DNA from: Thermoplasmata archaeon | GTDB lineage: Archaea; Thermoplasmatota; Thermoplasmata; Thermoplasmatales; Thermoplasmataceae | NCBI GenBank assembly: GCA_021797355.1 | Contig: JAJZZX010000001.1 | Coordinates: 124,001 to 188,000, forward strand | Length of the DNA: 64,000 nt | Direction of reading: 5' to 3' | In this document: piece by piece, positions 1-64,000 of the stretch | Layout: each line of letters begins with the position of its first letter | Position numbering within the stretch: the stretch's first letter is position 1 | Position numbers and translations under genes: made by a program | The notes under the pieces: model-generated | Seen by the model: only the letters and a program-made list of their open reading frames with translations | The model's database searches: none | What the model was told of the DNA's origin: nothing

Positions 1-1165
1 TTTCGCCGTCAAAAAGATTTGCTCCAAGAAGGTTGATAACACTCAACCTGCTTGTAACCTGATTGGGGTTATTCCACACTTCCTTGGCAAATCCCTGCAA
101 CCAGGAAAGGGGCAGGTCTCCAACTTCTATTACTGCTACAGTGACTCCCTGGCCCATGTCAGGCTCACTGGCAATTGTTGACTGTCCAGACCAGAGATTG
201 CTAGCTCCGGTTAGAACATGCATTGTGCTCGGGAATATGATCTGATAGTTGCCTGACGGATCATTGAAAGCAGCAGCAGTTGGTGTCAGGTAATTTGGAG
301 CCCAGGTAAAGTTTGCATCAGTAATATTCTGGACAGAACCAAGATCATATGGATTATAGAAGCTGCCAGGAGTCTGGGTGGAATTGAAGGTAAAAGAAGT
401 TCCTGTGCTGTTGTAAAGTCCAGGTACAATGCCAGCAGGACTCATTCCGTAGGGAAGCATCAGATCGGGAGATGCAGCCATGCCATCGAGGCCTGTTATT
501 CCGCTCACATACTGTGCAATTCCAGCAGGCATTTTCAGGCCTGCAGTGTTAACGTATTCAATCGGTGACAGAGAAACACTGCCAGGGACTGCGCTGCCAT
601 TGCCGAACAGCGGTATCCATACTCCGTCACTTGTGTACTGAATTGCATAAGCGCCTATCTTTGTATTGAAAGCTGATTCAAACTGGGAAACTGTTCCAAC
701 CAGTGTAAGAGAAAGCCTGGCTGAACTGGTCTGGACACTAATGCCATACTGGCTGAAGTAAGATACAATGGAGTTGTATACCTGCTGTGAAACCCCGAAC
801 ATCGACCCAAAGGTGCCTGCTGAGACGTATTGCCTGTACAGAGGGGATCCGGGATTCGATATGGAGGACACGTAAGCGGAGAGATTACCTGTTGGCTTCA
901 GGCTCAGGGTAACGACAAGCTGGGCGTTGGGATTAAACTGTGCACCCTCACTTACAAGCTGGAAATTTCCAAGTTTGGACAGCTGGCCTGATAGCGCCGA
1001 TCCCTGCATTTCCACAAGCGTACCAGAAGATGATGAATTGGCAGCTATTGGCAGGCTTTCTGTGCCTGTGCGACCAGTTGCATTACTCATGCCATATACC
1101 ATGACAGAGGCAATAAAAATTGCAACCACGATCACAGAGACAATAACTTTATACCTATTACTCAT
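1..1165 (-). CDS. Sedolisin-type (S53) secreted acid protease, 5' part; gene runs off the window
   Basis: The minus frame is open from an ATG at 1165 to the window edge (388 codons). Residues about 5-26 form a hydrophobic signal or anchor segment. The next ~300 residues match the pro-kumamolisin activation domain (for example the segment SPLYRQYVSAGTFGSMFG). The peptidase domain begins near the edge with GQGVTVAVIEVGDLP, so the Glu/Asp/Ser catalytic residues lie outside the window. A GAGGTG ribosome-binding site sits just upstream (about 1175-1180). Sedolisins are pepstatin-insensitive serine-carboxyl proteases active at low pH. A complete relative lies at 19717-22686. The C-terminal layout of this copy cannot be seen. 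Confidence 0.85.
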   Translation of the reverse strand, partial: MSNRYKVIVSVIVVAIFIASVMVYGMSNATGRTGTESLPIAANSSSSGTLVEMQGSALSGQLSKLGNFQLVSEGAQFNPNAQLVVTLSLKPTGNLSAYVSSISNPGSPLYRQYVSAGTFGSMFGVSQQVYNSIVSYFSQYGISVQTSSARLSLTLVGTVSQFESAFNTKIGAYAIQYTSDGVWIPLFGNGSAVPGSVSLSPIEYVNTAGLKMPAGIAQYVSGITGLDGMAASPDLMLPYGMSPAGIVPGLYNSTGTSFTFNSTQTPGSFYNPYDLGSVQNITDANFTWAPNYLTPTAAAFNDPSGNYQIIFPSTMHVLTGASNLWSGQSTIASEPDMGQGVTVAVIEVGDLPLSWLQGFAKEVWNNPNQVTSRLSVINLLGANLFDGE

Positions 1166-1403
1166 GGCTTTTTTCACCTCGGACGGCTGGGGCCTTATGC
1201 TCTTAGGGGGGCGGGCCTCAACCCTGAGGAAATCAATTGAAAAATATATTTGAGAATTTTGTCAAATTTTAGAAAGGCGCTTTCCATTAAGGATATTTAA
1301 ATATCTAACACATGGTCTCGGGAGCCAGAAAAATTTTAAGTGCACATTTATCTTTTTACGGGTGTGACATTAAATAATGATACATTATTGAATGTACCAC
1401 AGA

Positions 1404-1811
1404 TCACAGGTCATTTCTAAGAAATCTCTCTTCTTCCAGCTTTTTGCTGATTCTCAATATCTGTCGATATGAATACTCAATACCATATCTTTCCTTTATG
1501 GATTCCCTTGCCATCTTCAGGCTTCGGGAATTCTTTATCAATTCTATCAATTGTTTCGAAACAGGGACTTTCCTTGGCCTCCCTATTTTCCTGGATCTGA
1601 CAAAGGCCAAAGGCCCAAGAGCATTCCACTGCTTAAGCCATAGGTAGCCACAGGCTACAGTTATATAATTCCTGCGGCACGCAATCTTAACTGAATATCC
1701 CAGATAGAGATCCCTGATGAAAGCCATTTTCCTTAAAGCCCTGATTCTGGACCTCTCTGCAGAAATCATCCTCTCCAGCTGTTCCAAATTGAGATGCCTC
1801 TTAACGGACAT
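1404..1811 (-). CDS. Helix-turn-helix protein resembling the N-terminal half of IS630-type transposases
   Basis: A 135-residue basic protein. The first ~75 residues look like a homeodomain-type HTH (KMAFIRDLYLGYSVKIACRR), then a GRPRK linker and a second helical segment ending KERYGIEYSYRQILRISKKL. This two-HTH layout is typical of the DNA-binding part of IS630/Tc1-like transposases, but no DDE domain follows: the frame stops at 1404 and downstream DNA is the sedolisin promoter. It is either a stand-alone remnant of an insertion sequence or a domesticated DNA-binding protein. No inverted repeats were found around it. Function is not assigned. Confidence 0.6.
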   Translation of the reverse strand: MSVKRHLNLEQLERMISAERSRIRALRKMAFIRDLYLGYSVKIACRRNYITVACGYLWLKQWNALGPLAFVRSRKIGRPRKVPVSKQLIELIKNSRSLKMARESIKERYGIEYSYRQILRISKKLEEERFLRNDL

Positions 1812-1906
1812 GAAAGGTCATTGAAAGAATACGACTTGGAAATTAAAATAGTTATGTCATAAGAGTTCAGCCAGAAAGCAATCTCTTGTAGAGCCAATAT
1901 TATAGG

Positions 1907-3421
1907 TCATTTTCTTGGTATACTCCTCTGGCTGAAATCTATATTTTCTTTAGTAATTGTAGTATAAAATTCAATGGACCTAGAAACTGCCCTTTTCCAC
2001 AATCTTATCAGAAGTTCAATGTCTTCCTTTTTTAGCTCAGGGGGTTCAACCTTCAATTCCTGATATGCAGGCCTGGAGCAATGGTTGTATCCGGAAGCTG
2101 CACAGGCAGCCCCCCTTGCAGTTACTAGCTGCGGTTCCATGCCAATCTTCACGGGAATATCCATCACAGCGGACTGGAATCCAAGAAATTGCCTATTCAT
2201 GGCAAGCCCCCCATCGACCATTATCTCCCTAGGTTTTCTGCCAATGGAATCAAGCTCCTCCACGATATCATTTATTTGCAAGGCTATGGAGGCTAGAGCT
2301 GAATCCATTAGGTTCTGTCTGTTTGTCATTGCCCTCAAGCCAAAAACTGTCCCTGATGTAATGTTCTCCCAGTACGGAGCGCCAGTACCCTCAATGGATG
2401 GGACGATCACCGCAGGAGGAAAACTGTTAAAGATTCTTGCTGGATTTGCACCGTATAATTCTTCCTTCCCTGATCCTGTGAGTTCTGCGATAAAATCAAT
2501 AAGCTTTCCAGCCCAGAAAACCGGTCCCTCCAGGGCATAAAGCCTTTCACCATGTCCTGAGAACAAAAGGGTCTCCAGCAATCTCTCTGATCTCACCCGA
2601 TGAGAACCTGTGTTCTGAACAAGAAAGGCACCAGATCCGTAGGTTACCTTCGTATCACCATTTTCATTGAGTGAATGTCCTAGCACTGAAGCCTGCTGAT
2701 CTCCTATTAGCGCTGTGACTGGAATCTCCACGCCCAGAATCTGTAAAGATGTATTTCCGTAATGGCTTGAGGATTCCTGCAGTTCAGGCAGCATTTCATG
2801 AGGTACTTCCATCAGGTCGAGAAGATCGGCGTCCCACTCAAGGCTATTTATGTTGAAAAGCATGGTTCTGGATGCATTTGTATGGTCTGTTGCGTGGATT
2901 CTGCCACCTGTAAGGTTCCACAGGAGCCAGGTGTCAACAGTGCCAAATATGGCGTCGCCTTTCTTGCCCTTTTTAATGAGGTCACCATCTTTTTTGAGCA
3001 GCCACCTAATCTTTGAACCGCTGAAGTATGCGTCAGGAATGAGGCCGGTTTTATCCTTTATGGCCTTCCCATGTTTCATTCTCAACTCATGGCAGAAAAG
3101 ATCAGTTCTCCTATCCTCCCACATGATGGCATTGTGAACAGGTTTTCCGGTATGCCTGTCCCAAATCAGAAAAGTTTCTCTCTGGTTGGATATGCCTAGG
3201 GACCGAATTCTTTCCCCTGGACGAAGACTGCCTATTGCTCTCTTGATCACTGTAATTGCAGAATTAAGGATCTCTTCAGGAGATTGTTCAATTTCGCCAT
3301 TTTTGCCTAAAATTAATGGAACACTGGAATGATACTGCCTGATGGGGGTCAATGCCTCATCGAACACCACACACTTTGAAACAGACGTCCCCTGATCCAG
3401 CGCAAGAGTTACTTCTTTCAT
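1907..3421 (-). CDS. glpK: Glycerol kinase
   Basis: A 504-residue FGGY-family kinase, the usual length for glycerol kinase, which converts glycerol plus ATP to sn-glycerol 3-phosphate. Visible motifs are the N-terminal phosphate loop DQGTSVSK (residues 9-16), the substrate segment SNQRETFLIWDR with nearby WEDRR (about 78-105), the catalytic Asp in IGDQQASVLGH (D241), the phosphate-2 motif TYGSGAFLVQNTG, and VDGGLAMN near residue 400. The ATG at 3421 is the natural start. The gene is single, without an adjacent glycerol facilitator or dehydrogenase. The product can feed both glycolysis and the sn-glycerol pool; which one dominates cannot be told from sequence. Confidence 0.95.
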   Translation of the reverse strand: MKEVTLALDQGTSVSKCVVFDEALTPIRQYHSSVPLILGKNGEIEQSPEEILNSAITVIKRAIGSLRPGERIRSLGISNQRETFLIWDRHTGKPVHNAIMWEDRRTDLFCHELRMKHGKAIKDKTGLIPDAYFSGSKIRWLLKKDGDLIKKGKKGDAIFGTVDTWLLWNLTGGRIHATDHTNASRTMLFNINSLEWDADLLDLMEVPHEMLPELQESSSHYGNTSLQILGVEIPVTALIGDQQASVLGHSLNENGDTKVTYGSGAFLVQNTGSHRVRSERLLETLLFSGHGERLYALEGPVFWAGKLIDFIAELTGSGKEELYGANPARIFNSFPPAVIVPSIEGTGAPYWENITSGTVFGLRAMTNRQNLMDSALASIALQINDIVEELDSIGRKPREIMVDGGLAMNRQFLGFQSAVMDIPVKIGMEPQLVTARGAACAASGYNHCSRPAYQELKVEPPELKKEDIELLIRLWKRAVSRSIEFYTTITKENIDFSQRSIPRK

Positions 3422-3591
3422 GCATGATCATTGCAACTTTTTCAATATGGTTTTCCAGGAAGCTAACTACTTGGCTTACGACTTTGGATACTATCACAAA
3501 ACTCCTATTGCATTGACAGAAGTGACGTTGAACTATTTCACTTCATGCTCTGTAACATACTGGAGACTTTTTATGCCCTTAAATGGTCAGT

Positions 3592-4467
3592 ATGGCAGTT
3601 ATCGATCTATTGGAAGGTGGAAACATAAACCGACGGCTGAATTATGATGAGGAACTACGCCTCTATGAGAAACTCAGAATTAACTATTCCCACATAATTT
3701 CGGAACCCAGGAATGACACCGATAACATACTGAACTCAATATTCTCAAGAACTTCACTGGTGAGGCTCTGGGACAAGATAATCATTGACACCGAGCATCC
3801 ATTTCCAGGAGATGGCGGTATTACGAGCGATGAGGCATATAAAATTGAAAACGGTATGAAATTTCTAGCACTTTATGGCTCCAATGATAACTCCAAGGAA
3901 AGGAAGACCGATCTTGTTTCAGTAATGAAGAAAACAGACCCGGAACTGGTGGAGGAAATAATCAGGACAACAAAGGCAATACTTGGTGAAATTAAGGAAA
4001 AATACAGATTCGAAGTTGTAACAATGCACCAGAAGGCTGAAAGATCAGTTGAGCAGGATCTCAGCGCTCACCAGTATAGCAGGAATCCAGAGGAGGTTTT
4101 TAGCCTCATCCTTTCAAAAAACGCTGAGCTTCTTGGAAAGGAAGATTTCCTTAAGGTGTTCAGGAGAATGAAGATATACAGGATCTACAGCAAACTCAGC
4201 GATATTGCAAAGGGGATTTCTCCCAATGAAAGGATTCTCGAGGCTGAAGTGGAGAAACTTATTTATGCTCTCCAGTTCCTCAAGTTCCTTTACCTTGTGA
4301 GAACAGAGGATTATGGGACACAGGAGATCATCAAGTTTGATAAATTCCTGAAAAGAGCGTCAGATCTCCATCCAGACTGGCTTGAGGAAATAGACAAGGA
4401 CTATCATGCTGTGCTGAAGAGCATATATGCTCCTGAAAAAGAAAAGAGAAAATCAAAACGAAAATAA
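3592..4467 (+). CDS. Hypothetical soluble helical protein with basic tail
   Basis: About 291 residues, charged and largely helical, with no membrane segment or signal. The tail ends in a Lys/Arg-rich stretch (EKEKRKSKRK) that could contact nucleic acid. I do not recognise the family. Two starts are possible, ATG 3583 and ATG 3592. A TATA-like CTTTTTATG at 3567-3575 places a leaderless start nearer 3592. It is followed after 24 bases by the GtrA-like gene, probably in the same transcript. Divergent from glpK. Confidence 0.7.
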   Translation: MAVIDLLEGGNINRRLNYDEELRLYEKLRINYSHIISEPRNDTDNILNSIFSRTSLVRLWDKIIIDTEHPFPGDGGITSDEAYKIENGMKFLALYGSNDNSKERKTDLVSVMKKTDPELVEEIIRTTKAILGEIKEKYRFEVVTMHQKAERSVEQDLSAHQYSRNPEEVFSLILSKNAELLGKEDFLKVFRRMKIYRIYSKLSDIAKGISPNERILEAEVEKLIYALQFLKFLYLVRTEDYGTQEIIKFDKFLKRASDLHPDWLEEIDKDYHAVLKSIYAPEKEKRKSKRK

Positions 4468-4491
4468 CGAAAGGAGTAATGCACCGCAAGG

Positions 4492-4944
4492 ATGGACGGC
4501 AACCTGAGATCTAAAATAATGGTGCTGATAAGAAAGAATCTTTTTCGTTCAATCAAGTATTCCATTTCAGGCTATATTGGCTTTTTCATCCTTGAAGGCG
4601 TAACTTACATTCTTCTCAGGGAATACGGATATGCCCACTTAATATGGATAGATGCCCTTGCCTTCTTTCTTGGGGTTGCTGCTGAATTCCTCATAAACGA
4701 ATACTGGACCACAAGGAACGAGGGATATCACAGTACTTCCATACAGGGCCATATATGGCGACTCTTTAAATTCGAATTCCTCAATTTACTTGGTAACGGT
4801 ATCGCCATAGCAGTTCAGTTATCCCTGCTACATTTCTTTGATCTGTATCCCTTGATAGGGAATATAATAGGTTCGGGAATTGCTTTTCCCTTCAATTATG
4901 CTGTTCAGATGAAATCAGTATGGAAGATTGATATTTCCAGCTAG
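4492..4944 (+). CDS. GtrA-like (DPMS/flippase) small membrane protein
   Basis: 150 residues with four predicted hydrophobic helices and the arrangement of the GtrA family: a first helix GYIGFFILEGVTYILL, a middle cytoplasmic segment, and a last helix FPFNYAVQMKSVWKI resembling the family C-terminus (N-Y/F followed by W-K/F). GtrA proteins assist transfer of polyisoprenyl-linked sugars across the membrane or partner with GT2 glycosyltransferases. An AAGGAG stretch lies at 4471-4476. It follows the unknown gene by 24 bases. No glycosyltransferase is adjacent; the GT2 protein at 14373-15764 is a distant candidate partner (inference). Confidence 0.75.
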   Translation: MDGNLRSKIMVLIRKNLFRSIKYSISGYIGFFILEGVTYILLREYGYAHLIWIDALAFFLGVAAEFLINEYWTTRNEGYHSTSIQGHIWRLFKFEFLNLLGNGIAIAVQLSLLHFFDLYPLIGNIIGSGIAFPFNYAVQMKSVWKIDISS

Positions 4945-4992
4945 GTTTAGCTCGGGAAAAAATTGAAAAGTATGGAAATCAGAAGATTTCCA

Positions 4993-6531
4993 CTAATTCT
5001 GGGTGGGTGGGTCAGCTGGTGCAGCTACCTTCGAATTTTTCACTCCTGCTGCGTTTGCTATGAGGCTTCCCACAACAGCTATTGCGATGTTAACAGCAAC
5101 TGCGAGCAGGCCAATATAAACCAGACCTGGACCAAATGTATAAAAGCTCGAGGTCAAGACACCAAATTTGTTAGCCACCTCTTCCAGCGCTATACCCAAG
5201 GCAAGTCCCACAGCCCACCCAGCAATAAGGGAGTGCTTGTTGAGCTTGGGGAAATAAAGCCCCAGAAACAGGGATGGGAGAATCTGAAGTATTATGACTC
5301 CACCCAGTAGCTGCAGCTGTATTGAATAGGTCTCAGGTACCACGAAGGTAAATGCCAGGGCTATGAACACAAAAACTACAGTTGCCCACTTTGCTATCAG
5401 AGTTTCACCCTTTGATGAAATGTTGCTCTTGAAGACCTTAACAACATTTCTTGTGAACAGATTTGCTGATGCCATTGACATGATAGCTGCAGGAACAAGT
5501 CCCCCTATGAAGATACCAAGCAGCGCAAAGCCTGCGAACCAGCTTGGCATAGTGTAAAGTATCAGGGCTGGAACCACGTATATGCCTCTTGATGCCGCAG
5601 AAAAGTTGCTTAGGTAGCTCATTGCTGGGGCAACAGCATATACAAGAACTCCAAAGAGAGCAAGCAGAGCAAGCCCTATGCCATATATTGGAAGCAGGGC
5701 CGTGCTCATTCTTAGGTTCTTCTCATTTTTGGAACTCAACGATCCATTGACAGCATGAGGATACAGGTAAAGCGCCATGGCACTTCCGATCCATAAAGTA
5801 GTGTACCCTAGCCCATACGTGCTCTGATTCAGCGTCTGATATGCTGCCTTGACGCTAAATGCGTGCTGGAATCCCCCATAGGCGAGCGGTACTGCTATAA
5901 TGATCACTATCACTGAGGTGAATATTATAATGTCCTTGAAAACGGCAGTCAGTGTAACCCCCCTCAGCCCGCTCATGAAGGTGAATATGACCAGTATGAC
6001 GAATGACAGAACGAGGGCTAAGGTGACTATTGTGGAGACCCCTGACCCTAGGGGAAACATCACAGTTAGGACTGCCTTCATCCCAATAATCTGCAATGCC
6101 ACATATGGTAGTTCTGCAACAATTCCGGTCAGTGCTATGAGCAATCCAAGAGTCTTGCTAGAGAACGTGTCCTGTATGAAATCAGAGGCTGTTATGTAGC
6201 CCTTCTTCCTAGATACTATCCAGAGTTTTGGCATTGTTACCATTGCAATCGCAAAGGTAATTGCAACATATGGGACAGCAAAGAAGAAAAGAGCACCCTT
6301 GGCAAATAGCCCAGAAGGAACTGCCACGAAAGTATAAGCAGTGTACAGATCCGCTCCGATTAAGAACCAGGTTAAAAATACGCCAAGTTTTCTGCCAGCA
6401 AGCGACCACTCAGAAAGTATGGTTTCATCGCCCTTCCTGAATCTTCTTCCAAAAAACCCCAGAAAGGCAAAGACAATGAATAGCGCCACGAAGACTACTA
6501 TGCCAGGCAGCCCTAGTCCTGAGGTAGTCAC
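4993..6531 (-). CDS. Sodium/solute symporter family (SSS, SLC5-like) permease
   Basis: 512 residues with about 13 hydrophobic helices. The N-terminal region has the SSS-type sequence EWSLAGRKLGVFLTWFLIGADLYTAYTFVAVPSG, followed by the family's GYITASDFI segment (near residue 105), which favours the panthothenate/solute branch over sugar carriers. Substrate is unknown; members move organic acids, amino acids, proline or pantothenate with Na+ or H+. The start overlaps by four bases the end of the DUF3311 gene, so the two are translationally coupled. The C-terminus ends with a short Pro/Ala-rich cytoplasmic tail. Confidence 0.85.
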   Translation of the reverse strand: MTTSGLGLPGIVVFVALFIVFAFLGFFGRRFRKGDETILSEWSLAGRKLGVFLTWFLIGADLYTAYTFVAVPSGLFAKGALFFFAVPYVAITFAIAMVTMPKLWIVSRKKGYITASDFIQDTFSSKTLGLLIALTGIVAELPYVALQIIGMKAVLTVMFPLGSGVSTIVTLALVLSFVILVIFTFMSGLRGVTLTAVFKDIIIFTSVIVIIIAVPLAYGGFQHAFSVKAAYQTLNQSTYGLGYTTLWIGSAMALYLYPHAVNGSLSSKNEKNLRMSTALLPIYGIGLALLALFGVLVYAVAPAMSYLSNFSAASRGIYVVPALILYTMPSWFAGFALLGIFIGGLVPAAIMSMASANLFTRNVVKVFKSNISSKGETLIAKWATVVFVFIALAFTFVVPETYSIQLQLLGGVIILQILPSLFLGLYFPKLNKHSLIAGWAVGLALGIALEEVANKFGVLTSSFYTFGPGLVYIGLLAVAVNIAIAVVGSLIANAAGVKNSKVAAPADPPTQN

Positions 6532-6764
6532 GAAGCCTCGCCTCCCAGATGGTTAATCAGGTATGCAGCCACTCCAAACATAACAGCAGAAATTACCAGC
6601 CAGAGGGTCTGATACCAGTAAAAGAACGAGACGCCAGCCAGTTCAGGAGATACTCTGTCATAAGTAGGAAGCAGTAGGTATGCTATGAACGGTATCACCA
6701 ACAAAATTGCCGATACAACATACACACCGACCCTTTTCCCGTCAGATACCTTGTTATCAGCCAT
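6528..6764 (-). CDS. DUF3311-like small membrane subunit paired with the SSS permease
   Basis: 78 residues from ATG 6764, with two hydrophobic helices and the segment FFYWYQTLWLVISAVMF typical of DUF3311 proteins, which are usually encoded directly before sodium/solute symporters. The open frame extends upstream to 6911 but that part is not protein-like, and a strong TATA box at 6787-6798 lies 23-34 bases upstream of ATG 6764, fixing the start. It overlaps the permease by four bases (ATGA-type). Role: probably an accessory or assembly subunit (inference from pairing). Confidence 0.75.
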   Translation of the reverse strand: MADNKVSDGKRVGVYVVSAILLVIPFIAYLLLPTYDRVSPELAGVSFFYWYQTLWLVISAVMFGVAAYLINHLGGEAS

Positions 6765-6786
6765 TGAAGTGTTATGACGTAGCAGG

Positions 6787-6798
6787 TATATATAAATA
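6787..6798 (-). promoter_or_regulatory. TATA box of the DUF3311-symporter operon
   Basis: TATATATAAATA, read on the minus strand as TATTTATATATA, lies about 28 bases before ATG 6764, the distance expected for a leaderless archaeal transcript. Confidence 0.6.
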
Positions 6799-6993
6799 TG
6801 CCAGCCGTAATAGATAAATGGCAGAAAAAACAGAATTTTACATGAAATTTTAAGTACGTGTGGCCAAACTTTTATGAATAACGCTCTCCGGATGAATAAT
6901 TCCATACACATTTAGTGCAGTCATTATCTTGGCCTCTCAAAGTAAAAAAAAAGCAGAACGGAAAAGCCATCCTTCGAGGAACCCAGAAGGAAG

Positions 6994-7300
6994 ATGGCCT
7001 ATGATCCCCTTAAATACGTGACTTCAAAGGCTGGAATGGCATGGATTCTTGATGCGGACTGGACAAGTGTGAACAACCTGGCAAAGCGTTTTGCCGAAAT
7101 GATATGCATCATGGAGGGCACAAAACAGGGAGGGAAGACAGGATAAGCACTTTCTGGAGCAGAAAAGGAAAGTGAAGGATGTCGGTTACAGTGGGCCCAG
7201 GAAGTATGGCTTAAAAACCGACCTGTGGACTCTGAAAAGAGTGGTAATTGTAATCCAGAGTAAATTTCTGCCTAGATTACATGGATGATCTGAAATACAT
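6994..7300 (+). pseudogene. Decayed IS630-like transposase fragment
   Basis: A 50-codon open piece (6994-7146) is followed in another frame by GYSGPRKYGLKTDLWTLKRV (about 7180-7240), which is the HTH-linker signature of IS630-type transposases (tDlWTlkRV, then a winged helix). The frame breaks again near 7288 and no DDE residues follow. The whole stretch 6912-7480 has no intact gene; it is insertion-sequence debris between the symporter operon and the shikimate promoter. Confidence 0.5.
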
Positions 7301-7480
7301 TGAAACTGAAACCATAATAATGAGAAAACAAACTAAGAACGATGAGGAAACTGATCAGATAATCGAAGCTGCATCTAACAGTATGTATGGATAAAATAAA
7401 AACAAAGAAGAAACCTCTTATTCTGTTATTGCTGTAAGCAGAAGTATAGTATTTTTATAGCTCTATATTGTACAATAATG

Positions 7481-7489
7481 TTTAAATTA
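7481..7489 (+). promoter_or_regulatory. Probable TATA box of the shikimate operon
   Basis: TTTAAATTA, in an AT-rich stretch free of genes, lies about 41 bases before GTG 7526, allowing a leader of roughly 15 bases. Another AT-rich element (TTTTTATAG) lies near 7452-7460. No other promoter-like site is evident inside the tightly overlapping aro operon. Confidence 0.4.
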
Positions 7490-7525
7490 TAGCTATGAAT
7501 TACGCTGATATTCAAGTTGCATAAG

Positions 7526-7669
7526 GTGAATATCTTGTCACAGGAGAGATTAATAGATGTGATTACCGCAAATAGGCGGAGTCTGCAGTCAGCAAGGGAA
7601 ATAATTCATTATGCATCACTCCATCAAGGAATAGTTTGTGATCAGTCAGATTCAGAGGTGTTCAATTGA
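7526..7669 (+). CDS. Very small ORF, weakly chorismate-mutase-like, first gene of aro operon
   Basis: 47 codons from GTG 7526 (44 from TTG 7535), ending with TGA that overlaps the TTG start of the DAHP synthase by four bases (TTGA), a coupling pattern seen elsewhere in this operon. The sequence ANRRSLQSAREIIHYASLHQ then IVCDQSDSEVF resembles helix 1 and the loop of AroQ chorismate mutases (R-rich helix, then v-x-D-x3-E). It is only half the usual 80-90 residues, and His occupies about where the catalytic Lys should be. It may be a degenerate mutase, a regulatory peptide or a chance ORF. The coupling argues that it is translated. Confidence 0.4.
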   Translation: MNILSQERLIDVITANRRSLQSAREIIHYASLHQGIVCDQSDSEVFN

Positions 7670-8538
7670 CATTCAGTCGCAACAGTATAGCGAGTTCTTC
7701 TTACATGACGGGGATTGAAGATAGTGAAGGGATACCCTATCTCTATTCAAGGGGCTACAAAAACGATGATACTGTAATTGATCTCGGAGCCAGTAGAATT
7801 GGTGGAAAAGATTTCATTGTTGCTGCTGGCCCATGTTCGGTTGATTTCGATTATCTTCCGGATTTCGCCCTGGAGCTAAAGAAAGCCGGAGCAAGCGTTA
7901 TAAGAGGGGGAGCCTTCAAGCCTAGAACAAGCCCAAGATCATTTCAGGGAAGCGGAGAGGCAGCATTGAGGCAACTGGTTGAGGCCCGTGACGTGACGGG
8001 CTTGCCTGTTGTATCTGAAATCATGGATGCATCTCAGCTACCTCTTTTCAGCGACATAGATATACTTCAGGTTGGTTCAAGAAATGCACAGAACTTTACC
8101 CTTCTTAGGGCCCTTGGAATCCAGCCAAAGCCAGTACTGTTGAAAAGAGGAATGGGAAACACGGTGGAAGAGTTACTTAACTCTGCTGAATATATATTAC
8201 AGGGCGGAAACCATTCAGTAATCCTCTGCGAGAGAGGAATAAGAACCTTTGAGAGTTCCACGAGATTCACGCTGGATATTGGAGCAGTTCCGATTCTAAG
8301 GCAGAAATCACATCTACCCGTATGTGTGGATCCAAGCCATGCAGCCGGCCAGAGAGATCTCGTTGCACCCCTGTCGCTTGCTGCAGCGGCTGCAGGCGCC
8401 CAGATGCTTTTAATAGAGGTACATCCAGAACCCGAAAGAGCGTTGAGCGACAGCCATCAGCAACTTACTTTAAAACAATTTAAGGAACTTATGATACAGA
8501 TTCGAAGAATCAGGGAATCACTTGAGCGAAACATCTAA
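7666..8538 (+). CDS. 3-deoxy-7-phosphoheptulonate (DAHP) synthase, AroG/KDO8P-synthase-like type
   Basis: 290 residues. Condenses phosphoenolpyruvate and erythrose 4-phosphate, the entry step of the shikimate pathway. Motifs: VAAGPCSVD (residues about 56-64), KPRTSPRSFQG (phosphate/PEP contacts), SEIMD, QVGSRNAQNF, KPVLLKRGMGNT (active-site Lys), GGNHSVILCERGIRTFE, and VDPSHAAGQRD with metal-binding His. This is the short unregulated form without a fused chorismate mutase or ACT domain. The TTG start overlaps the preceding small ORF, and its 3' end overlaps aroB by 17 bases. Confidence 0.93.
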   Translation: MTFSRNSIASSSYMTGIEDSEGIPYLYSRGYKNDDTVIDLGASRIGGKDFIVAAGPCSVDFDYLPDFALELKKAGASVIRGGAFKPRTSPRSFQGSGEAALRQLVEARDVTGLPVVSEIMDASQLPLFSDIDILQVGSRNAQNFTLLRALGIQPKPVLLKRGMGNTVEELLNSAEYILQGGNHSVILCERGIRTFESSTRFTLDIGAVPILRQKSHLPVCVDPSHAAGQRDLVAPLSLAAAAAGAQMLLIEVHPEPERALSDSHQQLTLKQFKELMIQIRRIRESLERNI

Positions 8539-9583
8539 TGTTTACCAAATTTCATTAAATAGGCATACGGCCTTTTTCGTATCCTCGGACCTGCAAAGGT
8601 TTATCCAGGGGCTTGAAGGCAGGAAATTATTATTTTTTCCAAAAAACATTGAACAGACAGTAAGCAATCTTGGGCTGTCCGGCATATCACTGCATCCTCT
8701 TTCAGACGGAGAGGACCTCAAGTCTATCTCAGGGATCCAGAATATCCTGGATATAATGATGAAGGAAAACCCTGCAAGGTCAGATTACGTTCTTGCTCTT
8801 GGCGGCGGAAGCATAACTGACGCTGTTGCCTTCTCAGCTTCCGTCTATAAGAGAGGTATTCGCCTTGTGAATATTCCGACAACGTTTCTTGGAATGGTAG
8901 ACGCTGCCATAGGAGGAAAGACTGGAATTAATTTCCTTGGCAGGAAAAACATGCTTGGCACATTTTACTTCCCGGAAATTGTTATTGCCTATCTGCCATT
9001 CGTTGCAACCCTTCCAGAAGACAATTTCAGGGATGGCCTCGTTGAGATGATAAAATACGGAATCATAATGGACAGCGGCCTTCTGGATGACATATCCGAA
9101 AACTCAGCTCAGCTTGTTAGCAGGGTTCCGGAGGTTCTTTCTCGCCTTATTTCACGAAGCGTGGAAAATAAAATGAATGTGGTGAAGCAGGACCCACTCG
9201 AGGAGTCCGGATTAAGATCAAAGCTTAATTTTGGTCATACCATAGGACATGCCATAGAGTCAGCATCAGACTATGCAATTTCCCACGGAAAAGCAGTTTC
9301 AGTTGGCATGGTAATGGAGGCAATGTTCGCAGAAGAAGAGTTAGGCGTTGACCATAAAGTTCATAGGGAAATCGCAGCAGTTCTGAAAAGGTTCTCTCTC
9401 CCCACTAAACCAGAGGAACTCAATCATTCTCTGGATTCAGAGAGGATGAAGAAGGCCATGGTCCATGACAAGAAGTCGTCTGGAGTAACCATACTTATGC
9501 CTGTTGTGGAAAACATAGGCTCATCTGCAGTTAAAGCGGTGCAGATGAATATCCTGGAGGAGTTTGTTGAAAGCCAGTTCTAA
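8522..9583 (+). CDS. aroB: 3-dehydroquinate synthase
   Basis: 353 residues. Cyclises DAHP to 3-dehydroquinate with NAD and a divalent metal. The NAD-binding GGGS motif is in VLALGGGSITDAVAF, followed by IPTTFLGMVDAAIGGKTGIN and KNMLGTF. Metal ligands are visible as E in GLVEMIKYG, H in NFGHTIGHAIE and H in SHGKAVSVGM. Start TTG 8522 lies inside the end of the DAHP synthase gene. Such a DHQ synthase with an ordinary DAHP synthase means the organism uses the classical entry route, not the aspartate-semialdehyde route known in some methanogens. Confidence 0.94.
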   Translation: MSETSNVYQISLNRHTAFFVSSDLQRFIQGLEGRKLLFFPKNIEQTVSNLGLSGISLHPLSDGEDLKSISGIQNILDIMMKENPARSDYVLALGGGSITDAVAFSASVYKRGIRLVNIPTTFLGMVDAAIGGKTGINFLGRKNMLGTFYFPEIVIAYLPFVATLPEDNFRDGLVEMIKYGIIMDSGLLDDISENSAQLVSRVPEVLSRLISRSVENKMNVVKQDPLEESGLRSKLNFGHTIGHAIESASDYAISHGKAVSVGMVMEAMFAEEELGVDHKVHREIAAVLKRFSLPTKPEELNHSLDSERMKKAMVHDKKSSGVTILMPVVENIGSSAVKAVQMNILEEFVESQF

Positions 9584-10355
9584 GATTTCCAGGAAAAAAT
9601 TTGGCCTAGTTGGGCATGACATTCAATACACCCTATCACCAAGAATTCATGAAGCTATTTTCAGGAGCCTTGGGATAACAGCATCATATTCTGTGGTTGA
9701 CGTGAAACCTGAAAACTTTGCCAGCAGCATGGTAGAAATGCTCTCCGACTATGATGGTTTCAACATAACTAAGCCATACAAATCAGAAGCTGCAAAAATG
9801 GTCAGGCATTTGAACGAAGAGGCCGTGAAGTGTGGAAACATCAATACTGTATTTAATGGAACAGGATACAATACCGACTATACTGCACTGGTTTCCCTCT
9901 TCAGTTCTAGATATGCTGATTTCGGCGGGAAAAGATGCACTGTATTCGGCTCTGGATCAGCAGCAACAACATCTGCAGTGGCATTCGGCGAGATGGGTTA
10001 CCATGTGACCATAGCCTGCAGAAACTTAGAGAACGGGCACAAAATTGCAAACCACCTTCAAAAAATGGGCCTACCAGATACAGATGTTATGGGCATATCG
10101 TCCGTGGCTGCTGTGGAATCTGATGTAGCAATAAATGCCATATCCTCCGGGGAGCTTGAGTTTCCAAAGATCAAATGCAAGATCGCTGTGAACTTCAACT
10201 ACGGGAAAAGAGGAAATAATTTCTATAACAGTGTTATGTTTAGCCATGGCACGATCAGAGGAGAAGATCTACTTCTTGAACAGGCCATACAGGCACAGAA
10301 TATCTGGAATGGTATTAGGGCAAGGATAACCTGGGGAGAAATATTCAATGACTAG
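9564..10355 (+). CDS. aroE: Shikimate dehydrogenase
   Basis: 263 residues. Reduces 3-dehydroshikimate to shikimate with NADPH. The substrate motif is IQYTLSPRIHEAIF, the catalytic Lys lies in FNITKPYKSEAAK, the GYNTDYTAL segment carries the Asp partner, and a dinucleotide fold starts at VFGSGSAATTSAVAF. It starts with tandem TTG codons (9564 and 9567) directly behind a GGAGGAG ribosome-binding site at 9556-9562 that lies inside aroB; spacing favours the second TTG. Ends in an eight-base overlap with aroC. Confidence 0.92.
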   Translation: MLKASSKISRKKFGLVGHDIQYTLSPRIHEAIFRSLGITASYSVVDVKPENFASSMVEMLSDYDGFNITKPYKSEAAKMVRHLNEEAVKCGNINTVFNGTGYNTDYTALVSLFSSRYADFGGKRCTVFGSGSAATTSAVAFGEMGYHVTIACRNLENGHKIANHLQKMGLPDTDVMGISSVAAVESDVAINAISSGELEFPKIKCKIAVNFNYGKRGNNFYNSVMFSHGTIRGEDLLLEQAIQAQNIWNGIRARITWGEIFND

Positions 10356-11505
10356 CACAATGGGCAGGAACCTGGTAGTGACTACTTTTGGCGAGAGCGC
10401 AGGAAAATATGTTGGCGCGGTGATAGACGGGCTTCCTGCAGGCTTGCCAGTTTCCGAGGAGGATATCAGGTTCGAACTATCATTCAGGAAGACTGGCAGG
10501 AGGCTGGTTTCAGGGAGAAGGGAGGATGACATACCTGAAATTGTCAGCGGCGTCTACAGAGGGCGAACCACAGGGGCGCCCGTTGCTGTAATCGTAAAGA
10601 ACAAGGATTCCCAGCCCGTTCTCTATCAGGAGGTTTCGCATAAGCCCAGGCCTGGGCATGCTGACCTGGCATTCATAATGAAATATGGCAGGGAAAACTG
10701 GGATTTCGTTGGGGGAGGGAGAAGCAGCGCCAGGGAAACTCTCTCTCGCGTAATTGCCGGCACCTTTGCAAGAAAGCTTCTTCTCATGGTGAACACGGAG
10801 GTCGCAGCATATCTTAAATCGGTAGGCGAGATTTCAGATGAGGGCAGCACAGACTTCCAGGGTGCCGTGGATTCCAGGAAATTCCCAACTCGTGCATCAT
10901 CTCCCGAGATGGACAGGAAATTCTCTGAACTCATAGAAAGGCTTTTTCAGGAGGGGGAAAGCACAGGCGGTATTGTTGAAATAATGGCTAGAGGCGTGCC
11001 GCATGGCCTTGGCGATCCGGTATTCTGGAAGATTAAAGCTACGCTTGCAAGTGCCCTGATGTCACTTCCTGCGGCAACCGGCTTCGAATACGGGCTTGGC
11101 TTCGGGGCTTCCAGGATGCTGGGGAGCCAGGCATCGGATTCAATTGTTCTGGATGAAGGTAAGGGGCTAGCCTTGGAAAGAAATCTCTCTGGAGGGATTC
11201 TGGGCGGCATAACAACAGGCATGGATCTAGTTGTTAGATGCGCATTCAAGCCTACCAGCTCAATCCGCAAGCCTGCCAGGACCGTTGACCTGGACACCAT
11301 GAAGCCGGATATTATCTCCGTAACCGGCAGGCATGATCCTGTAGTAGCAGTCAGGGGAGTTTCTGTGGCGGAATCCATGGTGGCTCTGGTCCTTGCAGAT
11401 TATGCAATGCATGAAGGCCTCATCCCTCCATCAAGGATAAGGGAGGAAGATGCAGTTAGGATTGAGGAAAGATGGAAAGGGTTCATGAAGAGGTTTGCTC
11501 CATAG
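10348..11505 (+). CDS. aroC: Chorismate synthase (with His-to-Ala change in the first signature)
   Basis: 385 residues, normal length. Converts EPSP to chorismate with reduced FMN. Family signatures RPGHADLAFIMKYG, RSSARETLSRV and DLDTMKPD..VTGRHDP are well conserved. The first signature, normally FGESHG with a His that protonates flavin, reads FGESAG here (about residue 17). The rest of this loop (AVIDGLPAGLP) is normal. Sits between aroE and aroK with overlaps at both ends, so it is clearly part of the operon and presumably functional. Confidence 0.93.
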   Translation: MTSTMGRNLVVTTFGESAGKYVGAVIDGLPAGLPVSEEDIRFELSFRKTGRRLVSGRREDDIPEIVSGVYRGRTTGAPVAVIVKNKDSQPVLYQEVSHKPRPGHADLAFIMKYGRENWDFVGGGRSSARETLSRVIAGTFARKLLLMVNTEVAAYLKSVGEISDEGSTDFQGAVDSRKFPTRASSPEMDRKFSELIERLFQEGESTGGIVEIMARGVPHGLGDPVFWKIKATLASALMSLPAATGFEYGLGFGASRMLGSQASDSIVLDEGKGLALERNLSGGILGGITTGMDLVVRCAFKPTSSIRKPARTVDLDTMKPDIISVTGRHDPVVAVRGVSVAESMVALVLADYAMHEGLIPPSRIREEDAVRIEERWKGFMKRFAP

Positions 11506-12278
11506 CACACGCCGGCCTGTCTGTAATCAACGCAATTCCGGCCGGCATAGGTTCCACGGTTGCAATAAGCCTTGAGGCAAAGGCATGTGTGGCACAAGGA
11601 AGCCATGAAAAACAGGGTGCACTAATCGAAGCTGTGATGGATCACTTTTGCAACATTACAGGAATGGACTTCAATATTACAATAGAATCTCAAATACCTC
11701 AGGGAAGCGGACTCAAAAGCAGCAGTGCAGTCACAGTTGCAGCCATTGCGTCCCTGTCCAGGATAACGGGAATCAGTGTATATCCTCCTGCACTTTCATC
11801 AGAAATATCCAGGAAAACAGGCCTTTCAGTAACTGGAGCCTTTGATGATGCTGTCAGTGCTTACCACGGTGGATGCTTTCTAACAGACAACTACGGCATG
11901 AAAATACATAAAAGGCTGGATTTTCCCGATGACATTGTATTCCTGATCAGTGTCGTGGGAAAGAGGCCGGTGGAAAGATTGACCTCGCTCGCTGAATTGC
12001 GAGATGCTTATGGCGGAATCGTTGAACTAGCCTCAAATGGGGATGTGCTTCAGGCCATGAATCTGAATGGTCACATGATTGCCAGAAAACTGGGATATGA
12101 CATGGACTACATTGCAAGAATAGACAGCGCCCATCCGGTAGCAAGCGGGGTATCAGGCAATGGTCCCGCTGTATTCGCTGCGTTTCATGATGGAGACGAG
12201 GGGCCAGCATATGACATCATGTCAGATTCAGATAAGGTAATAGTTGCAAGGGCTGTGGGATATGAAAGCGACAGTTAG
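11472..12278 (+). CDS. aroK: Archaeal shikimate kinase, GHMP type
   Basis: 268 residues. Phosphorylates shikimate at C3 using a GHMP-kinase fold, unlike the P-loop bacterial enzyme. The ATP-binding motif is IPQGSGLKSSSAVTVAA (about residues 75-91); other family pieces are AFDDAVSAYHGG and HPVASGVSGNGPAVFAAF near the C-terminus. ATG 11472 lies 34 bases inside aroC. Overlap with aroA at the 3' end. Confidence 0.9.
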   Translation: MERVHEEVCSIAHAGLSVINAIPAGIGSTVAISLEAKACVAQGSHEKQGALIEAVMDHFCNITGMDFNITIESQIPQGSGLKSSSAVTVAAIASLSRITGISVYPPALSSEISRKTGLSVTGAFDDAVSAYHGGCFLTDNYGMKIHKRLDFPDDIVFLISVVGKRPVERLTSLAELRDAYGGIVELASNGDVLQAMNLNGHMIARKLGYDMDYIARIDSAHPVASGVSGNGPAVFAAFHDGDEGPAYDIMSDSDKVIVARAVGYESDS

Positions 12279-13491
12279 AAAATCCCGCATAAATGGCACT
12301 GTCAGGGCTCCCCCATCAAAAAGCTACGCCATACGCGTTGCACTTTATTCCCTATTATCAGATGTTGAGGTGACATCATTTCCCGTGGCCCAGGATGTAT
12401 CATCGGCCCTGGGTGCAATCCGTGGGCTGGGCCTGGAGGTCAAGGCAGGCAGAATAGTGCGTCCAGAGAATGGGGTGAGGCATTCAGCCAGCCTCAACTT
12501 TGCAGGTTCGGGCACCACGCTGAGGATGATGATGCCCATTCTCTCTTATATTGGGGGCGAATTCACACTTGACGGGGATGAGACCCTGCGGAGGCGACCA
12601 TTAAGTCAGATAACAGAACCTCTCCGCGCCATGGGGATGAAAATCAGCGGAGATAACCTTCCAGTTAAGATGGTGGGGCGGATTACAGAAACGGATGTAA
12701 CTGTTCCCGGGTGGGAAAGCAGCCAGCACATTTCCGGCCTCATATATGCAATCCTTCTTGCCGGAGGCGGAACCATCCACATAAAGCCGCCAGTGATTTC
12801 AAGAAGCTATATTGAAATGACATGCGGGTTGCTGAAATCACATGGGGCGAGAATAAGGATGGACGGCAATACCATTCATGTTGAAAGGTCTGAACTGAGG
12901 CCTTTCCGTGGTACAATACCGGGGGATTATCTCCTGGCATCTTTCTATGCAGCGGCGGCTATGGCAACATCAGGTTCTGTCCGGATATCCAATCTGCCTG
13001 ATCCGCCAAAAGAATTTGGCGACCACAGCATAGTCAGTATACTTAAGGATTCTGGGCTGGACAGCAAGCTGCTTGACAGTGAATGGTCATTCAGGTCCTC
13101 AGATGGAAGAGCATTGAAGGTCGATGTTTCACAATCCCCAGACATGGCAGTATCCGTAGCCGCATTTGCCCCGTTTCTCAGGGGGAAAACCATAATAAGC
13201 GGGATTGAAAATCTGAAGATCAAGGAGAGCAACAGGATTTCAACAATAACTAGCACACTCATGTCATTTGGAGCTTCTGTTGAACAATCAGGAGAAATTG
13301 CAATCTCTGGACCATTAACACAGGAACAGCCGAAAATTGATCCAGGGAATGACCACAGGATAGCAATGCTGGCAACGGTCCTGGGCCTTTCAATGGGTTC
13401 GGTTGTTATGGATGCAGAGTGTGTAGGAAAGAGCAACCCTGATTTTTACAGCGATCTGGCAGGAATTGGGGGTGACATATCATTAGGATAG
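12262..13491 (+). CDS. aroA: 3-phosphoshikimate 1-carboxyvinyltransferase (EPSP synthase)
   Basis: About 409 residues. Transfers enolpyruvyl from PEP to shikimate 3-phosphate. Motifs are PPSKSYAIRVALYSLL (substrate Lys/Ser/Arg), LNFAGSGTTLRMM, RRRPLSQITEPLRAMGM, IKESNRIS, and GNDHRIAMLATVLG. ATG 12262 (MKATVRKSRINGTV) matches the usual N-terminus better than the in-frame TTG 12244 and overlaps aroK by 17 bases. The first motif has Pro-Pro-Ser in place of the common Pro-Gly-Ser, a change at the glyphosate-sensitive loop whose effect cannot be judged by eye. Confidence 0.93.
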   Translation: MKATVRKSRINGTVRAPPSKSYAIRVALYSLLSDVEVTSFPVAQDVSSALGAIRGLGLEVKAGRIVRPENGVRHSASLNFAGSGTTLRMMMPILSYIGGEFTLDGDETLRRRPLSQITEPLRAMGMKISGDNLPVKMVGRITETDVTVPGWESSQHISGLIYAILLAGGGTIHIKPPVISRSYIEMTCGLLKSHGARIRMDGNTIHVERSELRPFRGTIPGDYLLASFYAAAAMATSGSVRISNLPDPPKEFGDHSIVSILKDSGLDSKLLDSEWSFRSSDGRALKVDVSQSPDMAVSVAAFAPFLRGKTIISGIENLKIKESNRISTITSTLMSFGASVEQSGEIAISGPLTQEQPKIDPGNDHRIAMLATVLGLSMGSVVMDAECVGKSNPDFYSDLAGIGGDISLG

Positions 13492-14159
13492 CACCATCCA
13501 AACCGATCCTCGTAGGGTCAGTACCAGTGAGATCAGCCAGCGATGCGGTAAGAATTGTAATGTCAGATCAGCCTAGCGACATACTGGAGCTTCGCCTGGA
13601 CTACTTGGAATCCCTGGACAGTTCAATACTAAGGCACCTTATGGAAAAAAGGAACAAACTGATCCTGACAGTAAGGGAGCCGTCTGAGGGGGGCAGGAAC
13701 AGATTCACTGACGCTAATAGGCTTCAATTCTTCACCACTGCCCGTGAGATGGGGTTCATGACAGATATTGAGGCAAAATTCCTTGTGAAATACGGCGCAC
13801 TGAATTCATACATCGCTTCGTTTCACAAAATGGAAGGCATCCTGAACAGGAAAGAAATTGAATATCCCATCTCAAGCCTCTCAGGGAGATACACTTATTT
13901 CAAAATCGCTGCACCTGCTACAAGGGAGAACAGGCTTGCATTGATAGAACTCGTTCAAACGTATGGAAATGTTGCTGCCATGGAGCTTGGTGGTGAACCC
14001 ATGTACAGGATAGCGTTCTCAATCCTTGGCTCAAAGCTGCTCTACTGCAGCCTTGGAGAACGGACTGCAGAAGGTCAGATGGATTGCAAGGATGCAAGGG
14101 ACATCATAACAAAGATATGGGTGAATTATGACCACTCTGGCGGGAAACCTATTCCTTAG
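13482..14159 (+). CDS. aroD: Type I 3-dehydroquinate dehydratase, probably starting at a non-standard AUU codon
   Basis: Dehydrates 3-dehydroquinate through a Schiff base. Catalytic Lys is in TYFKIAAPA, His in IASFHKMEG, and ILELRLDYLE is the early Glu-Arg substrate motif. The first standard start, GTG 13527, would remove the first barrel strand. The in-frame upstream codons encode KPILVGSVPV, which fits the usual family N-terminus. Upstream of 13476 there is a stop, and no ATG, GTG or TTG exists between it and 13527. AUU 13482 follows GGGGTGA (13469-13475) at good spacing and overlaps the aroA stop, so I place the start there; a conventional gene finder would choose 13527. Last gene of the operon. 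Confidence 0.85.
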   Translation: MRIAPSKPILVGSVPVRSASDAVRIVMSDQPSDILELRLDYLESLDSSILRHLMEKRNKLILTVREPSEGGRNRFTDANRLQFFTTAREMGFMTDIEAKFLVKYGALNSYIASFHKMEGILNRKEIEYPISSLSGRYTYFKIAAPATRENRLALIELVQTYGNVAAMELGGEPMYRIAFSILGSKLLYCSLGERTAEGQMDCKDARDIITKIWVNYDHSGGKPIP

Positions 14160-14372
14160 CCAGGAAGTTGAATTTAAATTGTCTCGGTTTAGATGAATCA
14201 GCCATATTGGGGCACAAAGTGGTCATATGGTAAAACCCTGCCTCAAAGAGCCAGTAAGGCCATATATATTGGGAACGCAAGTGTACCGCAGGACGCGCGG
14301 TGGTAAAGGCGAAAGAAAATCAAAAGCAAGAAACCTTAATGCTTTGGCAGTGGTGGCATGCAATGGTGCTCA

Positions 14373-15764
14373 TCAGCTTGGTTTACGTATTACCTCGAAC
14401 TTGCGTTCATTTCTGAGGAATGCGAACAGACCCATGACCCCACCCAGTACCTCAAGCGGCCCTATGACAAGGAAGAATAGAGGCACCATGAGCGCGGCCT
14501 TCTTCCAGAACGGTATCTTCTCCTCTGAAACGGTGCTGTTGATGTGCAGTCCGTTCCAGTAGAACCATATCCAGAAGCTGAAGGTGAAGGCCCACATAAC
14601 AGCCATTGGTGGGGTTATGAGTTCGAACCCAATGAGGTGGAGCCCCTCTAGAATAAGTATTACCAGCATTATGTTCTGCGTGGCCATGCTGCTCCAGAAT
14701 ATAACAGAATAGATCAGAAGTAGCCGGTATCTCCAGGGGAGCGGGCCGTATACCCCAAGGTTGGTCAGATCGACAAGCCATCTCCTTCTCTGCCTTAGCA
14801 TGTCCTTCACAGTCGATGGTGAAGCACCATATGTGAAAGCAGGAAGGAACGATGATTTTCCCGGATATTTCTCCGAGAAGCGCAGGCCAAAGCAGCTGTC
14901 ATCTGAAATGGGGCGGTTGCCGCTATCCCATCCGATGCTAGCCTCAACGTCTGACCTGACGAGCAGATTCTCGCCGTGAAGGCCTACAAGAGGAGTTTTC
15001 AGAAGTGCAGTGAAGAAGTAGAATCTCGTGAGATCATCAGTGGGCCTCATTGAATCAGCGAATTTCGCTATGACAGATTTTGAGAGATGGTGTGGGAAGG
15101 CAAGAACTCCCTGGGCAATGTAGTACTTGTGGCCTTTGAACTTTATGTGCTCCGCAATTGCAGCTACAGTATCCTGGCCTACTGAAGCATCATCATCAAG
15201 GTGGAACAGCCAGATATCTGAAGTGTTCTCCCCCCTTGAAATATGGTATTCTGTAGCATACTGAAGGGCACGGGACTTGTTCAGGGAATGGTTCTGGGTC
15301 TGGTAATCCCTGGGAACAACAACCAGATTGAAATTTGGATAGGAGGCGTATTTTTCTCTGATGTCGTCAAGTGCCTCTGCCCATTCCTCTGTTACCACAT
15401 CAATTCTCCACCTGTCAAGGTTGTTTGGAGCGTACTTGAGGATGGAATCAATAACCCTAGACAGTGCTGGAATCACATCGTTATTCCCGATTGTGGGTAT
15501 TTCAAAAATAACAAGATTGGAAACTCTTCCCTTGAAGTTTGATATCTTGAGGCTTCGGCTCCTGAGGGCACCTATGAAGCTCATTATTATTATGGGCATT
15601 CCGAAGGACCATGAGAGGGTTGCATAGATAGTAAAAATATTCCAAGTGTTGCTGACATGAAGGATGACGAACGAGAGAACGGAAAAGAAGACCGCCGCAA
15701 GCAGCCATAAGCTGACTCCAAGCCGCGGTCCAAGCTGCTTCACCTCCCTGTCGTTGTTGAACAT
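14373..15764 (-). CDS. Membrane-bound family 2 glycosyltransferase
   Basis: 463 residues. Two N-terminal hydrophobic helices (about 18-60), a cytoplasmic GT2 domain, and three to four C-terminal helices. The nucleotide-sugar motif is LFHLDDDASVG (DDD near residue 195), the acceptor motif is ISDDSCFGLRF, and RQRRRW follows as the processive-type (Q/R)xxRW signature. The layout resembles Egghead/beta-mannosyl or cellulose-synthase-like enzymes that use membrane acceptors. Sugar and acceptor are unknown. Stands alone, divergent from the rhodanese gene across a 188-base AT-rich promoter region. The 14160-14372 stretch between it and aroD has no convincing gene. Confidence 0.85.
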   Translation of the reverse strand: MFNNDREVKQLGPRLGVSLWLLAAVFFSVLSFVILHVSNTWNIFTIYATLSWSFGMPIIIMSFIGALRSRSLKISNFKGRVSNLVIFEIPTIGNNDVIPALSRVIDSILKYAPNNLDRWRIDVVTEEWAEALDDIREKYASYPNFNLVVVPRDYQTQNHSLNKSRALQYATEYHISRGENTSDIWLFHLDDDASVGQDTVAAIAEHIKFKGHKYYIAQGVLAFPHHLSKSVIAKFADSMRPTDDLTRFYFFTALLKTPLVGLHGENLLVRSDVEASIGWDSGNRPISDDSCFGLRFSEKYPGKSSFLPAFTYGASPSTVKDMLRQRRRWLVDLTNLGVYGPLPWRYRLLLIYSVIFWSSMATQNIMLVILILEGLHLIGFELITPPMAVMWAFTFSFWIWFYWNGLHINSTVSEEKIPFWKKAALMVPLFFLVIGPLEVLGGVMGLFAFLRNERKFEVIRKPS

Positions 15765-15952
15765 TTGTCTGCTTGCAATTCATTCTTTGCATATAAGTAT
15801 GATCACTGGCATGATTGTTTATTTAGCGAAGTTTATTAACCAGCGACACCGGGTAGAGCATCATATTGATAGAACAAGAATTTAGGTGTTATGAATAACA
15901 AAAGTGTGCACTAAGGTTATTATTCAGAAAAATATCAGCCCTGGATAGCAGG

Positions 15953-16567
15953 ATGAATTGCAGGGAAATCGTTGAAAATTCACGCAGCGGGAATATCCTT
16001 ATCATAGACACACGAAATGGGGAAAACTACATGGCAAAGCACATTCCCGGGTCTGTTAATGTTCCACTCAGCCCTTATTCATGGGCCAGATCAATAAAGA
16101 ACTGGCTTGACGGCAGATCACCTGACATAGTTATTGTGTCCGACAATGTGGACACATCTCAGAGAGCCTCGAAGGAACTGATCTCGGTGGGGCTTAAGGT
16201 GGTTCAAACCATTGACAACGGGCTTGAATCATGCGCTGCGGAGGGTGCAGAACTTGCCACTGTTGATCTCATAACACCGGAAGAGCTGAGCGAAAAGCTT
16301 GATGAATATACTGTGCTCGATGTAAGGGAGCCATTTGAATGGCAGATGGGCACCATAGCTGACAGCATGAGGATACCCATGAACGACATTCCTGACAGGC
16401 TTCACGAACTGGAAAGGGGAAAAAAATATGCTGTCATATGCGCACATGGCAACAGAAGCGAGGTCGTATCCGTCTACCTTGCAGATAATGGCTTCAAGGT
16501 TGCAAACGTCATCGGAGGAATGCAGAGGTGGGTCAGGTCTTCGTTGCCCCTGGATGATGGTTCATGA
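15953..16567 (+). CDS. Tandem rhodanese-domain protein, only second domain with catalytic Cys
   Basis: 204 residues in two rhodanese folds. Domain 1 (about 1-100) has IIDTRNGENYMAKHIPGSVNVP but its active-site loop reads VIVSDNVDTSQ with no Cys. Domain 2 (about 105-200) has VLDVREPFEWQMGTIADSMRIP and the loop VICAHGNRSE with the sulfur-carrying Cys. This is the classic inactive-plus-active pairing of sulfurtransferases. Sulfur donor and acceptor are unknown. A cupin gene follows in the same direction after 80 bases. Confidence 0.88.
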   Translation: MNCREIVENSRSGNILIIDTRNGENYMAKHIPGSVNVPLSPYSWARSIKNWLDGRSPDIVIVSDNVDTSQRASKELISVGLKVVQTIDNGLESCAAEGAELATVDLITPEELSEKLDEYTVLDVREPFEWQMGTIADSMRIPMNDIPDRLHELERGKKYAVICAHGNRSEVVSVYLADNGFKVANVIGGMQRWVRSSLPLDDGS

Positions 16568-16647
16568 TATTCCTGTTTCGCTTAACGTGGGGAAAGCTAC
16601 TTTCCCCGGATAATGTATATTAACCAAAAGGTATTGGGGAGATTGAC

Positions 16648-16995
16648 ATGGAAACACTATCCATTGAAGAGGTCAAGTGGGACGATCTATCCGATGGAAA
16701 GCTTGGAATAGCTCAAAGCGTCATCAACTCTATGGACAGCGGTACCATTAGATTTCTCAGATTCAAGCCTGGGGCAATATATCCCATGCATCACCATCCT
16801 GACCGCTTTGAGTGGGTGTATGTGGTTGAGGGAACCATGGAAACTGAGATCGAAGGCGAGAAAAGCATAATGAAAAAGGGGGAATTCAGGTCATTTCCCG
16901 TAATGGTGAAACATTCCCTGAAGGCAGGGAAAAATGGTTCCACAGTAATAATATGCTCCCTCATCTGCCGGAATCGCAAGGCATCAGAGCCATAA
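16648..16995 (+). CDS. Small cupin-domain protein
   Basis: 115 residues forming one cupin_2 barrel. Metal ligands are suggested by MHHHPDRFEWVYVVEG (H-x-H with E further on) and the second motif GEFRSFPVMVKHSLKAG. Single-domain cupins of this size act as small metal-dependent enzymes or sugar/ligand-binding sensors; nothing here shows which. Convergent with the aminotransferase gene, five bases apart. Confidence 0.8.
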   Translation: METLSIEEVKWDDLSDGKLGIAQSVINSMDSGTIRFLRFKPGAIYPMHHHPDRFEWVYVVEGTMETEIEGEKSIMKKGEFRSFPVMVKHSLKAGKNGSTVIICSLICRNRKASEP

Positions 16996-17000
16996 TTATT

Positions 17001-17909
17001 TCAGGCAGGAGTTAGCCATTTTTTGAATTCCGCATCCTTCCCGCTTACAATATCAAAGAATTTTTTCTGAAGCCTGGATGTCATCTGCCCAACTTTCCCG
17101 TTTCCAATGGTCACCCCATCAACGTTTGTGATTGGGGTTATCTCAGCTGCTGTACCGCAAAAGAAAAGTTCGTCAGCTGAATAAAGCTCTTCCCTGTGTA
17201 TTTCTCTCTCCACCACGTCAATTCCCATCTTTCCGGCCAGCTCAATTATTGATTCACGAGTGATGCCAAGCAGAATGTCTGATTCTACACCAGGAGTCAG
17301 AAGCCTGCCACCCCTCACAAGGAATATGTTCTCCCCAGGACCTTCGGCAACATGGCCTCTTCCGGAGAGAAGGATGACCTCGTCGAATTCTGTGCCATCA
17401 GCATCCATGCTCGCTATGATTGAATTGAGGTAGTTGCCGCTGGCCTTTGCCTGCACAGGCAGAATTTCAGAATTTATTCTCCTCCATGACGACACCTTGC
17501 AGCTTATGCCCTTGCTCAGCTTGTCTCCAAAATACTGCCCAAAGGGAACCGCAGCTATGGCCACGGATACTTTCTTGCCAGCAGTGGAGAGAGATATCTG
17601 GTCACTGTCATAGTACGCGAACGGCCTTATGTAGCAGGAGCGAAATCCGTTTACCCTGACCACCTCCCTTATGCCTTCACTTATGGCCTCCATGCTGAAG
17701 CCAAGCTTCATGTGGTAGGTGGCGGCGGTCCGGAAAAAACGTTCCACATGGTCCTTTAGCCTGAATATCGCACTTCCTTCCTGGGTTTCATATGACCTTA
17801 TGCCCTCGAAAATGCCCGTCCCGTACTGAAGAGAGTGCGTCAGGAGCGGGACACCGAATTTTCCATATTCCATGATCTCGCCGTTGACCCATATCTTATT
17901 TTCCATCAT
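17001..17909 (-). CDS. ilvE: Branched-chain amino acid aminotransferase
   Basis: About 302 residues, class IV PLP fold. Interconverts Leu, Ile, Val with their 2-oxo acids. N-terminus KIWVNGEIMEYGKFGVPLLTHSLQYGTGIFEGIRSYE is diagnostic; the PLP Lys lies in VQAKASGNYLNS, with EGPGENIFLVRGG and FFCGTAAEITPI binding the cofactor phosphate. Starts are clustered: GTG 17912, ATG 17909, ATG 17906, behind GGAGGCAGGTG. A TATA-like element at about 17930-17941 lies 25 bases upstream and is nearly symmetric, so it may also serve the divergent acyl-CoA synthetase gene. Confidence 0.92.
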   Translation of the reverse strand: MMENKIWVNGEIMEYGKFGVPLLTHSLQYGTGIFEGIRSYETQEGSAIFRLKDHVERFFRTAATYHMKLGFSMEAISEGIREVVRVNGFRSCYIRPFAYYDSDQISLSTAGKKVSVAIAAVPFGQYFGDKLSKGISCKVSSWRRINSEILPVQAKASGNYLNSIIASMDADGTEFDEVILLSGRGHVAEGPGENIFLVRGGRLLTPGVESDILLGITRESIIELAGKMGIDVVEREIHREELYSADELFFCGTAAEITPITNVDGVTIGNGKVGQMTSRLQKKFFDIVSGKDAEFKKWLTPA

Positions 17910-17945
17910 CACCTGCCTCCAACGCTCACCATATATTAAGATGTT

Positions 17946-19661
17946 ATGCTTAATTCCCGCAGCTTAGAGACACAGCAAAAGATTTTATCCATGGATCAGG
18001 TTAAAGAAACCGGAACCTCGGTAACAATGGTTGAGAGAACGCTGGACGAAAGCGCGGGCTGGATGGAAGGCATTGAATCGCTGTATTCAATACTCAGGCA
18101 GGCGGAAGGAGCCGTCACCAGCTATCCTCTTATTATATATCATGGCAAGCATGTGACATATCACACAGTCCTTTCAATGGTGGATTCCATGGCGGAGACA
18201 CTCCGCACAAAATTCTCCGTGCAGAAGGGTGACAGAATAGGTATAGCACTCCCACTGTCCCCGCAGTTCATAATCTCATTTTTTGCGGCTGTGAAGATCG
18301 GGGCAGTAGCTGTCCCAATGGATCACATGCTGACGACGTGGGAAATGGAGACTGTGGTAAAATTCACAGGAATGAAGGTTCTAGTGGCAGTATACACAGC
18401 TGACGTCGCACTAAGGCCCGATTCAGGAATCTCGGGGATTGTGCTCACAAGGCTGCAGGAATTTCTTCCGTTCGAGAAGGCTGTATCTGTCACGGCTGGG
18501 CAGATAGCAAAGACAACCAAGCTGAACAGATCAGGAGTTAAGTCGGCTTGGTTCAGCCAGATGATATTCGAACCAAAGGGGGAGGAGGAAAAAGTAGACC
18601 TGAGGAAAGATCCGGCGGTGATATTCGTCTTTCCGTCAATTGATGGCGATCTCAGGGGAATAACTTACACCGGATGGAACCTTCTGATTTCCGTCGCAGG
18701 CATGAGGGAGAACATGCTCATTCCCAAGAAGAGATTCAGGATCGCTTCCTCAACGCCTGTATTCTCACCCTCTGGATTTCAGCTTTCAGTAATGCTGCCG
18801 GCAGTGCTGGGCGGAACAGTATTATGCGCCTATGAAAGGAATGATTACGAGCGCATAGGCAGGCTTTGCAGCCTCTTCGACTGTGATTACGTATGCGGCA
18901 TGCCTAACGACATATTCAGGATGGCGGATGAAAAGGTCCCGCTTCAGGGTGCAAGGAGCCTAAAGGGGGCACTGGCGCCAGCCTACCTCATGAATGCCGC
19001 CATAAGGGACCAGTTCGAAAAAACGTTCAACGTTCCTGTCCTTGAATACTACGATCTTGCCGAGATGTCTGGCATAACGCATATGCAGCCAGCAGACAGG
19101 AACCTGCGTAAGACAGGCAGTGTCGGAAGGCCCCTTTCAGGTGTGATATGGAAGATAGTGGACGAATCTACGGGAAAGGAAGCCGAACCAGGAAAATCTG
19201 GCATCCTGCTGCTCGGAGGCGAACAGTCAACCAGGGGCTATATACCTCCCGAGGGAACGGAGGAAAACTTCACTGACGGGCTCCTGAGGACAGGCGATCT
19301 TGGATACAGCGATGAAGAGGGTTTCCTTTACATCAGGGATTTCAGGAGGGAGTTTCTCGTCTCCCATGACGTGATCGTGAGCGCGAGGGAGATTGAGAAT
19401 TTTCTCAGGCAGGTGGAAGGAGTTGCCGATGCAGCAGTTATTGGAGTGGACACTGGCAAGGGTGACCAGAACATAATTGCCGTAGTTGAGCCTTTGAAAG
19501 GAATGAAGGTTTCTGTGGAAAGCCTCAGCGAGGCATGCTCCAGCAGGCTATCCCTGGAGAAGGTTCCGGCGGAATTTGAGATAAGGGACGAACTCCCAAG
19601 GAGCATGGCGGGGAAAGTCCTGAAGAGGATCCTAATAGAAGAACGGATGAATAAGAAATAA
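17946..19661 (+). CDS. Acyl-CoA synthetase-like (ANL superfamily) protein with degenerate ATP loop
   Basis: 571 residues with the ANL fold. The A5-like motif (YDLAEMSG), LRTGDLGYSDEEGFLYIRD, and the C-terminal catalytic Lys segment PRSMAGKVLKRIL are present. The phosphate-binding loop, normally TSGTTGxPKG, reads FPSIDGDLRGITYT, lacking its Ser/Thr/Gly/Lys pattern, and the hinge segment is RDFRREFLVS instead of GRxxDxI. It may be an acyl-AMP-handling enzyme with altered chemistry or a non-catalytic relative. Start is uncertain: ATG 17946 or ATG 17991 (MDQVKETG). A canonical paralogue is encoded at 52704-54602. Confidence 0.75.
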   Translation: MLNSRSLETQQKILSMDQVKETGTSVTMVERTLDESAGWMEGIESLYSILRQAEGAVTSYPLIIYHGKHVTYHTVLSMVDSMAETLRTKFSVQKGDRIGIALPLSPQFIISFFAAVKIGAVAVPMDHMLTTWEMETVVKFTGMKVLVAVYTADVALRPDSGISGIVLTRLQEFLPFEKAVSVTAGQIAKTTKLNRSGVKSAWFSQMIFEPKGEEEKVDLRKDPAVIFVFPSIDGDLRGITYTGWNLLISVAGMRENMLIPKKRFRIASSTPVFSPSGFQLSVMLPAVLGGTVLCAYERNDYERIGRLCSLFDCDYVCGMPNDIFRMADEKVPLQGARSLKGALAPAYLMNAAIRDQFEKTFNVPVLEYYDLAEMSGITHMQPADRNLRKTGSVGRPLSGVIWKIVDESTGKEAEPGKSGILLLGGEQSTRGYIPPEGTEENFTDGLLRTGDLGYSDEEGFLYIRDFRREFLVSHDVIVSAREIENFLRQVEGVADAAVIGVDTGKGDQNIIAVVEPLKGMKVSVESLSEACSSRLSLEKVPAEFEIRDELPRSMAGKVLKRILIEERMNKK

Positions 19662-19716
19662 AATCTGGCCGCGGATGCACTAAAAGTTTTTCTACGTTTA
19701 TGGCTAACCATGCCCT

Positions 19717-22686
19717 ATGCCGTCTGGGCATTCAGCCCGAAAGTATCCTGTTATTGCAGCTGCAGTAGTGATTGTCATCATGGTCATGGCCGGAGTACAT
19801 GCTGGCCGAGTTTCCGGATCCCCCAGCAGCAATGAAAAGGTGGAGGCAGGTGCAGGGAATGCTGCCCTTTCACCCGTGGCATTCTTGGGCAATATTGTTC
19901 AATCAAACCAGAGTTATGGCAAACCACTTCACGTTGTTGTAATCCTTGACTACAGCAACCAGACAAGGCTCAACGATCTTCTTTACAACCTCACAAACCA
20001 GGATTCGCCCCAGTACCACAAATATCTCACTGCCAGGGAGTTCGACGCTAATTTCTCTCCTCCGGAATCTGTCTACAGATCAGCAATTGAATATTTCATG
20101 GGAAGCGGAATGTATAACATCACCACTTTTCCAGACCGTTCAGTACTGTCTATGTTTGGAACATCGTCTGCAATAGAGAACGCATTTCACACTGGAATAT
20201 CTGCCTCAAGCATGAACGGGACTTCCTATATCGGGCCAACCGAAACTCCAGAACTGCCATCCTGGCTTGCCGGCAGTGTCTATGATGTTGTCGGCCTGAG
20301 CAGCGAGGCCCATCTCTCATTCAGCCTTGACGTGAATTCCGCTCAATTATCTGCCCCGATTGGTGACACATATCTGTCTCAGGGCGGTTTTCCAGTGCCT
20401 CAGCCACAGCCAAACCTGAACAATGCAGAGGCAATATTCGGGAGCGATTTGCAGGTTGCATACAACGAAACTCAGCTATTCAAGAATCACTACGACAGGG
20501 GCGAGGTCATTGCGACTCTTCTCTGGGCGGGAAATTACACCAATTCCACTGGCGCTTCAGTTTCAACAGCGCCGTTTGATCCAAGCGATATCTACAGCTA
20601 TTTCAACCAGACGTATCCCACAAACAGCAACGGTGTCTTAACCGAACCCCTACCAACCGTAACAGGGGTACCGATCCTGAACGCTCCGCCACCCGGCCCG
20701 TCTGCAAAGAAGGATACTTCAGGAGCAACTCTTGAAAATACCCTTGATCTTGAGATGGTGGGCAGTCTTGCCCCAGGATCGCAGATATTCAACGTATACG
20801 GGCCAAGCCCATCTGTGGCGGATCTGACCCAGGCATTTGCAACCGTTCTCAGCCCACCCTCAGGCTATCCCCAGGCTCTTCTGAATACCACAGTTATTTC
20901 AAACTCCTGGGGAGGTTCTGACGGCACAAATGCAACATGGAACACACTGCTGGAACAGGCACAGGCAAGAGGGATAACAGTTCTCGCCAGCAGCGGAGAT
21001 TCTGGGGACAGCAGAAAGAGCCAGAAGTTCGCAGGCGGCCCGGATATCGTGCAGTTTCCGTCTACTGATGCAAACAACACCTATGGGGTAACTGCGGTGG
21101 GCGGCACAAACCTCAGCCTTAACCAGACCACTCTGAAGGTGAACGCGCAGGAAGCTTGGTACATCAACTCTTCCAGATCAGTGGTTGGGTCAACCGGCGG
21201 AATCAGCAGCGTATATGCGGAACCATCGTGGCAGATCAATTCATCAGCAAATCTAATACTCAAGGGAAAGGGCAGGGGAGTCCCTGATCTCGGAGCCATT
21301 GCAAACAACACGGTGGTATATTATTCAAATTCCACATATTCAGGCTTTTTCATAGTTTCTGGAACAAGCATATCGTCACCGGTTGAGGCTGGAATAGTTG
21401 CAACAATGGATGCCTACCTCAACGCCTCCGGCGAGAGTCCGCTTGGATTTATCGATCCCCTGATATATGGTCTTGGAACTTCACAGTACAATCCCGGATA
21501 CCGCGGATCATTGCCGCTTAAACTTGCACCATTCTTTAATGTCACATCAGGCCGGAATTACCTGTACAACGTTACGCCGCTCGGGTACCCTGGATACAAC
21601 CTTGTCACAGGCATGGGTTCAATAAATGCGTATAATTTTCTGGCAGACAGCAACATAAAAAGGTATAATGTATCATTTGCAGAGACAGGACTAACGACGG
21701 GAACAAGATGGTCGGTATACATAGTGGGTCACACATATTCCTCAGGAGCAGACGCGAAGTATGTGAACCTTAGCCTTCCCAATGGAACATATCAGTTCAT
21801 GATACCTGACATTGGCAACCTTGTTGGGGTTCCGCCCCAATCCTCCATTACGGTGAATGGCGCAAATCTGACGGTTAGCATAGTATTTGAGTATGGATAT
21901 GAGTACAACTTTACGCAGACAGGGCTGCCTGCCAACAAGACATGGTCTCTGCAGTCATGGTATTATGACAGGCAGTACACAGGCTCCTATGCGATTCTAT
22001 ATTTCCCTAACGGATCATACAGCTACACTGCCAGGTCAACTGACCCAAATTATTACGGATATAGCGGGCATTTCACTGTCAGCGGCACATCCGGCACCAT
22101 AAACATGACTTTCAGGCATGGAAGATTCAATGTTTCATTCGTAGAAACCGGCCTGCCCATAGGCCAGCAATGGAAGGTAACGGCATCAAATTCAACATCA
22201 AAAGTTACGATGTCAAATCTATCTGACAACATCACATTCTACCTGTATGGGGGGCAGTACAGCTTTTACATTTACCCCTCAGGAAAGGATGCTCCTAACA
22301 TATCAGCAATTTCCCTGAACACAAACGGTCAGAACCAGACCATCAAGGTAGCCTTCAGCCTCGGTTTCTTCGTCACATTCCGCGCAGTTGGTCTCACATC
22401 CGGAACAGCATGGGGAATAGAGTTTCATGGAATGGCGAATACCACAACAAATTCAACCATTGTATTCGAGGTGCCCAACGGCACATATTCCTACTCCGTT
22501 CTCGGTGCCCAGAAGCCTGTTGGCCCCTCATCAGGAACAGTTAACGTGACAGGCCAGAATGTCACGGTTGAGGTAGTGTATTCAAGGGGTAATTCATTCC
22601 TTGGCACAGAGATACTGTATCTAGCCCTGCTCTTCTTTGGCATAGTACTTCTCATCAGCGGGGTCTCGCTTATCAGGAGGCGCTGA
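19717..22686 (+). CDS. Large cell-surface sedolisin (S53) with four beta repeats and C-terminal anchor
   Basis: 989 residues. Signal/anchor helix at about 10-28, pro-kumamolisin domain about 50-205, peptidase domain about 235-645. Catalytic Glu and Asp are E340 and D344 (TLENTLDLEM), oxyanion Asp is D428 (ASSGDSGDS), and the nucleophile is S551 (VSGTSISSP). Residues about 650-955 hold four beta repeats with the pattern N-V-S-F-x-E-T-G-L ... W ... P-N-G-x-Y, as in other Thermoplasmata surface proteins. A C-terminal transmembrane helix ends in IRRR. Many N-x-S/T sites suggest glycosylation. Likely cell-anchored exoprotease for peptide scavenging at acid pH. Confidence 0.92.
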   Translation: MPSGHSARKYPVIAAAVVIVIMVMAGVHAGRVSGSPSSNEKVEAGAGNAALSPVAFLGNIVQSNQSYGKPLHVVVILDYSNQTRLNDLLYNLTNQDSPQYHKYLTAREFDANFSPPESVYRSAIEYFMGSGMYNITTFPDRSVLSMFGTSSAIENAFHTGISASSMNGTSYIGPTETPELPSWLAGSVYDVVGLSSEAHLSFSLDVNSAQLSAPIGDTYLSQGGFPVPQPQPNLNNAEAIFGSDLQVAYNETQLFKNHYDRGEVIATLLWAGNYTNSTGASVSTAPFDPSDIYSYFNQTYPTNSNGVLTEPLPTVTGVPILNAPPPGPSAKKDTSGATLENTLDLEMVGSLAPGSQIFNVYGPSPSVADLTQAFATVLSPPSGYPQALLNTTVISNSWGGSDGTNATWNTLLEQAQARGITVLASSGDSGDSRKSQKFAGGPDIVQFPSTDANNTYGVTAVGGTNLSLNQTTLKVNAQEAWYINSSRSVVGSTGGISSVYAEPSWQINSSANLILKGKGRGVPDLGAIANNTVVYYSNSTYSGFFIVSGTSISSPVEAGIVATMDAYLNASGESPLGFIDPLIYGLGTSQYNPGYRGSLPLKLAPFFNVTSGRNYLYNVTPLGYPGYNLVTGMGSINAYNFLADSNIKRYNVSFAETGLTTGTRWSVYIVGHTYSSGADAKYVNLSLPNGTYQFMIPDIGNLVGVPPQSSITVNGANLTVSIVFEYGYEYNFTQTGLPANKTWSLQSWYYDRQYTGSYAILYFPNGSYSYTARSTDPNYYGYSGHFTVSGTSGTINMTFRHGRFNVSFVETGLPIGQQWKVTASNSTSKVTMSNLSDNITFYLYGGQYSFYIYPSGKDAPNISAISLNTNGQNQTIKVAFSLGFFVTFRAVGLTSGTAWGIEFHGMANTTTNSTIVFEVPNGTYSYSVLGAQKPVGPSSGTVNVTGQNVTVEVVYSRGNSFLGTEILYLALLFFGIVLLISGVSLIRRR

Positions 22687-22727
22687 GACTCACCGGCAAT
22701 CTATTTATTCGTTCCTGGAATGAAAGT

Positions 22728-23222
22728 ATGGTGCCCGTTTACAGGTACGTACTGGATACCTCGGCCATACTGGCAAGAAAAATGAATATATCAAGTCCTG
22801 AATATGTAACCACCCAGTCGGTGATGAATGAGATAAGGCTGGGAAAAATAGCAAGGCTCACCGACTACAGCTCGGGAATACTTGCAGTGATGGAGCCAAA
22901 ACCTGAATCGGTGGAAAGGGTCAGGATGGCTGCTTCTCGAACGGGGGATCTTGCAGAATTGAGCCCTACCGATATTGATGTTGTGGCGCTGGCACTTGAT
23001 CTGAACATAGGGCTTATTTCCGACGATTACGCCATACAGAACGTGTCCAGATTTCTTGGCATAGGCACATCTGGCGCAGATCTGAAGGAGATCGGGAAGG
23101 AGATCACATGGAAGTACAGGTGCACAGGATGTGGAAAGGTATATGCAAGGGACGTTGGTAACTGCAGTGTCTGCGGTCACAGCCTAAAGAGGGCAGTAAA
23201 GTCTTATAAAATAGTGAAATAG
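22728..23222 (+). CDS. NOB1-like PIN-domain endoribonuclease with zinc ribbon
   Basis: 164 residues: PIN domain about 1-120 and a C-terminal zinc ribbon. Metal-binding acids are visible in YVLDTSAIL, VMNEI, SPTDIDVVALAL and LISDDYAIQN. The ribbon reads CTGCGKVY...NCSVCGHSL. This domain pair is that of archaeal NOB1, which cleaves the 3' end of pre-16S rRNA. Six bases separate it from the cyclase-family gene. Confidence 0.85.
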   Translation: MVPVYRYVLDTSAILARKMNISSPEYVTTQSVMNEIRLGKIARLTDYSSGILAVMEPKPESVERVRMAASRTGDLAELSPTDIDVVALALDLNIGLISDDYAIQNVSRFLGIGTSGADLKEIGKEITWKYRCTGCGKVYARDVGNCSVCGHSLKRAVKSYKIVK

Positions 23223-23228
23223 CCATTC

Positions 23229-23822
23229 ATGATAGATATATCTCTCCCTCTTGACTGGAACCTGATAACATATCCAGGAGACGCCAGGTATGAGCATTAT
23301 GACTACATGACGCATGAAAAGAACGGTGTGCACATCACAAGAGTCATTATGGAAACGCACTCAGGCACACATATAGATGCACCATACCATGCAATTCCCA
23401 ATGGCGGAAAGATGTCCTCCATACCTCTGGAGAACCTTAACGGCCCTGTTTCGGTTATAGAGGTTGCCGGAGACTCGGTAAAGGCTAGCGACATCCCGGA
23501 AAAAATTGAGAGGAGGGTGATCTTCAAGACGAAAAATTCAGATCTGTACGGAACATTCCATGAGGATTTCTGCTATATATCGGCAGAGGCTGCACAGAAA
23601 CTTGTGCAGATCGGCATAGATGCAGTTGGCATCGACTACTTGTCCATAGAGAAATTCGGAACCAAGGGGATGAACGTGCACAAGATATTCATGAACAGGG
23701 GAGTCGCCATCATTGAGGGGCTCTACCTGAAGGATGTACATCCAGGCATCTATAACCTCATGTGCCTTCCTCTTAAGATAGACACTGATGGGGCTCCGTG
23801 CAGGGCAGTCCTTACAAGGTGA
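23229..23822 (+). CDS. Cyclase-family metal-dependent hydrolase (kynurenine formamidase-like)
   Basis: 197 residues, PF04199-type. The metal-binding signature is ETHSGTHIDAPYH (residues about 44-56), preceded by MIDISLPL and YPGD, the usual start. Members hydrolyse formylkynurenine, isatin or similar cyclic amides; the substrate is not indicated, and no tryptophan-degradation gene is nearby. It probably shares a transcript with the NOB1-like gene. Confidence 0.83.
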   Translation: MIDISLPLDWNLITYPGDARYEHYDYMTHEKNGVHITRVIMETHSGTHIDAPYHAIPNGGKMSSIPLENLNGPVSVIEVAGDSVKASDIPEKIERRVIFKTKNSDLYGTFHEDFCYISAEAAQKLVQIGIDAVGIDYLSIEKFGTKGMNVHKIFMNRGVAIIEGLYLKDVHPGIYNLMCLPLKIDTDGAPCRAVLTR

Positions 23823-23890
23823 ATGCAATTCAGCATACTGTGGCAGCCTGACCCGAGCATCATCTATATATTATAACTGCATTTTGCCAT

Positions 23891-25624
23891 ATGAAAGTGC
23901 TTGTTTTTGCAAAGCAGATTCCAGACGTGAACAGCATCCGTTATGATCCACAGACAAACAGGATCATAAGGGAGAACGTTCCCCTGTCCATGAATTCCTT
24001 TGACAGGAAAGCAGTTGAAGAAGCAATCAGGATGAAGGAGAAATATGGTGTGGAGACAATTGTGGCATCAATGGGGCCTCCTCAGGCGAGAGATATACTT
24101 AACGATTCATTGAGGATGGGAATCGATTCAGCATACCTTATCACCGACAGAAGATTCGGCGGATCAGATACTCTGGCCACATCAAGGATACTTTCTGCTT
24201 TCGCCAAGAAGATGAATCCTGACCTCATTTTAACAGGGAGATATTCGCTGGACGGTGAAACGTCACAGGTTCCGCCGGAGGTCGCTGCATTTCTGGGATT
24301 CGGCTTCCGTTCAGCCGTGTCAAGCATCAATATTGACAGTGAAGAAAAAACAATGGTAGTGGAGCAGGACACGGAATTCGGCTCAAGAAAATTCAGAATG
24401 CAGCTTCCGGCAGTTGTTTCCGTTAGCGAGAAGATTAACCGTGCACGTGCAGTTAAGCCTGAAGTTCTCGACATGTCAGATAAAGTCATAGCGGTAGACG
24501 GAGCCTGGATTGGCATAAATATTGACGGAAAGGAATACAGTCCCACTGTTGTAACGGGGACGTCCCAGCTGGAGAGCAGCAGGAAGGTGAAGATGCTTGA
24601 TCCAGGGGAATCTGTATTCAGCCAGATATCAGAAATCATAGCCATGGCAAAGAAACAATCCCGCAAGAATCCATTGGAGATAAACCTGCATCCTTACAAG
24701 CAGGGGGGCGAAGAAATACTGGGCGTTGCGCTAGGCAGCCCAGCCCCGGCATTTGAGATTGCGACAAAGATCTCGGAGCTTGCTGCGGAGAACAACCTAA
24801 ATGTGTCCATGGTTGGGAACATAAATCCTGATGATCTTGTTGGCATGCCCTGCCACGTTTATCACCATGTTAATAGTGACGATTATGCGGCAGTTGCTCA
24901 GTCAATTACCGATTACATAAAAAATAACAGGGTGAAATACGTGATATTTCCATCAAACACAGATGGCAGGGACATTGCTGCAACTGTTGCCGCAACTCTG
25001 GAACTGGGTCTTACTGCAGACTGTGTTGACCTGAAGATACAGAATGGCCAGCTGATTCAATACAAGCCGGCCTTTGGAGGAAACATTATCGCATCCATAT
25101 ATTCCAGAACCTCTCCAGCAATGGCAACAGTGAGGCAGGGAATGTTCAGGGCGGGCAAAACAAAAACCAGCTTCACCGTCCGGGAGCTGGCGGCAGGCAG
25201 AAGTTCCGGCCAGGCATTGCTCGATGAAATACACATACCTCAGGAATATGTTCCACTGAATGCATCCGACATTGTCATCGGTTTCGGAAGAGGTGTTAAG
25301 AAGAGAGATATGGTTGGTCGAATACTGAAACTGGCCAATCGCCTCGGTGCTGCTGTCGGTGCCACAAGGCCAATGGTTGATATGAATTTCATTCCCAGGC
25401 AGCAGCAGGTTGGCCTTACAGGAATGTCCATTTCCCCGGCCATATATATTGCCTTGGGGATATCTGGGCAGGCAAATCATGTTGTGGGTATAAGGTACGC
25501 TGAAAAGGTTCTCGCCGTGAACATTGATCCGGCAGCTGAAATTTTCAGGTATGCTGATTATGGGCTAGTCATGGACATAAACGAATTCATAACGGGCTTC
25601 GAGAATTTTCTCCAAAATTCCTGA
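23891..25624 (+). CDS. Electron transfer flavoprotein, beta and alpha subunits fused
   Basis: 577 residues. The first ~255 residues are ETF beta (MKVLVFAKQIPDVNSIRYD, the GRYSLDGETSQVPP nucleotide loop). Residues about 265-577 are ETF alpha, with the FAD region IGFGRGVKK, VGLTGMSISPAIYIALGISGQ and a C-terminal AVNIDPAAEIF..ADYGLVMD. The fusion keeps stoichiometry 1:1. It passes electrons from acyl-CoA or similar dehydrogenases to the quinone pool, but no ETF-quinone oxidoreductase, FixC or FixX is encoded in the window. TATA TATATATTATAAC at about 23864-23876 supports a leaderless ATG 23891. Confidence 0.93.
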   Translation: MKVLVFAKQIPDVNSIRYDPQTNRIIRENVPLSMNSFDRKAVEEAIRMKEKYGVETIVASMGPPQARDILNDSLRMGIDSAYLITDRRFGGSDTLATSRILSAFAKKMNPDLILTGRYSLDGETSQVPPEVAAFLGFGFRSAVSSINIDSEEKTMVVEQDTEFGSRKFRMQLPAVVSVSEKINRARAVKPEVLDMSDKVIAVDGAWIGINIDGKEYSPTVVTGTSQLESSRKVKMLDPGESVFSQISEIIAMAKKQSRKNPLEINLHPYKQGGEEILGVALGSPAPAFEIATKISELAAENNLNVSMVGNINPDDLVGMPCHVYHHVNSDDYAAVAQSITDYIKNNRVKYVIFPSNTDGRDIAATVAATLELGLTADCVDLKIQNGQLIQYKPAFGGNIIASIYSRTSPAMATVRQGMFRAGKTKTSFTVRELAAGRSSGQALLDEIHIPQEYVPLNASDIVIGFGRGVKKRDMVGRILKLANRLGAAVGATRPMVDMNFIPRQQQVGLTGMSISPAIYIALGISGQANHVVGIRYAEKVLAVNIDPAAEIFRYADYGLVMDINEFITGFENFLQNS

Positions 25625-25885
25625 ATTTTTGCTATCAGCTGGACATCCCTGGAAATTCATGAACCTCGCTTCTTTGGGGAGTGAGGGAAGACTTTCATTA
25701 TGGAACTGAGAAGCAGGATCAGCATATACTGGATCCCCACGGTTTTAATGTACACAGGGGGCCAACAAGCTTGAGTGATTACCGGTAGAGCCTTTAAAAA
25801 ATGAATAAGAACATAGCAGATTAGAATGAATGGCTGTACCACATAATGTTTCACTACCCCAAATCCTTGACAATGAATTACCAGA

Positions 25886-26890
25886 TTATTTTGATGGCTT
25901 CATAAACACGAACACATACTCATGCTTGAATATATAGAATCCGGATTTCAGTGCCCTGTATCTCCACAGGTTTTCGCTGTTTCTCTTTCCCCTGTTGTTT
26001 TGCATGTCCTTCACTATTATGCCCTTAGTCTTCATTCCCATTTTACTGATTATGTCCATGCACATGAAGCCCAGTGGTATGATTTCTCCCTTTCTGTAGG
26101 CGTCCCCGATTACAAGGGATATATACCCTCCGGCCTTTACCACATCGACAGACTTCTTAGCCACTTTAGTGAACATTTCAAGGAAATCCTGAAGCGTCTC
26201 TGCATTGCTCAGATCTGATGGTGAGTCTGAGAATTTTATGATATCCCAGTATGGAGGATGGAGCATGACCAGGTCAAAACTGTCAATGTTGTACTCTGCC
26301 ATTATTGACTTAAAATCGGCATTGATGGAATCGGCATTTACTATGTGAACGTCCAGGTTTTCATGGCTGTTTCCAAGAGATTCCCTGACCTTGGAATAAA
26401 TCTCGCTGTTTATTTCGATCCCAAGTGCATGCCTCTTCATTCTTGCTGCCTCAATCAGGGTTGTACCTGAGCCGCAGAACGGATCCAGAACCCAGGATCC
26501 AGGTTTTGTGTACCTTAACATCATCTGCCGTGGAATCTGCGGAACGAAATTGCCCCAGTACCATGCCTTCTGTCCTGAGTCGCTTCTTCTGCGCTCAAGA
26601 AGCCACAGGCTGTCCGTCTTTATTTCAGAATAGCCTTTCCAGAGCTTAACATTGAAATCATCCTTGCTGTTAAACCTAGCATTTTCCATATCGCTGATCA
26701 ATACCCTCACATAATGCTTGGCCCTTTCCAGGCTCCTTGATTTCAGCAGATGATTCAGATCATCCGAAACTGCTGCGGAAAGGATATCGTCAGAAAAGCC
26801 TATTTCAGTGGACGCTTGAAGGAATAGGCGCCTTATTTCATCCAGATCATCAAGAGTCAGAGCCCTAATGCAAATATTTTTAAGTTCCAT
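25886..26890 (-). CDS. Orphan DNA methyltransferase (N4-cytosine/N6-adenine family)
   Basis: About 334 residues from ATG 26890 (MELKNICIRALTL); the open frame continues to 26956 but that part is less protein-like. SAM-binding motif I is DPFCGSGTTLIEA and the catalytic motif IV is LHPPYWDIIKF, in the order I then IV. The C-terminus has GDAYRKGEIIPLGF and a basic tail. No restriction endonuclease or specificity subunit lies next to it. It could be an epigenetic regulator, a surviving half of a restriction system, or an RNA methyltransferase of similar fold; DNA is favoured by the DPFCGSGTT motif. Confidence 0.78.
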   Translation of the reverse strand: MELKNICIRALTLDDLDEIRRLFLQASTEIGFSDDILSAAVSDDLNHLLKSRSLERAKHYVRVLISDMENARFNSKDDFNVKLWKGYSEIKTDSLWLLERRRSDSGQKAWYWGNFVPQIPRQMMLRYTKPGSWVLDPFCGSGTTLIEAARMKRHALGIEINSEIYSKVRESLGNSHENLDVHIVNADSINADFKSIMAEYNIDSFDLVMLHPPYWDIIKFSDSPSDLSNAETLQDFLEMFTKVAKKSVDVVKAGGYISLVIGDAYRKGEIIPLGFMCMDIISKMGMKTKGIIVKDMQNNRGKRNSENLWRYRALKSGFYIFKHEYVFVFMKPSK

Positions 26891-27071
26891 TAGTGCATCC
26901 CTTTGACTTGCTCCATTTATCAATGTCTCTCCGCATAAGCAGATATAACTAGACATTTAATCTTTGCTTCACTGAATTTCCTTGTAAATTAAGCTTTTAT
27001 ATTTTCATTTATAGTATTAAACTTTTTGTATACAATACAAAAATTATTATACTATGATGAGGTATAATTTT

Positions 27072-28433
27072 ATGGTTGAGGCAAACAGAGACGAAATAAA
27101 TGAAATAATAGCAAGAGCTAACAGGATACCCGTCTGGTCTCTCCCAACTGCCTTTTTGGCAATTATAGGTCTTGGATATTTCTTTACATTTTACGATATT
27201 TCGGATATAGGATTGGCAATGCCAGCCATCGCCGATCAATTCCACATTGGCGCATCAACAAGCCTCTTTATTGCACTTTCAGTTGGGCTCATAGGTTATG
27301 GAATTGGCTCTTATATCATAGGAAGCACAGCCGATATATTTGGCAGATACAGATCCATGATACTGACCATGGCGTTAACCGCATTAGGCTCATTCGGAGA
27401 CGCCATTTCAATGAACGTGCCGGAACTTACAATTTTCCGGTTCATCACTGGGCTTGGTCTAGGGGCTGATTTGAATCTTGTTTCGACATATATAAGCGAA
27501 TTCGCACCCCCATCTGTTAGAGGGAAAATTACCGTATACACTTTTCTTGTAGGTATACTGGGTCAGGCTGTTACACCTTTTGTAGGTCTAAGCCTGGTCC
27601 CAGTGTTCTACGATGGATGGCGCTGGCTATTTGGCATAGGCGCAATAATTGCATTCATAGCCCTTATTCTCAGATTCGAACTTCCTGAATCTCCAAGATG
27701 GCTTGCCACAAAGGGGAAAAACATAGAAAAAGCAAGAAAAGTACTGGAAATGATGGAGGAAACAGCCAGGAAGAAGATCGGAAAGCTGCCAGATCCAGAC
27801 ATATCGAGCGTTGTCGTGGAAGAGCAGAAATTCCCTACGCTTTATCTCTTCAGGAAACCCTATTCATCAAGGCTCGCACTTCTTGTATTAGTCTGGTTCT
27901 TCTGGTATATAGGCAACTATGCTTTCCTTGGAGATTCAGCCTCTCTGCTTTCTGCCGCAGGATTCAGCATTGCAAGCTCAATCCTGTATCTTGCGGTTGG
28001 TGCTGTTGGTTATCCAGTAGGAGCAGCAATAATGCTGTTTACTGCTGATCGATTTGAAAGGAAGTATGTCATCTTCGCTGACACCGTTGTCTGGTTCATC
28101 GGACTTCTATTGTTTGCAACAAAGAATAGCAGTCTTTTGTATGCCGGATCATTTCTTGCTTCGCTTGCGCTTGGGATGTACCTTCAGGTAGCTTACACAT
28201 TCACAGCAGAAAACTATCCCACAAGAGCCAGAAGTTCAGGCTTTGCTCTCACTGATGGAATCGGGCATGTAGGAGGCGCGTTTGGCGCACTATTCCTGCC
28301 CTTACTGGTCGCAACCTACTCCTTCGCATTTGGGTTCAGTTTCATTGCTGTAACAGGATTAATAGCAGGAATTCTGGTTTTGATAGGTGGAGCAAAGGCT
28401 ACTGGTAAAACACTCGAGGCAGTTTCAGCATAG
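27072..28433 (+). CDS. MFS transporter, sugar-porter/metabolite:H+ symporter type
   Basis: About 453 residues with 12 hydrophobic helices and a central loop. Motifs: GSTADIFGRYRSM between helices 2 and 3, RFITGLGLGADLNLVSTYISE in helix 4, and PESPRWL before the central loop, all typical of the sugar/aromatic acid porter branch. Substrate unknown. The frame is open from 27054, but the TATA-like AATTATTATACT at about 27042-27053 places a leaderless start at ATG 27072 (MVEANRDE). Confidence 0.85.
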   Translation: MVEANRDEINEIIARANRIPVWSLPTAFLAIIGLGYFFTFYDISDIGLAMPAIADQFHIGASTSLFIALSVGLIGYGIGSYIIGSTADIFGRYRSMILTMALTALGSFGDAISMNVPELTIFRFITGLGLGADLNLVSTYISEFAPPSVRGKITVYTFLVGILGQAVTPFVGLSLVPVFYDGWRWLFGIGAIIAFIALILRFELPESPRWLATKGKNIEKARKVLEMMEETARKKIGKLPDPDISSVVVEEQKFPTLYLFRKPYSSRLALLVLVWFFWYIGNYAFLGDSASLLSAAGFSIASSILYLAVGAVGYPVGAAIMLFTADRFERKYVIFADTVVWFIGLLLFATKNSSLLYAGSFLASLALGMYLQVAYTFTAENYPTRARSSGFALTDGIGHVGGAFGALFLPLLVATYSFAFGFSFIAVTGLIAGILVLIGGAKATGKTLEAVSA

Positions 28434-28597
28434 ATTCTTCTCAATTCATTTTAATATAGGATAGGGAGAAGAGCAGGAAATCTTTCTTCTTTATCAAATT
28501 TTTAGCATATTTAGCAAATATACTGTAGTTCTTGTTCCATAAAACACAACATGTAAAATGGACATATTTATTTATACAATATTTATATTAAACAACG

Positions 28598-29257
28598 ATG
28601 ACGCAGTACCAGATCAAAGGGGAAGATGTGCAATACCTTGAAATAGAACTAAATGCCGGTGAATCAGTGTATGTGGAACCAGGGCATCTTGTGTACAAGG
28701 ATGCAGGAATGAGGCTAGATGTTGGATCTGGCGGCCTGAGGGGAGCTCTTTCCCACATGCTGGCAGGGTCAGCCATATTCCTTATCAAGATGGATGGTCC
28801 GGGTACATTTGCCAGCGCCGGTTTCCTACCCGGGAAGATATTTGATATTGAATTGAACGGAAACTCTATTTACGCAGAATTCAACGCATTCCTTGCCATG
28901 GATAGTTCCATCACCTATTCAACAAAATTTGCAGGCGTTTCACAGGCCATATTTGGTGGTGAAGGAGTATTCCTGGAGAAATTCAGTGGAACAGGGAAAC
29001 TCTACCTTCATGGCCATGGACAGGTCATTGAGCGGGAACTGAAACCTGGGGAGGAGATACAGGTAGAAATGAGCCACGTACTGGCATTTGAGGAAACGGT
29101 AGGATACAAAATTCAGAGAATTGGGGGGGTTAAGACCATGTTACTGGCAGGCCTTGAGGGCGAGGGACTGTTCTTTGCCAATATGAGGGGGCCGGGGAAG
29201 GTGTGGATACATTCCATTTCATTGCTCCAGCTTGCTGCGAAACTTGTTAGAAGATAA
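28598..29257 (+). CDS. AIM24/TIGR00266-family protein
   Basis: 219 residues of repeating beta segments with glycine turns (VYVEPGHLVYKD, MDGPGTFASAG, FSGTGKLYLHGHG, MRGPGKVWI), the pattern of the AIM24 (TIGR00266) family. Members are widespread soluble proteins of uncertain role; the mitochondrial one supports inner-membrane architecture. A TATA element at about 28561-28576 lies some 25-30 bases upstream of ATG 28598. Neighbours give no hint. Confidence 0.85.
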   Translation: MTQYQIKGEDVQYLEIELNAGESVYVEPGHLVYKDAGMRLDVGSGGLRGALSHMLAGSAIFLIKMDGPGTFASAGFLPGKIFDIELNGNSIYAEFNAFLAMDSSITYSTKFAGVSQAIFGGEGVFLEKFSGTGKLYLHGHGQVIERELKPGEEIQVEMSHVLAFEETVGYKIQRIGGVKTMLLAGLEGEGLFFANMRGPGKVWIHSISLLQLAAKLVRR

Positions 29258-29454
29258 TATGCAATATAAATTTTATAAATCTTATTAACCGCTTCAGGTA
29301 ATTTTTATGTTATTAATCCACTTTCAAAATTAACGAATAGTTTTTAAGCGCTAAGGGTTATGAAAGCTTGCAAGTTAATATTAAAGTTAAAACCATGGAT
29401 CAATTATCAGCATTCCATGAAATTAGTGGAAGATAAAATTTTAACTTCACTCCA

Positions 29455-29775
29455 CTAAGGCAATTCCACCATGATCTGCCCATTTTCGACCTTTGTCTTA
29501 TATGAATGCAGCGGGTCAATGTCACCTGAACCTTCCGGCGGGCTTATTACCGAACCATCCTTGGGGTTGAAAACTGCAAAGTGATTCGGGCATATGAGAG
29601 TATGATCATCCATGAAGCCTTCTGAAAGATCATAATCTTCGTGCGTGCAGTAACACGATGTTGCGTAATAGTTTGCTCCATCTCTTATAAGCAATATCTC
29701 TCTTCCCTCTATGTTTGCTTTGAAGAGATCTCCGTCTTTCATTGAACCTTCCTTAGCTACTTTATACCATGCCAT
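29455..29775 (-). CDS. Rieske-type [2Fe-2S] ferredoxin
   Basis: 106 residues, a free-standing Rieske domain. Cluster ligands are in SCYCTHEDYDLSEG (C-x-H) and LICPNHFAVFNPKDG (C-x2-H). Small Rieske proteins of this size act as electron carriers for oxygenases or as nitrite-reductase-small-subunit-like components; there is no membrane anchor, so it is not the bc1-type subunit. ATG 29775 is preceded by a palindromic TATA element at 29795-29810. No oxygenase partner is nearby. Confidence 0.88.
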   Translation of the reverse strand: MAWYKVAKEGSMKDGDLFKANIEGREILLIRDGANYYATSCYCTHEDYDLSEGFMDDHTLICPNHFAVFNPKDGSVISPPEGSGDIDPLHSYKTKVENGQIMVELP

Positions 29776-29794
29776 GTTACTTTGATTGTATTAG

Positions 29795-29810
29795 GCAAAT
29801 TATAATTTGC
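29795..29810 (-). promoter_or_regulatory. 16-base perfect palindrome covering the Rieske TATA box
   Basis: GCAAATTATAATTTGC is exactly self-complementary and its centre lies about 27 bases before ATG 29775, so it overlaps the expected TATA box. A dimeric repressor could bind here and block TBP; it could also be a TATA box that is symmetric by chance. Confidence 0.45.
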
Positions 29811-30418
29811 GTTTTCTTGAGATTCCAAATGTGGATGATTGTCAATGATTTGATCCTCTATGACAGTGGACAGGCTTATGACTATGTCCATCCCTCTTTT
29901 ATATTTTCTTTTCATTTTTATATACTTCCCTAGGGAATCTGTAATGGATCGCAGAGTGCAGCCATTCATTGCTGTAGAATAAGATAAACCTGGATACTGT
30001 GCTGCAGGACCCTTAAAGGAACAGAACTCAAACCTCTTTGTCGCTTCCTTCTCCAGTATGGGACTGAATGATACTATATGTACATTACATCGGAGTGGCT
30101 GGATATATCCTCTAATGTGCATAGTTGGATGATCATATGAACAGCTGCACGGATCTGATCACAAACTTAGTGCCGTCACCGTGTTTTATACAGACACTGG
30201 AAAGCATCTTTATTCCTTAAGCCAGGGGTGCAAGATCCATTGCCTTCTTCACATCATCAGAGGTGCAGTGATATCCGGGATATTTTCCGATTGCCTCCAG
30301 CACTCAATCGATCATCGGATTTCATTATGCATGGCAAATCAGCGGACACAGGTTTCTATTTCTTATTACACTCAGTCTATCATTTCAAACAGACTGGATA
30401 TTCTGTTTTCTTCATGTA
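29811..30418. other. No intact gene; possible gene remnants
   Basis: A 121-codon minus frame (29757-30122) overlaps the Rieske start and promoter and has no recognisable domain. On the minus strand near 30220-30310 a short open piece encodes EAIGKYPGYHCTSDDVKK before a stop, which looks like the last residues of a lost gene. Nothing else is supported. The stretch ends at the left terminus of the IS element. Confidence 0.35.
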
Positions 30419-30428
30419 TCTTAACTCC
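30419..30428 (+). repeat. Left terminal inverted repeat of the IS element
   Basis: TCTTAACTCC, exact complement of 31920-31929. The transposase stop codon (minus strand, 30421-30423) lies inside it, so the gene reaches the very end of the element. Confidence 0.75.
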
Positions 30429-31815
30429 ACAGAATTTTAGGGTATAACTTTAACCCAAATAAGTCAGAAACCTTCTTTAATCTCTCAGGTATCTCGGCGA
30501 GTGCTCTTCTTGCCCCCTCCGCTATGACATATATCTTTGACAGTTCGAAGAGAGCGTCCTTCACAGACATCTTCTATGAAAGACCCTTATCTTTCAGCAC
30601 ATTTAGGATGCTGAAGTACACGTACAGGGATATGAAGGATATGAAGAAATATCCCCTGATACCGTCGGTTGTGTGCAAATACGATTTGTCGTTCTCCAGC
30701 TCGTTCTTCATGGCATCAAATGCAACCTCCACTTCTTCCCGTGACTTGTAGAGTTCGTATATCTCCTTGGGATCGGACCGCATGTTGCTGAGGATTGCAA
30801 ATTTTCCAAGCTTGTTTCTCTCCTCCTTGAGATATTTCTGTGACATCTCGCCGGATTCAATCTTCCTGATGAGGTTTGTCTCCTCCTCCGCTCTGAGCAA
30901 TGTGTCCTCATACATGTACAGGATCTTATCGCCAAGATCCTTCATTCCTGCATTTATTCCTCTGTTGCGGAAGATGAAGCTTCTGTCCAGATCCATATTG
31001 AAATCAACAATGCTGAAATTCCTCCTTATTGCCACTATGAGATATACCCCATTCTTCCGTGGCATGTCATACGATGCAAGACCCCTGTCTGCAATGATGA
31101 CGCATTCCCTGATGTCGTATCTCTTCATTATGGAATCAAAGGCCTTGTAATCCCTCACGGATCCTGTAACTATTTCCATGATGACAGGCCTATGCCTCTT
31201 CCCTGAGAATACAAGGGCGAAGTTGATCTGATCCAGGTGCAGATGCTTGGGATTATGGCCCTTCTCTGCAAGGTTGATATTCTCGGATCGGGAGAATATT
31301 GATGACAGATCAAAGAGTATCTGATCTCGATTCGTTGTCAGTGACTGAAAGAACCCTGTCTGTGCTACGGTGTCGGACCCTATTATCCTGAGCTTCTCTG
31401 ATATGGTGTTCTCTGAAAGCGAGGCATCGATCTGTGTGGATGCGTATAATTTCTCCCATGCACTCCTCATGTATCTTATGGGTCTTGGGTCCTGGCACCT
31501 TATCATGGACATTGCAACGATCTCTTTCCAGTGATCCGGAAAGTGATGCCTGAGTTCAGGCATTATTTCCTTCACTACAGAAAGAAGGAGTTCAGAATTC
31601 CCGAATTCATATATGGATCGTCGGTTCTTTTTAACAAGACCATTCTCATTGATCCTCCCTATGTATTCGGATACACGGACACGCTTCTTCCTCTCCTTAT
31701 CCCATCTTGTTGTATCCTTGTATAGATAGTGGGAATTTCCTATCTTCTTGACCTCAATCGGAATACCGCGTTCTTCGCCTATTCTCTTCGCTATCTCCCT
31801 GATCTTGGGATCCAT
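30421..31815 (-). pseudogene. IS4/IS1634-like transposase interrupted by one in-frame TAG
   Basis: From ATG 31815, 413 codons run to TAG at 30574-30576; the same frame then continues for 50 codons (MSVKDALFELSKIYVIAEG ...) to a TAA at 30421-30423. The extension looks like the normal C-terminal tail of this transposase class, so the full product would be about 464 residues. DDE residues: Asp in HLHLDQINFALVFSG or the preceding segment, Asp in VIIADRGLAS, and the Y-x2-R-x3-E-x6-K type motif YKSREEVEVAFDAMKNELE. The stop removes only the tail; the 413-residue product may or may not be active. A single-base nonsense mutation is the simplest explanation. Confidence 0.8.
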
Positions 31816-31919
31816 ATATACAATTATGACGCATACACGAATAAAAAGAATTCTATCATCAAAAGTAGTAAAATACTCAATTTCAGAATAATAGGAAGAA
31901 TTATACCCTAGAAAATTGA

Positions 31920-31929
31920 GGAGTTAAGA
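31920..31929 (+). repeat. Right terminal inverted repeat of the IS element
   Basis: GGAGTTAAGA, followed by TCATGTA, the copy of the target sequence found left of the element at 30412. Confidence 0.75.
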
Positions 31930-31937
31930 TCATGTAT

Positions 31938-32644
31938 GCAGACGTATTTTATGTCAATTTCCGAGATTTCGTTAGACGCCTCCACTGTGGAGATGGGATG
32001 ACTGCATTTTTGTCCCTTCTGTAGTCGTACGTGTTAATGGGATTTTTCCCTTTCGATACTTCAGTCTTCGGAGATGATGTAAATTTCCATACACCCACAC
32101 TCCATGGCTTCAGTCAGCGCTGTGCATGATTCGAACCATCGACAATCTTCTCACCTTTAAGAAAGGTATCGCCGAAATTTTCCAGAAACTGCAAGTCTTA
32201 AGCAGGCAGTTTTTAGGGTCATGCATCTCATCAGTTTAGATACATGTACGGTTATCGTCACTGGTTCCAGAAATGGCTCCCGGGGCCACTGGTCTCCATC
32301 GTACACCTGTAACTATCTGATGGGTAAGTAATTTACTATGTCCAGCAATCAGGAACTAGTGGCTTAACCGTCGGTTTGATCTGGCCTCCAACTTTGTTCC
32401 TGCTTGCTCCCATTCGGGATCCACAAAAACAGATGTTCTCAAACACATTCTGAAATTTCCAATACAACTCTGGCCGGAACCATGGTTCAGCAGGGGCAAT
32501 AATTGCATCCTGTCAGAAAAGTCAAGAAAAAAGTGGATTTACAGAATATAACGGTACCACTGGCTCGAGCCATTTATTGCAAATGTCTGATCTAAGTTCG
32601 TTTATATACATTGATGCAGTCATATAGGAATAATATATAGATCG
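31938..32644. other. Gene-free stretch with transposase C-terminal debris
   Basis: On the minus strand at about 31960-32070 a short frame reads NPINTYDYRRDKNAVIPSPQ, which resembles the region just before the end of IS5/IS4-type DDE transposases (tyDyRRdrNavIP). It is broken on both sides. The rest, up to the HTH gene at 32645, contains no supported gene; an AT-rich TATATACATT/ATATAT zone at about 32600-32640 probably carries the promoter of that gene. Confidence 0.4.
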
Positions 32645-33157
32645 ATGGCAAAGAAGAGGAATAAAAGTGATCCTCACATACGGGAAGCAATAGAAACCAT
32701 GCTTAATGCCGGCCAGAGTCAGCGTACCATGGCGGTATCTATGAGGATGCGTCGAGCCACTGTGGCCTCAATATTAAAGCAGATAAGAGAAAGTGAGTTA
32801 ATGCAGAAATCGCCAAATTCGAAACCGGGAGTCACTTCAGAACCATCCTGGAACCATGGCAGCAAATCACAAGCAGACAAATCGACTAGGGTCAGGAGGA
32901 AACCGGCTAAAGAAATCACCGAGGCTCGTACAGTTAGTCGTTACGTGCAGAAAGGGAGTGAATACCTGAGCGATATGCTGCTGAGTGACCTGAAACTCAG
33001 CATGGAATCGGCCAAGGCCATCCGTGAGCTTGAATTAAGGTATCGTGTGAGCGTCGAGAAGTACGGCGTAAACTGGTTTACGTTCCTGAACGAAGCGATT
33101 GAATGGGGATTTCAGTCCATTGTCGAGGCTGACGCCATGCTTAAGGAATGGAAGTGA
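32645..33157 (+). CDS. Accessory HTH protein of unknown function, possibly shortened by a TGA
   Basis: 170 residues. The N-terminal ~45 residues form a resolvase/Hin-like HTH (MLNAGQSQRTMAVSMRMRRATVASILKQI). A polar linker with RVRRKPAK follows, then a helical C-terminal region (YVQKGSEYLSDMLLSDLK ... EWGFQSIVEADAMLKEWK). After the TGA at 33155-33157 the same frame stays open for 32 more codons with helix-forming, charged composition (RQRERLNLEQETNQALE) to a TGA at 33254-33256. The original protein may have been about 203 residues. Surrounded by transposon debris; probably from a plasmid or other mobile element. Confidence 0.6.
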   Translation: MAKKRNKSDPHIREAIETMLNAGQSQRTMAVSMRMRRATVASILKQIRESELMQKSPNSKPGVTSEPSWNHGSKSQADKSTRVRRKPAKEITEARTVSRYVQKGSEYLSDMLLSDLKLSMESAKAIRELELRYRVSVEKYGVNWFTFLNEAIEWGFQSIVEADAMLKEWK

Positions 33158-33256
33158 CGGCAGCGGGAACGACTCAATCTGGAACAGGAAACCAATCAGG
33201 CATTAGAATGTGTTATTGCCGCCCATAAGGCAAGGCGTGAATCAAATAGCAGATGA

Positions 33257-34500
33257 GAAAACAAGACAGAATAGAATAGCGAACGATCTAAGAAAGGGCA
33301 ATGGAATAGCGCACCGGCAGCACCGGTGGGAATGCACGGCTCATCTGCTGTTACCATGTAAATGAGAATGCAAAGGCCTTCTTCATTCGAAACTGGCTGG
33401 CATCGTGGCGGGTCCGCCTTGGGATACAGGACCAATCATTCATACCCTGAAGTCATGGAATCAGGTAGAGTAGGCACGGAAACCACTGGATACACTTTCG
33501 TAAATATTTGGGCCGTTTTCTGGTGTTTCACTGATGCTGGCGGCATCATTTACTGAGGGTACGGACCATTTTCAATTTTCCTCTTCAGTTAGTGTTTTGC
33601 GGAGATCTTTCCTCACCAATACCCCCAATCAGGGCCACTTCCAGGAACATGGAATATGAGAAGTGAATCATCATCTCCCAGCCATGAATGCTGTTCTCAA
33701 ATATTTCATGTACGCTGTTCAGGAGTTGATTCTTATGGCAGCAGAACTTTGCAGACCTGAGGTCATATTTCCGGCAGCTATCTGGGACGGATATGGTACC
33801 GCTCATGCCATCTGGGGCGATCTTCAGTTTCTCTTCAGGCGTTTAAACCCTCCTTGCTCACATTTATAAGGCAAAAGAACAACATGGATCATAATTAATT
33901 CGTATTTTGTCCAAAGATGCGACAATCTTTTCATTTATTTCCATTGTGTTATTATGCTGGACAGGGGTTTTGTCCCATACGATCTTGTTGAAATAATGGA
34001 TTCCGGCATGGATTTAGAGCCCATAGATTACGGAATGAATCTTACATCCATATTCATCTGCCTTGGCTGTGAAATGCTGTGCTGTTTCAAGAAGCATGGA
34101 AATTACCTCATATACGTGTTCCAGGGTCAGTCTCTCATGGCGGAAAAAGCCAGCACATAAATAAAACTCATTTCAGAGGGGAGAGGGGTTTGACGCCACG
34201 ATGAACTGGATGGAAACGACAAAACTTACCTGAGAAGTGATAAATCTGTCAGGGCATATTTAGTCATATGGTTTTTATCTCTTTAATTGTATTACAGTAT
34301 CTTCGTCCTCATAAGGGCTGACGATCTCGCAGGAAAATTTTCTGTGAGGGATGTGCTTCTCAGATCCTCAAGTATAATACATGCTAGATGACGGCAGGAG
34401 GGAGATAATGAGCGATGTGCCAGGGTCGGTGGAGAAACTTGATAAAATGCTTGGTACCAATCTAATCACTAAATAATTGTGATGTTAGGGTTCAAAAATT
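33257..34500 (+). pseudogene. Degraded transposase copy and unassigned DNA
   Basis: No intact gene in about 1.2 kb. On the plus strand, VIMLDRGFVPYDLVEIMDSG (about 33948-34007) matches the second-Asp motif of IS4-type transposases (DRGF). At 34318-34476, in two frames, GKFSVRDVLLRSSSIIHAR and EIMSDVPGSVEKLDKMLG resemble the transposase C-terminal tail (compare the tail after the TAG in the IS at 30421-31815). This indicates an old, frame-broken relative in opposite orientation. The part 33257-33940 shows nothing identifiable. Confidence 0.5.
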
Positions 34501-34526
34501 AAAAATGAAAAAATAGAAATGACTGT

Positions 34527-35288
34527 TTATGGGTCTGATGTGACACTAACAAAGATCGGTATTGAAATGCTGCTCTCCTGATATCCGTTACCTGCTCCTG
34601 CTGAAAGTCCCACGTAGAATGAATAATCAGCTACTCCTCCATTAGTAAGTGAAATTCCAAAGTCAGAAACTGTGGGCCCAAAAGCAAAGGCATATCCTGA
34701 ACTAGCCGGTCCCCCAACTGTTACTGATGAATCACTTGTGGCGAATGTATAACCAGAAGAACCAGACAAACCTGCCACTCCACTCAAAGGATTACCTGTT
34801 GTGAATATGTCACTATGGCCAAGTGAACCAGTCACGTTGCTTAGATTCAATCCTTTTCCGCTGAAAGTAACCTTATCAATTACAGGTGTGCCAAAAATCA
34901 ATCCAACGCTCCCTTTATTAGTAAGTGTCATATGTACCTTAACCCAGTTTCCCGGAGCCAGATTTGAAACGTTTATGTAATAAACTATAACCTGCGCCCC
35001 ACTCGAAGTAGATGGCACGGTCGCCAGATTAGGCTCATCATTAAAAGGTATAACCTTACTGTCATTCAGGAAAGCCGTGTTTGTATTCTGACCAAATCCG
35101 CCTGTAACGGTTATGTTAGTATTTTGGGAATATCCAGTTACAAGTTCTGCGTATTCATTTGCTGTAATATCTCCAGCAGATGCCACTACTTTCGTAGTAA
35201 CTGTTCCACTAAATGCAGAATACGCCATTGCACCGCTTAAAGTAAGCATAATCGGTACAATCATAAGAGCTATCAATTTTTTATTCAT
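34527..35288 (-). CDS. TasA/camelysin-like secreted fibre subunit, paralogue A
   Basis: 253 residues. The N-terminus MNKKLIALMIVPIMLTLSGA is a hydrophobic signal followed by AYSAFSGTVTTKVVASAGDI, the pattern after SipW-type signal peptides of the TasA/camelysin family. The rest is beta-rich, Gly/Ser/Thr-rich, Cys-free, with NLAPGNWVKV near the middle and a C-terminal GNGYQESSISIPIFVSVT. Both motifs recur in the paralogues at 35315 and 39112. Likely exported and processed by the signal peptidase at 36047-37228, then polymerised outside (inference). Second gene of a two-gene unit, 26 bases behind paralogue B; its GGTGG ribosome-binding site lies in a hairpin. Confidence 0.75.
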   Translation of the reverse strand: MNKKLIALMIVPIMLTLSGAMAYSAFSGTVTTKVVASAGDITANEYAELVTGYSQNTNITVTGGFGQNTNTAFLNDSKVIPFNDEPNLATVPSTSSGAQVIVYYINVSNLAPGNWVKVHMTLTNKGSVGLIFGTPVIDKVTFSGKGLNLSNVTGSLGHSDIFTTGNPLSGVAGLSGSSGYTFATSDSSVTVGGPASSGYAFAFGPTVSDFGISLTNGGVADYSFYVGLSAGAGNGYQESSISIPIFVSVTSDP

Positions 35289-35293
35289 TTATC

Positions 35294-35324
35294 CCACCAA
35301 AAAATGGTGGACGCTCATGCGTCC
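35294..35324 (-). promoter_or_regulatory. Two abutting hairpins between subunit genes B and A
   Basis: CCACCA-AAAAA-TGGTGG (35294-35310) and GGACGC-TCAT-GCGTCC (35309-35324) are perfect stems sharing two bases. In the minus-strand mRNA the first met covers the stop codon of gene B, the second contains the GGUGG ribosome-binding site of gene A, five bases before its AUG. Both could not be fully paired at once. They could attenuate or hold back translation of A relative to B. Confidence 0.5.
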
Positions 35325-35941
35325 GAGGTCACCGTTATCACTACGCTCAGACTGAATGAGCTTTCCTGATAGCTGTTTCCACTGCCTGATGCAAGTCCCA
35401 CAACTACAAAGTATGATGCGGTTCCGCCGTTATCTATGGATCCGGACGGGATTGAGGATACCATGTAAACGTAACCTGTTCCAGTCATGTCAGAGGTAAA
35501 CGAACTCCACGAGGATGCTGAAGTGTCAGATAGACCAGACGTTATCGTTCCAGTTGCTGTTGCAGATGATAGCATAAACCCAACAGATCCGTTGTTTGTA
35601 ACAGTGAACTCGAAGGTTGCCCAGTTACCAGGTGCCATATTGCCAAGGGTTACTGTCTGAGTTGTTGTATTACCACTCTGAGAGTCAAGTCCTGCCCATC
35701 CAAGGCTCATTGGGCTAAAGTCAGAAGACATAGGGCCTGCTGTTAATTGAACACCATTCACTGTCATTTGGGTGTTATCCTGTGTATAATTATACAGGTA
35801 TGCATGCTGGTTAAAGCTTATGTAGCCCGCACTCGCATTTACGTCTGTTGTGATTGACCCAGAAAAAGCGGAAAATGCCAGTGCTCCTGACATTACCACC
35901 AATACTGGAACAATTGCCAACACTAACAATTTCTTGTTCAT
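35315..35941 (-). CDS. TasA/camelysin-like secreted fibre subunit, paralogue B
   Basis: 208 residues. Signal MNKKLLVLAIVPVLVVMSGA, then LAFSAFSGSITTDVNASAGYI. Shares NMAPGNWATF and a C-terminal GNSYQESSFSLSVVITVT with paralogues A and C. Cys-free, rich in Ser, Thr, Gly and aromatic residues as in secreted beta proteins of acidophiles. First gene of the B-A unit, with TATA at 35991-35999 and a GGTGA ribosome-binding site. Probably the most strongly expressed subunit because it is promoter-proximal (inference). Confidence 0.75.
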   Translation of the reverse strand: MNKKLLVLAIVPVLVVMSGALAFSAFSGSITTDVNASAGYISFNQHAYLYNYTQDNTQMTVNGVQLTAGPMSSDFSPMSLGWAGLDSQSGNTTTQTVTLGNMAPGNWATFEFTVTNNGSVGFMLSSATATGTITSGLSDTSASSWSSFTSDMTGTGYVYMVSSIPSGSIDNGGTASYFVVVGLASGSGNSYQESSFSLSVVITVTSDA

Positions 35942-35990
35942 GTGGTTTTCACCAGAGGATGATTATCATGAAAATACTTAAGGTGCCAGA

Positions 35991-35999
35991 ATTATAAAT
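35991..35999 (-). promoter_or_regulatory. TATA box of the fibre-subunit B-A unit
   Basis: ATTATAAAT (plus strand) lies about 55 bases before ATG 35941, leaving a leader of about 25 bases with GGTGA, unlike the leaderless pattern of most genes here. An almost identical element, GAATTATAAAT, precedes paralogue C. Confidence 0.5.
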
Positions 36000-36046
36000 C
36001 AGTAGCACAAATATGGACATTCAATATGTAGCAGAGATACATATAG

Positions 36047-37228
36047 TCATACGTGGGATTTTCTTACTTTATGTCCAGATGTACCCTCCTTGACTATTGA
36101 GGCCACAATGATTATCATTACGGCAGCAGCTGTTACCCTGCCATAAATTAAGGGATAACCAAGGTAAGGAACATGATAGATCACGATACCCACAAGATCT
36201 GATGATGGAACAAGCCCTGGATCATCCACAGGATTATTGATTCCACGGGTTCTGAAATATATTTTTCCATCTACATTTTTTATCTGGACCACCTCGTGTG
36301 CATAAAGAGTACCGTTGTCCCATGGAGCATGAAATTCGATTATTTCGCCTGTTGTGATCGACTGTGCAGATGCTGGCTTTATGATTAGGAGCGATCCAGG
36401 AACAATGACAGGATACATGCTTGGCGTAGGGTCAGCCGCCACTGTGTGGGTTACATAGCCACCAATTGCACCAGTTGCAATAATCAAGATGAACACTACA
36501 AAGGCAACGTCTGATAACTTTGTTTTTTTTCTTACATGTATCCTCCTTTTTGATTTAAGAAGCTTCCTGACCCAGATATTCTCTCCCAGCGCAAAGTAAG
36601 TCATCCAGAAGAGTATTGATACTGCTATGATTTCCCATACAATATTAAAAAGTGGTGAAACCTTCTCCGTAATGCCAAGAAATGAAAACGTTGAATAAAG
36701 AAAGAAGAATAGGACAGGAGTAACCAGTTTTTTATTCGCTGAAATGTAAAGATACGAAACATATATGGAAAATGCAAGGTCAAAACTCAGCTGATACAGA
36801 AGAATTTTAACTATCTGAATCAGAGCGTATGGGACAACTACGGGCGTAAGCACAAGAAAATATGCAACCCCTGAGGCTATCATTCCGTAGAATATTTTCT
36901 TGCTGCTCATATCCACAAATGTTGAGAAGATAACAGGAACAAGTACAATGGAAAGTGCGAGGGAATACTCCATTGAGTTTATGAAAGCGGAACTATAGAA
37001 AACAACATTCAGGGTCTGTGTAAGAAATGCAGGCATTATGAGAAGAAATGCCAGAACGGAAAAGAGAACTGGCGCGTACGGCCATTTTTTGTCCCCAAGG
37101 AATTTTCTGTAATAGAGGAACAGAACCGGTACTGTTGAAAGCATCACTATCCACGGGCTGAATTTGAAAAAGTAGCTGGACTGCCAAAAGGCGATGTACA
37201 AAACAGGTATGTACCATCTCTGCCTCAT
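36047..37228 (-). CDS. Signal peptidase I (S26B) with large polytopic N-terminal domain
   Basis: 393 residues. Residues about 8-215 hold six or seven hydrophobic helices; a further helix at about 241-260 precedes the catalytic domain. Catalytic Ser is S270 (PTPSMYP), the general base is H311 (TLYAHEVVQI) as in archaeal/ER and SipW-type enzymes rather than the bacterial Lys, and D335/D336 lie in TRGINNPVDDPG. Ordinary archaeal enzymes are under 220 residues, so the N-terminal half is an addition, perhaps for subunit docking. Its start overlaps the DUF5305-like gene by four bases. Lies between the fibre-subunit genes, suggesting a dedicated processing enzyme. Confidence 0.85.
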   Translation of the reverse strand: MRQRWYIPVLYIAFWQSSYFFKFSPWIVMLSTVPVLFLYYRKFLGDKKWPYAPVLFSVLAFLLIMPAFLTQTLNVVFYSSAFINSMEYSLALSIVLVPVIFSTFVDMSSKKIFYGMIASGVAYFLVLTPVVVPYALIQIVKILLYQLSFDLAFSIYVSYLYISANKKLVTPVLFFFLYSTFSFLGITEKVSPLFNIVWEIIAVSILFWMTYFALGENIWVRKLLKSKRRIHVRKKTKLSDVAFVVFILIIATGAIGGYVTHTVAADPTPSMYPVIVPGSLLIIKPASAQSITTGEIIEFHAPWDNGTLYAHEVVQIKNVDGKIYFRTRGINNPVDDPGLVPSSDLVGIVIYHVPYLGYPLIYGRVTAAAVMIIIVASIVKEGTSGHKVRKSHV

Positions 37229-38172
37229 TTTTTAATCTCCGCATAATACGTTTTTCCGTCAATCTCAATAAATACTATATCTTTGAATATAAACACAGGC
37301 CTTTCCACAAAAGTTGCCATTCTGAAAAGGTCATCTGTACTTTTTACAGGAATGGATCCTTCTGGTGGACCAATACCTAGTTCTATTAGATTCTCACGAT
37401 TATCATTTTTGAATTTCTGAACAGGGTCAGGTCGTGAAGGCATAACCAAATAGGCGATAGAGCCAAGAAGTATTGCACCCACAAAAATCAGTGGGTAAGA
37501 AATATCGCGGCTCAGTGGAATAATTATCTTTCCGGGAATCACAGCGTTCCTGAAATATGAACCTGTCAATGGAGCATCTCCCGGTCCAGTTACCGAATCG
37601 GTTGTCCCGCCTACGGCAATAGTAAGGTTGGAATCTGCCAGCCCAAGATTGCTTTTTGCCTGTGAAACTATGTTTATTGAATATGACGAACCTGAGGTAA
37701 AACCAAGCTGATCATTGATCTCAGATCCTAGGGAAACATTGGATGTCAGATTTATTCTCATCACAAAAGAATCCGAAAAGCCAGATGTTGCGTTAAAAAC
37801 TTTATCTGTGCTGTAAGAAAGTTTTTCCCATGAGGGATTTGAAGATATGACGTACACACTGTAACTGTAATAAAGTCTCTCACTTAATCCCTGAGAATTG
37901 AAATAATTTACGTTCACATCAATAAATATATTCTTGCTGATGCTTTTGTATATTACTGATGGATTTGTAAGGTTAGTATTGTTGCCGTAAAGGGTGTTGT
38001 TACGTAACTGATCAACAAGAGTCATACGTGTATCTAGCGAATAAGAACCATATGCTTCGCGAACATCCCTAGGACGAGGCTGAACAAGAACAATGAGAGC
38101 TACGGCAAGAATAATGATGCCCACTACTGCTAAAACCGTAGATTTACTTTTCTTACTAATTATAGACTTCAT
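37225..38172 (-). CDS. DUF5305-like membrane protein of the fibre locus
   Basis: 315 residues from ATG 38172 (a TTG at 38187 is possible). One N-terminal helix (about 14-33), an extracellular beta-rich region of some 190 residues with several N-x-S/T sites, a second helix at about 225-250, and a cytoplasmic tail ending in a beta-hairpin-like segment (FIEIDGKTYYAEIKK). This topology and sequence resemble DUF5305 proteins, commonly next to archaeal signal peptidases. A TATA-like AAAATATTTT lies about 30 bases upstream. The coupled overlap with the signal peptidase implies a joint complex; an anchor or assembly platform is plausible. Confidence 0.65.
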   Translation of the reverse strand: MKSIISKKSKSTVLAVVGIIILAVALIVLVQPRPRDVREAYGSYSLDTRMTLVDQLRNNTLYGNNTNLTNPSVIYKSISKNIFIDVNVNYFNSQGLSERLYYSYSVYVISSNPSWEKLSYSTDKVFNATSGFSDSFVMRINLTSNVSLGSEINDQLGFTSGSSYSINIVSQAKSNLGLADSNLTIAVGGTTDSVTGPGDAPLTGSYFRNAVIPGKIIIPLSRDISYPLIFVGAILLGSIAYLVMPSRPDPVQKFKNDNRENLIELGIGPPEGSIPVKSTDDLFRMATFVERPVFIFKDIVFIEIDGKTYYAEIKK

Positions 38173-38253
38173 GAAGATATGAAACAAGTGAATATCCCTT
38201 AAAATATTTTGCAGTACAGAATATATATCACAAAATGTTGAAAGAATGAGAGT

Positions 38254-38940
38254 GTGATTTTACATCCATTTTATTTTTGTGGAACGCACAATATGATTTT
38301 CAAACCATTATCTCAAACCATAACTGTGTGTGCACTACCCTTTCAGAAGCTGATCAAGTTTCATGCTACTTTCCACCTCACTTCCCATTTCCGACTTGTA
38401 ATACAGTATCCACATGACCCTCTTTCCACTGACGTCATAGATGACCATTATGTCTTTCATAATATTCACAGTTGATGGAATGGGTTTGCTCTCCTTTGCA
38501 CTGTGTATCACATTGTATATCGATGAAAGGAAAAGATAGGCAAGCAGAGACAAGAACATGTGAACCCTTATTTTATGGGGGATCTGTGATACAGGGGGAA
38601 TCCCATGTCCATATTGTTTATGGTGCGGAAGCAGTGTTTCACCCTGTTTCTCTTCCCGTAAAGATCAATGATCTCTTCAGCCCTGAGATCGGAAATGCTG
38701 GTTAAGAGTGAATTCATTCCAAGCGTCTTTAGTCTTCGGGATATCTTGGCATGATGGACAGTCAGACCAGGGATCATTCAGGTTCTGAGATTCCGGGTAT
38801 ATCCTGTTTCCAGATGTTGAAGGGAGCATATCAAGCATGAGATCAGGACATCCTGATCTTATGACGTAAGCCATAAAAATTTTATAAAAATACAGGAAAA
38901 ACATGGAGAAATTCTCCATGTTTCACTATTATGCTGGTAT
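38254..38940 (-). pseudogene. Broken IS4-type transposase remnant
   Basis: On the minus strand, IIDLYGKRNRVKHCFRTINN (Y-x2-R-x3-E-like segment with Lys/His in place of Glu) is followed by MGFPLYHRSPIK, then, after a one-base frameshift in a C run near 38572, KIRVHMFLSLLAYLFLSSIYN, the usual hydrophobic helix near the end of such transposases. The N-terminal two thirds are missing and no inverted repeats are seen. It sits between paralogue C and the DUF5305-like gene, so the locus was interrupted by an insertion that has decayed. 38941-39111 shows no gene. Confidence 0.65.
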
Positions 38941-39111
38941 CATAAGCTGTTTTTACGCGTTTAAGAAAGACATCGCACTAAATTAGATGGTTTTTAGAAA
39001 TCCACTTAGGATTCAGCGAGGGTAATGCATGTATAAATCTCTTACCAAAATTATGCAATAAACCTCACATATATTCCTTAATTTCCATAAGAAGTGGCCT
39101 GTTTAAGGCAG

Positions 39112-39768
39112 TCACTGCTCAGTCAGCGTAATGATTAGGGGAAGGTTAAACGAGGATTCCTGATAGACATTGCCTGAAGCTTGCGATAGAAAAATGAAGA
39201 AGCCTAATGTCAGAGTGCAGCCAGGTGATACCTGATTTCCATTTTCCCATATGATCCCATAATACCCCCCAGGATTCTGGCATTGATTTACAGTGTTGTT
39301 TACCACAGCAAACCAGGCTTCCTGGTCGTTGCAGGTGGTCGAATTGTAGAAACTCAAGCCATTGCCAGAAAACTGCCCAAAGGAAATATTTGTCACAATC
39401 TGTGTCTGGCTGTTCGGATTATAAATTTGAATACAGAACAATAGTGCATTTCCAGGTGAAAGGTTAGATATGTTAAGGTAGTCATAGATTGAACCATCAT
39501 AAGAAGTATGGTTAGGAATAACTTGGACCGGTGGATAGAGTTCATTGAACAGACAATTTGAATTTCCGCTGAAAATATGGTTGTTTACATATAGTTCAGT
39601 ATTGTCAGCCCAAAAGGCACAGACAGAAACACCATCATTTATTCCAACGAAATTTGCAGTTGCTGATACATTTGTTGTTGAAGTTCCTGAAAATGCGGAA
39701 AATGCCATGGATCCGGACATAACAGAAAGTATCATAACCGAACATATCACAATGATCCGGATCCTCAC
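39112..39768 (-). CDS. TasA/camelysin-like secreted subunit, Cys-rich paralogue C
   Basis: 218 residues. Signal MRIRIIVICSVMILSVMSGS, then MAFSAFSGTSTTNVSATANF, matching A and B. Shares NLSPGNALLF and C-terminal GNVYQESSFNLPLIITLT. Unlike A and B it has six Cys in the mature part (in VCAFW, NCLFN, FCIQI, TCNDQ, QCQNP, GCTL), an even number suited to disulfides. It has its own promoter (39805-39814). A tip, base or adaptor subunit is possible (inference). Confidence 0.75.
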   Translation of the reverse strand: MRIRIIVICSVMILSVMSGSMAFSAFSGTSTTNVSATANFVGINDGVSVCAFWADNTELYVNNHIFSGNSNCLFNELYPPVQVIPNHTSYDGSIYDYLNISNLSPGNALLFCIQIYNPNSQTQIVTNISFGQFSGNGLSFYNSTTCNDQEAWFAVVNNTVNQCQNPGGYYGIIWENGNQVSPGCTLTLGFFIFLSQASGNVYQESSFNLPLIITLTEQ

Positions 39769-39804
39769 ACTGAGTTTATTTCTGATGATTTAAAAACGGT
39801 TTTG

Positions 39805-39814
39805 AATTATAAAT
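39805..39814 (-). promoter_or_regulatory. TATA box of paralogue C
   Basis: AATTATAAAT, within GAATTATAAAT as at the B-A promoter, lies about 41 bases before ATG 39768 and allows a 10-15 base leader. Confidence 0.5.
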
Positions 39815-39893
39815 ATGAACCTATTGTAAATTTCTGGTATTCAGGCAAAGTATTATATGGAAACAATAAGGGGAACGAAGAACTGTTGGAATT

Positions 39894-40535
39894 TCATCGT
39901 GGGTTGGATTGAGACAGTTCAATGCCTGTATTTTCTGCACTCATATTAGTATCGTGATCGACATATTTACTTTCCCGCAATGCGTGTGTTCTAAGTGCAA
40001 TATCCATATATAGTAGGATTATAACAGAGCCAAATATGAGCGTAGCGCCTATCATTATATCATTAACCTGTTTAATGGGCCCAAATGCTGGCAGCTCAAC
40101 ATAGATTAAAATGATGAAGTATTGCATGGCTGCAACTATTATACCGTAAGCAAGCACTATCCTTGTAAGAATAGAAAATAAAGTTTCCAATGAGGTCAGA
40201 TTTTTCTGGTTTTTTCTTATTCGCTCCAGATAGCCGTTCAGATCTGCAATCTCATAAGTTGCATCGTTCGTTATGTTGTCTGCACCCTCCTCTATTTTTT
40301 CAGCGAATATTTCCACATGCTCAAGAAGCTGGTCGGCATCCTTGCTGGTCTTGCTTTCTAGGAAAAAGAGGATCAGCTTCCTTAGGAATATAAGTTTCAT
40401 TATTTTCGCCTGCTCCTCGCCAAGTTCTTTTAGCTCTTCTATATACTTTCGTGATTCACTTCTTAGTGCCATATACAAAGAAGAACAGGTAATGAGTATA
40501 ATTGTGGGTGTCCATTCTACAATGGGGTTTATCAT
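39894..40535 (-). CDS. Membrane protein of unknown function, paired with winged-helix protein
   Basis: 213 residues. Hydrophobic helices near 8-24, 115-145 and 155-180, with a charged, probably coiled-coil cytoplasmic region between (SKTSKDADQLLEHVEIFAEK). No family recognised. Its ATG overlaps the TGA of the winged-helix gene (ATGA), so the two are coupled. A membrane sensor or effector that works with the regulator is a reasonable guess, no more. Confidence 0.65.
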   Translation of the reverse strand: MINPIVEWTPTIILITCSSLYMALRSESRKYIEELKELGEEQAKIMKLIFLRKLILFFLESKTSKDADQLLEHVEIFAEKIEEGADNITNDATYEIADLNGYLERIRKNQKNLTSLETLFSILTRIVLAYGIIVAAMQYFIILIYVELPAFGPIKQVNDIMIGATLIFGSVIILLYMDIALRTHALRESKYVDHDTNMSAENTGIELSQSNPR

Positions 40536-41224
40536 GTTGCATACAGTTTCCTTGCACTCTGAAGAGCTTCCCTGCCGGTCTTGGTAAGAGCATATGAATT
40601 CTCTCTGTCGGTTTCTTTCCTCAATTCCACATAATTTTTCCTTATGAGATCATTTAGAAGTTCAATCGCAGTTTTGTAGTTAAGATTACACTTGTAAACT
40701 ACGTTGGTAATCCTGCTGCTTTGAGAGTTAAGCAGCTCCATCACGTCAAGCATAATCTTCATTCGATCCCTCCTGATTCTCATCGTACTTGCCGACTTGC
40801 CAGCGATTAGGGATTTCTTCGGGTTTGCCTTGCTAATTGCTGGATCGTAAGTCTCATTCCCGACAATGAGCCGGTTTACAATTATGGCCTTCGAAAGCTT
40901 CAGCGCATTGAGGTGTGGGCTTTCGTATCCATCGCACTTGCATAAGACAAATATAAAATCAATTTTGAGGTCAAGCTTGGCCATATGAATCCTTCCCATG
41001 GCTTTGTATATCGATTCCTCAGTAGGTTCACTTACGATTCCTATTATCTTTATTTCTCCCCGGGATTCACCATAAAATTCAACATGATGAACCACTCCGG
41101 TAACACCCTTGAGGGAAACGTTTTGCCTAATTATCCAGTCTTCGGGAGATACATAAAGGATACCATCTATCAAAGAAATACCCGGTAAATCATTGCCAGA
41201 GAAGGTACTGAGTGAAGATGACAT
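40532..41224 (-). CDS. Winged-helix (HTH_45-like) protein with unknown N-terminal domain
   Basis: 230 residues. Residues about 145-225 form a winged helix (RRDRMKIMLDVMELLNSQSS, then KTAIELLNDLIRKNYVEL, then YALTKTGREAL), the pattern of archaeal HTH_45 regulators. The first 140 residues are an alpha/beta domain I do not recognise (GEIKIIGIVSEPTEESIYKAM, FIFVLCKCDG). Transcribed with the membrane protein, directly upstream of the fibre-subunit C gene, so it may control that locus. Divergent from the methionine aminopeptidase gene. Confidence 0.65.
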   Translation of the reverse strand: MSSSLSTFSGNDLPGISLIDGILYVSPEDWIIRQNVSLKGVTGVVHHVEFYGESRGEIKIIGIVSEPTEESIYKAMGRIHMAKLDLKIDFIFVLCKCDGYESPHLNALKLSKAIIVNRLIVGNETYDPAISKANPKKSLIAGKSASTMRIRRDRMKIMLDVMELLNSQSSRITNVVYKCNLNYKTAIELLNDLIRKNYVELRKETDRENSYALTKTGREALQSARKLYAT

Positions 41225-41427
41225 AATAAAACATGTAATAAATGGTATTTAATTATAGTCTAAATTTTATAGGTATATATTTATCTTTATGTGGAATGTG
41301 CTGTTAATGCAGATCGATGGCCTACAAGGCAGCATTATGGCTGAAGTCTTTTTCACCCTTGAGAAGAAGCTGCCTATAACGGGCACCTTTAATCAATTTA
41401 ATTATGAATACTGCAATTAAGTGAAAG

Positions 41428-42309
41428 GTGACCATTACGGATTCAGAGGTTAAGCGAAAATATCTTGAAGCAGGCTCCATAGGCCGAAGGGCACTCGAAT
41501 TTGGGAAGACTCTTGTAACGGCTGGCACCCTGCTTCTCGACGTTGCAGAACAGATAGAGTCATTTATCAGGGATGAAGGGGCTGTCCCATCATTTCCCGT
41601 CAATCTTTCCATAAACAATGAAGCTGCACACTATTCCCCTTCTCCAGGAGATACCAGGAAATTCAGCACAGGAGATGTTGTGAAGATCGATGTTGGGGCA
41701 TCAGTGGACGGATACCTTTCTGATAATGCAGCAACAGTTGAGGTTGGCGAACAAGGAAAACACAGCGATCTAATAGACGCCACAAGGGAGGCTCTCAACG
41801 CAGCTGTTAAGAAGGTCAGGCCTGGCGTGCAAATCCGCACCATCGGTCAGGAGATAGGCAGGGTGATAACATCATACGGCTTCAGGCCAATTAGGAATCT
41901 TGGCGGACATGGAATAAAAAGAAATGATCTTCACTCTGAGATTTTCATACCCAACTATGATGATGGAAATGGCGAAACACTGAGGAGCGACATGGTCATC
42001 GCGATTGAGCCATTCGCCAGCACAGGAATTGGGATGATACACAATGGGCCCGGCGGGCACATATATATACTGAGTGGAACAAAGATCAGGCAGGATGAAC
42101 CCCTGTACCGCAATTTCAACACAGTCCCGTTTGCCCAGAGGTGGGTGGCTAAGATAATGCCTGACTATGAACAGTACCTATCCAGGATGATCAGGGCAAA
42201 GGAGGTCAGCGAATTTCCAGTTCTCAAGGAACACAGGGGATCATACATATCCCAGGCTGAACATACCATAATGATACTATCAGATGAGGTAATCGTCACA
42301 ACTGCCTGA
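41428..42309 (+). CDS. map: Methionine aminopeptidase, type II
   Basis: 293 residues, the archaeal MAP-2 length. Removes initiator Met. Metal ligands are visible: D and D in KIDVGASVDGYLSDNA, H in NLGGHGIKR, E in AIEPFAS and E in QAEHTIM near the C-terminus. The extra helical insert typical of type II enzymes occupies about residues 195-260. Start is GTG 41428 (MTITDSEVK). Its end overlaps the convergent thymidylate kinase by 14 bases. Confidence 0.95.
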   Translation: MTITDSEVKRKYLEAGSIGRRALEFGKTLVTAGTLLLDVAEQIESFIRDEGAVPSFPVNLSINNEAAHYSPSPGDTRKFSTGDVVKIDVGASVDGYLSDNAATVEVGEQGKHSDLIDATREALNAAVKKVRPGVQIRTIGQEIGRVITSYGFRPIRNLGGHGIKRNDLHSEIFIPNYDDGNGETLRSDMVIAIEPFASTGIGMIHNGPGGHIYILSGTKIRQDEPLYRNFNTVPFAQRWVAKIMPDYEQYLSRMIRAKEVSEFPVLKEHRGSYISQAEHTIMILSDEVIVTTA

Positions 42310-42886
42310 TCACCTCAAGAATCCCAGCAAGTGTCTCCTCCTTATTGCCTGAACCTGGCACAATACGCAAATATTGAAAAAGGATACCCAGATAGTATGT
42401 TCTTACCCTTTCCAGATATTCAAGGTCCTCGAAACCCGTAATGTTTTTCCTTCTCCAGATCCTCTTTATTGCTGTATCTGCCGTGATGTCAATGTAAATA
42501 TTGACGTCCGGCCTCACTCTTATTATTTCAGAAACTGACATCATCCAGTCAACGGCCTTTCTCGAATCATGGAAAATTCCCTCCAACAGCGGCCCCTGGT
42601 AAGCCAGCGAGGACAGCAGGTATCTGTCGCTAATAACTATCTTTCCCTCGCGCAGGGCATCTTCAATCTCAAACTGGTGCCGGTACCTGTCAGCGGTGAA
42701 CCTGAAGAACAGATCCACGGCAGCTTCTGAATCTCTTCTTGATATGAGGTCCGCTGGCAACTCCAGCAAAGGCGTTGGTTCATGTGTGAGAAAAACATCA
42801 CTGCCAGAAGACCTGAGTTCGCTGGCAAGCATTCTAGCCATGGTTGACTTTCCGGAACCGTCTATCCCTTCAAGGGCTATGAACAT
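42296..42886 (-). CDS. tmk: Thymidylate kinase
   Basis: 196 residues from ATG 42886 (MFIALEGIDGSGKST); the open frame reaches 42979 but the added part is not conserved-looking. P-loop GIDGSGKST at residues 7-15, the DR motif in ISDRYLLSSLAYQGP, and an Arg-rich LID (KRIWRRKNITGFE). Phosphorylates dTMP to dTDP. Convergent with map. Confidence 0.92.
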   Translation of the reverse strand: MFIALEGIDGSGKSTMARMLASELRSSGSDVFLTHEPTPLLELPADLISRRDSEAAVDLFFRFTADRYRHQFEIEDALREGKIVISDRYLLSSLAYQGPLLEGIFHDSRKAVDWMMSVSEIIRVRPDVNIYIDITADTAIKRIWRRKNITGFEDLEYLERVRTYYLGILFQYLRIVPGSGNKEETLAGILEVIRQL

Positions 42887-43028
42887 CAACTCGTTAAGCA
42901 GCAGGAGTATAATGAATTCTCCCTGACCCCTTGCCAGGTGTTTATGATGTTTGAAAATTATCAGGAACGGCAATGGCAAACATCATATCTCCAATGTGCA
43001 TTCTGAAGAACCCCCCGGAAATCATATT

Positions 43029-44258
43029 ATGCGTATAAGACTCAGAGAAAGCAGCCTTGCCAGGAATAGGCATGTTGCTGCAATTTCTGCCACTCAGCTC
43101 ATAAGAATTCTTGGAAGATCCCAGGCATGGATATTCATTCCCGTGTATCTCGCCGACGTAAGGCATGTTCAGTATGTGGTCATAGGGCTGCTTTTCTTCG
43201 GCACGGCGATGGTCAGCCTTCCGTTTTCCATATACGGAGGCAGCCTTATAGACAGGCTTGGCAGGAGGTTTGCCGCCATATACCTTCCTCCTGTGATTAT
43301 GCTCCTGATGCTTGCGCTTGCCCTCCTGGTTTATCTGCATTCCCCTCTGTATGAAATTTATGCCTCATTCCTCCTAGTTGAGCCATTCACAAGCGTACAG
43401 GGCATTCTTGACAACGTTGTGGTTACTGACACAACACAGGAAGCGGAACGGACGTCAGCATTCAGTGCAGTTCGTATTGCAGGCAACATAGGATTCTCAA
43501 TGGGTCCCGCCATCGGAGGGTTCATATCTCAGGCAGGCTACTTTTATGTATTCCTTGTGCCAGCAGTACTGACGGGGCTGGAATGGGTTCTTTACATCAG
43601 GTATATAACTGAAACAAGCCCTGGCAATAACACCGGGGGAAAGAAATTCCGCTTCCCCTGGTCTGACCGGAAATTCATAGTTCTCAGCCTTCTAGTTGCC
43701 TCAATGTGGTTTGTTGCAGGGCAGTGGGGCACAACACTGACGCTTTTCTGGACAAACGTGGACCGGATTCCAAACTCTCTCATAGGTGTCCTTTACTCAG
43801 TAAACGGCCTCGTTGTAGTGTTCATGCAGGTGCCCACCAACTGGATGCTTGCCAGGATGAGGGACTTCAACAGGATAGCGCTTGGAGGGGCAGTGTATGC
43901 TGTGTCTTTCCTGATGCTTGCATTCAGTTCCAGTTTCATCTTCCTGATTGTTGATGTGGTCATCATTACCATGGGCGAGAACATAATCTCACCCGTGGCT
44001 TACAGCCTCATAGGCAAAGTGTCTCCACCGGATAGGAGAGGAGAATATTTCGGATCATTCCAGCTGATGATGGGGCTTGTCACCCCTTTTGCCCCCGTAA
44101 TAGGAACAGCCTTACTGGAGCATTTCTCCTATGCTCCGTTGCTGATGTGGCTCCCAATATTCACTGCCGGGATAATCCTTTCTGCAATGGTTTCGAGAGT
44201 TGGAAAATCCCTCATGGCCAGTAGGCGGCCCAGGGGAGAGATTACAAGAATCTCCTGA
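43029..44258 (+). CDS. MFS transporter, drug-efflux-like
   Basis: About 409 residues from ATG 43029 (MRIRLRESSLARN), 12 hydrophobic helices. The loop 2-3 motif reads GGSLIDRLGRRFAA, fitting the G-x3-D-R/K-x-G-R signature. The C-terminal half has the same fold (LARMRDFNRIALGG). Substrate unknown; similarity in style is to multidrug and metabolite exporters. The frame is open from 42951, but that part overlaps the tmk promoter. Followed by the trans-sulfuration enzyme. Confidence 0.8.
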   Translation: MRIRLRESSLARNRHVAAISATQLIRILGRSQAWIFIPVYLADVRHVQYVVIGLLFFGTAMVSLPFSIYGGSLIDRLGRRFAAIYLPPVIMLLMLALALLVYLHSPLYEIYASFLLVEPFTSVQGILDNVVVTDTTQEAERTSAFSAVRIAGNIGFSMGPAIGGFISQAGYFYVFLVPAVLTGLEWVLYIRYITETSPGNNTGGKKFRFPWSDRKFIVLSLLVASMWFVAGQWGTTLTLFWTNVDRIPNSLIGVLYSVNGLVVVFMQVPTNWMLARMRDFNRIALGGAVYAVSFLMLAFSSSFIFLIVDVVIITMGENIISPVAYSLIGKVSPPDRRGEYFGSFQLMMGLVTPFAPVIGTALLEHFSYAPLLMWLPIFTAGIILSAMVSRVGKSLMASRRPRGEITRIS

Positions 44259-44294
44259 ACAGCATATATTAATCCCGCCTGAAGCTACTCATGC

Positions 44295-45479
44295 ATGCCT
44301 CGCGCGAAGGGGTTCAACACGGAAGCAGTACATGCTGGAGAAATCAGGGATCCAAGCTTTGGAAACGTAGTAACACCAATATTCGAGACGGCAACATTTA
44401 TGTCTCCCAACACGAGCCGCAAGCCATACATTGATGCAACAAGGAACGAACCGTTCATTTACACTCGCTGGGGAAACCCTACAACACAGTCCCTTGAGGA
44501 GAAATATGCAACACTAGAGGGTGTGAAGCACGGACTGTCTTTCTCATCGGGAATGGCAGCAATAACATCAGCAATCTTTGCCATGGGCCTGAGGGGAAAG
44601 AAAATTATGGCCATAAACGAGCTTTATGGGCAGACTCATGCGTTCTTTTCATCTTATATTCAGGGGTTCGGCATGGAGTGTGATTTCATATCCATAGATG
44701 CGGCTAACGGCCCCAGCTTTGATCCGTCGGGTCACAGCCTGATGTATGTGGAATCCATTACGAACCCCACAATGAAGGTTGCTGACATCTCCTGGATCTC
44801 AAAGGTGTGCAAAGAGCATGGGATACCACTTGTAGTGGATGCGACATTTGCTTCACCGTTTAACCAGAAGCCTGCTGGCCTTGGGGCAGATGTTGTGGTG
44901 CACAGCGGCACAAAATACATGGCCGGGCATAGTGACATCACACTTGGCCTTGCTGGCACCAGCAACAGGGAATACTATGACGGCATTCAGAATGTCAGGA
45001 AGACCACCGGACCAGTGCCGGACCCAATACAGGCATACCTTGCTGCCAGGGGAATGAAAACGCTTGGAATAAGGATGGAGAGGCAGAACAGGAATGCAAT
45101 GGAGGTGGCCAAATTCCTCTCGGATCACAGGAAGGTAAGTTCAGTGAACTATCCTGGGCTCAAGGATTCCAAATATCATGAGATTGCATCGCGTGTGCTC
45201 AGAGGATATGGCGGGATGCTTTCTTTCGAGGTCAGTGGAGGGCTTCAGGCTGCGAGGAAGCTTCTCGGCCTGCTGAAAGTGCCGGTCGTAGCCACAAGCC
45301 TTGGCGGCGTTGAGAGCTTGGTATCGCTTCCGGTGGACACAAGCCATGCCTCAATCGATCCGCAGGAGAGGAAACGCATGGGCATTCCAGACGGGCTTGT
45401 CAGATTATCATGCGGTATCGAGGAATCTGACGACATAATAAATGATCTGGATTCCTCACTCTCTGCCATCGACTCTTAG
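44295..45479 (+). CDS. Cys/Met-metabolism PLP enzyme (cystathionine gamma-synthase / gamma-lyase / methionine gamma-lyase type)
   Basis: 394 residues, the full family length. N-terminus FNTEAVHAGEIRDPSFGNVVTPIFETATF is typical; the PLP Lys lies in VVHSGTKYMAGHSDITLG, the Tyr/Arg phosphate segment is IYTRWGNPT, and the C-terminus has TSLGGVESLVSLP..SHASIDP. Which reaction it performs (synthesis of cystathionine, its gamma cleavage, O-acetylhomoserine sulfhydrylation or methionine cleavage) is not decidable by eye. TATA CATATATTAAT lies about 25 bases before ATG 44295. Confidence 0.9.
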   Translation: MPRAKGFNTEAVHAGEIRDPSFGNVVTPIFETATFMSPNTSRKPYIDATRNEPFIYTRWGNPTTQSLEEKYATLEGVKHGLSFSSGMAAITSAIFAMGLRGKKIMAINELYGQTHAFFSSYIQGFGMECDFISIDAANGPSFDPSGHSLMYVESITNPTMKVADISWISKVCKEHGIPLVVDATFASPFNQKPAGLGADVVVHSGTKYMAGHSDITLGLAGTSNREYYDGIQNVRKTTGPVPDPIQAYLAARGMKTLGIRMERQNRNAMEVAKFLSDHRKVSSVNYPGLKDSKYHEIASRVLRGYGGMLSFEVSGGLQAARKLLGLLKVPVVATSLGGVESLVSLPVDTSHASIDPQERKRMGIPDGLVRLSCGIEESDDIINDLDSSLSAIDS

Positions 45480-45481
45480 TC

Positions 45482-45841
45482 TTAGAGAAGCTTGAACGTT
45501 CCGGTAATAGGATCAAGAACCGCACTTTCGGCGGGGCCTATGCCAACACAGGTCAGCGTACCCGGATCAACCTGTGTGTGTCCTGCATCATATATTGCCT
45601 CGGTTATCAAACCTGCGGAGTCGGCTTTGGCCTTTAGTTCAAGAAGCTCCTGCTGGTTCTGGAGTTTCACCACAATCTTCTTCTGCCCCCCTTCCAGCCA
45701 TTTCCTGAACAATTTCTTCTCGCTCTTTTCAGCCTTGAGCGCACATGAGACCGCTGCATGTGCAACCTGTGCGGCTATCTTTCCCTTCCCCAGGTCCAGG
45801 TCCTTCCTGACTGCTATGACCATCTTTATCTCGTCTACCAT
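45482..45841 (-). CDS. pth2: Peptidyl-tRNA hydrolase, archaeal type (Pth2)
   Basis: 119 residues, standard length. Releases peptides from peptidyl-tRNA. Conserved sequences are MVIAVRKDLDLGKGKIAAQVAHAA (catalytic Lys/Asp region), QKKIVVKLQNQQEL, IYDAGHTQVDPGTLTCVGIGPA and the C-terminal ITGTFKLL. Overlaps the CDP-archaeol synthase gene by seven bases and ends three bases from the trans-sulfuration gene stop (convergent). Confidence 0.95.
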   Translation of the reverse strand: MVDEIKMVIAVRKDLDLGKGKIAAQVAHAAVSCALKAEKSEKKLFRKWLEGGQKKIVVKLQNQQELLELKAKADSAGLITEAIYDAGHTQVDPGTLTCVGIGPAESAVLDPITGTFKLL

Positions 45842-46407
45842 GGGACATCCTTCTTCTTCATAGCAAACCCTATTATGTTAACACCCCTGTGAAGAGGCGG
45901 AGTGATAATGAGGATTGCCAGGGCACCAACTATATCTCCGTAGTATGTCATGAAGAAATGTCCAGAAAAAAGGTAGATGAACAGGAACGATACTAGGGCA
46001 AACGGCCACTGGTCAAGCAGTGCACCTTTCCCTCCACGCTGTATCCCAATGCGCCTCTTTATGAATGATCCAGCGACATCGCCTGTTAATGATCCAAAGG
46101 ACATTGCCATGAGGGTAACTAGGACGGATTCTATTGTATTGCCATATGGCCTGCCACCGGCAAAACCTGTCACCAGGAATATGCCGGCAAGTATGAGCCC
46201 TACCAGAACACCGGCTAGAGAGCCGCCTAGATATCCCGTCCAGGTCTTGCCGTCTCCGAGGATTCTCCTGCCATCAGGAAAATTGCGGCCCAGATCCATG
46301 GGAAAATGGCCTCCCGTCAGCACTGCCGCAGGATTGGCAACAAATCCTGGAATGAAGAGCACAAAGGCATAAACAATTTCAAGGGCTATCTGGACTGCAT
46401 CAGGCAT
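45835..46407 (-). CDS. carS: CDP-archaeol synthase
   Basis: 190 residues from ATG 46407. Activates unsaturated archaetidic acid with CTP in membrane ether-lipid synthesis. Four to five hydrophobic helices and the CarS/CdsA-like motif RRILGDGKTWTGYLGGSLAG, with GSLTGDVAGSFIKRRIGIQRG and LDQWPFALVSF. Overlaps the HTH-CBS gene upstream by eight bases and pth2 downstream by seven, forming a three-gene operon. Confidence 0.92.
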   Translation of the reverse strand: MPDAVQIALEIVYAFVLFIPGFVANPAAVLTGGHFPMDLGRNFPDGRRILGDGKTWTGYLGGSLAGVLVGLILAGIFLVTGFAGGRPYGNTIESVLVTLMAMSFGSLTGDVAGSFIKRRIGIQRGGKGALLDQWPFALVSFLFIYLFSGHFFMTYYGDIVGALAILIITPPLHRGVNIIGFAMKKKDVPW

Positions 46408-46978
46408 ATTCCTCAACAGCCTTGAGAATATCTGCCTTGGTAACTATCCCCTTCAGTTCTCCACCGTCCATTATGAGAACTGCGCTGGAATACTTAAGGA
46501 GAGGGTAAATCATTGATATTGGAGATGACCTGTCTAGCTGTGGCAGGGAAGCCCCCATAACCTTCCTCACTATCATGGACTTCAGGGAATCAAGGGTATT
46601 GCCCTTGAGAAGGAGATCATTTATGTCTGACTCGGAAACTGTGCCAACGACTTTCCTGTCCATTGTGGCAACTGGAAGTTGCGAATAGCCTCTTTCCCTC
46701 ATGAGATTCAGCGCCGATGTTATTGAATCTGTGGGGGAGCAGGTAATGACTGGGACCGACATTATCCTCTCTGCAGTGATGTCTATGGTGGTGGCACGCT
46801 GGCCTGATTTGTTGAGATAATCAAATATCTTTCTTACCTTGTCGTAGGTGGGGTTGATGCTCCCCTTTTCAAGCCTCGCTATGTATGACTGGCTTACTCC
46901 GCTAATCCTGGCAAGCTCCTTCTGGCTGATTCCAAGGTTTTTGCGCATCTTTCGGAGTTCCTCAATGGAAGGCAACAT
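46400..46978 (-). CDS. XRE-type HTH regulator with paired CBS domains
   Basis: 192 residues. An N-terminal Cro-like HTH (LGISQKELARISGVSQSYIARLEKG, about 13-40) is followed by two CBS modules (IMSVPVITCSPTDSITSALN and KVMGASLPQLDRSSPISM), a pair that usually binds adenosine nucleotides or SAM. The architecture suggests a DNA-binding protein sensing energy or methyl state. Promoter of the carS-pth2 operon, so it may regulate lipid synthesis or itself. Confidence 0.88.
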   Translation of the reverse strand: MLPSIEELRKMRKNLGISQKELARISGVSQSYIARLEKGSINPTYDKVRKIFDYLNKSGQRATTIDITAERIMSVPVITCSPTDSITSALNLMRERGYSQLPVATMDRKVVGTVSESDINDLLLKGNTLDSLKSMIVRKVMGASLPQLDRSSPISMIYPLLKYSSAVLIMDGGELKGIVTKADILKAVEEYA

Positions 46979-47082
46979 TTTATTGGGGATTATTACTGGG
47001 ATATTAATATTCCCATGATAACATTACTGCGGATAATTAGAGATGAAATAACTCAATATAGTATGTTTGCCTTTACGCCTTA

Positions 47083-47835
47083 TTGTCCGATACAAAGAAA
47101 TGGCTTGAGAAGAATAACAGGATCACTGGGCTTGCCCTTGCAATACTGGCATCTGCCTTGGTAGTGATTCTTTCAATTTATGTGTATGGCGAGATCGTCT
47201 TCCTTGTGCCGGTAGTCACATTCTTCAGCTTCCACTATGTTAAGCTCTACAAGCTTAAGCCAAGATTCCTTGGCAGCGTCGTTGTATTCATTATAGCTGC
47301 CATGGTATCCTCCGGGTTTGCTGCACACATTGACTATTCATCGCACCCAACATATGAGTCAGCCTTCCCGGACGGAAGCATTGTGCTCGGGAATGTAACG
47401 CCATATGCCTCCACTTCAGGCACGTTCACGTATAACATCACCATAATAGAGAACACCAGTGCAGCGGCTAACCTGTCCGTCATAAGCCTGCACATATCTT
47501 CATCCGGTTACAGCAACACGGTGAATCTGCATGGAACACCCATCAACTCTACCTACATAACTTATACATACAGCACTTCAAGCCTTCCTGTGGGCCTTTA
47601 CAGCTATAACCTGAGTTATACCGAACCAAATGGAACTGTGGTCTACAGCGGTCCTCTCGGCGGCCCGGTGCATGATACCGTATTTGTGCTATTTGAAAGC
47701 TTCCTGCCCACCTATATACTCACATATCTCATCTATTTCGAGCTCATATTTGCAGTAGGGGTGTTCATAGGAAGAAGCATTGGCAACAGCATGAGGTACA
47801 ACCAGCAGAGAAGGAACCAGCCCCCACAGCAATGA
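47083..47835 (+). CDS. Membrane protein with extracellular beta domain, unknown function
   Basis: 250 residues. Three N-terminal hydrophobic helices (about 14-88), an extracellular Ser/Thr/Asn-rich beta region (about 90-205) with many N-x-S/T sites, a C-terminal helix (about 208-230) and a Gln-rich basic tail (YNQQRRNQPPQQ). Start is TTG 47083, about 26 bases after a TATA-like CAATATAGT (near 47053). I do not recognise the family. Possible role in cell envelope or S-layer context only by composition. Confidence 0.65.
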   Translation: MSDTKKWLEKNNRITGLALAILASALVVILSIYVYGEIVFLVPVVTFFSFHYVKLYKLKPRFLGSVVVFIIAAMVSSGFAAHIDYSSHPTYESAFPDGSIVLGNVTPYASTSGTFTYNITIIENTSAAANLSVISLHISSSGYSNTVNLHGTPINSTYITYTYSTSSLPVGLYSYNLSYTEPNGTVVYSGPLGGPVHDTVFVLFESFLPTYILTYLIYFELIFAVGVFIGRSIGNSMRYNQQRRNQPPQQ

Positions 47836-47856
47836 AATTGGCTTTGAAGCTGGATG

Positions 47857-50511
47857 CTATGCAGAGAGTCCCCTGTCTATTATGCGAATTCTGAAATAGC
47901 TCGACATTGGTGGAGGAATGCTTTTCAGAAAATGCTGCAATGGGAGTGTCCTGAGCTCTTCCGCACCTCCCTCCTGTATCACGTTGTGAAGGAGCATGGA
48001 AAGCGGGATGGAACCAAATGCCCTGGTAGCCGATTTTTCCATGAAATTCTCGCCCTCTATCCAGAGGTCCCTGAGATTGCCATCTTTTCTTCTTTCAACA
48101 ACGAGCCTGCATCCCAGCAGAACGCTTCGCAGGAAGGCTGAATGGCTTTCAGCTTCGCGTTCCACCATCTTTTCCAGGCCTCGGAAGTCAGAGGTGAAAT
48201 ACAGGTTGAGGGCCGACAGGGCAAGGCCCGCATCCAGAAAATATGGCTCCTGCGTTTCTGTGGCAGCATCGAGCGCACGGTTGAACGCATCACCAGCCTT
48301 GTAAAGATCGCCGCGAATCATGAAGTATAGTGAAACCAGGAAACTGAACTGTATGCCGTCTCTGGGATCAAGGCTATAATCTGCTGTCAGAAGCTCCTCA
48401 TCAGCCTTATCCATGACTTTCCCTCCAAAGTATCTTGCCATGTGCCGTATGGCAATGCTAAATTCCTTGGTACCTCTGGTGCCAAGGCTGGATGTTATCT
48501 CTAGGCATTTTTCAGCATAGGAAACTGAGGAATCAAAGTCAAAGGCTTTCATGGATGCAAGATAAGCAAGAAGGGAAGCCCTGAACGCCTGCATGTGATT
48601 GGACATCCTTTCTGATATTGCCAGAGAGACGGCAGCAAGTTGCCGGGCTTTTTTCGCTTCACCGATTATATCCATGACATATGCCAGATTCAGCATCCCG
48701 GCAGATCTCATTGTCCTGTCCCCCGTAAGGTAGGTGTATGGAATCAGGGCCAGGCCCGTATCCATGGCCTGGGGATATCTTCCCAAGTATTCAAGGACCG
48801 CCTGGATATTATTCATGTTTCTGGTTATCTGAAGCCAGATGCCCAGCTTCATGTTTATTTTCAGAGATTTTTCATACAGGCCAAGAGCACCTTCATAATC
48901 ACCAGTATATCCTGAAATGCTGCCCAGCACAGTCAGAGCCCTGGCCTCAGCCTCATGGTTTTTATCCTTCAGTGCCAGTTGAAGTGCAGCATCTGCATGT
49001 TCTTTTGACCGCTGGATTTGATCCAGGGAGAAATAGTTCTCAGCAAGAATAATATGTGCCATGGCACTTGCTCCAGAATCCAGATCCTTCTTTGCGAGAA
49101 GGGAATCCAGAACGGAAACTGAAGCCTCGTGGTTCCCCAAAGCGGAATATATGGTGGCCAGGGTAAGTGAGGTACTGACCCGATCTATGTTGTTGTTTCC
49201 CAGATGTTCATAGCAGCTTCTTGCGCCCTCCAGGTCATCCGAATTATAAATGGCATTGCACCGGACCAGGCCCAGTATGGAATTGGTCTCTTCATCAGCA
49301 AACTTTCCCATCATTGATTCAGAAAACCGTCGAAGCTCAGAGACGGAGGTGAACTTTCTGACGAAGCTACGCCACTCATTCCTTATGAGATTAGAAAGAT
49401 CTTCATAGCTTCTGGAAACTGTAAGTATGTTTATTCTGGACTGGAGAGGAAGATTGACGAATTCTGCCGAGGCTGAAATCCTTTGGGCAGCACTTTCCTG
49501 TACAGATGCAGAAAGCCGGTCGCCAGCATATCTCTTCAGAAAGTAGCTGGTAAAGGATGCAGTGCCCATGTTTAGTGTTAAGAGGCCCTTGGATTTCAAG
49601 GTCTCAATCGCCTGTTTCGTTTCATCGGCAGTCATGCCTGTGAGTGAGGCCATCAGGCGCAGATCAAGCCCCGTCTCGCAAAGTGAAAGCAGAGCAATAA
49701 TTTCCCTCTCCGCGTCTGAGGCTTCGTCAAGTATCAGAGAAATGAACTGCCCCATGTTTGCAGGTATGAGGAAGCTGCGATACAGGCTGTTGTTTACGCC
49801 TCCACTGGCGTTTATTATTCCCTTGTGCTTGTAGTATCTGAGTGTGTAGTCCAGAATACGGAAATTTCCGTCGGCCAGCCTGTAAAGATCACGGACAAGA
49901 TCATAATCCAGGCTGTAACCCCTTGATTCAAGGAAGCCAGTGAAATCGGTAATGGCAGGCTTACCGGTATCGTATATCCGCGAAATGCCCTCAGTGCGAT
50001 GGGTCTCAAGGAAACCAGCAACATCCCCATTCCAGAGGAACATGTCAGTATCAAGTGATCCGGCTAGGATCATGCCTGATACCCCGGTATTGCTCGCCAG
50101 GTATGTGAACAGGTATCTGGTCGGGTCGCCTAGGAGGTTGAGCCCCTCCAGAATAATTGCCATCTTCCGTCCACTCTTCCAGAGGCTTTCAAGGTCTAGC
50201 AGGATTTCAGAGAGCTCCCTGACTTTGTTAGTTCCAGTTATGGAATCAAGAATACGGTTGAAAGGGTCATACTTAAGGGTTTCCGGGGAGGTCAGGGGCG
50301 GTGGAAAGAAAACCTCATATCCAGAAGATGAGAGCGATGTGGCAACGCTTTCCAGAATCCTGCTTTTTCCGCTGCCAAATCTCCCGGATATAATGAACGA
50401 ACTGGTCCCTGATGATGTTGCCTCTCTGGCTATTCTTTCAGAAAGTTCCGAGATATTGCTGCCGCCGGTCAACACCACCCCATAGGACCACTTTGAAATA
50501 GCTTTTTCCAC
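47857..50511 (-). CDS. Large STAND-like P-loop ATPase with TPR-like repeats
   Basis: 884 residues. The P-loop GRFGSGKSRIL (about 43-53), Walker B-like region MAIILEGLNLL, then a winged-helix-like segment (ETGLDLRLMASLTGMTADETKQA), and from about residue 430 onward helical repeats typical of TPRs (AIYSALGNHEASVSVLDSLL, ALTVLGSISGYTGDYEGALG). This AAA/STAND-plus-TPR build is that of signal-transduction NTPases, including MalT-like regulators; a DNA-binding C-terminal domain is not seen. Convergent with the membrane protein gene. The start ATG 50511 is followed by an immediate ATPase domain. Confidence 0.75.
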   Translation of the reverse strand: MEKAISKWSYGVVLTGGSNISELSERIAREATSSGTSSFIISGRFGSGKSRILESVATSLSSSGYEVFFPPPLTSPETLKYDPFNRILDSITGTNKVRELSEILLDLESLWKSGRKMAIILEGLNLLGDPTRYLFTYLASNTGVSGMILAGSLDTDMFLWNGDVAGFLETHRTEGISRIYDTGKPAITDFTGFLESRGYSLDYDLVRDLYRLADGNFRILDYTLRYYKHKGIINASGGVNNSLYRSFLIPANMGQFISLILDEASDAEREIIALLSLCETGLDLRLMASLTGMTADETKQAIETLKSKGLLTLNMGTASFTSYFLKRYAGDRLSASVQESAAQRISASAEFVNLPLQSRINILTVSRSYEDLSNLIRNEWRSFVRKFTSVSELRRFSESMMGKFADEETNSILGLVRCNAIYNSDDLEGARSCYEHLGNNNIDRVSTSLTLATIYSALGNHEASVSVLDSLLAKKDLDSGASAMAHIILAENYFSLDQIQRSKEHADAALQLALKDKNHEAEARALTVLGSISGYTGDYEGALGLYEKSLKINMKLGIWLQITRNMNNIQAVLEYLGRYPQAMDTGLALIPYTYLTGDRTMRSAGMLNLAYVMDIIGEAKKARQLAAVSLAISERMSNHMQAFRASLLAYLASMKAFDFDSSVSYAEKCLEITSSLGTRGTKEFSIAIRHMARYFGGKVMDKADEELLTADYSLDPRDGIQFSFLVSLYFMIRGDLYKAGDAFNRALDAATETQEPYFLDAGLALSALNLYFTSDFRGLEKMVEREAESHSAFLRSVLLGCRLVVERRKDGNLRDLWIEGENFMEKSATRAFGSIPLSMLLHNVIQEGGAEELRTLPLQHFLKSIPPPMSSYFRIRIIDRGLSA

Positions 50512-50651
50512 TATTTATTCAGTTTTCGCTCCGGTGGTGGATTTCGCCATTTAAGACCTGTGCCCGAATTCAGGCGTATAAGAAATCGCTTCATGATCAT
50601 GCAGACAAGGAAACATTAATGTGGTAAGCACATCATGTTGTTGGGATAACA

Positions 50652-50837
50652 ATGGCGAGTTACCATTTTAAATGTAAGGATATAGGCATGAACTGCCAGT
50701 ACGAAGCGTCGGCTAAGAAGGCCGAGGATCTTATTCCCCAGATCGCAGAGCATGCAAAAACGGCTCACAACATTACTGAGATCAATGACGACCTGAAGCA
50801 GAAAGTCAATGCAGCCATAAAGCGAAGGCTTTTTTAA
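50652..50837 (+). CDS. DUF1059-like small protein
   Basis: 61 residues. The sequence FKCKDIGMNCQYEASAKKAE then IAEHAKTAHNITEI resembles DUF1059 proteins, short C-x6-C containing proteins with a C-terminal helix and A-x-x-x-H motif that may bind metal. No function is known. Precedes the AbrB-PhoU gene in the same direction. Confidence 0.75.
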   Translation: MASYHFKCKDIGMNCQYEASAKKAEDLIPQIAEHAKTAHNITEINDDLKQKVNAAIKRRLF

Positions 50838-50898
50838 TATCTAATTATGGAATCTAATTTCTCATAAATTCTATATAGGAAGTTGCCATTATAAATAG

Positions 50899-51876
50899 AT
50901 GGTAACATACACAAGGAGAGTCCAGCTAACAGGAGGCTCCACTTTCATAGTTTCTCTTCCGGCCAGATGGGTGAAAGAGACTGGCCTGAACAAGGGAAGC
51001 GAGCTCGTGCTGGAAGAGAGCAATGGAGTTCTTACAATTTCAAATTCACAGGCCAAGCCACGGGAGGATACCAGGATTCTTAGCATCTCCGGGAAGCCAA
51101 ACCTGGAGTATTTTCAGAGAGTCCTCACCTCCATATACATAGCGGGATTTGATACACTGACCATAAAGAGCTCTTCTTATATAGACAGCAGCACCATTGA
51201 GGCAATATCCCGCTTTACAAGGCTCGTCATGGGCGTTGAGATTTTCGACGAATCCTCTAGATCCATAGTGCTTCAGAATGTTCTGGATTCCAGTTCATTC
51301 CCTGTTTCGAATGCAGTGAGGCGAATGTCACTCAACGTTCAGACAATGATCGACGACACAATTTCCGGGATGGAGAATTCAGACAGCGATCTGCTCGAAA
51401 GCGTAATTGGAAGGGATGATGATGTGGACAGGTACCAGCTATATGTGTACAGGGAGGTACAGTCGGGCAAGAGCGAGCAGGAGAACGGCACATTCTACCT
51501 GATATTCTCAAGAATACTGGAGAGGATTGCCGACCACGCAGTGAATATATGCAGGATATGGAAGAATGCCGGCGGAATCAGTGGAGACGGTGCGTCGCAG
51601 CTTATCTGGCTCCTCAGGGAGTCCGGCAAGATGTACAACGAGGCAGTGGAGGCATTCTATTCCAAAAAATTTGATGTCCTGAACGGCATCATAGGCAAAA
51701 AATCAACGGTTGTAGGCGGCAAATCGGACATACTGAAGGCGGTTACCGGAGAGAGATCAGCTTATACGCTTGTTCCGGCGTCAGAGGAGGTTGTGAGGAT
51801 AGGGCTGTACGCAACTGACATAGCAGAGCTGGCAATGGACATGATGGTGGCCGGCAGCAAGGAATTCAGCATCTGA
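50899..51876 (+). CDS. AbrB-PhoU fusion, phosphate-responsive regulator
   Basis: 325 residues. An N-terminal SpoVT/AbrB-type swapped-hairpin DNA-binding domain (RRVQLTGGSTFIVSLPARWVKETGLNKGSELVL, about 5-38) and two PhoU-like helical repeats. The PhoU metal signatures are partly visible (ERIADHAVNICRIWKN; IGLYATDIAELAMDMM). Archaeal fusions of this type are proposed phosphate-uptake regulators. No pst transporter is in the window. A TATA-like TCTATATAGG lies about 25 bases before ATG 50899. Confidence 0.88.
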   Translation: MVTYTRRVQLTGGSTFIVSLPARWVKETGLNKGSELVLEESNGVLTISNSQAKPREDTRILSISGKPNLEYFQRVLTSIYIAGFDTLTIKSSSYIDSSTIEAISRFTRLVMGVEIFDESSRSIVLQNVLDSSSFPVSNAVRRMSLNVQTMIDDTISGMENSDSDLLESVIGRDDDVDRYQLYVYREVQSGKSEQENGTFYLIFSRILERIADHAVNICRIWKNAGGISGDGASQLIWLLRESGKMYNEAVEAFYSKKFDVLNGIIGKKSTVVGGKSDILKAVTGERSAYTLVPASEEVVRIGLYATDIAELAMDMMVAGSKEFSI

Positions 51877-51878
51877 CA

Positions 51879-52703
51879 TCAGTCGATGTCCAAGGGCTCC
51901 AACTGGGGCTTCTCAACATCACCCCGGATTATCCCTGCTGGAGTGTCCGGATCATGGTTGAATATGCAGATGGCACCATCCCTTATCGCTTTCCTGATGA
52001 GGCCCTTCTTCATTTTAACAGTTTCAAGCGGAAAGCTGTCAATGGCCGTTATGTATGGTATCCTGATATGAAAAGCCGACGGAATGAGGTCTCCAAAATA
52101 TATGATCTCTCTATTTCGATCCCCGGCTATGATAACCTGATGGCCAGCAGTATGTCCACCGGTAATAATTACCCTAACACCTGGCACAACTCTTCCGGAC
52201 CCATTAATATGGATTTTCTCCGCCCCTTTCATTGCGCTATCGTACCTCCAGTAGCTGCCTCTCGTGAATTCGTTCGTCCTCCAGTACGACATGAATTCTG
52301 ATGACTGTGCCACAATGGCTGCGTTTGAAAATTCCCTGCCATGGGGGGTCTCAAGCAGGCTGTGCCCAAGATGGTCAAAGTGAAGATGGGAGTGGACAAT
52401 GTATCTGACGCTTCCAAGTGGAGTGTGCCTTTCGACATCCTTTCCAAGATCGGATGATTTATCCACCTCATATATTGATGCCAGCTTCTGGCTGGGAGGA
52501 GTTCCTATGCCGCTATCAAAGAGTATGGAAAAATCCTTGCCAACCAGGAGCGGTATTCTCAGCGCTAGCCTTACCCTACCGTTATGGTCTTCAGCTGCAT
52601 ATCTTGACCAGATAGTCCTGGGTACAATGCCGAAGTACGCTCCAGGGTCAAGGGTGAAATAACCGTCGGAGAGAAGATGGAATTCATAGTCTCCCAGGCG
52701 CAT
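51879..52703 (-). CDS. Metallo-beta-lactamase-fold hydrolase
   Basis: 274 residues. Metal-binding motif HSHLHFDHLGH (about 107-117), later ITGGHTAGHQV, YFGDLIPS, and a final His in IFNHDPD. This is the pattern of MBL-fold lactonases/thioesterase-like hydrolases. Its ATG (52703) directly abuts the TGA of the acyl-CoA synthetase (52704), so translation is coupled; a thioester- or lactone-hydrolysing partner of that enzyme is plausible (inference). Confidence 0.83.
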   Translation of the reverse strand: MRLGDYEFHLLSDGYFTLDPGAYFGIVPRTIWSRYAAEDHNGRVRLALRIPLLVGKDFSILFDSGIGTPPSQKLASIYEVDKSSDLGKDVERHTPLGSVRYIVHSHLHFDHLGHSLLETPHGREFSNAAIVAQSSEFMSYWRTNEFTRGSYWRYDSAMKGAEKIHINGSGRVVPGVRVIITGGHTAGHQVIIAGDRNREIIYFGDLIPSAFHIRIPYITAIDSFPLETVKMKKGLIRKAIRDGAICIFNHDPDTPAGIIRGDVEKPQLEPLDID

Positions 52704-54602
52704 TCAATCACCGCCTGGCCCATTTTCGCCATCAGGCCTGTCCCTTATGATTCCAACCTCCCTGATGTAATCCACAATGGCGGTGTCCTCAATATTGCTG
52801 AGATCGCCCGGATCTTCTCCGATAAATGCCCTTTTAACGACTCTGCGCATTATCTTGCCGTTCCTTGTCTTGGGCAGCTGTGGCAGCCATATTATGAACT
52901 TGGGGGAGAAAGATCGCCCCAGTCCATTTTTTATGGCTTCCATTATTGATTTTCTTGTCTGATCTGTATCTTCGCCGGTGTAGAATACAGCCACAGCCTC
53001 CCCTTTCACGGGATCAGGTATACCCACAACGGCTGATTCCACAACGCCGTGGGCTTCCATAACGACGTTTTCCACCTCGTTTGGGCCAAGTCGCTTTCCC
53101 GAGGTCTTAATTACGTCATCGGATCTGCCGAAGAGGAAATAGTAGCCGTTCTCATCCTTTTCCGCCCAGTCTCCCTGCACCCATGTATTCGGGAACATGG
53201 ACCAGTAGGTTTCAAGATACTTTTCTGGCTGCTGCCATATGCCCCTTGTCATTGATGGGCAGTGATCCCTTGACACAAGATAGCCTACCTTGCCTGTAAC
53301 CTCTTTCCCGTCAGCGTCGAAAACTGAGGTGTGCATCCCAAGCCCGCGGAAAAGACATCTTGGCTTGAGGGGAATTGCCGGAGTGGAAGCAAGAAAACAG
53401 CCGATTATGTCCGTTCCACCTGAAATATTGGCAATGGGGACTCTGCTGCCTCCCAGCTCCCGGAACAGCCACATCCAGGAATCGTCATCCCATGGCTCTC
53501 CGGTTGATCCGAAGACCCTAATTCCTGAAAGCGGCCTGCTGATATTTTTTGACCTGTAAGATCTCACAAGGGTAGGGGACAGCCCGAGGATTGTAACGCC
53601 GTTCCTGCTGACAAGATCCCAAAGCCTGTTTTCATCTGGATAATCCACAGCCCCATCGTAGACAAATATGCTGCCGCTGAGTGCATTCGATCCAATAATG
53701 GACCATGGCCCCATCATCCAGCCAAGATCTGAGATCCAGAACAGTGTATCGCCAGGGCCCATATCCATATAGTATTTCACCTCCTTTGTTATGTTGATGA
53801 AACTTCCGCCATGTACATGAACAGTCCCCTTGGGCTTTCCCGTTGTTCCTGAGGTATACAGCATGATGGCTGGGTCTTCGGATGAGGTTCTTTCAGATGG
53901 CATGTAGTCTCCGTTCTCCACACAACTCCAGAAATCCAGTGATCCATCATTTCCACCATCCTTGACAATATGAATAATACCGGGTATCCATGATGTCACA
54001 TCGCTGTTGTCGATGATCTTTCCCTTTCTCCGGTAACTGCGCATTGAGAACATTGCTCTTGAGCCGGAATCGATCATCCTGGTCCTCACAGCCTCCTTCC
54101 CATAACCTGAAAAAACTGGCACTGCCACTGCCCCCATTCGCATGATTGCATAGAGTGCCACAACACCCTCAAGGGAAGGAGGCATGTATACGCCAATGCG
54201 GTCACCCTTGGATATGCCAGAAGACCTAAGGAAGCCTGCAAGTTTTCCCGTCATCCTGTCAAGCTCACGGTAGCTTACAGATCCATTCCTGCCACCCTCG
54301 GTTTCGTATTTCACAGCCGGATCAATGGAATCCTTGTGTCTTTCAACGCAATTGTATGTTATGTTTATCTGCCCGCCAGGGAACCAGAGTGTCCATGGTA
54401 TTCCCCTGCTTGAGTCCCTGACGGCAGCATATTGCGAGAAGAAACTGATACCAACATCTTCAATAACCGCAGGCCAGAACCAGTCAGGATCGGCATCTGC
54501 CCTGTTATATAGCTCGCTTATTCCCGAGATGCCATGCTTTTTGGCAAACTTCATGAGGTTGGTGTTCTCAGGATTTGCTGGTGAATATACAAAGTCGGCC
54601 AC
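52704..54602 (-). CDS. AMP-forming acyl-CoA synthetase (acetyl-CoA synthetase-like)
   Basis: 632 residues, full ANL domain set. The intact phosphate loop is MLYTSGTTGKPKGTVHVHGG, with WISDLGWMMGPWSIIG, GGTDIIGCFLAS, and the hinge GRSDDVIKTSGKRLGPNEVE; the catalytic Lys lies in PKTRNGKIMRRVVKR. The N-terminal ~100 residues are of the ACS type. Activates a short or medium acid with ATP and CoA; substrate not determinable. Encoded directly before the MBL hydrolase. Confidence 0.9.
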   Translation of the reverse strand: MADFVYSPANPENTNLMKFAKKHGISGISELYNRADADPDWFWPAVIEDVGISFFSQYAAVRDSSRGIPWTLWFPGGQINITYNCVERHKDSIDPAVKYETEGGRNGSVSYRELDRMTGKLAGFLRSSGISKGDRIGVYMPPSLEGVVALYAIMRMGAVAVPVFSGYGKEAVRTRMIDSGSRAMFSMRSYRRKGKIIDNSDVTSWIPGIIHIVKDGGNDGSLDFWSCVENGDYMPSERTSSEDPAIMLYTSGTTGKPKGTVHVHGGSFINITKEVKYYMDMGPGDTLFWISDLGWMMGPWSIIGSNALSGSIFVYDGAVDYPDENRLWDLVSRNGVTILGLSPTLVRSYRSKNISRPLSGIRVFGSTGEPWDDDSWMWLFRELGGSRVPIANISGGTDIIGCFLASTPAIPLKPRCLFRGLGMHTSVFDADGKEVTGKVGYLVSRDHCPSMTRGIWQQPEKYLETYWSMFPNTWVQGDWAEKDENGYYFLFGRSDDVIKTSGKRLGPNEVENVVMEAHGVVESAVVGIPDPVKGEAVAVFYTGEDTDQTRKSIMEAIKNGLGRSFSPKFIIWLPQLPKTRNGKIMRRVVKRAFIGEDPGDLSNIEDTAIVDYIREVGIIRDRPDGENGPGGD

Positions 54603-54688
54603 ATAATCAGTACGGTATTAAGACAGAATAATTTTTTGCAACTTGGGGTCTCCTGCAATCTTTTAATCTTTTGATTGCATGATAATCC

Positions 54689-55867
54689 ATGGTACCAAGA
54701 ATTCTCATGCATGTGGGCCCATCTGTGGCAAATTACAGCGTTCTTTCCGCAGCTGTCCAGCCTAACATAGGATTTGCATCCCCTGAATTCAATGAAGCAA
54801 TGAAGAACTCTCTGGAGGGCTTGAGGTATGTGATGGGAGCAAATGGCAGTTACCTTCCATTCATTCTTCCTGGCAGTGGAACTGTTGCAATGGAGAGTGT
54901 AACATCATTCCTCCATAAGGGTGCCAGGATTCTAGTTGTAAGTAATGGTGTATTCGGCGACAGGTGGGAGGCAATACTTGGCAGATATCCAGTTGAAATG
55001 AAGGTGTTGCGATCCGAACCTGGAAAAGCAGTACCCCTGGAAGACATAGAACGGGAAATATCATCCGGGAAATACTTTGCCATTGCCATGACACAGGTTG
55101 AGACAAGCACCGGCGTAAGGCTTGATGTCCGTGCAGTTTCAAAGGCTGTGAGAGGAAAAGTTGATCTGATCATTGTGGACGGAGTAGCAAGCATCGGCGG
55201 AGAGGAGATGAAGGCTGCCGAGTGGGGCATTGACGTATGCCTTACCGCAAGTCAAAAGGGACTTGGCGCCCAGGCGGGTTCAGGGCTCATTGTGGCGTCA
55301 GAGCAAGCAATCAGGCTACTGGAGAAACCCTCTGTGGCGGGATATTTCATGGATCTGCGCAACTGGCGGGACATCATGTCCAGGTTCCTCTCTGGAGAGG
55401 GGGGATACTTTGCAACTCCACCAATTGGCACTGTTTTTTCAATTAGCAGGAGCATGGACCTGATCAGGAAGGAAACCCTGGAACGGAGGATAAGACGCCA
55501 TGAAATCTGTGCTGAGGCATTCCGGAAAGGCATAGAAAACATGGGGCTCAGGATACTGGCTGATGAAGGCCTGCAGAGCAACACAGTCTCAGGGGTCATG
55601 TCGGAAGGAATAAGCATTGCGGACTTCCTGAGCAAGGCATTAAGCAATGGCGTGGAGTTTGCGGCCGGAGTTCATCCAGCCTTGAAGGGCAGGTATTTCA
55701 GGGTAGGCCACATGGGATGGATAGAGCCAAACCACATAATCCAGGCAATCAATGCAATAGAGACCTCCATGGTGGCACTTGGAAAGAATGTCAAAAGGGA
55801 TTCTTCTGTGGAAGCTGGGGAAATTTTCCAGAAGCATCCAGAGATCAGCGCCATTCCGAATCTATGA
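54689..55867 (+). CDS. Class V aminotransferase (serine/alanine-glyoxylate type)
   Basis: 392 residues. N-terminus MHVGPSVANYSVLSAA, the cofactor segment PGSGTVAMESV, active Lys in LTASQKGLGAQAG, and the aspartate region VDGVASIGGEEM. Members transfer the amino group of Ser or Ala to glyoxylate or pyruvate; some are phosphoserine- or isoserine-linked. The upstream divergent gene is the acyl-CoA synthetase. A TATA-like TTTTAATC lies about 25 bases before ATG 54689. Confidence 0.87.
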   Translation: MVPRILMHVGPSVANYSVLSAAVQPNIGFASPEFNEAMKNSLEGLRYVMGANGSYLPFILPGSGTVAMESVTSFLHKGARILVVSNGVFGDRWEAILGRYPVEMKVLRSEPGKAVPLEDIEREISSGKYFAIAMTQVETSTGVRLDVRAVSKAVRGKVDLIIVDGVASIGGEEMKAAEWGIDVCLTASQKGLGAQAGSGLIVASEQAIRLLEKPSVAGYFMDLRNWRDIMSRFLSGEGGYFATPPIGTVFSISRSMDLIRKETLERRIRRHEICAEAFRKGIENMGLRILADEGLQSNTVSGVMSEGISIADFLSKALSNGVEFAAGVHPALKGRYFRVGHMGWIEPNHIIQAINAIETSMVALGKNVKRDSSVEAGEIFQKHPEISAIPNL

Positions 55868-56282
55868 TGGGGAATATCAGTTCAGAGGCCCATTCCCTGT
55901 CTGTCTGTCCTCGATGATCATGAATCCATTTATTGATCCCGGTGGCGCAAACAGGTCGTCTTAATGGCGGCTGAAACACCCCCAGTTTATCCAGAACAAC
56001 AATGGTCTCTCATCCCCGTACTTATATCCATGGGGCTCATGCCTGAATGGAATTTTGTTTCACAATGCTTCTGCATAGATTCCCTGTTGGAATAGCTGTG
56101 CGAATGGGGTTGGCAATATCGCTCTTTACAGGAAGGATTCCGACTTTAACGTATCAGCACTGTTGCAACTTTGATCCCAGGGTATTTTATTTATGTTTTT
56201 CATAAAATAAATATACTTGCCAATAGCAATATAGGTTGCAGCAGGAAGCACCCTGCATCCTAATGCTTCATGGAAAGCCAAG
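55868..56282. other. Gene-free stretch, 415 bases
   Basis: Only short overlapping frames with no recognisable domain. A CTCATCCCCGTACTTATATCC tract and an AT-rich zone at about 56170-56220 are seen. Possibly part of an older insertion; nothing further is supported. Confidence 0.4.
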
Positions 56283-56290
56283 TTTATATT
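56283..56290 (+). promoter_or_regulatory. TATA box of the hjc gene
   Basis: TTTATATT lies 18-25 bases before ATG 56308, consistent with a leaderless transcript. Confidence 0.5.
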
Positions 56291-56307
56291 AGCCTGTAGG
56301 AATAGCA

Positions 56308-56832
56308 ATGGATTTCTTGAACGGCAGCATATATGAAAGGGAACTTGCGGGCATACTCTCGGGAAATGAAACTGTAATTTCAAAGGCCTCCAGAAGGCTG
56401 GACGAAGCAGGCAAATCTGCATTGGCCTCAATGTTGAAGAAACCATTTTTTGTAACCAGGTCTGCGGGGTCTCTGGGCGCTGATCTGATCGCACTCAGGC
56501 ACGATTTTTCCATGATCATAGAGGTGAAGTCATCTGTAAACGACACCCTCATGTTCACGGAATCATCCGGCCAGAGGCAGGATCAGGCAACAAGGCTTAG
56601 GGATCTATGCCAGAGGGCCGGCCTGTTTGTCATCTATGCGTTCAGGCTGAAAAGCGTATCAGGGGACCCATGGAGAATATTCACAATACCTGCCAAGCCT
56701 GAAGGCAGAATAAGGCACCTCTATGAGATAATACCCAACATGGGGGAAACAAAAAATGGAAATTTTGTCATGAAATGGAATGAGGGAATACCCCTCACCA
56801 GGCTCCTTGACTACATGAACCAGGAGATTTAG
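56308..56832 (+). CDS. hjc: Holliday junction resolvase, Hjc-like
   Basis: 174 residues, somewhat longer than usual. PD-(D/E)xK nuclease: Glu in SIYERELAGIL (residue about 10), Asp in AGSLGADLIAL, and EVK in MIIEVKSS, spaced as in Hjc. Resolves four-way DNA junctions. The extra ~40 residues sit partly at the C-terminus (LTRLLDYMNQEI). Convergent with the class III aminotransferase (four-base overlap). Confidence 0.85.
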   Translation: MDFLNGSIYERELAGILSGNETVISKASRRLDEAGKSALASMLKKPFFVTRSAGSLGADLIALRHDFSMIIEVKSSVNDTLMFTESSGQRQDQATRLRDLCQRAGLFVIYAFRLKSVSGDPWRIFTIPAKPEGRIRHLYEIIPNMGETKNGNFVMKWNEGIPLTRLLDYMNQEI

Positions 56833-58193
56833 AAAGACGCTTCTATGGATTTGTCAAGGGCATCCACGGCCATGTCTATCTGATCCGCTGTTATGTTTAG
56901 TGCCGGTATTAGCCGGATAGCGCTCAATCCCGTGGACAGCAGAATTATGCCATTCTTTAGTGATTCCATCTCAAGCCTGTCCCTGAACTTTGTGTCCGGT
57001 TCCCTTGTCTTCCTGTCCTTCACAAAGTCGAGTGCCAGCATCAGTCCAATTCCCCTCACGTCCCCTATCTTCTCATATTTGTCTTGGAGTTCCAGGAGGC
57101 GCTTCTTGAAATATGCGCCCTGCTTGGCAGCATTATCCAAAAGTTTCTCGCTCTTGATTGTCTCCACAACTGCCACGGCAGCCGCACTGGCAAGCAGGTT
57201 CCCTCCGAATGTATTTGAATGCAGGCCCGCTTCAGGGAAATCTAGCGTATCCTTTACCACTACGGCACCCATGGGTATCCCGTTTGCAATGGCCTTCGCC
57301 AGCGATATGACCTGAGGCTCAACGCCAAAATGCTCAGAGGCAAAGAACTTCCCAGTTCTTCCCATTCCGGTCTGCACCTCATCCATGATCACAACGGCGT
57401 CATTTTCGTCTGCCAGCTTCATGAGTTTTTTGTGGAAGTTCTTTGGAGGCACTATGTATCCGCCCTCTCCCTGTATGGGCTCTACAAGGAATCCGGCAAG
57501 GTTCTCCTTGGGGAGGTACGTCCTTATTACAAATTTCTCAATGAAATCCATTACCCTGTTTTCCAGCTCATCGGGGTTCTCGTAACCGTCTATTCCGAAT
57601 GGATTCCTGTATGGGTTTGGAAATGGAACATGCTCAACACCAGGCATCGAGGGAAAGAATCCCTTATGGTGAATGGACCTGGAAGCTGTGAAGGAAAGGG
57701 AACCCTGGGATCTGCCATGGAATCCCCCTATAAAACCTATGAACTGCTGCTTCTTCGTGTGAGCCTTCACAACCTTGATTGCAGCCTCGTTACTCTCAGT
57801 TCCGCTATTCGTGAAAAATACCTTCTTGCCGAACTTTCCTGGGGCCACTCCTGCTATTGCCTTGGCTGCGTCCACCTGCTCTTTGTAATAAAAGTCTGTT
57901 CCAGCAAAATGCCAGAGCCTGTGGAGCTGCTTCTCAACTGCTTCTGTGACATGTGGATTCAGGTGGCCAAGGTTTGTAACGCTGATTCCAGTAGATAGGT
58001 CAAGGTACACGTTCCCATCCACATCCTGGATGAAGACGCCATCACCTCTTTCCGCAACAATGGGCAGGGATTTTGTGCTGGTGACTAGATATTTCTGATC
58101 GTCTTCAATGATCTTCTTTGCCAGGGGGCCGGGCGGTGTGGTTTTTATTGATATCCTGTTAAGTTTTTCAGTTTTTTCAACATCCTTCATCAT
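56829..58193 (-). CDS. Class III aminotransferase (4-aminobutyrate/ornithine type)
   Basis: About 454 residues from ATG 58193; a TTG at 58205 is possible, but a TATA AGATATATATT at about 58221-58231 favours 58193. Motifs: IQGEGGYIVPP, VIMDEVQTGMGRTG, active Lys in VISLAKAIANGIPMGAV, and THSNTFGGN-like GLHSNTFGGNLLA. Family members use GABA, acetylornithine, lysine or similar omega-amines; the N-terminal extension KTTPPGPLAKKII matches the GABA aminotransferase branch. Confidence 0.88.
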   Translation of the reverse strand: MMKDVEKTEKLNRISIKTTPPGPLAKKIIEDDQKYLVTSTKSLPIVAERGDGVFIQDVDGNVYLDLSTGISVTNLGHLNPHVTEAVEKQLHRLWHFAGTDFYYKEQVDAAKAIAGVAPGKFGKKVFFTNSGTESNEAAIKVVKAHTKKQQFIGFIGGFHGRSQGSLSFTASRSIHHKGFFPSMPGVEHVPFPNPYRNPFGIDGYENPDELENRVMDFIEKFVIRTYLPKENLAGFLVEPIQGEGGYIVPPKNFHKKLMKLADENDAVVIMDEVQTGMGRTGKFFASEHFGVEPQVISLAKAIANGIPMGAVVVKDTLDFPEAGLHSNTFGGNLLASAAAVAVVETIKSEKLLDNAAKQGAYFKKRLLELQDKYEKIGDVRGIGLMLALDFVKDRKTREPDTKFRDRLEMESLKNGIILLSTGLSAIRLIPALNITADQIDMAVDALDKSIEASF

Positions 58194-58321
58194 GGTGATC
58201 GCCAACTTATATGTGCCAATAATATATATCTTATTGAAAGAAAAACGGATAATTGTTACGAATTTCGTATTATCTATATAATCATGGAATTTTATTTATC
58301 TTTTAAGCGAATGCCGATTAA

Positions 58322-59311
58322 ATGCCTGAAAGCGACCGAATCTTACGCACCAAGGAATTCTACCGGGATGAACTCACGGACATGGAATTTTACATGGTGC
58401 TTTCCAGGAGGGTAAAAGATCCGTGGCTCAGGCAATCCCTTGAGCGGCTGTCTTCAATAGAGCATGATCACTCACTATTCTGGAAAGACTACCTAAGGAA
58501 GAACGGAGTGGATGTAAGCAATCTTGGGCCCAGAAGATTCAGGATCGCTTACCTTCTCTTCCTTCATAGGATTCTAGGAACGGGCCTTACAGCAAAGATC
58601 ATGGAACATGGAGAGGTTGAAACCGTTGCATCTTACAGGAGAGCGGAATCCCTTGCCGAGACGGATGAGGAATTTCGAAGCGGCCTTGAAAGGATTATTG
58701 ATGACGAGGTGGAGCATGAGGATGTCTTCAGTTATACTCTTGAGCAGAGCCGGGAACAGCTCGAGAGAAACAGGGACATAATATATGGCATTAGCGACGG
58801 CCTTGTGGAAGTCCTGGCAGCACTTGCTGGGCTTTCAGCCCTCATAGCGGATCACACTTATGTCTCTCTGGGTGGCCTTATTGTTGGAGTAAGCGGAGCA
58901 ATGAGCATGAGCGTCGGAGCATATCTTTCCAAGAATTCCGAGACACAGTTCAGGATTTCCCAGATAAGAAGGCAGGCCATTCTCAACAACGAGGAGAGGG
59001 ACATGGAGAAGGTTGAGAAGTACCGGACAGAGACAAGAATGGCAGCTATAAATACCGGCTTCTTCTACATACTGGGTGCTGCAATCCCCATTATACCATT
59101 CATATTCCTTCCCAACCTGCCTGCGCTTGTAATATCGGTAGTACTTGTTGCGCTGACACAGGCCATTTCAAATTCAATCGTGGCCATTTCAATGAATATG
59201 AAGGTGCGCAGGGAGGCCTTGAAGGCTGCTGCGCTTGCTCTGCTGGCGGCGTTCGGCTCGTTTCTTGTTGGACAGGTATTCCACCTGATATTTCACATAT
59301 CCATTATTTGA
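58322..59311 (+). CDS. Ferritin-like domain fused to VIT1/CCC1-type iron/manganese transporter
   Basis: 329 residues. The N-terminal ~140 residues form a rubrerythrin/ferritin-like helical bundle with E-x2-H pairs (LSSIEHDHSLFWK, IIDDEVEHEDVF). From about 150, five hydrophobic helices with the VIT1/CCC1 signature IIYGISDGLVEVLAALAGLSA and GAMSMSVGAYLSK. Such fusions are known as membrane-bound ferritin-like iron exporters/stores. A TATA TTTTATTTA lies about 26 bases before ATG 58322. Confidence 0.9.
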   Translation: MPESDRILRTKEFYRDELTDMEFYMVLSRRVKDPWLRQSLERLSSIEHDHSLFWKDYLRKNGVDVSNLGPRRFRIAYLLFLHRILGTGLTAKIMEHGEVETVASYRRAESLAETDEEFRSGLERIIDDEVEHEDVFSYTLEQSREQLERNRDIIYGISDGLVEVLAALAGLSALIADHTYVSLGGLIVGVSGAMSMSVGAYLSKNSETQFRISQIRRQAILNNEERDMEKVEKYRTETRMAAINTGFFYILGAAIPIIPFIFLPNLPALVISVVLVALTQAISNSIVAISMNMKVRREALKAAALALLAAFGSFLVGQVFHLIFHISII

Positions 59312-59356
59312 TCCCCCATAGGATAGCTATATTAGGTAGAGGGCATTCGGTCAACA

Positions 59357-60133
59357 ATGGGGAAGCCATCCATAGTTGTCCATAACCTGATCAAGAATTA
59401 CGGGCAACTGAGGGCACTGGATGGAATAGACCTGGAGATAAACCCGGGAGAGGTCTTCGGGCTGCTAGGCCCGAACGGTTCAGGCAAAACAACATTTCTA
59501 AGGATAGTATGCTCCATCCTTGATTATACCACTGGATATGTCAGGGTATCTGGCCTAGACGTTGTCAAGGATTCCATGGAGATAAAGAAAATAACGGGCT
59601 ATGTTCCGGAAACTCCTGTTCTTTATGAATCACTCACTCCAACAGAATTCCTGAACTTCATAGGATCAGTCAGGAGGATAGAGCACAACACACTAGCAAG
59701 GCGAATAGAGAGTTTTGCTCACGCTTTTGAGATCGAGGACAACATGAATACTTTCATAGGATCGCTCTCTTTCGGAACGAAGCAGAAAGTTGCCATAATA
59801 TCGTCACTAATTCATGATCCTGAGATAATTATCCTGGATGAGGCAATGAATGGCCTGGATCCAAGATCAGCAAGGATACTCAAGAATCTTCTGACAGAAT
59901 ATTCTGCCCAGGGAAAGACCATAATCTTTTCCACTCACGTTCTTGAGGTTGCGGAAAGCGTATGCACAAGGATTGCAATCATTTACAAGGGCAGAATAGT
60001 GGACATAGGGACACTGGCTGAACTAAGACAGAGATCAGGCAGCAAGAGGCTGGAGGACATTTTCCTGGAGGCAACGGGTGAGGGGGATCTTTCGCCCGTC
60101 ATAAAATCCCTGAAAGAGACGATGTCAAGATGA
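59357..60133 (+). CDS. ABC transporter ATP-binding protein
   Basis: 258 residues. Walker A GPNGSGKTT, Q-loop VPETPVLYESL, signature LSFGTKQKVA (a variant of LSGGQ), Walker B IIILDEAMNGLDP and switch His in STHVLEVAES. Same class as ABC-2-type exporter ATPases. Overlaps the permease by four bases (ATGA). Substrate unknown. Confidence 0.92.
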   Translation: MGKPSIVVHNLIKNYGQLRALDGIDLEINPGEVFGLLGPNGSGKTTFLRIVCSILDYTTGYVRVSGLDVVKDSMEIKKITGYVPETPVLYESLTPTEFLNFIGSVRRIEHNTLARRIESFAHAFEIEDNMNTFIGSLSFGTKQKVAIISSLIHDPEIIILDEAMNGLDPRSARILKNLLTEYSAQGKTIIFSTHVLEVAESVCTRIAIIYKGRIVDIGTLAELRQRSGSKRLEDIFLEATGEGDLSPVIKSLKETMSR

Positions 60134-61749
60134 ACAGGGACATATTCGAGCTCAGCAGGCGAATAGTTGCGGAACAGAGGTATCTTGCTCTAAAGGATTC
60201 ACCAAAATTCCAGCAGAAAACCGGGGCCTCAGCTACGCAGGGCGCAAGATACATTGAGCGACTTATATTTTTTACTTATGCAGTAACAGCAGTCTCCATG
60301 CTTGCCTTCTCAGCATTCCTGACCCTGACCCAGATTAGGTTAGCCGATCCTCTTGCCCACCTTCAGACCCTTTCTCTCCTGCTGTATGCCTACATATTTC
60401 TCATAAGTGTCTACAGCTTCATCATGTTCACCAATATTGTTAGGACTTACAGGCTTTTTGAGCCACTGAAACCCTTGCCGACAAATATTGGGCACATGGT
60501 CCTCCCCATGTCCTGGTTTGTCTTCACGGGTTCTTCAAGCCTTTTTGTAATAGTGCCACTGATTGCAGCTTATTTCTGGATAACAGGAGACCTATTCTCA
60601 ATTTTCACAGGAACACTATGGGCATTCCTTATGCTTGCACTTGGATACACGGCGGGCAGTGCAATGATATTCACTCTCTCAGGAAGCCTTGAGAAGCGGC
60701 CGGGGATGAGGAGCGGCTCTCTATCAAGCATACTGAGAGTTGCTGGTTTCATAACTTTCTTTGTTCTATTTGAAATTGCCATCCAGATTCCCCAGGAGAT
60801 ACCAATACTGCCATCACTGGCCAATCATCCAGCTTATATGGCAGTACCCCTGCTGGGAATTGCCTACACGGTGTTCGGTGGGCCTCTTTCCACGTCATAC
60901 GCGATCTATGATATGCTCATTACTGTGGCTTACACTGCTCTGGTTGTGTTTGCATTCATTGTGGTAAACAGGCATACGTTCACCAGAATTACTAAGAGCG
61001 AAGCCTCATCACTCACCGGAGCAGCAATTTCAAGGAAAAAACTTCATGAATCTAGATCTGGTTTCTACATAACCCTGCTTAGGAAGGACATGAGAAACAT
61101 CTTCAGGAAATCTCAGAATTTTCTAATGATGCTGATCCCGATTTTCCTGGTGCTTCCAACGTTGCTTTCCCTCTTCTTCTACTCATCTGGCATTTCCTTT
61201 GGTTCAGTTTCCATATATTATTCAATGCTTGCAATTGTCATAGTGTCATCCGCCTTCTATCCTCTGGTGCTCATGATCTCAGAAGGCAGCGGCATAAGCG
61301 TTATCCAAGCCTTGCCGCTCAGGATGCGTGACATAATATACTCAAAGGAATATGTCGGGGCAATAGTTTTCGCCACCATAGTGATTCCGGTCTCGGTGCT
61401 ATTCCTGATCAGGACCAGGGGAGACCCGGTAATTTTCTTGCTGTTTCCCATAAATCTCATAATATCATTTGTGTACACATCACTATTCAATATCAGGCGC
61501 CTTTTGCTCAAGATCCCAAAGGGATCAACAACACTAAATTTCTATTCATTCGGCGGGAATCTTGAACTTGTAATTCTTTTTGCCATTACTGCAGTACTTA
61601 CTGCACTTCCAACAATGGTTTCCACCGTTCTGTCCTATATCGTCGTGAAGGTACCGTTTTCCCATCCGGTATCGTTTTATCTTTCGACACTTGCCATAAA
61701 TCTCTTTAGCCTTCTTATCATAATGAACACGGTTAACAGGACACCATAA
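60130..61749 (+). CDS. ABC transporter permease, ABC-2-like
   Basis: 539 residues with about 12 hydrophobic helices in two halves separated by a cytoplasmic loop (SEASSLTGAAISRKKLHESR). Motifs are weak, as is usual for ABC-2 permeases. Coupled to the ATPase gene by ATGA overlap. No substrate-binding lipoprotein is present, so export is likely. Confidence 0.82.
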   Translation: MNRDIFELSRRIVAEQRYLALKDSPKFQQKTGASATQGARYIERLIFFTYAVTAVSMLAFSAFLTLTQIRLADPLAHLQTLSLLLYAYIFLISVYSFIMFTNIVRTYRLFEPLKPLPTNIGHMVLPMSWFVFTGSSSLFVIVPLIAAYFWITGDLFSIFTGTLWAFLMLALGYTAGSAMIFTLSGSLEKRPGMRSGSLSSILRVAGFITFFVLFEIAIQIPQEIPILPSLANHPAYMAVPLLGIAYTVFGGPLSTSYAIYDMLITVAYTALVVFAFIVVNRHTFTRITKSEASSLTGAAISRKKLHESRSGFYITLLRKDMRNIFRKSQNFLMMLIPIFLVLPTLLSLFFYSSGISFGSVSIYYSMLAIVIVSSAFYPLVLMISEGSGISVIQALPLRMRDIIYSKEYVGAIVFATIVIPVSVLFLIRTRGDPVIFLLFPINLIISFVYTSLFNIRRLLLKIPKGSTTLNFYSFGGNLELVILFAITAVLTALPTMVSTVLSYIVVKVPFSHPVSFYLSTLAINLFSLLIIMNTVNRTP

Positions 61750-62104
61750 TGATCAATAATAATATCCGGCAAGAAAAATGCAACAGCGGATATCCTTGGG
61801 GAGTTAATTCCACCAGCAATTATAACAGCAGGTTTTGTGCTGGAATTTAGAAATTTTTGCACCAAACAGTTAGAATATGGCAAAATTCCCGGAATCGGAA
61901 AATTTATCAGAAATTAGTAAATTATGAAAGTATATCACTGAATGTTAAAATTCATGTTTTGAAGCGTATGTAGCATTTTCTGTTATATTTTCATAAAAAC
62001 ACTAGAATGCTGGCGATAAAACAAATAATGCATAATTATCTAAACGTGGTTTAATTTATTTCTCATTTTGGATAATCATAAAAATTGATCAAATGTAAAG
62101 ATGA
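61750..62104. other. AT-rich gene-free stretch, 355 bases
   Basis: No frame with domain character. The sequence becomes very AT-rich towards 62100 and holds the promoter of the Lrp gene (TTTATATA at about 62106-62113). Confidence 0.5.
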
Positions 62105-62133
62105 ATTTATATACTCATAATTTTTCGTCAATA

Positions 62134-62577
62134 ATGCAGGGAAAATTAGATGCAAAGGATTTGTTGATTTTGAATTACCTGAAAGACCACGGAAGAGATA
62201 AGATTTCAGAAATTTCAGCAAAGCTTGAAATTCCCAGGGCTACAGTCTTTGAAAGAATGGAAAAACTAAGGAGGGACGGCTTCATTAAGCGGTACACCCT
62301 TGATCTTGATTTTCCAAAACTGGGATACAGCATAATGGCGTACATCCTCATAGAATACGATTTCAAGTCCCAGGTAAGCCAGAAGCAGCTCTGCCAGCAA
62401 CTAGCCGCCATGGATAACGTTCTGTCAGCATCTGTGATAGCCGGCAACTGGGACCTCATTATACTGGCCGTTGCCAAATCCATGAACGAGCTATCAGAAC
62501 TGGTACTTGACAAGCTCAAGGGCATGGAGGGGATATCCAGGACTCTTTCTGTTCCGATATTTGAGCATGTGAAGTAG
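62134..62577 (+). CDS. Lrp/AsnC-family transcriptional regulator
   Basis: 147 residues from ATG 62134 (MQGKLDAKDLLILNYLKDHG); the open frame starts at 62101 but TTTATATA (62106-62113) sits in that extension, 20-28 bases before ATG 62134, so the later start is favoured. An N-terminal winged HTH (ISAKLEIPRATVFERMEKL) and a C-terminal RAM domain (MAYILIEYD ... NWDLIILAV). RAM domains usually sense amino acids. Followed by tRNA-Ser. Confidence 0.9.
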   Translation: MQGKLDAKDLLILNYLKDHGRDKISEISAKLEIPRATVFERMEKLRRDGFIKRYTLDLDFPKLGYSIMAYILIEYDFKSQVSQKQLCQQLAAMDNVLSASVIAGNWDLIILAVAKSMNELSELVLDKLKGMEGISRTLSVPIFEHVK

Positions 62578-62640
62578 GCAGGAATAAGAGACAGTTCCTT
62601 CTGCCTAAAATTAAATAATTCCATGGAATGGGGTAGGCAA

Positions 62641-62724
62641 GCTGGGATAGCCTAGCCTGGTAGGGCGCAGGTCTGGAAAACCTGTTCTCTTAGTAGATCG
62701 GGAGTTCAAATCTCCCTCCCAGCG
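62641..62724 (+). tRNA. tRNA-Ser (anticodon GGA)
   Basis: 84 bases. Acceptor stem GCTGGGA/TCCCAGC with discriminator G; D stem GCC/GGC; anticodon stem CAGGT/ACCTG around loop CTGGAAA, giving GGA (reads UCC/UCU); a long variable arm of about 18 bases as for class II tRNAs; T stem GGGAG/CTCCC around TTCAAAT. No encoded CCA and no intron seen. Confidence 0.93.
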
Positions 62725-62926
62725 TCAATACTTAACTTTTCTGAAACCCATGCTTCAAAACATGCGGACACACATCACTAAATTGATCTGCCAGGCGCAG
62801 GTGTCAATTGGCCCCCCATAATGCGTATCCTTGGCATTTACAGTTCATCCTTCGCCAATGGCCCATTGAAGAGAATCAGCATCTTGCAACATCAAATATA
62901 AAAATATGCAATTCACATTCCCCAGT

Positions 62927-63865
62927 ATGATCGGTGCCATTCTAGCAGGAGGTTACGGCAAAAGGCTCAAACCAATAACTGATGAAATTCCCAAGGCCTT
63001 GGTTCAGATCAGGGAAAATTATACCATAATGGACAGGCAGATATTCGACTTTGCAAACATGGGCATCAGGGATATTTACGTTCTATCCGGATATCTTGGT
63101 GAGAAAATCGAGGAAAGATACGGGGAAAAACATTCAGGAATGCATTTTCACTACCTCAAAGAGGATAAGCCTCTTGGAACCCTCTTTTCCCTGAGGAACC
63201 TAATCAGCGAAAGGTCTGACGAGGACATTCTTCTTAGGAACGGGGACACGGTGACGGACCTGAACTTTAAGCGTTTCATCAATTTTGCCGCCTCTTCACC
63301 ATACGGAATAGTAATGTTCGTGGCCAGGATGAGAAGTCCCTTCGGCATAGTTGATACGCTGGGGGACCAGATAACCAAGTTCAGGGAAAAGCCATATCTG
63401 GACCATTACATAAACGCTGGAATATATTATATTAAAAAGGCTGCATTCAGGTATTTCTTTGAGGACTATGTGGATAAGGACGTAGAGACCACAGTATTTC
63501 CAAGGCTGGCCAATGAGAAACTGGCAGGGGCCTACAATGAAGATACTATGTGGCTAGGTATCGACAGCGAGAAGGATCTCGAACAGATAAGGAAGGATTA
63601 TTCAAACAGGAAAGACCATAGCTGGGGTTACAGCAAAACACTTTTCACATCTGGTGAAAGAAGGCTCACAGAATACTTCATCAAGGCTGACGAAAGGGTC
63701 GATCTTAACGGAGGTGAAGGCCTGATCCTGAGAATAATGGATGGAACAGGCATCCTGACTATTGGCGAACAGAAGAAATATGGCCCACAGGAGGTGTTCC
63801 ACTGCAAAGGTCCATTCACCATTGACCCGCAGTCTAACACACGCATGGAAATGATAACAATTTAA
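62927..63865 (+). CDS. Sugar nucleotidyltransferase with cupin-like C-terminal tail
   Basis: 312 residues from ATG 62927 (MIGAILAGGYGKRLKPIT); TATA AAATATAAAAATAT at 62894-62905 fits this leaderless start better than ATG 62906. Residues 1-230 are an NTP-transferase fold (LAGGYGKRLKPI, PKALVQI, YVLSGYLGEKI, RNGDTVTDL). The last ~85 residues (HSWGYSKTLF, GEGLILRIMDGTGILTIGEQ, GPFTIDP) resemble a shortened type II phosphomannose-isomerase cupin. Probable GDP-mannose- or similar NDP-sugar-forming enzyme. The following 135 bases to the window end contain a promoter-like TTAATATTTAA and no gene. Confidence 0.85.
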   Translation: MIGAILAGGYGKRLKPITDEIPKALVQIRENYTIMDRQIFDFANMGIRDIYVLSGYLGEKIEERYGEKHSGMHFHYLKEDKPLGTLFSLRNLISERSDEDILLRNGDTVTDLNFKRFINFAASSPYGIVMFVARMRSPFGIVDTLGDQITKFREKPYLDHYINAGIYYIKKAAFRYFFEDYVDKDVETTVFPRLANEKLAGAYNEDTMWLGIDSEKDLEQIRKDYSNRKDHSWGYSKTLFTSGERRLTEYFIKADERVDLNGGEGLILRIMDGTGILTIGEQKKYGPQEVFHCKGPFTIDPQSNTRMEMITI

Positions 63866-64000
63866 CATACGAAATCATAACATAAATTCATTTCAAAATA
63901 TGGGGCTTTAAAAGAGGAGTGTGTTAGATTTGCTTCCTGATGATATTCCGATATTCGTACTTTCCTTGGACATCCGATGAGAAAGCTTAATATTTAAGTG

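Follow-up and report, generated by a model that had tools for sequence, protein, structure and literature searches.

The window, i.e. the whole stretch of 64,000 nucleotides of DNA that was analysed from a Thermoplasmata archaeon, an acidophile of Thermoplasmatales type, carries a small cluster of genes on its minus strand, in which two adjacent genes for secreted proteins, here called B and A, follow a signal peptidase gene:

36047..37228, minus strand: signal peptidase I gene, upstream of B, in a SipW-like context (TIGR02228, E 3e-21)
35315..35941, minus strand: gene B, open reading frame for a putative camelysin/TasA-like secreted subunit of 208 aa, stop codon TGA at 35315-35317
34527..35288, minus strand: gene A, open reading frame for a paralogue of B of 253 aa (41% identical in the alignment)

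The TIGR02228 score of the signal peptidase gene lies above the cut-off of that model, and the stricter SipW equivalog model gives an E value of 1.2e-11, below its cut-off. This SipW-like gene adjoins the subunit genes, adjacency being the criterion applied to the TasA/camelysin superfamily. A third B/A paralogue is found in the same cluster at 39112-39768, and B and A each start with a segment that resembles a signal peptide and closes with a SAFSG-type motif. The signal peptidase gene in turn overlaps the gene at 37225-38187 by 4 nt (ATGA, 37225-37228), which is the classic coupled arrangement and unlike the B-A junction. Further away, at 30574-31815, there is a 413-aa ORF that resembles a DDE transposase, as judged by eye.

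The assignment of B and A was approached in several ways. Pfam searches with the single sequences returned no family at E 0.001, but when 9 members of the family were aligned, 7 of them matched Camelysin PF12389, at best with E 3.8e-4. The profile search against PDB was headed by spore coat-associated protein N and TasA (E 0.032-0.039). The predicted fold is a beta-sandwich without a clear match (best Foldseek E 6.2e-3; best Z 6.5); the TasA fibre appeared in the fold search at rank 44 with E 0.25, and TasA is absent among the best 50 VIA-align matches listed. We regard B and A as likely, rather than proven, camelysin/TasA-like proteins. Their named relatives come from Thermoplasmata MAGs and from Acidiplasma aeolicum, and none of the 20 candidate viral stretches encodes a relative. 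Codon bias was also considered as a proxy for a high B:A ratio. The codon adaptation of the two genes is low and alike (0.718 for B and 0.729 for A against a background mean of 0.746, i.e. percentiles 14.9 and 22.3 among 350 ORFs) and lends no support to such a ratio.

B and A are separated by a gap of 26 nt, and the following elements are found at the junction:

35309..35324, minus strand: hairpin 1 (hp1), GGACGC-ATGA-GCGTCC, 6 bp with a loop of 4, isolated dG -9.6 kcal/mol at 37 °C
35294..35310, minus strand: hairpin 2 (hp2), CCACCA-TTTTT-TGGTGG, 6 bp with a loop of 5, isolated dG -10.0 kcal/mol at 37 °C
35299..35304, minus strand: T6 tract inside hp2, a possible weak archaeal terminator (T6 follows B in 1 of 7 loci)
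35295..35298, minus strand: GGTG, Shine-Dalgarno (SD)-like site of A, 6 nt before the ATG, complementary to the 16S 3' end GGATCACCTCCT

The two abutting perfect stems reported in the initial annotation are thus exact to the base on the minus strand. The loop of hp1 holds the TGA stop of B (35317-35315), and the SD-like GGTG lies within the 3' arm of hp2, followed by the ATG of A at 35288. The hairpins have bases 35309-35310 in common, so that the full 6-bp forms of hp1 and hp2 are mutually exclusive. The anti-SD sequence GGATCACCTCCT was read in the 16S gene of G003, a genome of the same genus, since the window's own assembly gave no match for 16S rRNA; ribosomal L2 likewise had no match there, and L14 was found. 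A known RNA family was ruled out, as Rfam gave no match at the junction and a single chance-level match (E 0.88) elsewhere in 34300-36300. A repeated element was ruled out as well, the 39-nt stretch having no second copy in its own genome at up to 3 mismatches.

The predicted fold depends on the sequence context. The pairing probability (P) of hp1 is 0.05-0.32 with flanks of 40 nt and 0.00-0.01 with flanks of 80 or 150 nt (188- and 328-nt contexts), and that of hp2 is 0.84-0.96 with three flank lengths at 37-65 °C. The helices predicted in the longer contexts are formed by the following arms:

35366..35374, minus strand: AGCTATCAG, codons of B, 5' arm of a closing helix of 8 to 9 bp (P 0.83-0.97)
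35356..35361, minus strand: GCTCAT, 5' arm of a competing helix, 43 nt upstream of ATGAGC
35313..35318, minus strand: ATGAGC, 3' arm of the competing helix (P 0.88-0.98 in the 188- and 328-nt contexts, 37-65 °C)
35268..35276, minus strand: TTGATAGCT, codons of A, 3' arm of the closing helix, from folding

In other words, the ATGAGC half of hp1 is predicted to pair with GCTCAT, and the multibranch fold that contains this helix is closed by AGCTATCA in B together with TGATAGCT in A. The models suggest that hp1 is probably not formed in the mRNA and that this longer-range fold replaces it. The closing-helix arm AGCTATCAG is not conserved in the junction sequences of the relatives. Of the hairpin said to cover the stop of B, the exact stem and the TGA in its loop remain; it is predicted not to form in context, and with a P of about 0 hp1 drops out as a working part of the proposed device. 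The part of the proposal that concerns the other hairpin is supported by prediction. The site that hp2 was proposed to trap, the SD of A, has a predicted open probability of about 0.01, i.e. it is about 99% closed, with four flank lengths. Of the 20 junctions whose gaps measure 10-60 nt, this one has the lowest value, and it ranks with the 7 lowest (at most 0.015) when all 101 junctions possessing an SD are compared; those that lack a 4-nt SD were left out. The P of hp2 moves only from 0.96 to 0.94-0.95 between 37 and 65 °C (80- and 150-nt flanks); it stays paired, therefore a heat switch in that range is not predicted and an RNA thermometer was rejected.

The initial annotation also held that ribosomes terminating on B would open the structure. 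Such a ribosome would indeed cover the 5' arm of hp2, but the predicted opening of the SD is partial (0.2-0.7). With a ribosome on the stop of B and its leading edge at +10 to +16, the SD is predicted to be open at 0.38-0.60 at 37 °C and 0.18-0.71 at 55 °C. With the leading edge at +6 or +8, or with the ribosome 15-45 nt upstream, the value is 0.00-0.22, and when the flanks are 150 nt long, the opening at 55 °C reaches no more than about 0.2-0.3. Coupling by one and the same ribosome appears unlikely by analogy, since the gap of 26 nt is longer than the distance that abolishes reinitiation in Haloferax volcanii, where gaps of +22/+23 nt cut reinitiation to zero or near zero in 3 of 3 pairs in the passages cited from PMC10666635. 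The gap also lies outside the range used to recognise archaeal termination-reinitiation (an overlap, or a gap below about 20 nt). RNA unfolding works at larger gaps, e.g. at +52 in rpmI-rplT according to the cited part of PMC12548453. From the geometry, a new 30S subunit at A would be expected to clash with the terminating ribosome.

We asked how unusual such hairpins are in this genome. In 464 kb, 780 perfect hairpins of at least 6 bp with loops of 3-8 were counted, versus 669 in a first-order Markov control, and abutting pairs of hairpins (overlap 0-2) were found 10 times, i.e. about once per 46 kb, versus 1.0 in the control; this tenfold excess means that abutting repeats arise often. Among 123 co-directional junctions, crudely called by a simple gene finder (5 of 128 were left out for short flanks), a hairpin lies on the stop in 3, on the SD in 5 and on both in 2, and in the second of the latter, where the genes lie 88 nt apart, the start is probably wrong. 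Compared with shuffled sequences, the junction has z scores of -3.5 (34 nt, 1/200 as good), -1.4 (61 nt), -1.7 (101 nt) and -3.8 (150 nt), the last of which arises from a different fold; the local z is -3.1 (2/300 shuffles). In synonymous-codon shuffles with the gap kept fixed, 25/500 were as stable for the narrow region, 378/500 for the middle region (30 nt of B and 21 nt of A) and 3/500 for the wide region (66 nt of B and 42 nt of A). The structure of the junction is therefore unusual, roughly at the 1% level per junction, yet not overwhelming across many junctions.

Relatives of the B-A pair were searched for in 61 genomes of relatives and then in 77 genomes of the family. The resulting set consists of 7 loci in 6 genomes (G000, G003 twice, G004, G010, G019 and G087) with 6 distinct junctions, as the junctions of G003 locus 1 and G004 are identical and were counted as one. 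A pair in G082 spaced by 394 nt was excluded, and G010 was added by hand, its B being without an ATG/GTG/CTG/TTG start. Some subunit homologues apparently start with ACG (L004, G010) or CTG (the three paralogues L005, L013 and L016 of G022), each after a GGTGA-type site; in G010 and G022 these seem to be either sequencing errors or non-ATG starts.

The junction of the same-genus G003 (locus 1) and G004 reads TAAGGGAGTGGATAGCAATG, that of the next relative, G010, reads TAAGTAAGGTGATGAAAGTG, and the gap is 14 nt in each. Neither hp1 nor hp2 is present in these 14-nt junctions, and a search allowing up to 3 mismatches did not find the 39-nt element in any of the 4 other genomes of the genus; two of these, G001 and G002, have incomplete assemblies in which neither B nor A appears. 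A lack of conserved pairing in relatives had been named in the initial annotation as the outcome that would refute it, and for these stems it is the outcome observed: the stems are missing from the G003/G004 and G010 junctions, and with the stems absent there, compensatory changes in hp1 or hp2 are not seen among these relatives. On grounds of parsimony, the 12 additional nt of the window were probably inserted in its own lineage. G003 and G004 have a weak hairpin of 6 pairs over the stop and the SD (-6.0 kcal/mol, z -1.0), which is no better than chance. The predicted SD open probability at 37 °C is 0.76 in G003 locus 1 and G004, 0.42 in G010, 0.54 in G019, 0.36 in G003 locus 2 and 0.28 in G087, versus 0.01 in the window.

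The junctions of G019, G003 locus 2 and G087 have gaps of 65 nt and share a hairpin of 11 bp that ends just before an AGGAG SD, i.e. a structure other than hp2 that mostly leaves the SD outside the stem. Their local z values are between -2.5 and -4.1. In G087 the hairpin shows one double change (G-C to A-U) and one single-sided change (G-U to A-U), and all 33 of 33 cells are paired, but with only 3 sequences 164/500 shuffles equal the covariation score. The 65-nt gap is slightly more conserved than the genes (identities of 63/65 and 54/65 versus 0.94-0.97 and 0.80-0.82). Two of the 6 distinct junctions (z -1.04 and -0.65) have no clear hairpin. The 11-bp hairpin may hint that the B-A junction often carries RNA structure. 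G087 (L066) combines a B promoter and leader of the window type with a B-A gap and genes of the G019 type (L062), which suggests, from the sequences, that its operon is a mosaic.

The region in front of B, by contrast, is conserved. In the 80 nt before B, 69 bases are identical between the window and G003, compared with about 66% of the aligned positions in B (406/618) and about 65% in A (474/726). This region holds a TATA-like TTTATAAT, and a palindrome, ATGATAATCAT, is found at 35959-35969 and 36108-36118 of the window, i.e. at -28 and -177 of B, the latter falling in the signal peptidase coding sequence. G003 and G087 also carry the palindrome RTGATWATCAY at both of these positions, whereas G019 does not. 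It is rare, with 4 sites in the whole 1.74-Mb genome of the window; G003 has 12, of which 3 lie no more than 550 bp ahead of B. The palindrome is a candidate operator, and the conserved upstream element is a better candidate for regulating these genes than the B-A junction.

Our tentative explanation, which we favour without holding it to be established, is that hp2 alone, as a lineage-specific element, masks the SD of A and lowers its translation. In the bicistronic B-A mRNA hp2 would hide the SD, free ribosomes would start A poorly and A would be made at a lower level; part of this synthesis would take place while a ribosome that has reached the stop of B sits on the 5' arm of hp2 and briefly opens the hairpin. 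Hp1 would have no working part, its bases being predicted to pair elsewhere in the mRNA. A poly-T follows A in 7 of 7 B-A loci, as expected if one transcript carries both genes. We count in favour of masking the high P of hp2, the lowest SD opening among comparable junctions, the partial opening by the ribosome, the local z and the stability of the wide region. We count against it the nonconservation, the ordinary fold at the middle scale, the weak opening at 55 °C, the expected 30S clash and the frequency of such repeats in the genome. The repeats, the SD within the stem, the gap length and the absence in relatives are read from the sequence, the fold and the closed SD are predicted, and a weaker translation of A, like any consequence for the make-up of the fibre, is inferred.

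A close rival, which we regard as quite possible, is that 12 nt were recently inserted in this lineage, are by chance complementary to the neighbouring GGACGC and TGGTGG and have no selected role. The gap lengths (14 nt in G003, G004 and G010 versus 26 nt in the window), the lack of a match in the 4 other genus genomes, the 10 abutting hairpin pairs per 464 kb and the contrast with the 69/80 conserved bases before B all agree with this, whereas the SD masking, the strongest of 20 comparable junctions, and a stability above most shuffles at two of three scales do not. Internal termination, in which a fraction of the transcripts would end behind B at the T6 of hp2 and leave more B than B-A mRNA, is unlikely in our view. 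The T6 lies less than 20 nt from the stop of B, the operon-internal poly(T) after arlB0 of Pyrococcus furiosus is proposed as a terminator in the passages cited from PMC10665913, and internal terminators are given for 38% of Methanococcus maripaludis operons in those of PMC10450193. Nevertheless, single T6 runs are common (322 T6 or A6 runs in 464 kb), T-tracts are more numerous after A, and the remaining 6 of the 7 loci have no T-run of at least 4 behind B.

The full model of the initial annotation, in which two cooperating hairpins and translational coupling set a high B:A ratio, now appears very improbable. Both stems exist and the SD is predicted to open partly with a ribosome on the stop of B, but hp1 is not predicted in context, the gap is +26 nt, the stems lack conservation and the codon bias of the two genes is equal. 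It would be still harder to maintain that the junction hairpin is an mRNA 3'-end or processing element of B whose sequence varies by lineage, which we consider barely credible: the shared 11-bp hairpin with its compensatory and single-sided changes and its low local z values points this way, and against it stand the small number of sequences, the shuffles that match the covariation score, a gap hardly more conserved than the genes and the two distinct junctions without a clear hairpin. A broader idea, which we regard as improbable, is that the B-A junctions of archaeal camelysin operons repeatedly gain unrelated hairpins, an SD-masking one in the window and the 11-bp one with its compensatory change in G019, G003 and G087, and that these hairpins determine in what proportion two fibre subunits are made; if true, the composition of archaeal fibres would be under an RNA control that is convergent and evolves fast.

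The principle itself is not novel, since intergenic hairpins that mask an SD are well established in bacteria. The predicted masking by hp2 resembles RNA-unfolding coupling as described for E. coli rpmI-rplT in the cited part of PMC12548453, in that a hairpin over the downstream RBS could be opened by an upstream ribosome; it differs in that the hairpin of the window is small, local, not conserved, in an archaeal host and known from sequence and prediction. The termination-reinitiation pairs of Haloferax volcanii (PMC10666635, passages cited) are likewise co-directional adjacent genes for related proteins, but the +26 nt gap is beyond the range of reinitiation measured there. The archaellin operon of Pyrococcus furiosus also has a T-tract after the first of its tandem fibre subunit genes in the cited part of PMC10665913, whereas the T6 of the window is single, lies inside a hairpin and is missing in the other 6 B-A loci. 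A signal peptidase gene adjoining camelysin-like paralogues is found in tapA-sipW-tasA and sipW-calY1-bc_1280-calY2 of Bacillus and in archaeal bundling pili, according to the passages cited from PMC10151520 and PMC9674648; the sequence match of the subunits of the window is weak. In the open-access papers searched we found none on TasA in Thermoplasmatales; among the literature matches listed there was nothing useful on Cuniculiplasma and no matching case of SD sequestering in archaea.

Since the close relatives lack it, hp2 looks local and fairly ordinary. The negative results are useful in themselves: conservation in this operon falls on the cis-element ahead of B and does not extend to the hairpins. 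If the masking by hp2 is real, an archaeon would tune two TasA-like subunits by simple RNA means, and this in a group in which the control of such fibres has been little studied.

Follow-up and report, generated by a model that had tools for sequence, protein, structure and literature searches.

The stretch of DNA that we analysed (64,000 nucleotides in full; hereafter the window) belongs to an acid-loving archaeon and carries on its (-) strand a cassette that includes a dedicated signal peptidase. The peptidase open reading frame (36047-37228, (-)) is intact, begins with ATG and encodes 393 aa, in which an N-terminal polytopic module precedes a Sec11-type S26 domain. Overlapping its start by 4 bases is the gene for a DUF5305-like protein (37225-38169, (-)), laid out as a helix, an ectodomain, a second helix and a cytoplasmic domain; the start of this gene at 38169 is conserved with relatives. 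Three putative fibre subunits lie around this pair, namely S1 (35315-35941, (-); signal peptide ...MSGALAFSAFSG), S2 (34527-35288, (-)) and S3 (39112-39768, (-)). Beyond S3 are a conserved membrane protein of the cassette, predicted to have two or three helices (39894-40535, (-)), and an HTH_45 / Sso10a-like winged-helix regulator that is conserved beside the cassette (40532-41224, (-)). Close relatives retain the order of winged-helix regulator, small membrane protein, subunit, DUF5305-like protein, peptidase and two subunits.

Several smaller features of the region were also recorded. The membrane-protein and regulator genes (39894-41224) overlap by 4 bases, and the pair recurs beside the cassette in families f1 and f4. 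A segment of ~770 bp between S3 and the DUF5305 gene (38200-38960) is missing from two relatives, and its frames resemble a decayed transposase, of which they would be the 3' part. A DDE transposase lies downstream of the cassette together with an HTH protein (30574-31815 and 32645-33157), as would suit a region that is mobile or variable. Three of the four cassettes of family f12 (L050-L053) carry a further gene directly at the 3' end of the peptidase gene, with an overlap of 4 bases; its product has 176-179 aa and two or three predicted helices, and the one copy tested had no Pfam match.

The product of 36047-37228 is, by its sequence, a Sec11-type signal peptidase with predicted cleavage activity. 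Residues 237-378 match TIGR02228, NCBI's model for archaeal signal peptidase I (E=3e-21; 75.9 bits, above the cut-off of 51.85), and human SEC11A/C align to residues 265-361. The presumptive catalytic residues Ser270 (the nucleophile; codon 36419-36421, (-)), His311 (36296-36298, (-)) and Asp336 (36221-36223, (-)) are invariant in 16 homologues with identities down to ~25%. These results agree with the first-pass annotation, which had confined the catalytic Ser-His-Asp domain to the C-terminal part of the protein. The S26 catalytic domain (residues 263-358; 36155-36442, (-)), recognised by TIGR02228 and Foldseek, is predicted to lie outside the membrane. It is preceded by transmembrane helix 9 (residues 241-262; 36443-36508, (-)), the counterpart of the single N-terminal anchor of Sec11, and followed by a C-terminal transmembrane helix (residues 359-382; 36083-36154, (-)). 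Homologues with the same architecture were found at 88-90%, 62% and 55% identity and down to ~25%; since the architecture is conserved over this whole range, the peptidase is not an ORF artefact.

The N-module itself comprises residues 1-215 (36584-37228, (-)) and is joined to helix 9 by a basic linker that is predicted to be cytoplasmic (residues 216-240; 36509-36583, (-)). The first-pass annotation described the first ~215 residues as a polytopic module of six or seven helices. The polytopic module stands, and the helix count is revised: homologue-averaged hydropathy, loop charges and the helix pattern of a low-confidence AlphaFold model together favour eight helices with the N-terminus inside. 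Averaged over homologues, the predicted-inside loops hold 0.75-8.9 K+R (the linker has the mean of 8.9), against 0-0.56 for the short loops that join module helices on the outside. Both termini and the K/R-rich linker are thus predicted to be inside, and the eight-helix topology puts the catalytic domain, like that of Sec11, on the outer side. Note that in the AlphaFold model of the full peptidase, built from a four-sequence alignment, the N-module has a pLDDT below 50 and only the S26 part is usable. Foldseek matches for this model were limited to Sec11 and small barrels and fell within the S26 part, which resembles the catalytic subunits of the human signal peptidase complex (SPC; 7p2p/7p2q).

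The module-bearing peptidase is not the housekeeping enzyme, because a separate, module-less signal peptidase of 267 aa is present in this genome and in 55 of 61 relatives; its locus also encodes a GTPase that we name from sequence as FtsY/SRP-type. The earlier suppositions that the normal enzyme lacks the module and that a general signal peptidase exists elsewhere in the genome thus both hold. A housekeeping peptidase with an odd start was considered and rejected, as a separate housekeeping enzyme exists. By profile search, the N-module is carried by 32 of 300 Thermoplasmata genomes from four GTDB families, in a patchy distribution, and is always fused to S26. The first-pass annotation had proposed a search for the module as a stand-alone protein, and this search of the 300 genomes of the class returned fusions alone, with no free copy. 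The sole short frame that matched the module at full strength, in G285, runs off the end of its contig. No module was found beyond the class among 341 genomes of the phylum, and a search of plasmids outside the class for CPBP-S26 fusions or DUF5305 gave S26 matches only and no DUF5305 match. We found no published report of the module-S26 fusion in the literature searched.

Other S26 architectures were also encountered. Besides 36047-37228, the genome encodes two further S26-like proteins, one of them the module-less 267-aa enzyme. The second S26 protein (L070 5780-7411; C9:62782-64410 of the own genome) has 543 aa with an 11-helix N-terminal part, is patchy (10 of 61 relatives' genomes) and has no adjoining subunit genes. 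We rejected this protein (L006/L070) as a paralogue of the module, given that its 11-helix part did not match the module profile. In L064, L065, L066, L067, L076 and L147 (families f10, f20 and f27), S26 is N-terminal and is followed by a C-terminal extension of ~400 aa that contains an ectodomain and additional helices. This is a further polytopic layout of S26 within the class. In one genome (G024; L045 6224-7457), the peptidase frame is broken within the N-module into overlapping frames of 158 and 270 aa, and the S26 part stays open.

The closest companion of the module is the DUF5305-like protein. Profile searches of the 300 genomes placed its gene within ~1 kb of the module in all 32 module-bearing genomes, and TasA-like subunit genes usually accompany the pair. 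Five genomes outside the 32 also have a DUF5305 match: three match just its C-terminal cytoplasmic part, one has a contig that ends at the expected peptidase position, and one (G257) is truly without an adjacent peptidase. Orthologues in five relatives exceed the cut-off of PF17231 (DUF5305), two of which were rechecked singly; the copy in the window has no PF17231 match. In a further genome (G210; L038 3282-5868), an inserted frame of 501 aa interrupts the DUF5305-like gene, which is intact in locus L002, near-identical in other respects. A subunit profile run over the window's own genome recovered three proteins only, all within the cassette and less than 4 kb from the peptidase. Together with the constant DUF5305-like neighbour, this ties the peptidase to one gene cassette. 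As the pairing of module and S26 keeps the same partners in several families of archaea, the module is probably a membrane scaffold built into this peptidase and does not belong to the ordinary secretion enzyme.

Fibre formation by the three subunits is plausible: they are small secreted proteins with a beta-rich model and a motif in common. Across nine subunits, G19, A22, S24, A25, F26 and G28 are invariant around the cleavage region. The AlphaFold model of a subunit is beta-rich with a mean pLDDT of 67, and a Foldseek search of the PDB with this model gave no match at E<=0.001 and none that was TasA-like. Against PF12389 and TIGR04088 (TasA/camelysin/SipW-type), the subunits of the window fell below the cut-offs, with a best E of 0.37. 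A distant relative (L069) passes both PF12389 and TIGR04088, and is linked through the signal-peptide region only. Kinship of the subunits to TasA/AbpA by sequence is weak.

SipW-type systems elsewhere in Archaea have peptidases without the module. In family f22, SipW-type proteins are encoded near a plain 168-aa peptidase, and on a plasmid of the haloarchaeon Natronorubrum bangense (L158), a SipW-dependent-type protein adjoins a 232-aa signal peptidase. Because plain peptidases of 168-232 aa serve SipW-type substrates in these lineages, cleavage as such does not need the module, which therefore adds something that those lineages lack or do otherwise. A rival to the scaffold reading is that the module, whether derived from the CPBP family (below) or of other origin, only shapes the lipid environment or helix window at the active site and so selects the cassette's signal peptides, which are short and unusual, with no docking of partners. 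The eight helices stand immediately before the catalytic anchor on a short basic linker, the fusion to S26 is invariant, and the narrow motif around the cleavage region does not vary among the nine precursors. Accessory helices are also thought to act in this way in the eukaryotic signal peptidase complex. However, this explanation alone leaves the unbroken companionship with the DUF5305-like gene (32/32) unexplained, and signals of the SipW type are handled elsewhere by plain peptidases. We consider it rather unlikely.

The ancestry of the module is indicated by GTDB family f13, which has the same cassette with a peptidase of 450-520 aa. Four of its seven N-modules (L055, L058, L063 and L075) score above the cut-off for PF02517, the Rce1-like/CPBP family (28.7-33.9 bits; cut-off 22.4), and f13 modules match local free CPBP proteases (P=8.5e-5) with EExxxR in register. 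Window-type modules (families f1 and f12) align with f13 modules in a collinear profile match of 174 columns (P=1.9e-6), far beyond the controls, which gave P>=0.39 for reversed profiles and P>=0.0087 for six unrelated polytopic families. The f12 sub-group alone did not reach a match to f13 modules (P=0.13). The window's own module had no Pfam match, PF02517 at E<=1 included, and direct profile comparison of window-type modules with free CPBP proteases was not significant (P 0.12-0.37); membership of CPBP thus rests on the f13 intermediates. A tree of the S26 domains neither supports nor rejects a single origin of the f1/f12 and f13 fusions (AU p=0.465).

The lack of a direct Pfam or profile match, together with the low confidence of the module model, would also suit an unrelated polytopic domain, transporter-like or of a new fold, that resembles f13 and CPBP by convergence and may form a translocation platform. 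We regard this as improbable, as the collinear match to f13 far exceeds both kinds of control, and the two types of module share their position before S26 and their DUF5305 neighbour. Rather than an unknown fold, the module is, through its profile homology to f13, most likely a degenerate CPBP domain.

The decay of this domain can be followed through the alignments. In the window, residues 94-105 (IVLVPVIFSTFV; 36914-36949, (-)) align with the catalytic EExxxR motif of CPBP proteases and have neither its Glu nor its Arg, a loss shared by all f1/f12 members. Both catalytic His of CPBP proteases are replaced in every module examined, f13 included. Motif 1 is partly kept in f13 as EEGLFRG (L075), QEAVFRG (L055) and GE..FRG (L058 and L063), is further decayed in L056, L060 and L061 (QV or EV), and is unrecognisable in f1/f12. 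These partial motifs in f13 could mean that the module still performs chemistry or binds a ligand in part of the family, for example by breaking down the cleaved-off signal peptide or retaining it in the former CPBP cavity, and is vestigial in the lineage of the window; with both His positions replaced in all members and motif 1 gone from f1/f12, this is highly improbable. Because the motif positions are replaced and the His absent, we describe the module as derived from CPBP and not as an active member. With its catalytic residues gone, it is most likely a pseudoprotease of the CPBP type. The simplest account of these alignments is that a CPBP membrane protease became joined to a Sec11-type peptidase and afterwards lost its own activity by decay.

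On balance, we lean toward a reading in which the cassette-dedicated Sec11-type peptidase cleaves the three neighbouring subunits, and the dead CPBP module serves as a membrane scaffold that binds the DUF5305 protein and the precursors. The S26 domain would cleave the subunit precursors, and the pseudo-CPBP module would keep its active site at the outer face of the membrane. The module may also hold the signal-anchored precursors and bind its constant companion, the DUF5305-like protein, so that cleavage could be linked to the transfer of the newly exposed N-terminus of the subunit into assembly. There are precedents for such a role. APH-1, which is homologous to CPBP proteases (PMC6588880), is a scaffold in gamma-secretase (PMC7248309), and Abx1 regulates a kinase by protein contact without need of its putative CPBP catalytic residues (PMC3578759). 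The module was first proposed as a docking or translocation platform; by analogy with these cases, docking or scaffolding is plausible, and translocation is not supported, given that nothing in the module is channel-like and its detectable kin are CPBP proteases.

More tentatively, pseudo-CPBP module, S26 domain and DUF5305 protein could possibly work as a single machine in the membrane that both processes the subunits and assembles them into donor-strand fibres. This would be an archaeal case, independent of gamma-secretase, in which a dead intramembrane protease has come to scaffold another protease, and no assembly platform for TasA/AbpA-type fibres would have been known before it. Assembly of Sulfolobus threads may be spontaneous or catalysed by unknown machinery (PMC9715654). 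A peptidase with a built-in scaffold and one constant partner is a concrete two-protein candidate for the assembly of archaeal TasA-like or bundling-pilus fibres. If true, a CPBP fold would have been put to use for a second time, APH-1 being the first, as a scaffold that supports a different protease without catalysis of its own.

Compared with known systems, the window peptidase resembles the type I signal peptidase of Archaea and the endoplasmic reticulum (Sec11; TIGR02228, MEROPS S26B) in its catalytic domain, its Ser-His-Asp residues, its anchor helix and its outside-facing active site. Unlike those enzymes, it carries an additional N-terminal stretch of ~215 residues and eight predicted helices, and it is an accessory, cassette-bound protein alongside a separate housekeeping peptidase. 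With CPBP/Rce1-like proteases (PF02517), it shares a predicted eight-helix N-in layout, collinear motif regions and f13 versions that pass the Pfam cut-off; in contrast to them, it has no catalytic Glu or His, is fused to a second protease and has never been found free in such a form. The predicted topology agrees with the eight-helix fold of MmRce1 (4CAD), for a module modelled at a pLDDT below 50. The haloarchaeal SipW-type locus (L158) likewise has a signal peptidase beside a SipW-dependent-type protein, but its peptidase has no N-module. Bacillus subtilis tapA-sipW-tasA and the archaeal bundling pili (AbpA) also combine a dedicated signal peptidase with substrates that form surface filaments and with accessory genes. 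However, SipW is short and without the CPBP module that the window peptidase has, the window subunits are weakly TasA-like by sequence, and the constant neighbour is DUF5305 instead of TapA. In mechanism, the nearest analogue is APH-1 of gamma-secretase, a CPBP-related membrane domain that scaffolds another protease, as the window module would do. APH-1 is a separate subunit and its partner, presenilin, is an intramembrane aspartyl protease, whereas in the window the module is fused to a serine signal peptidase.
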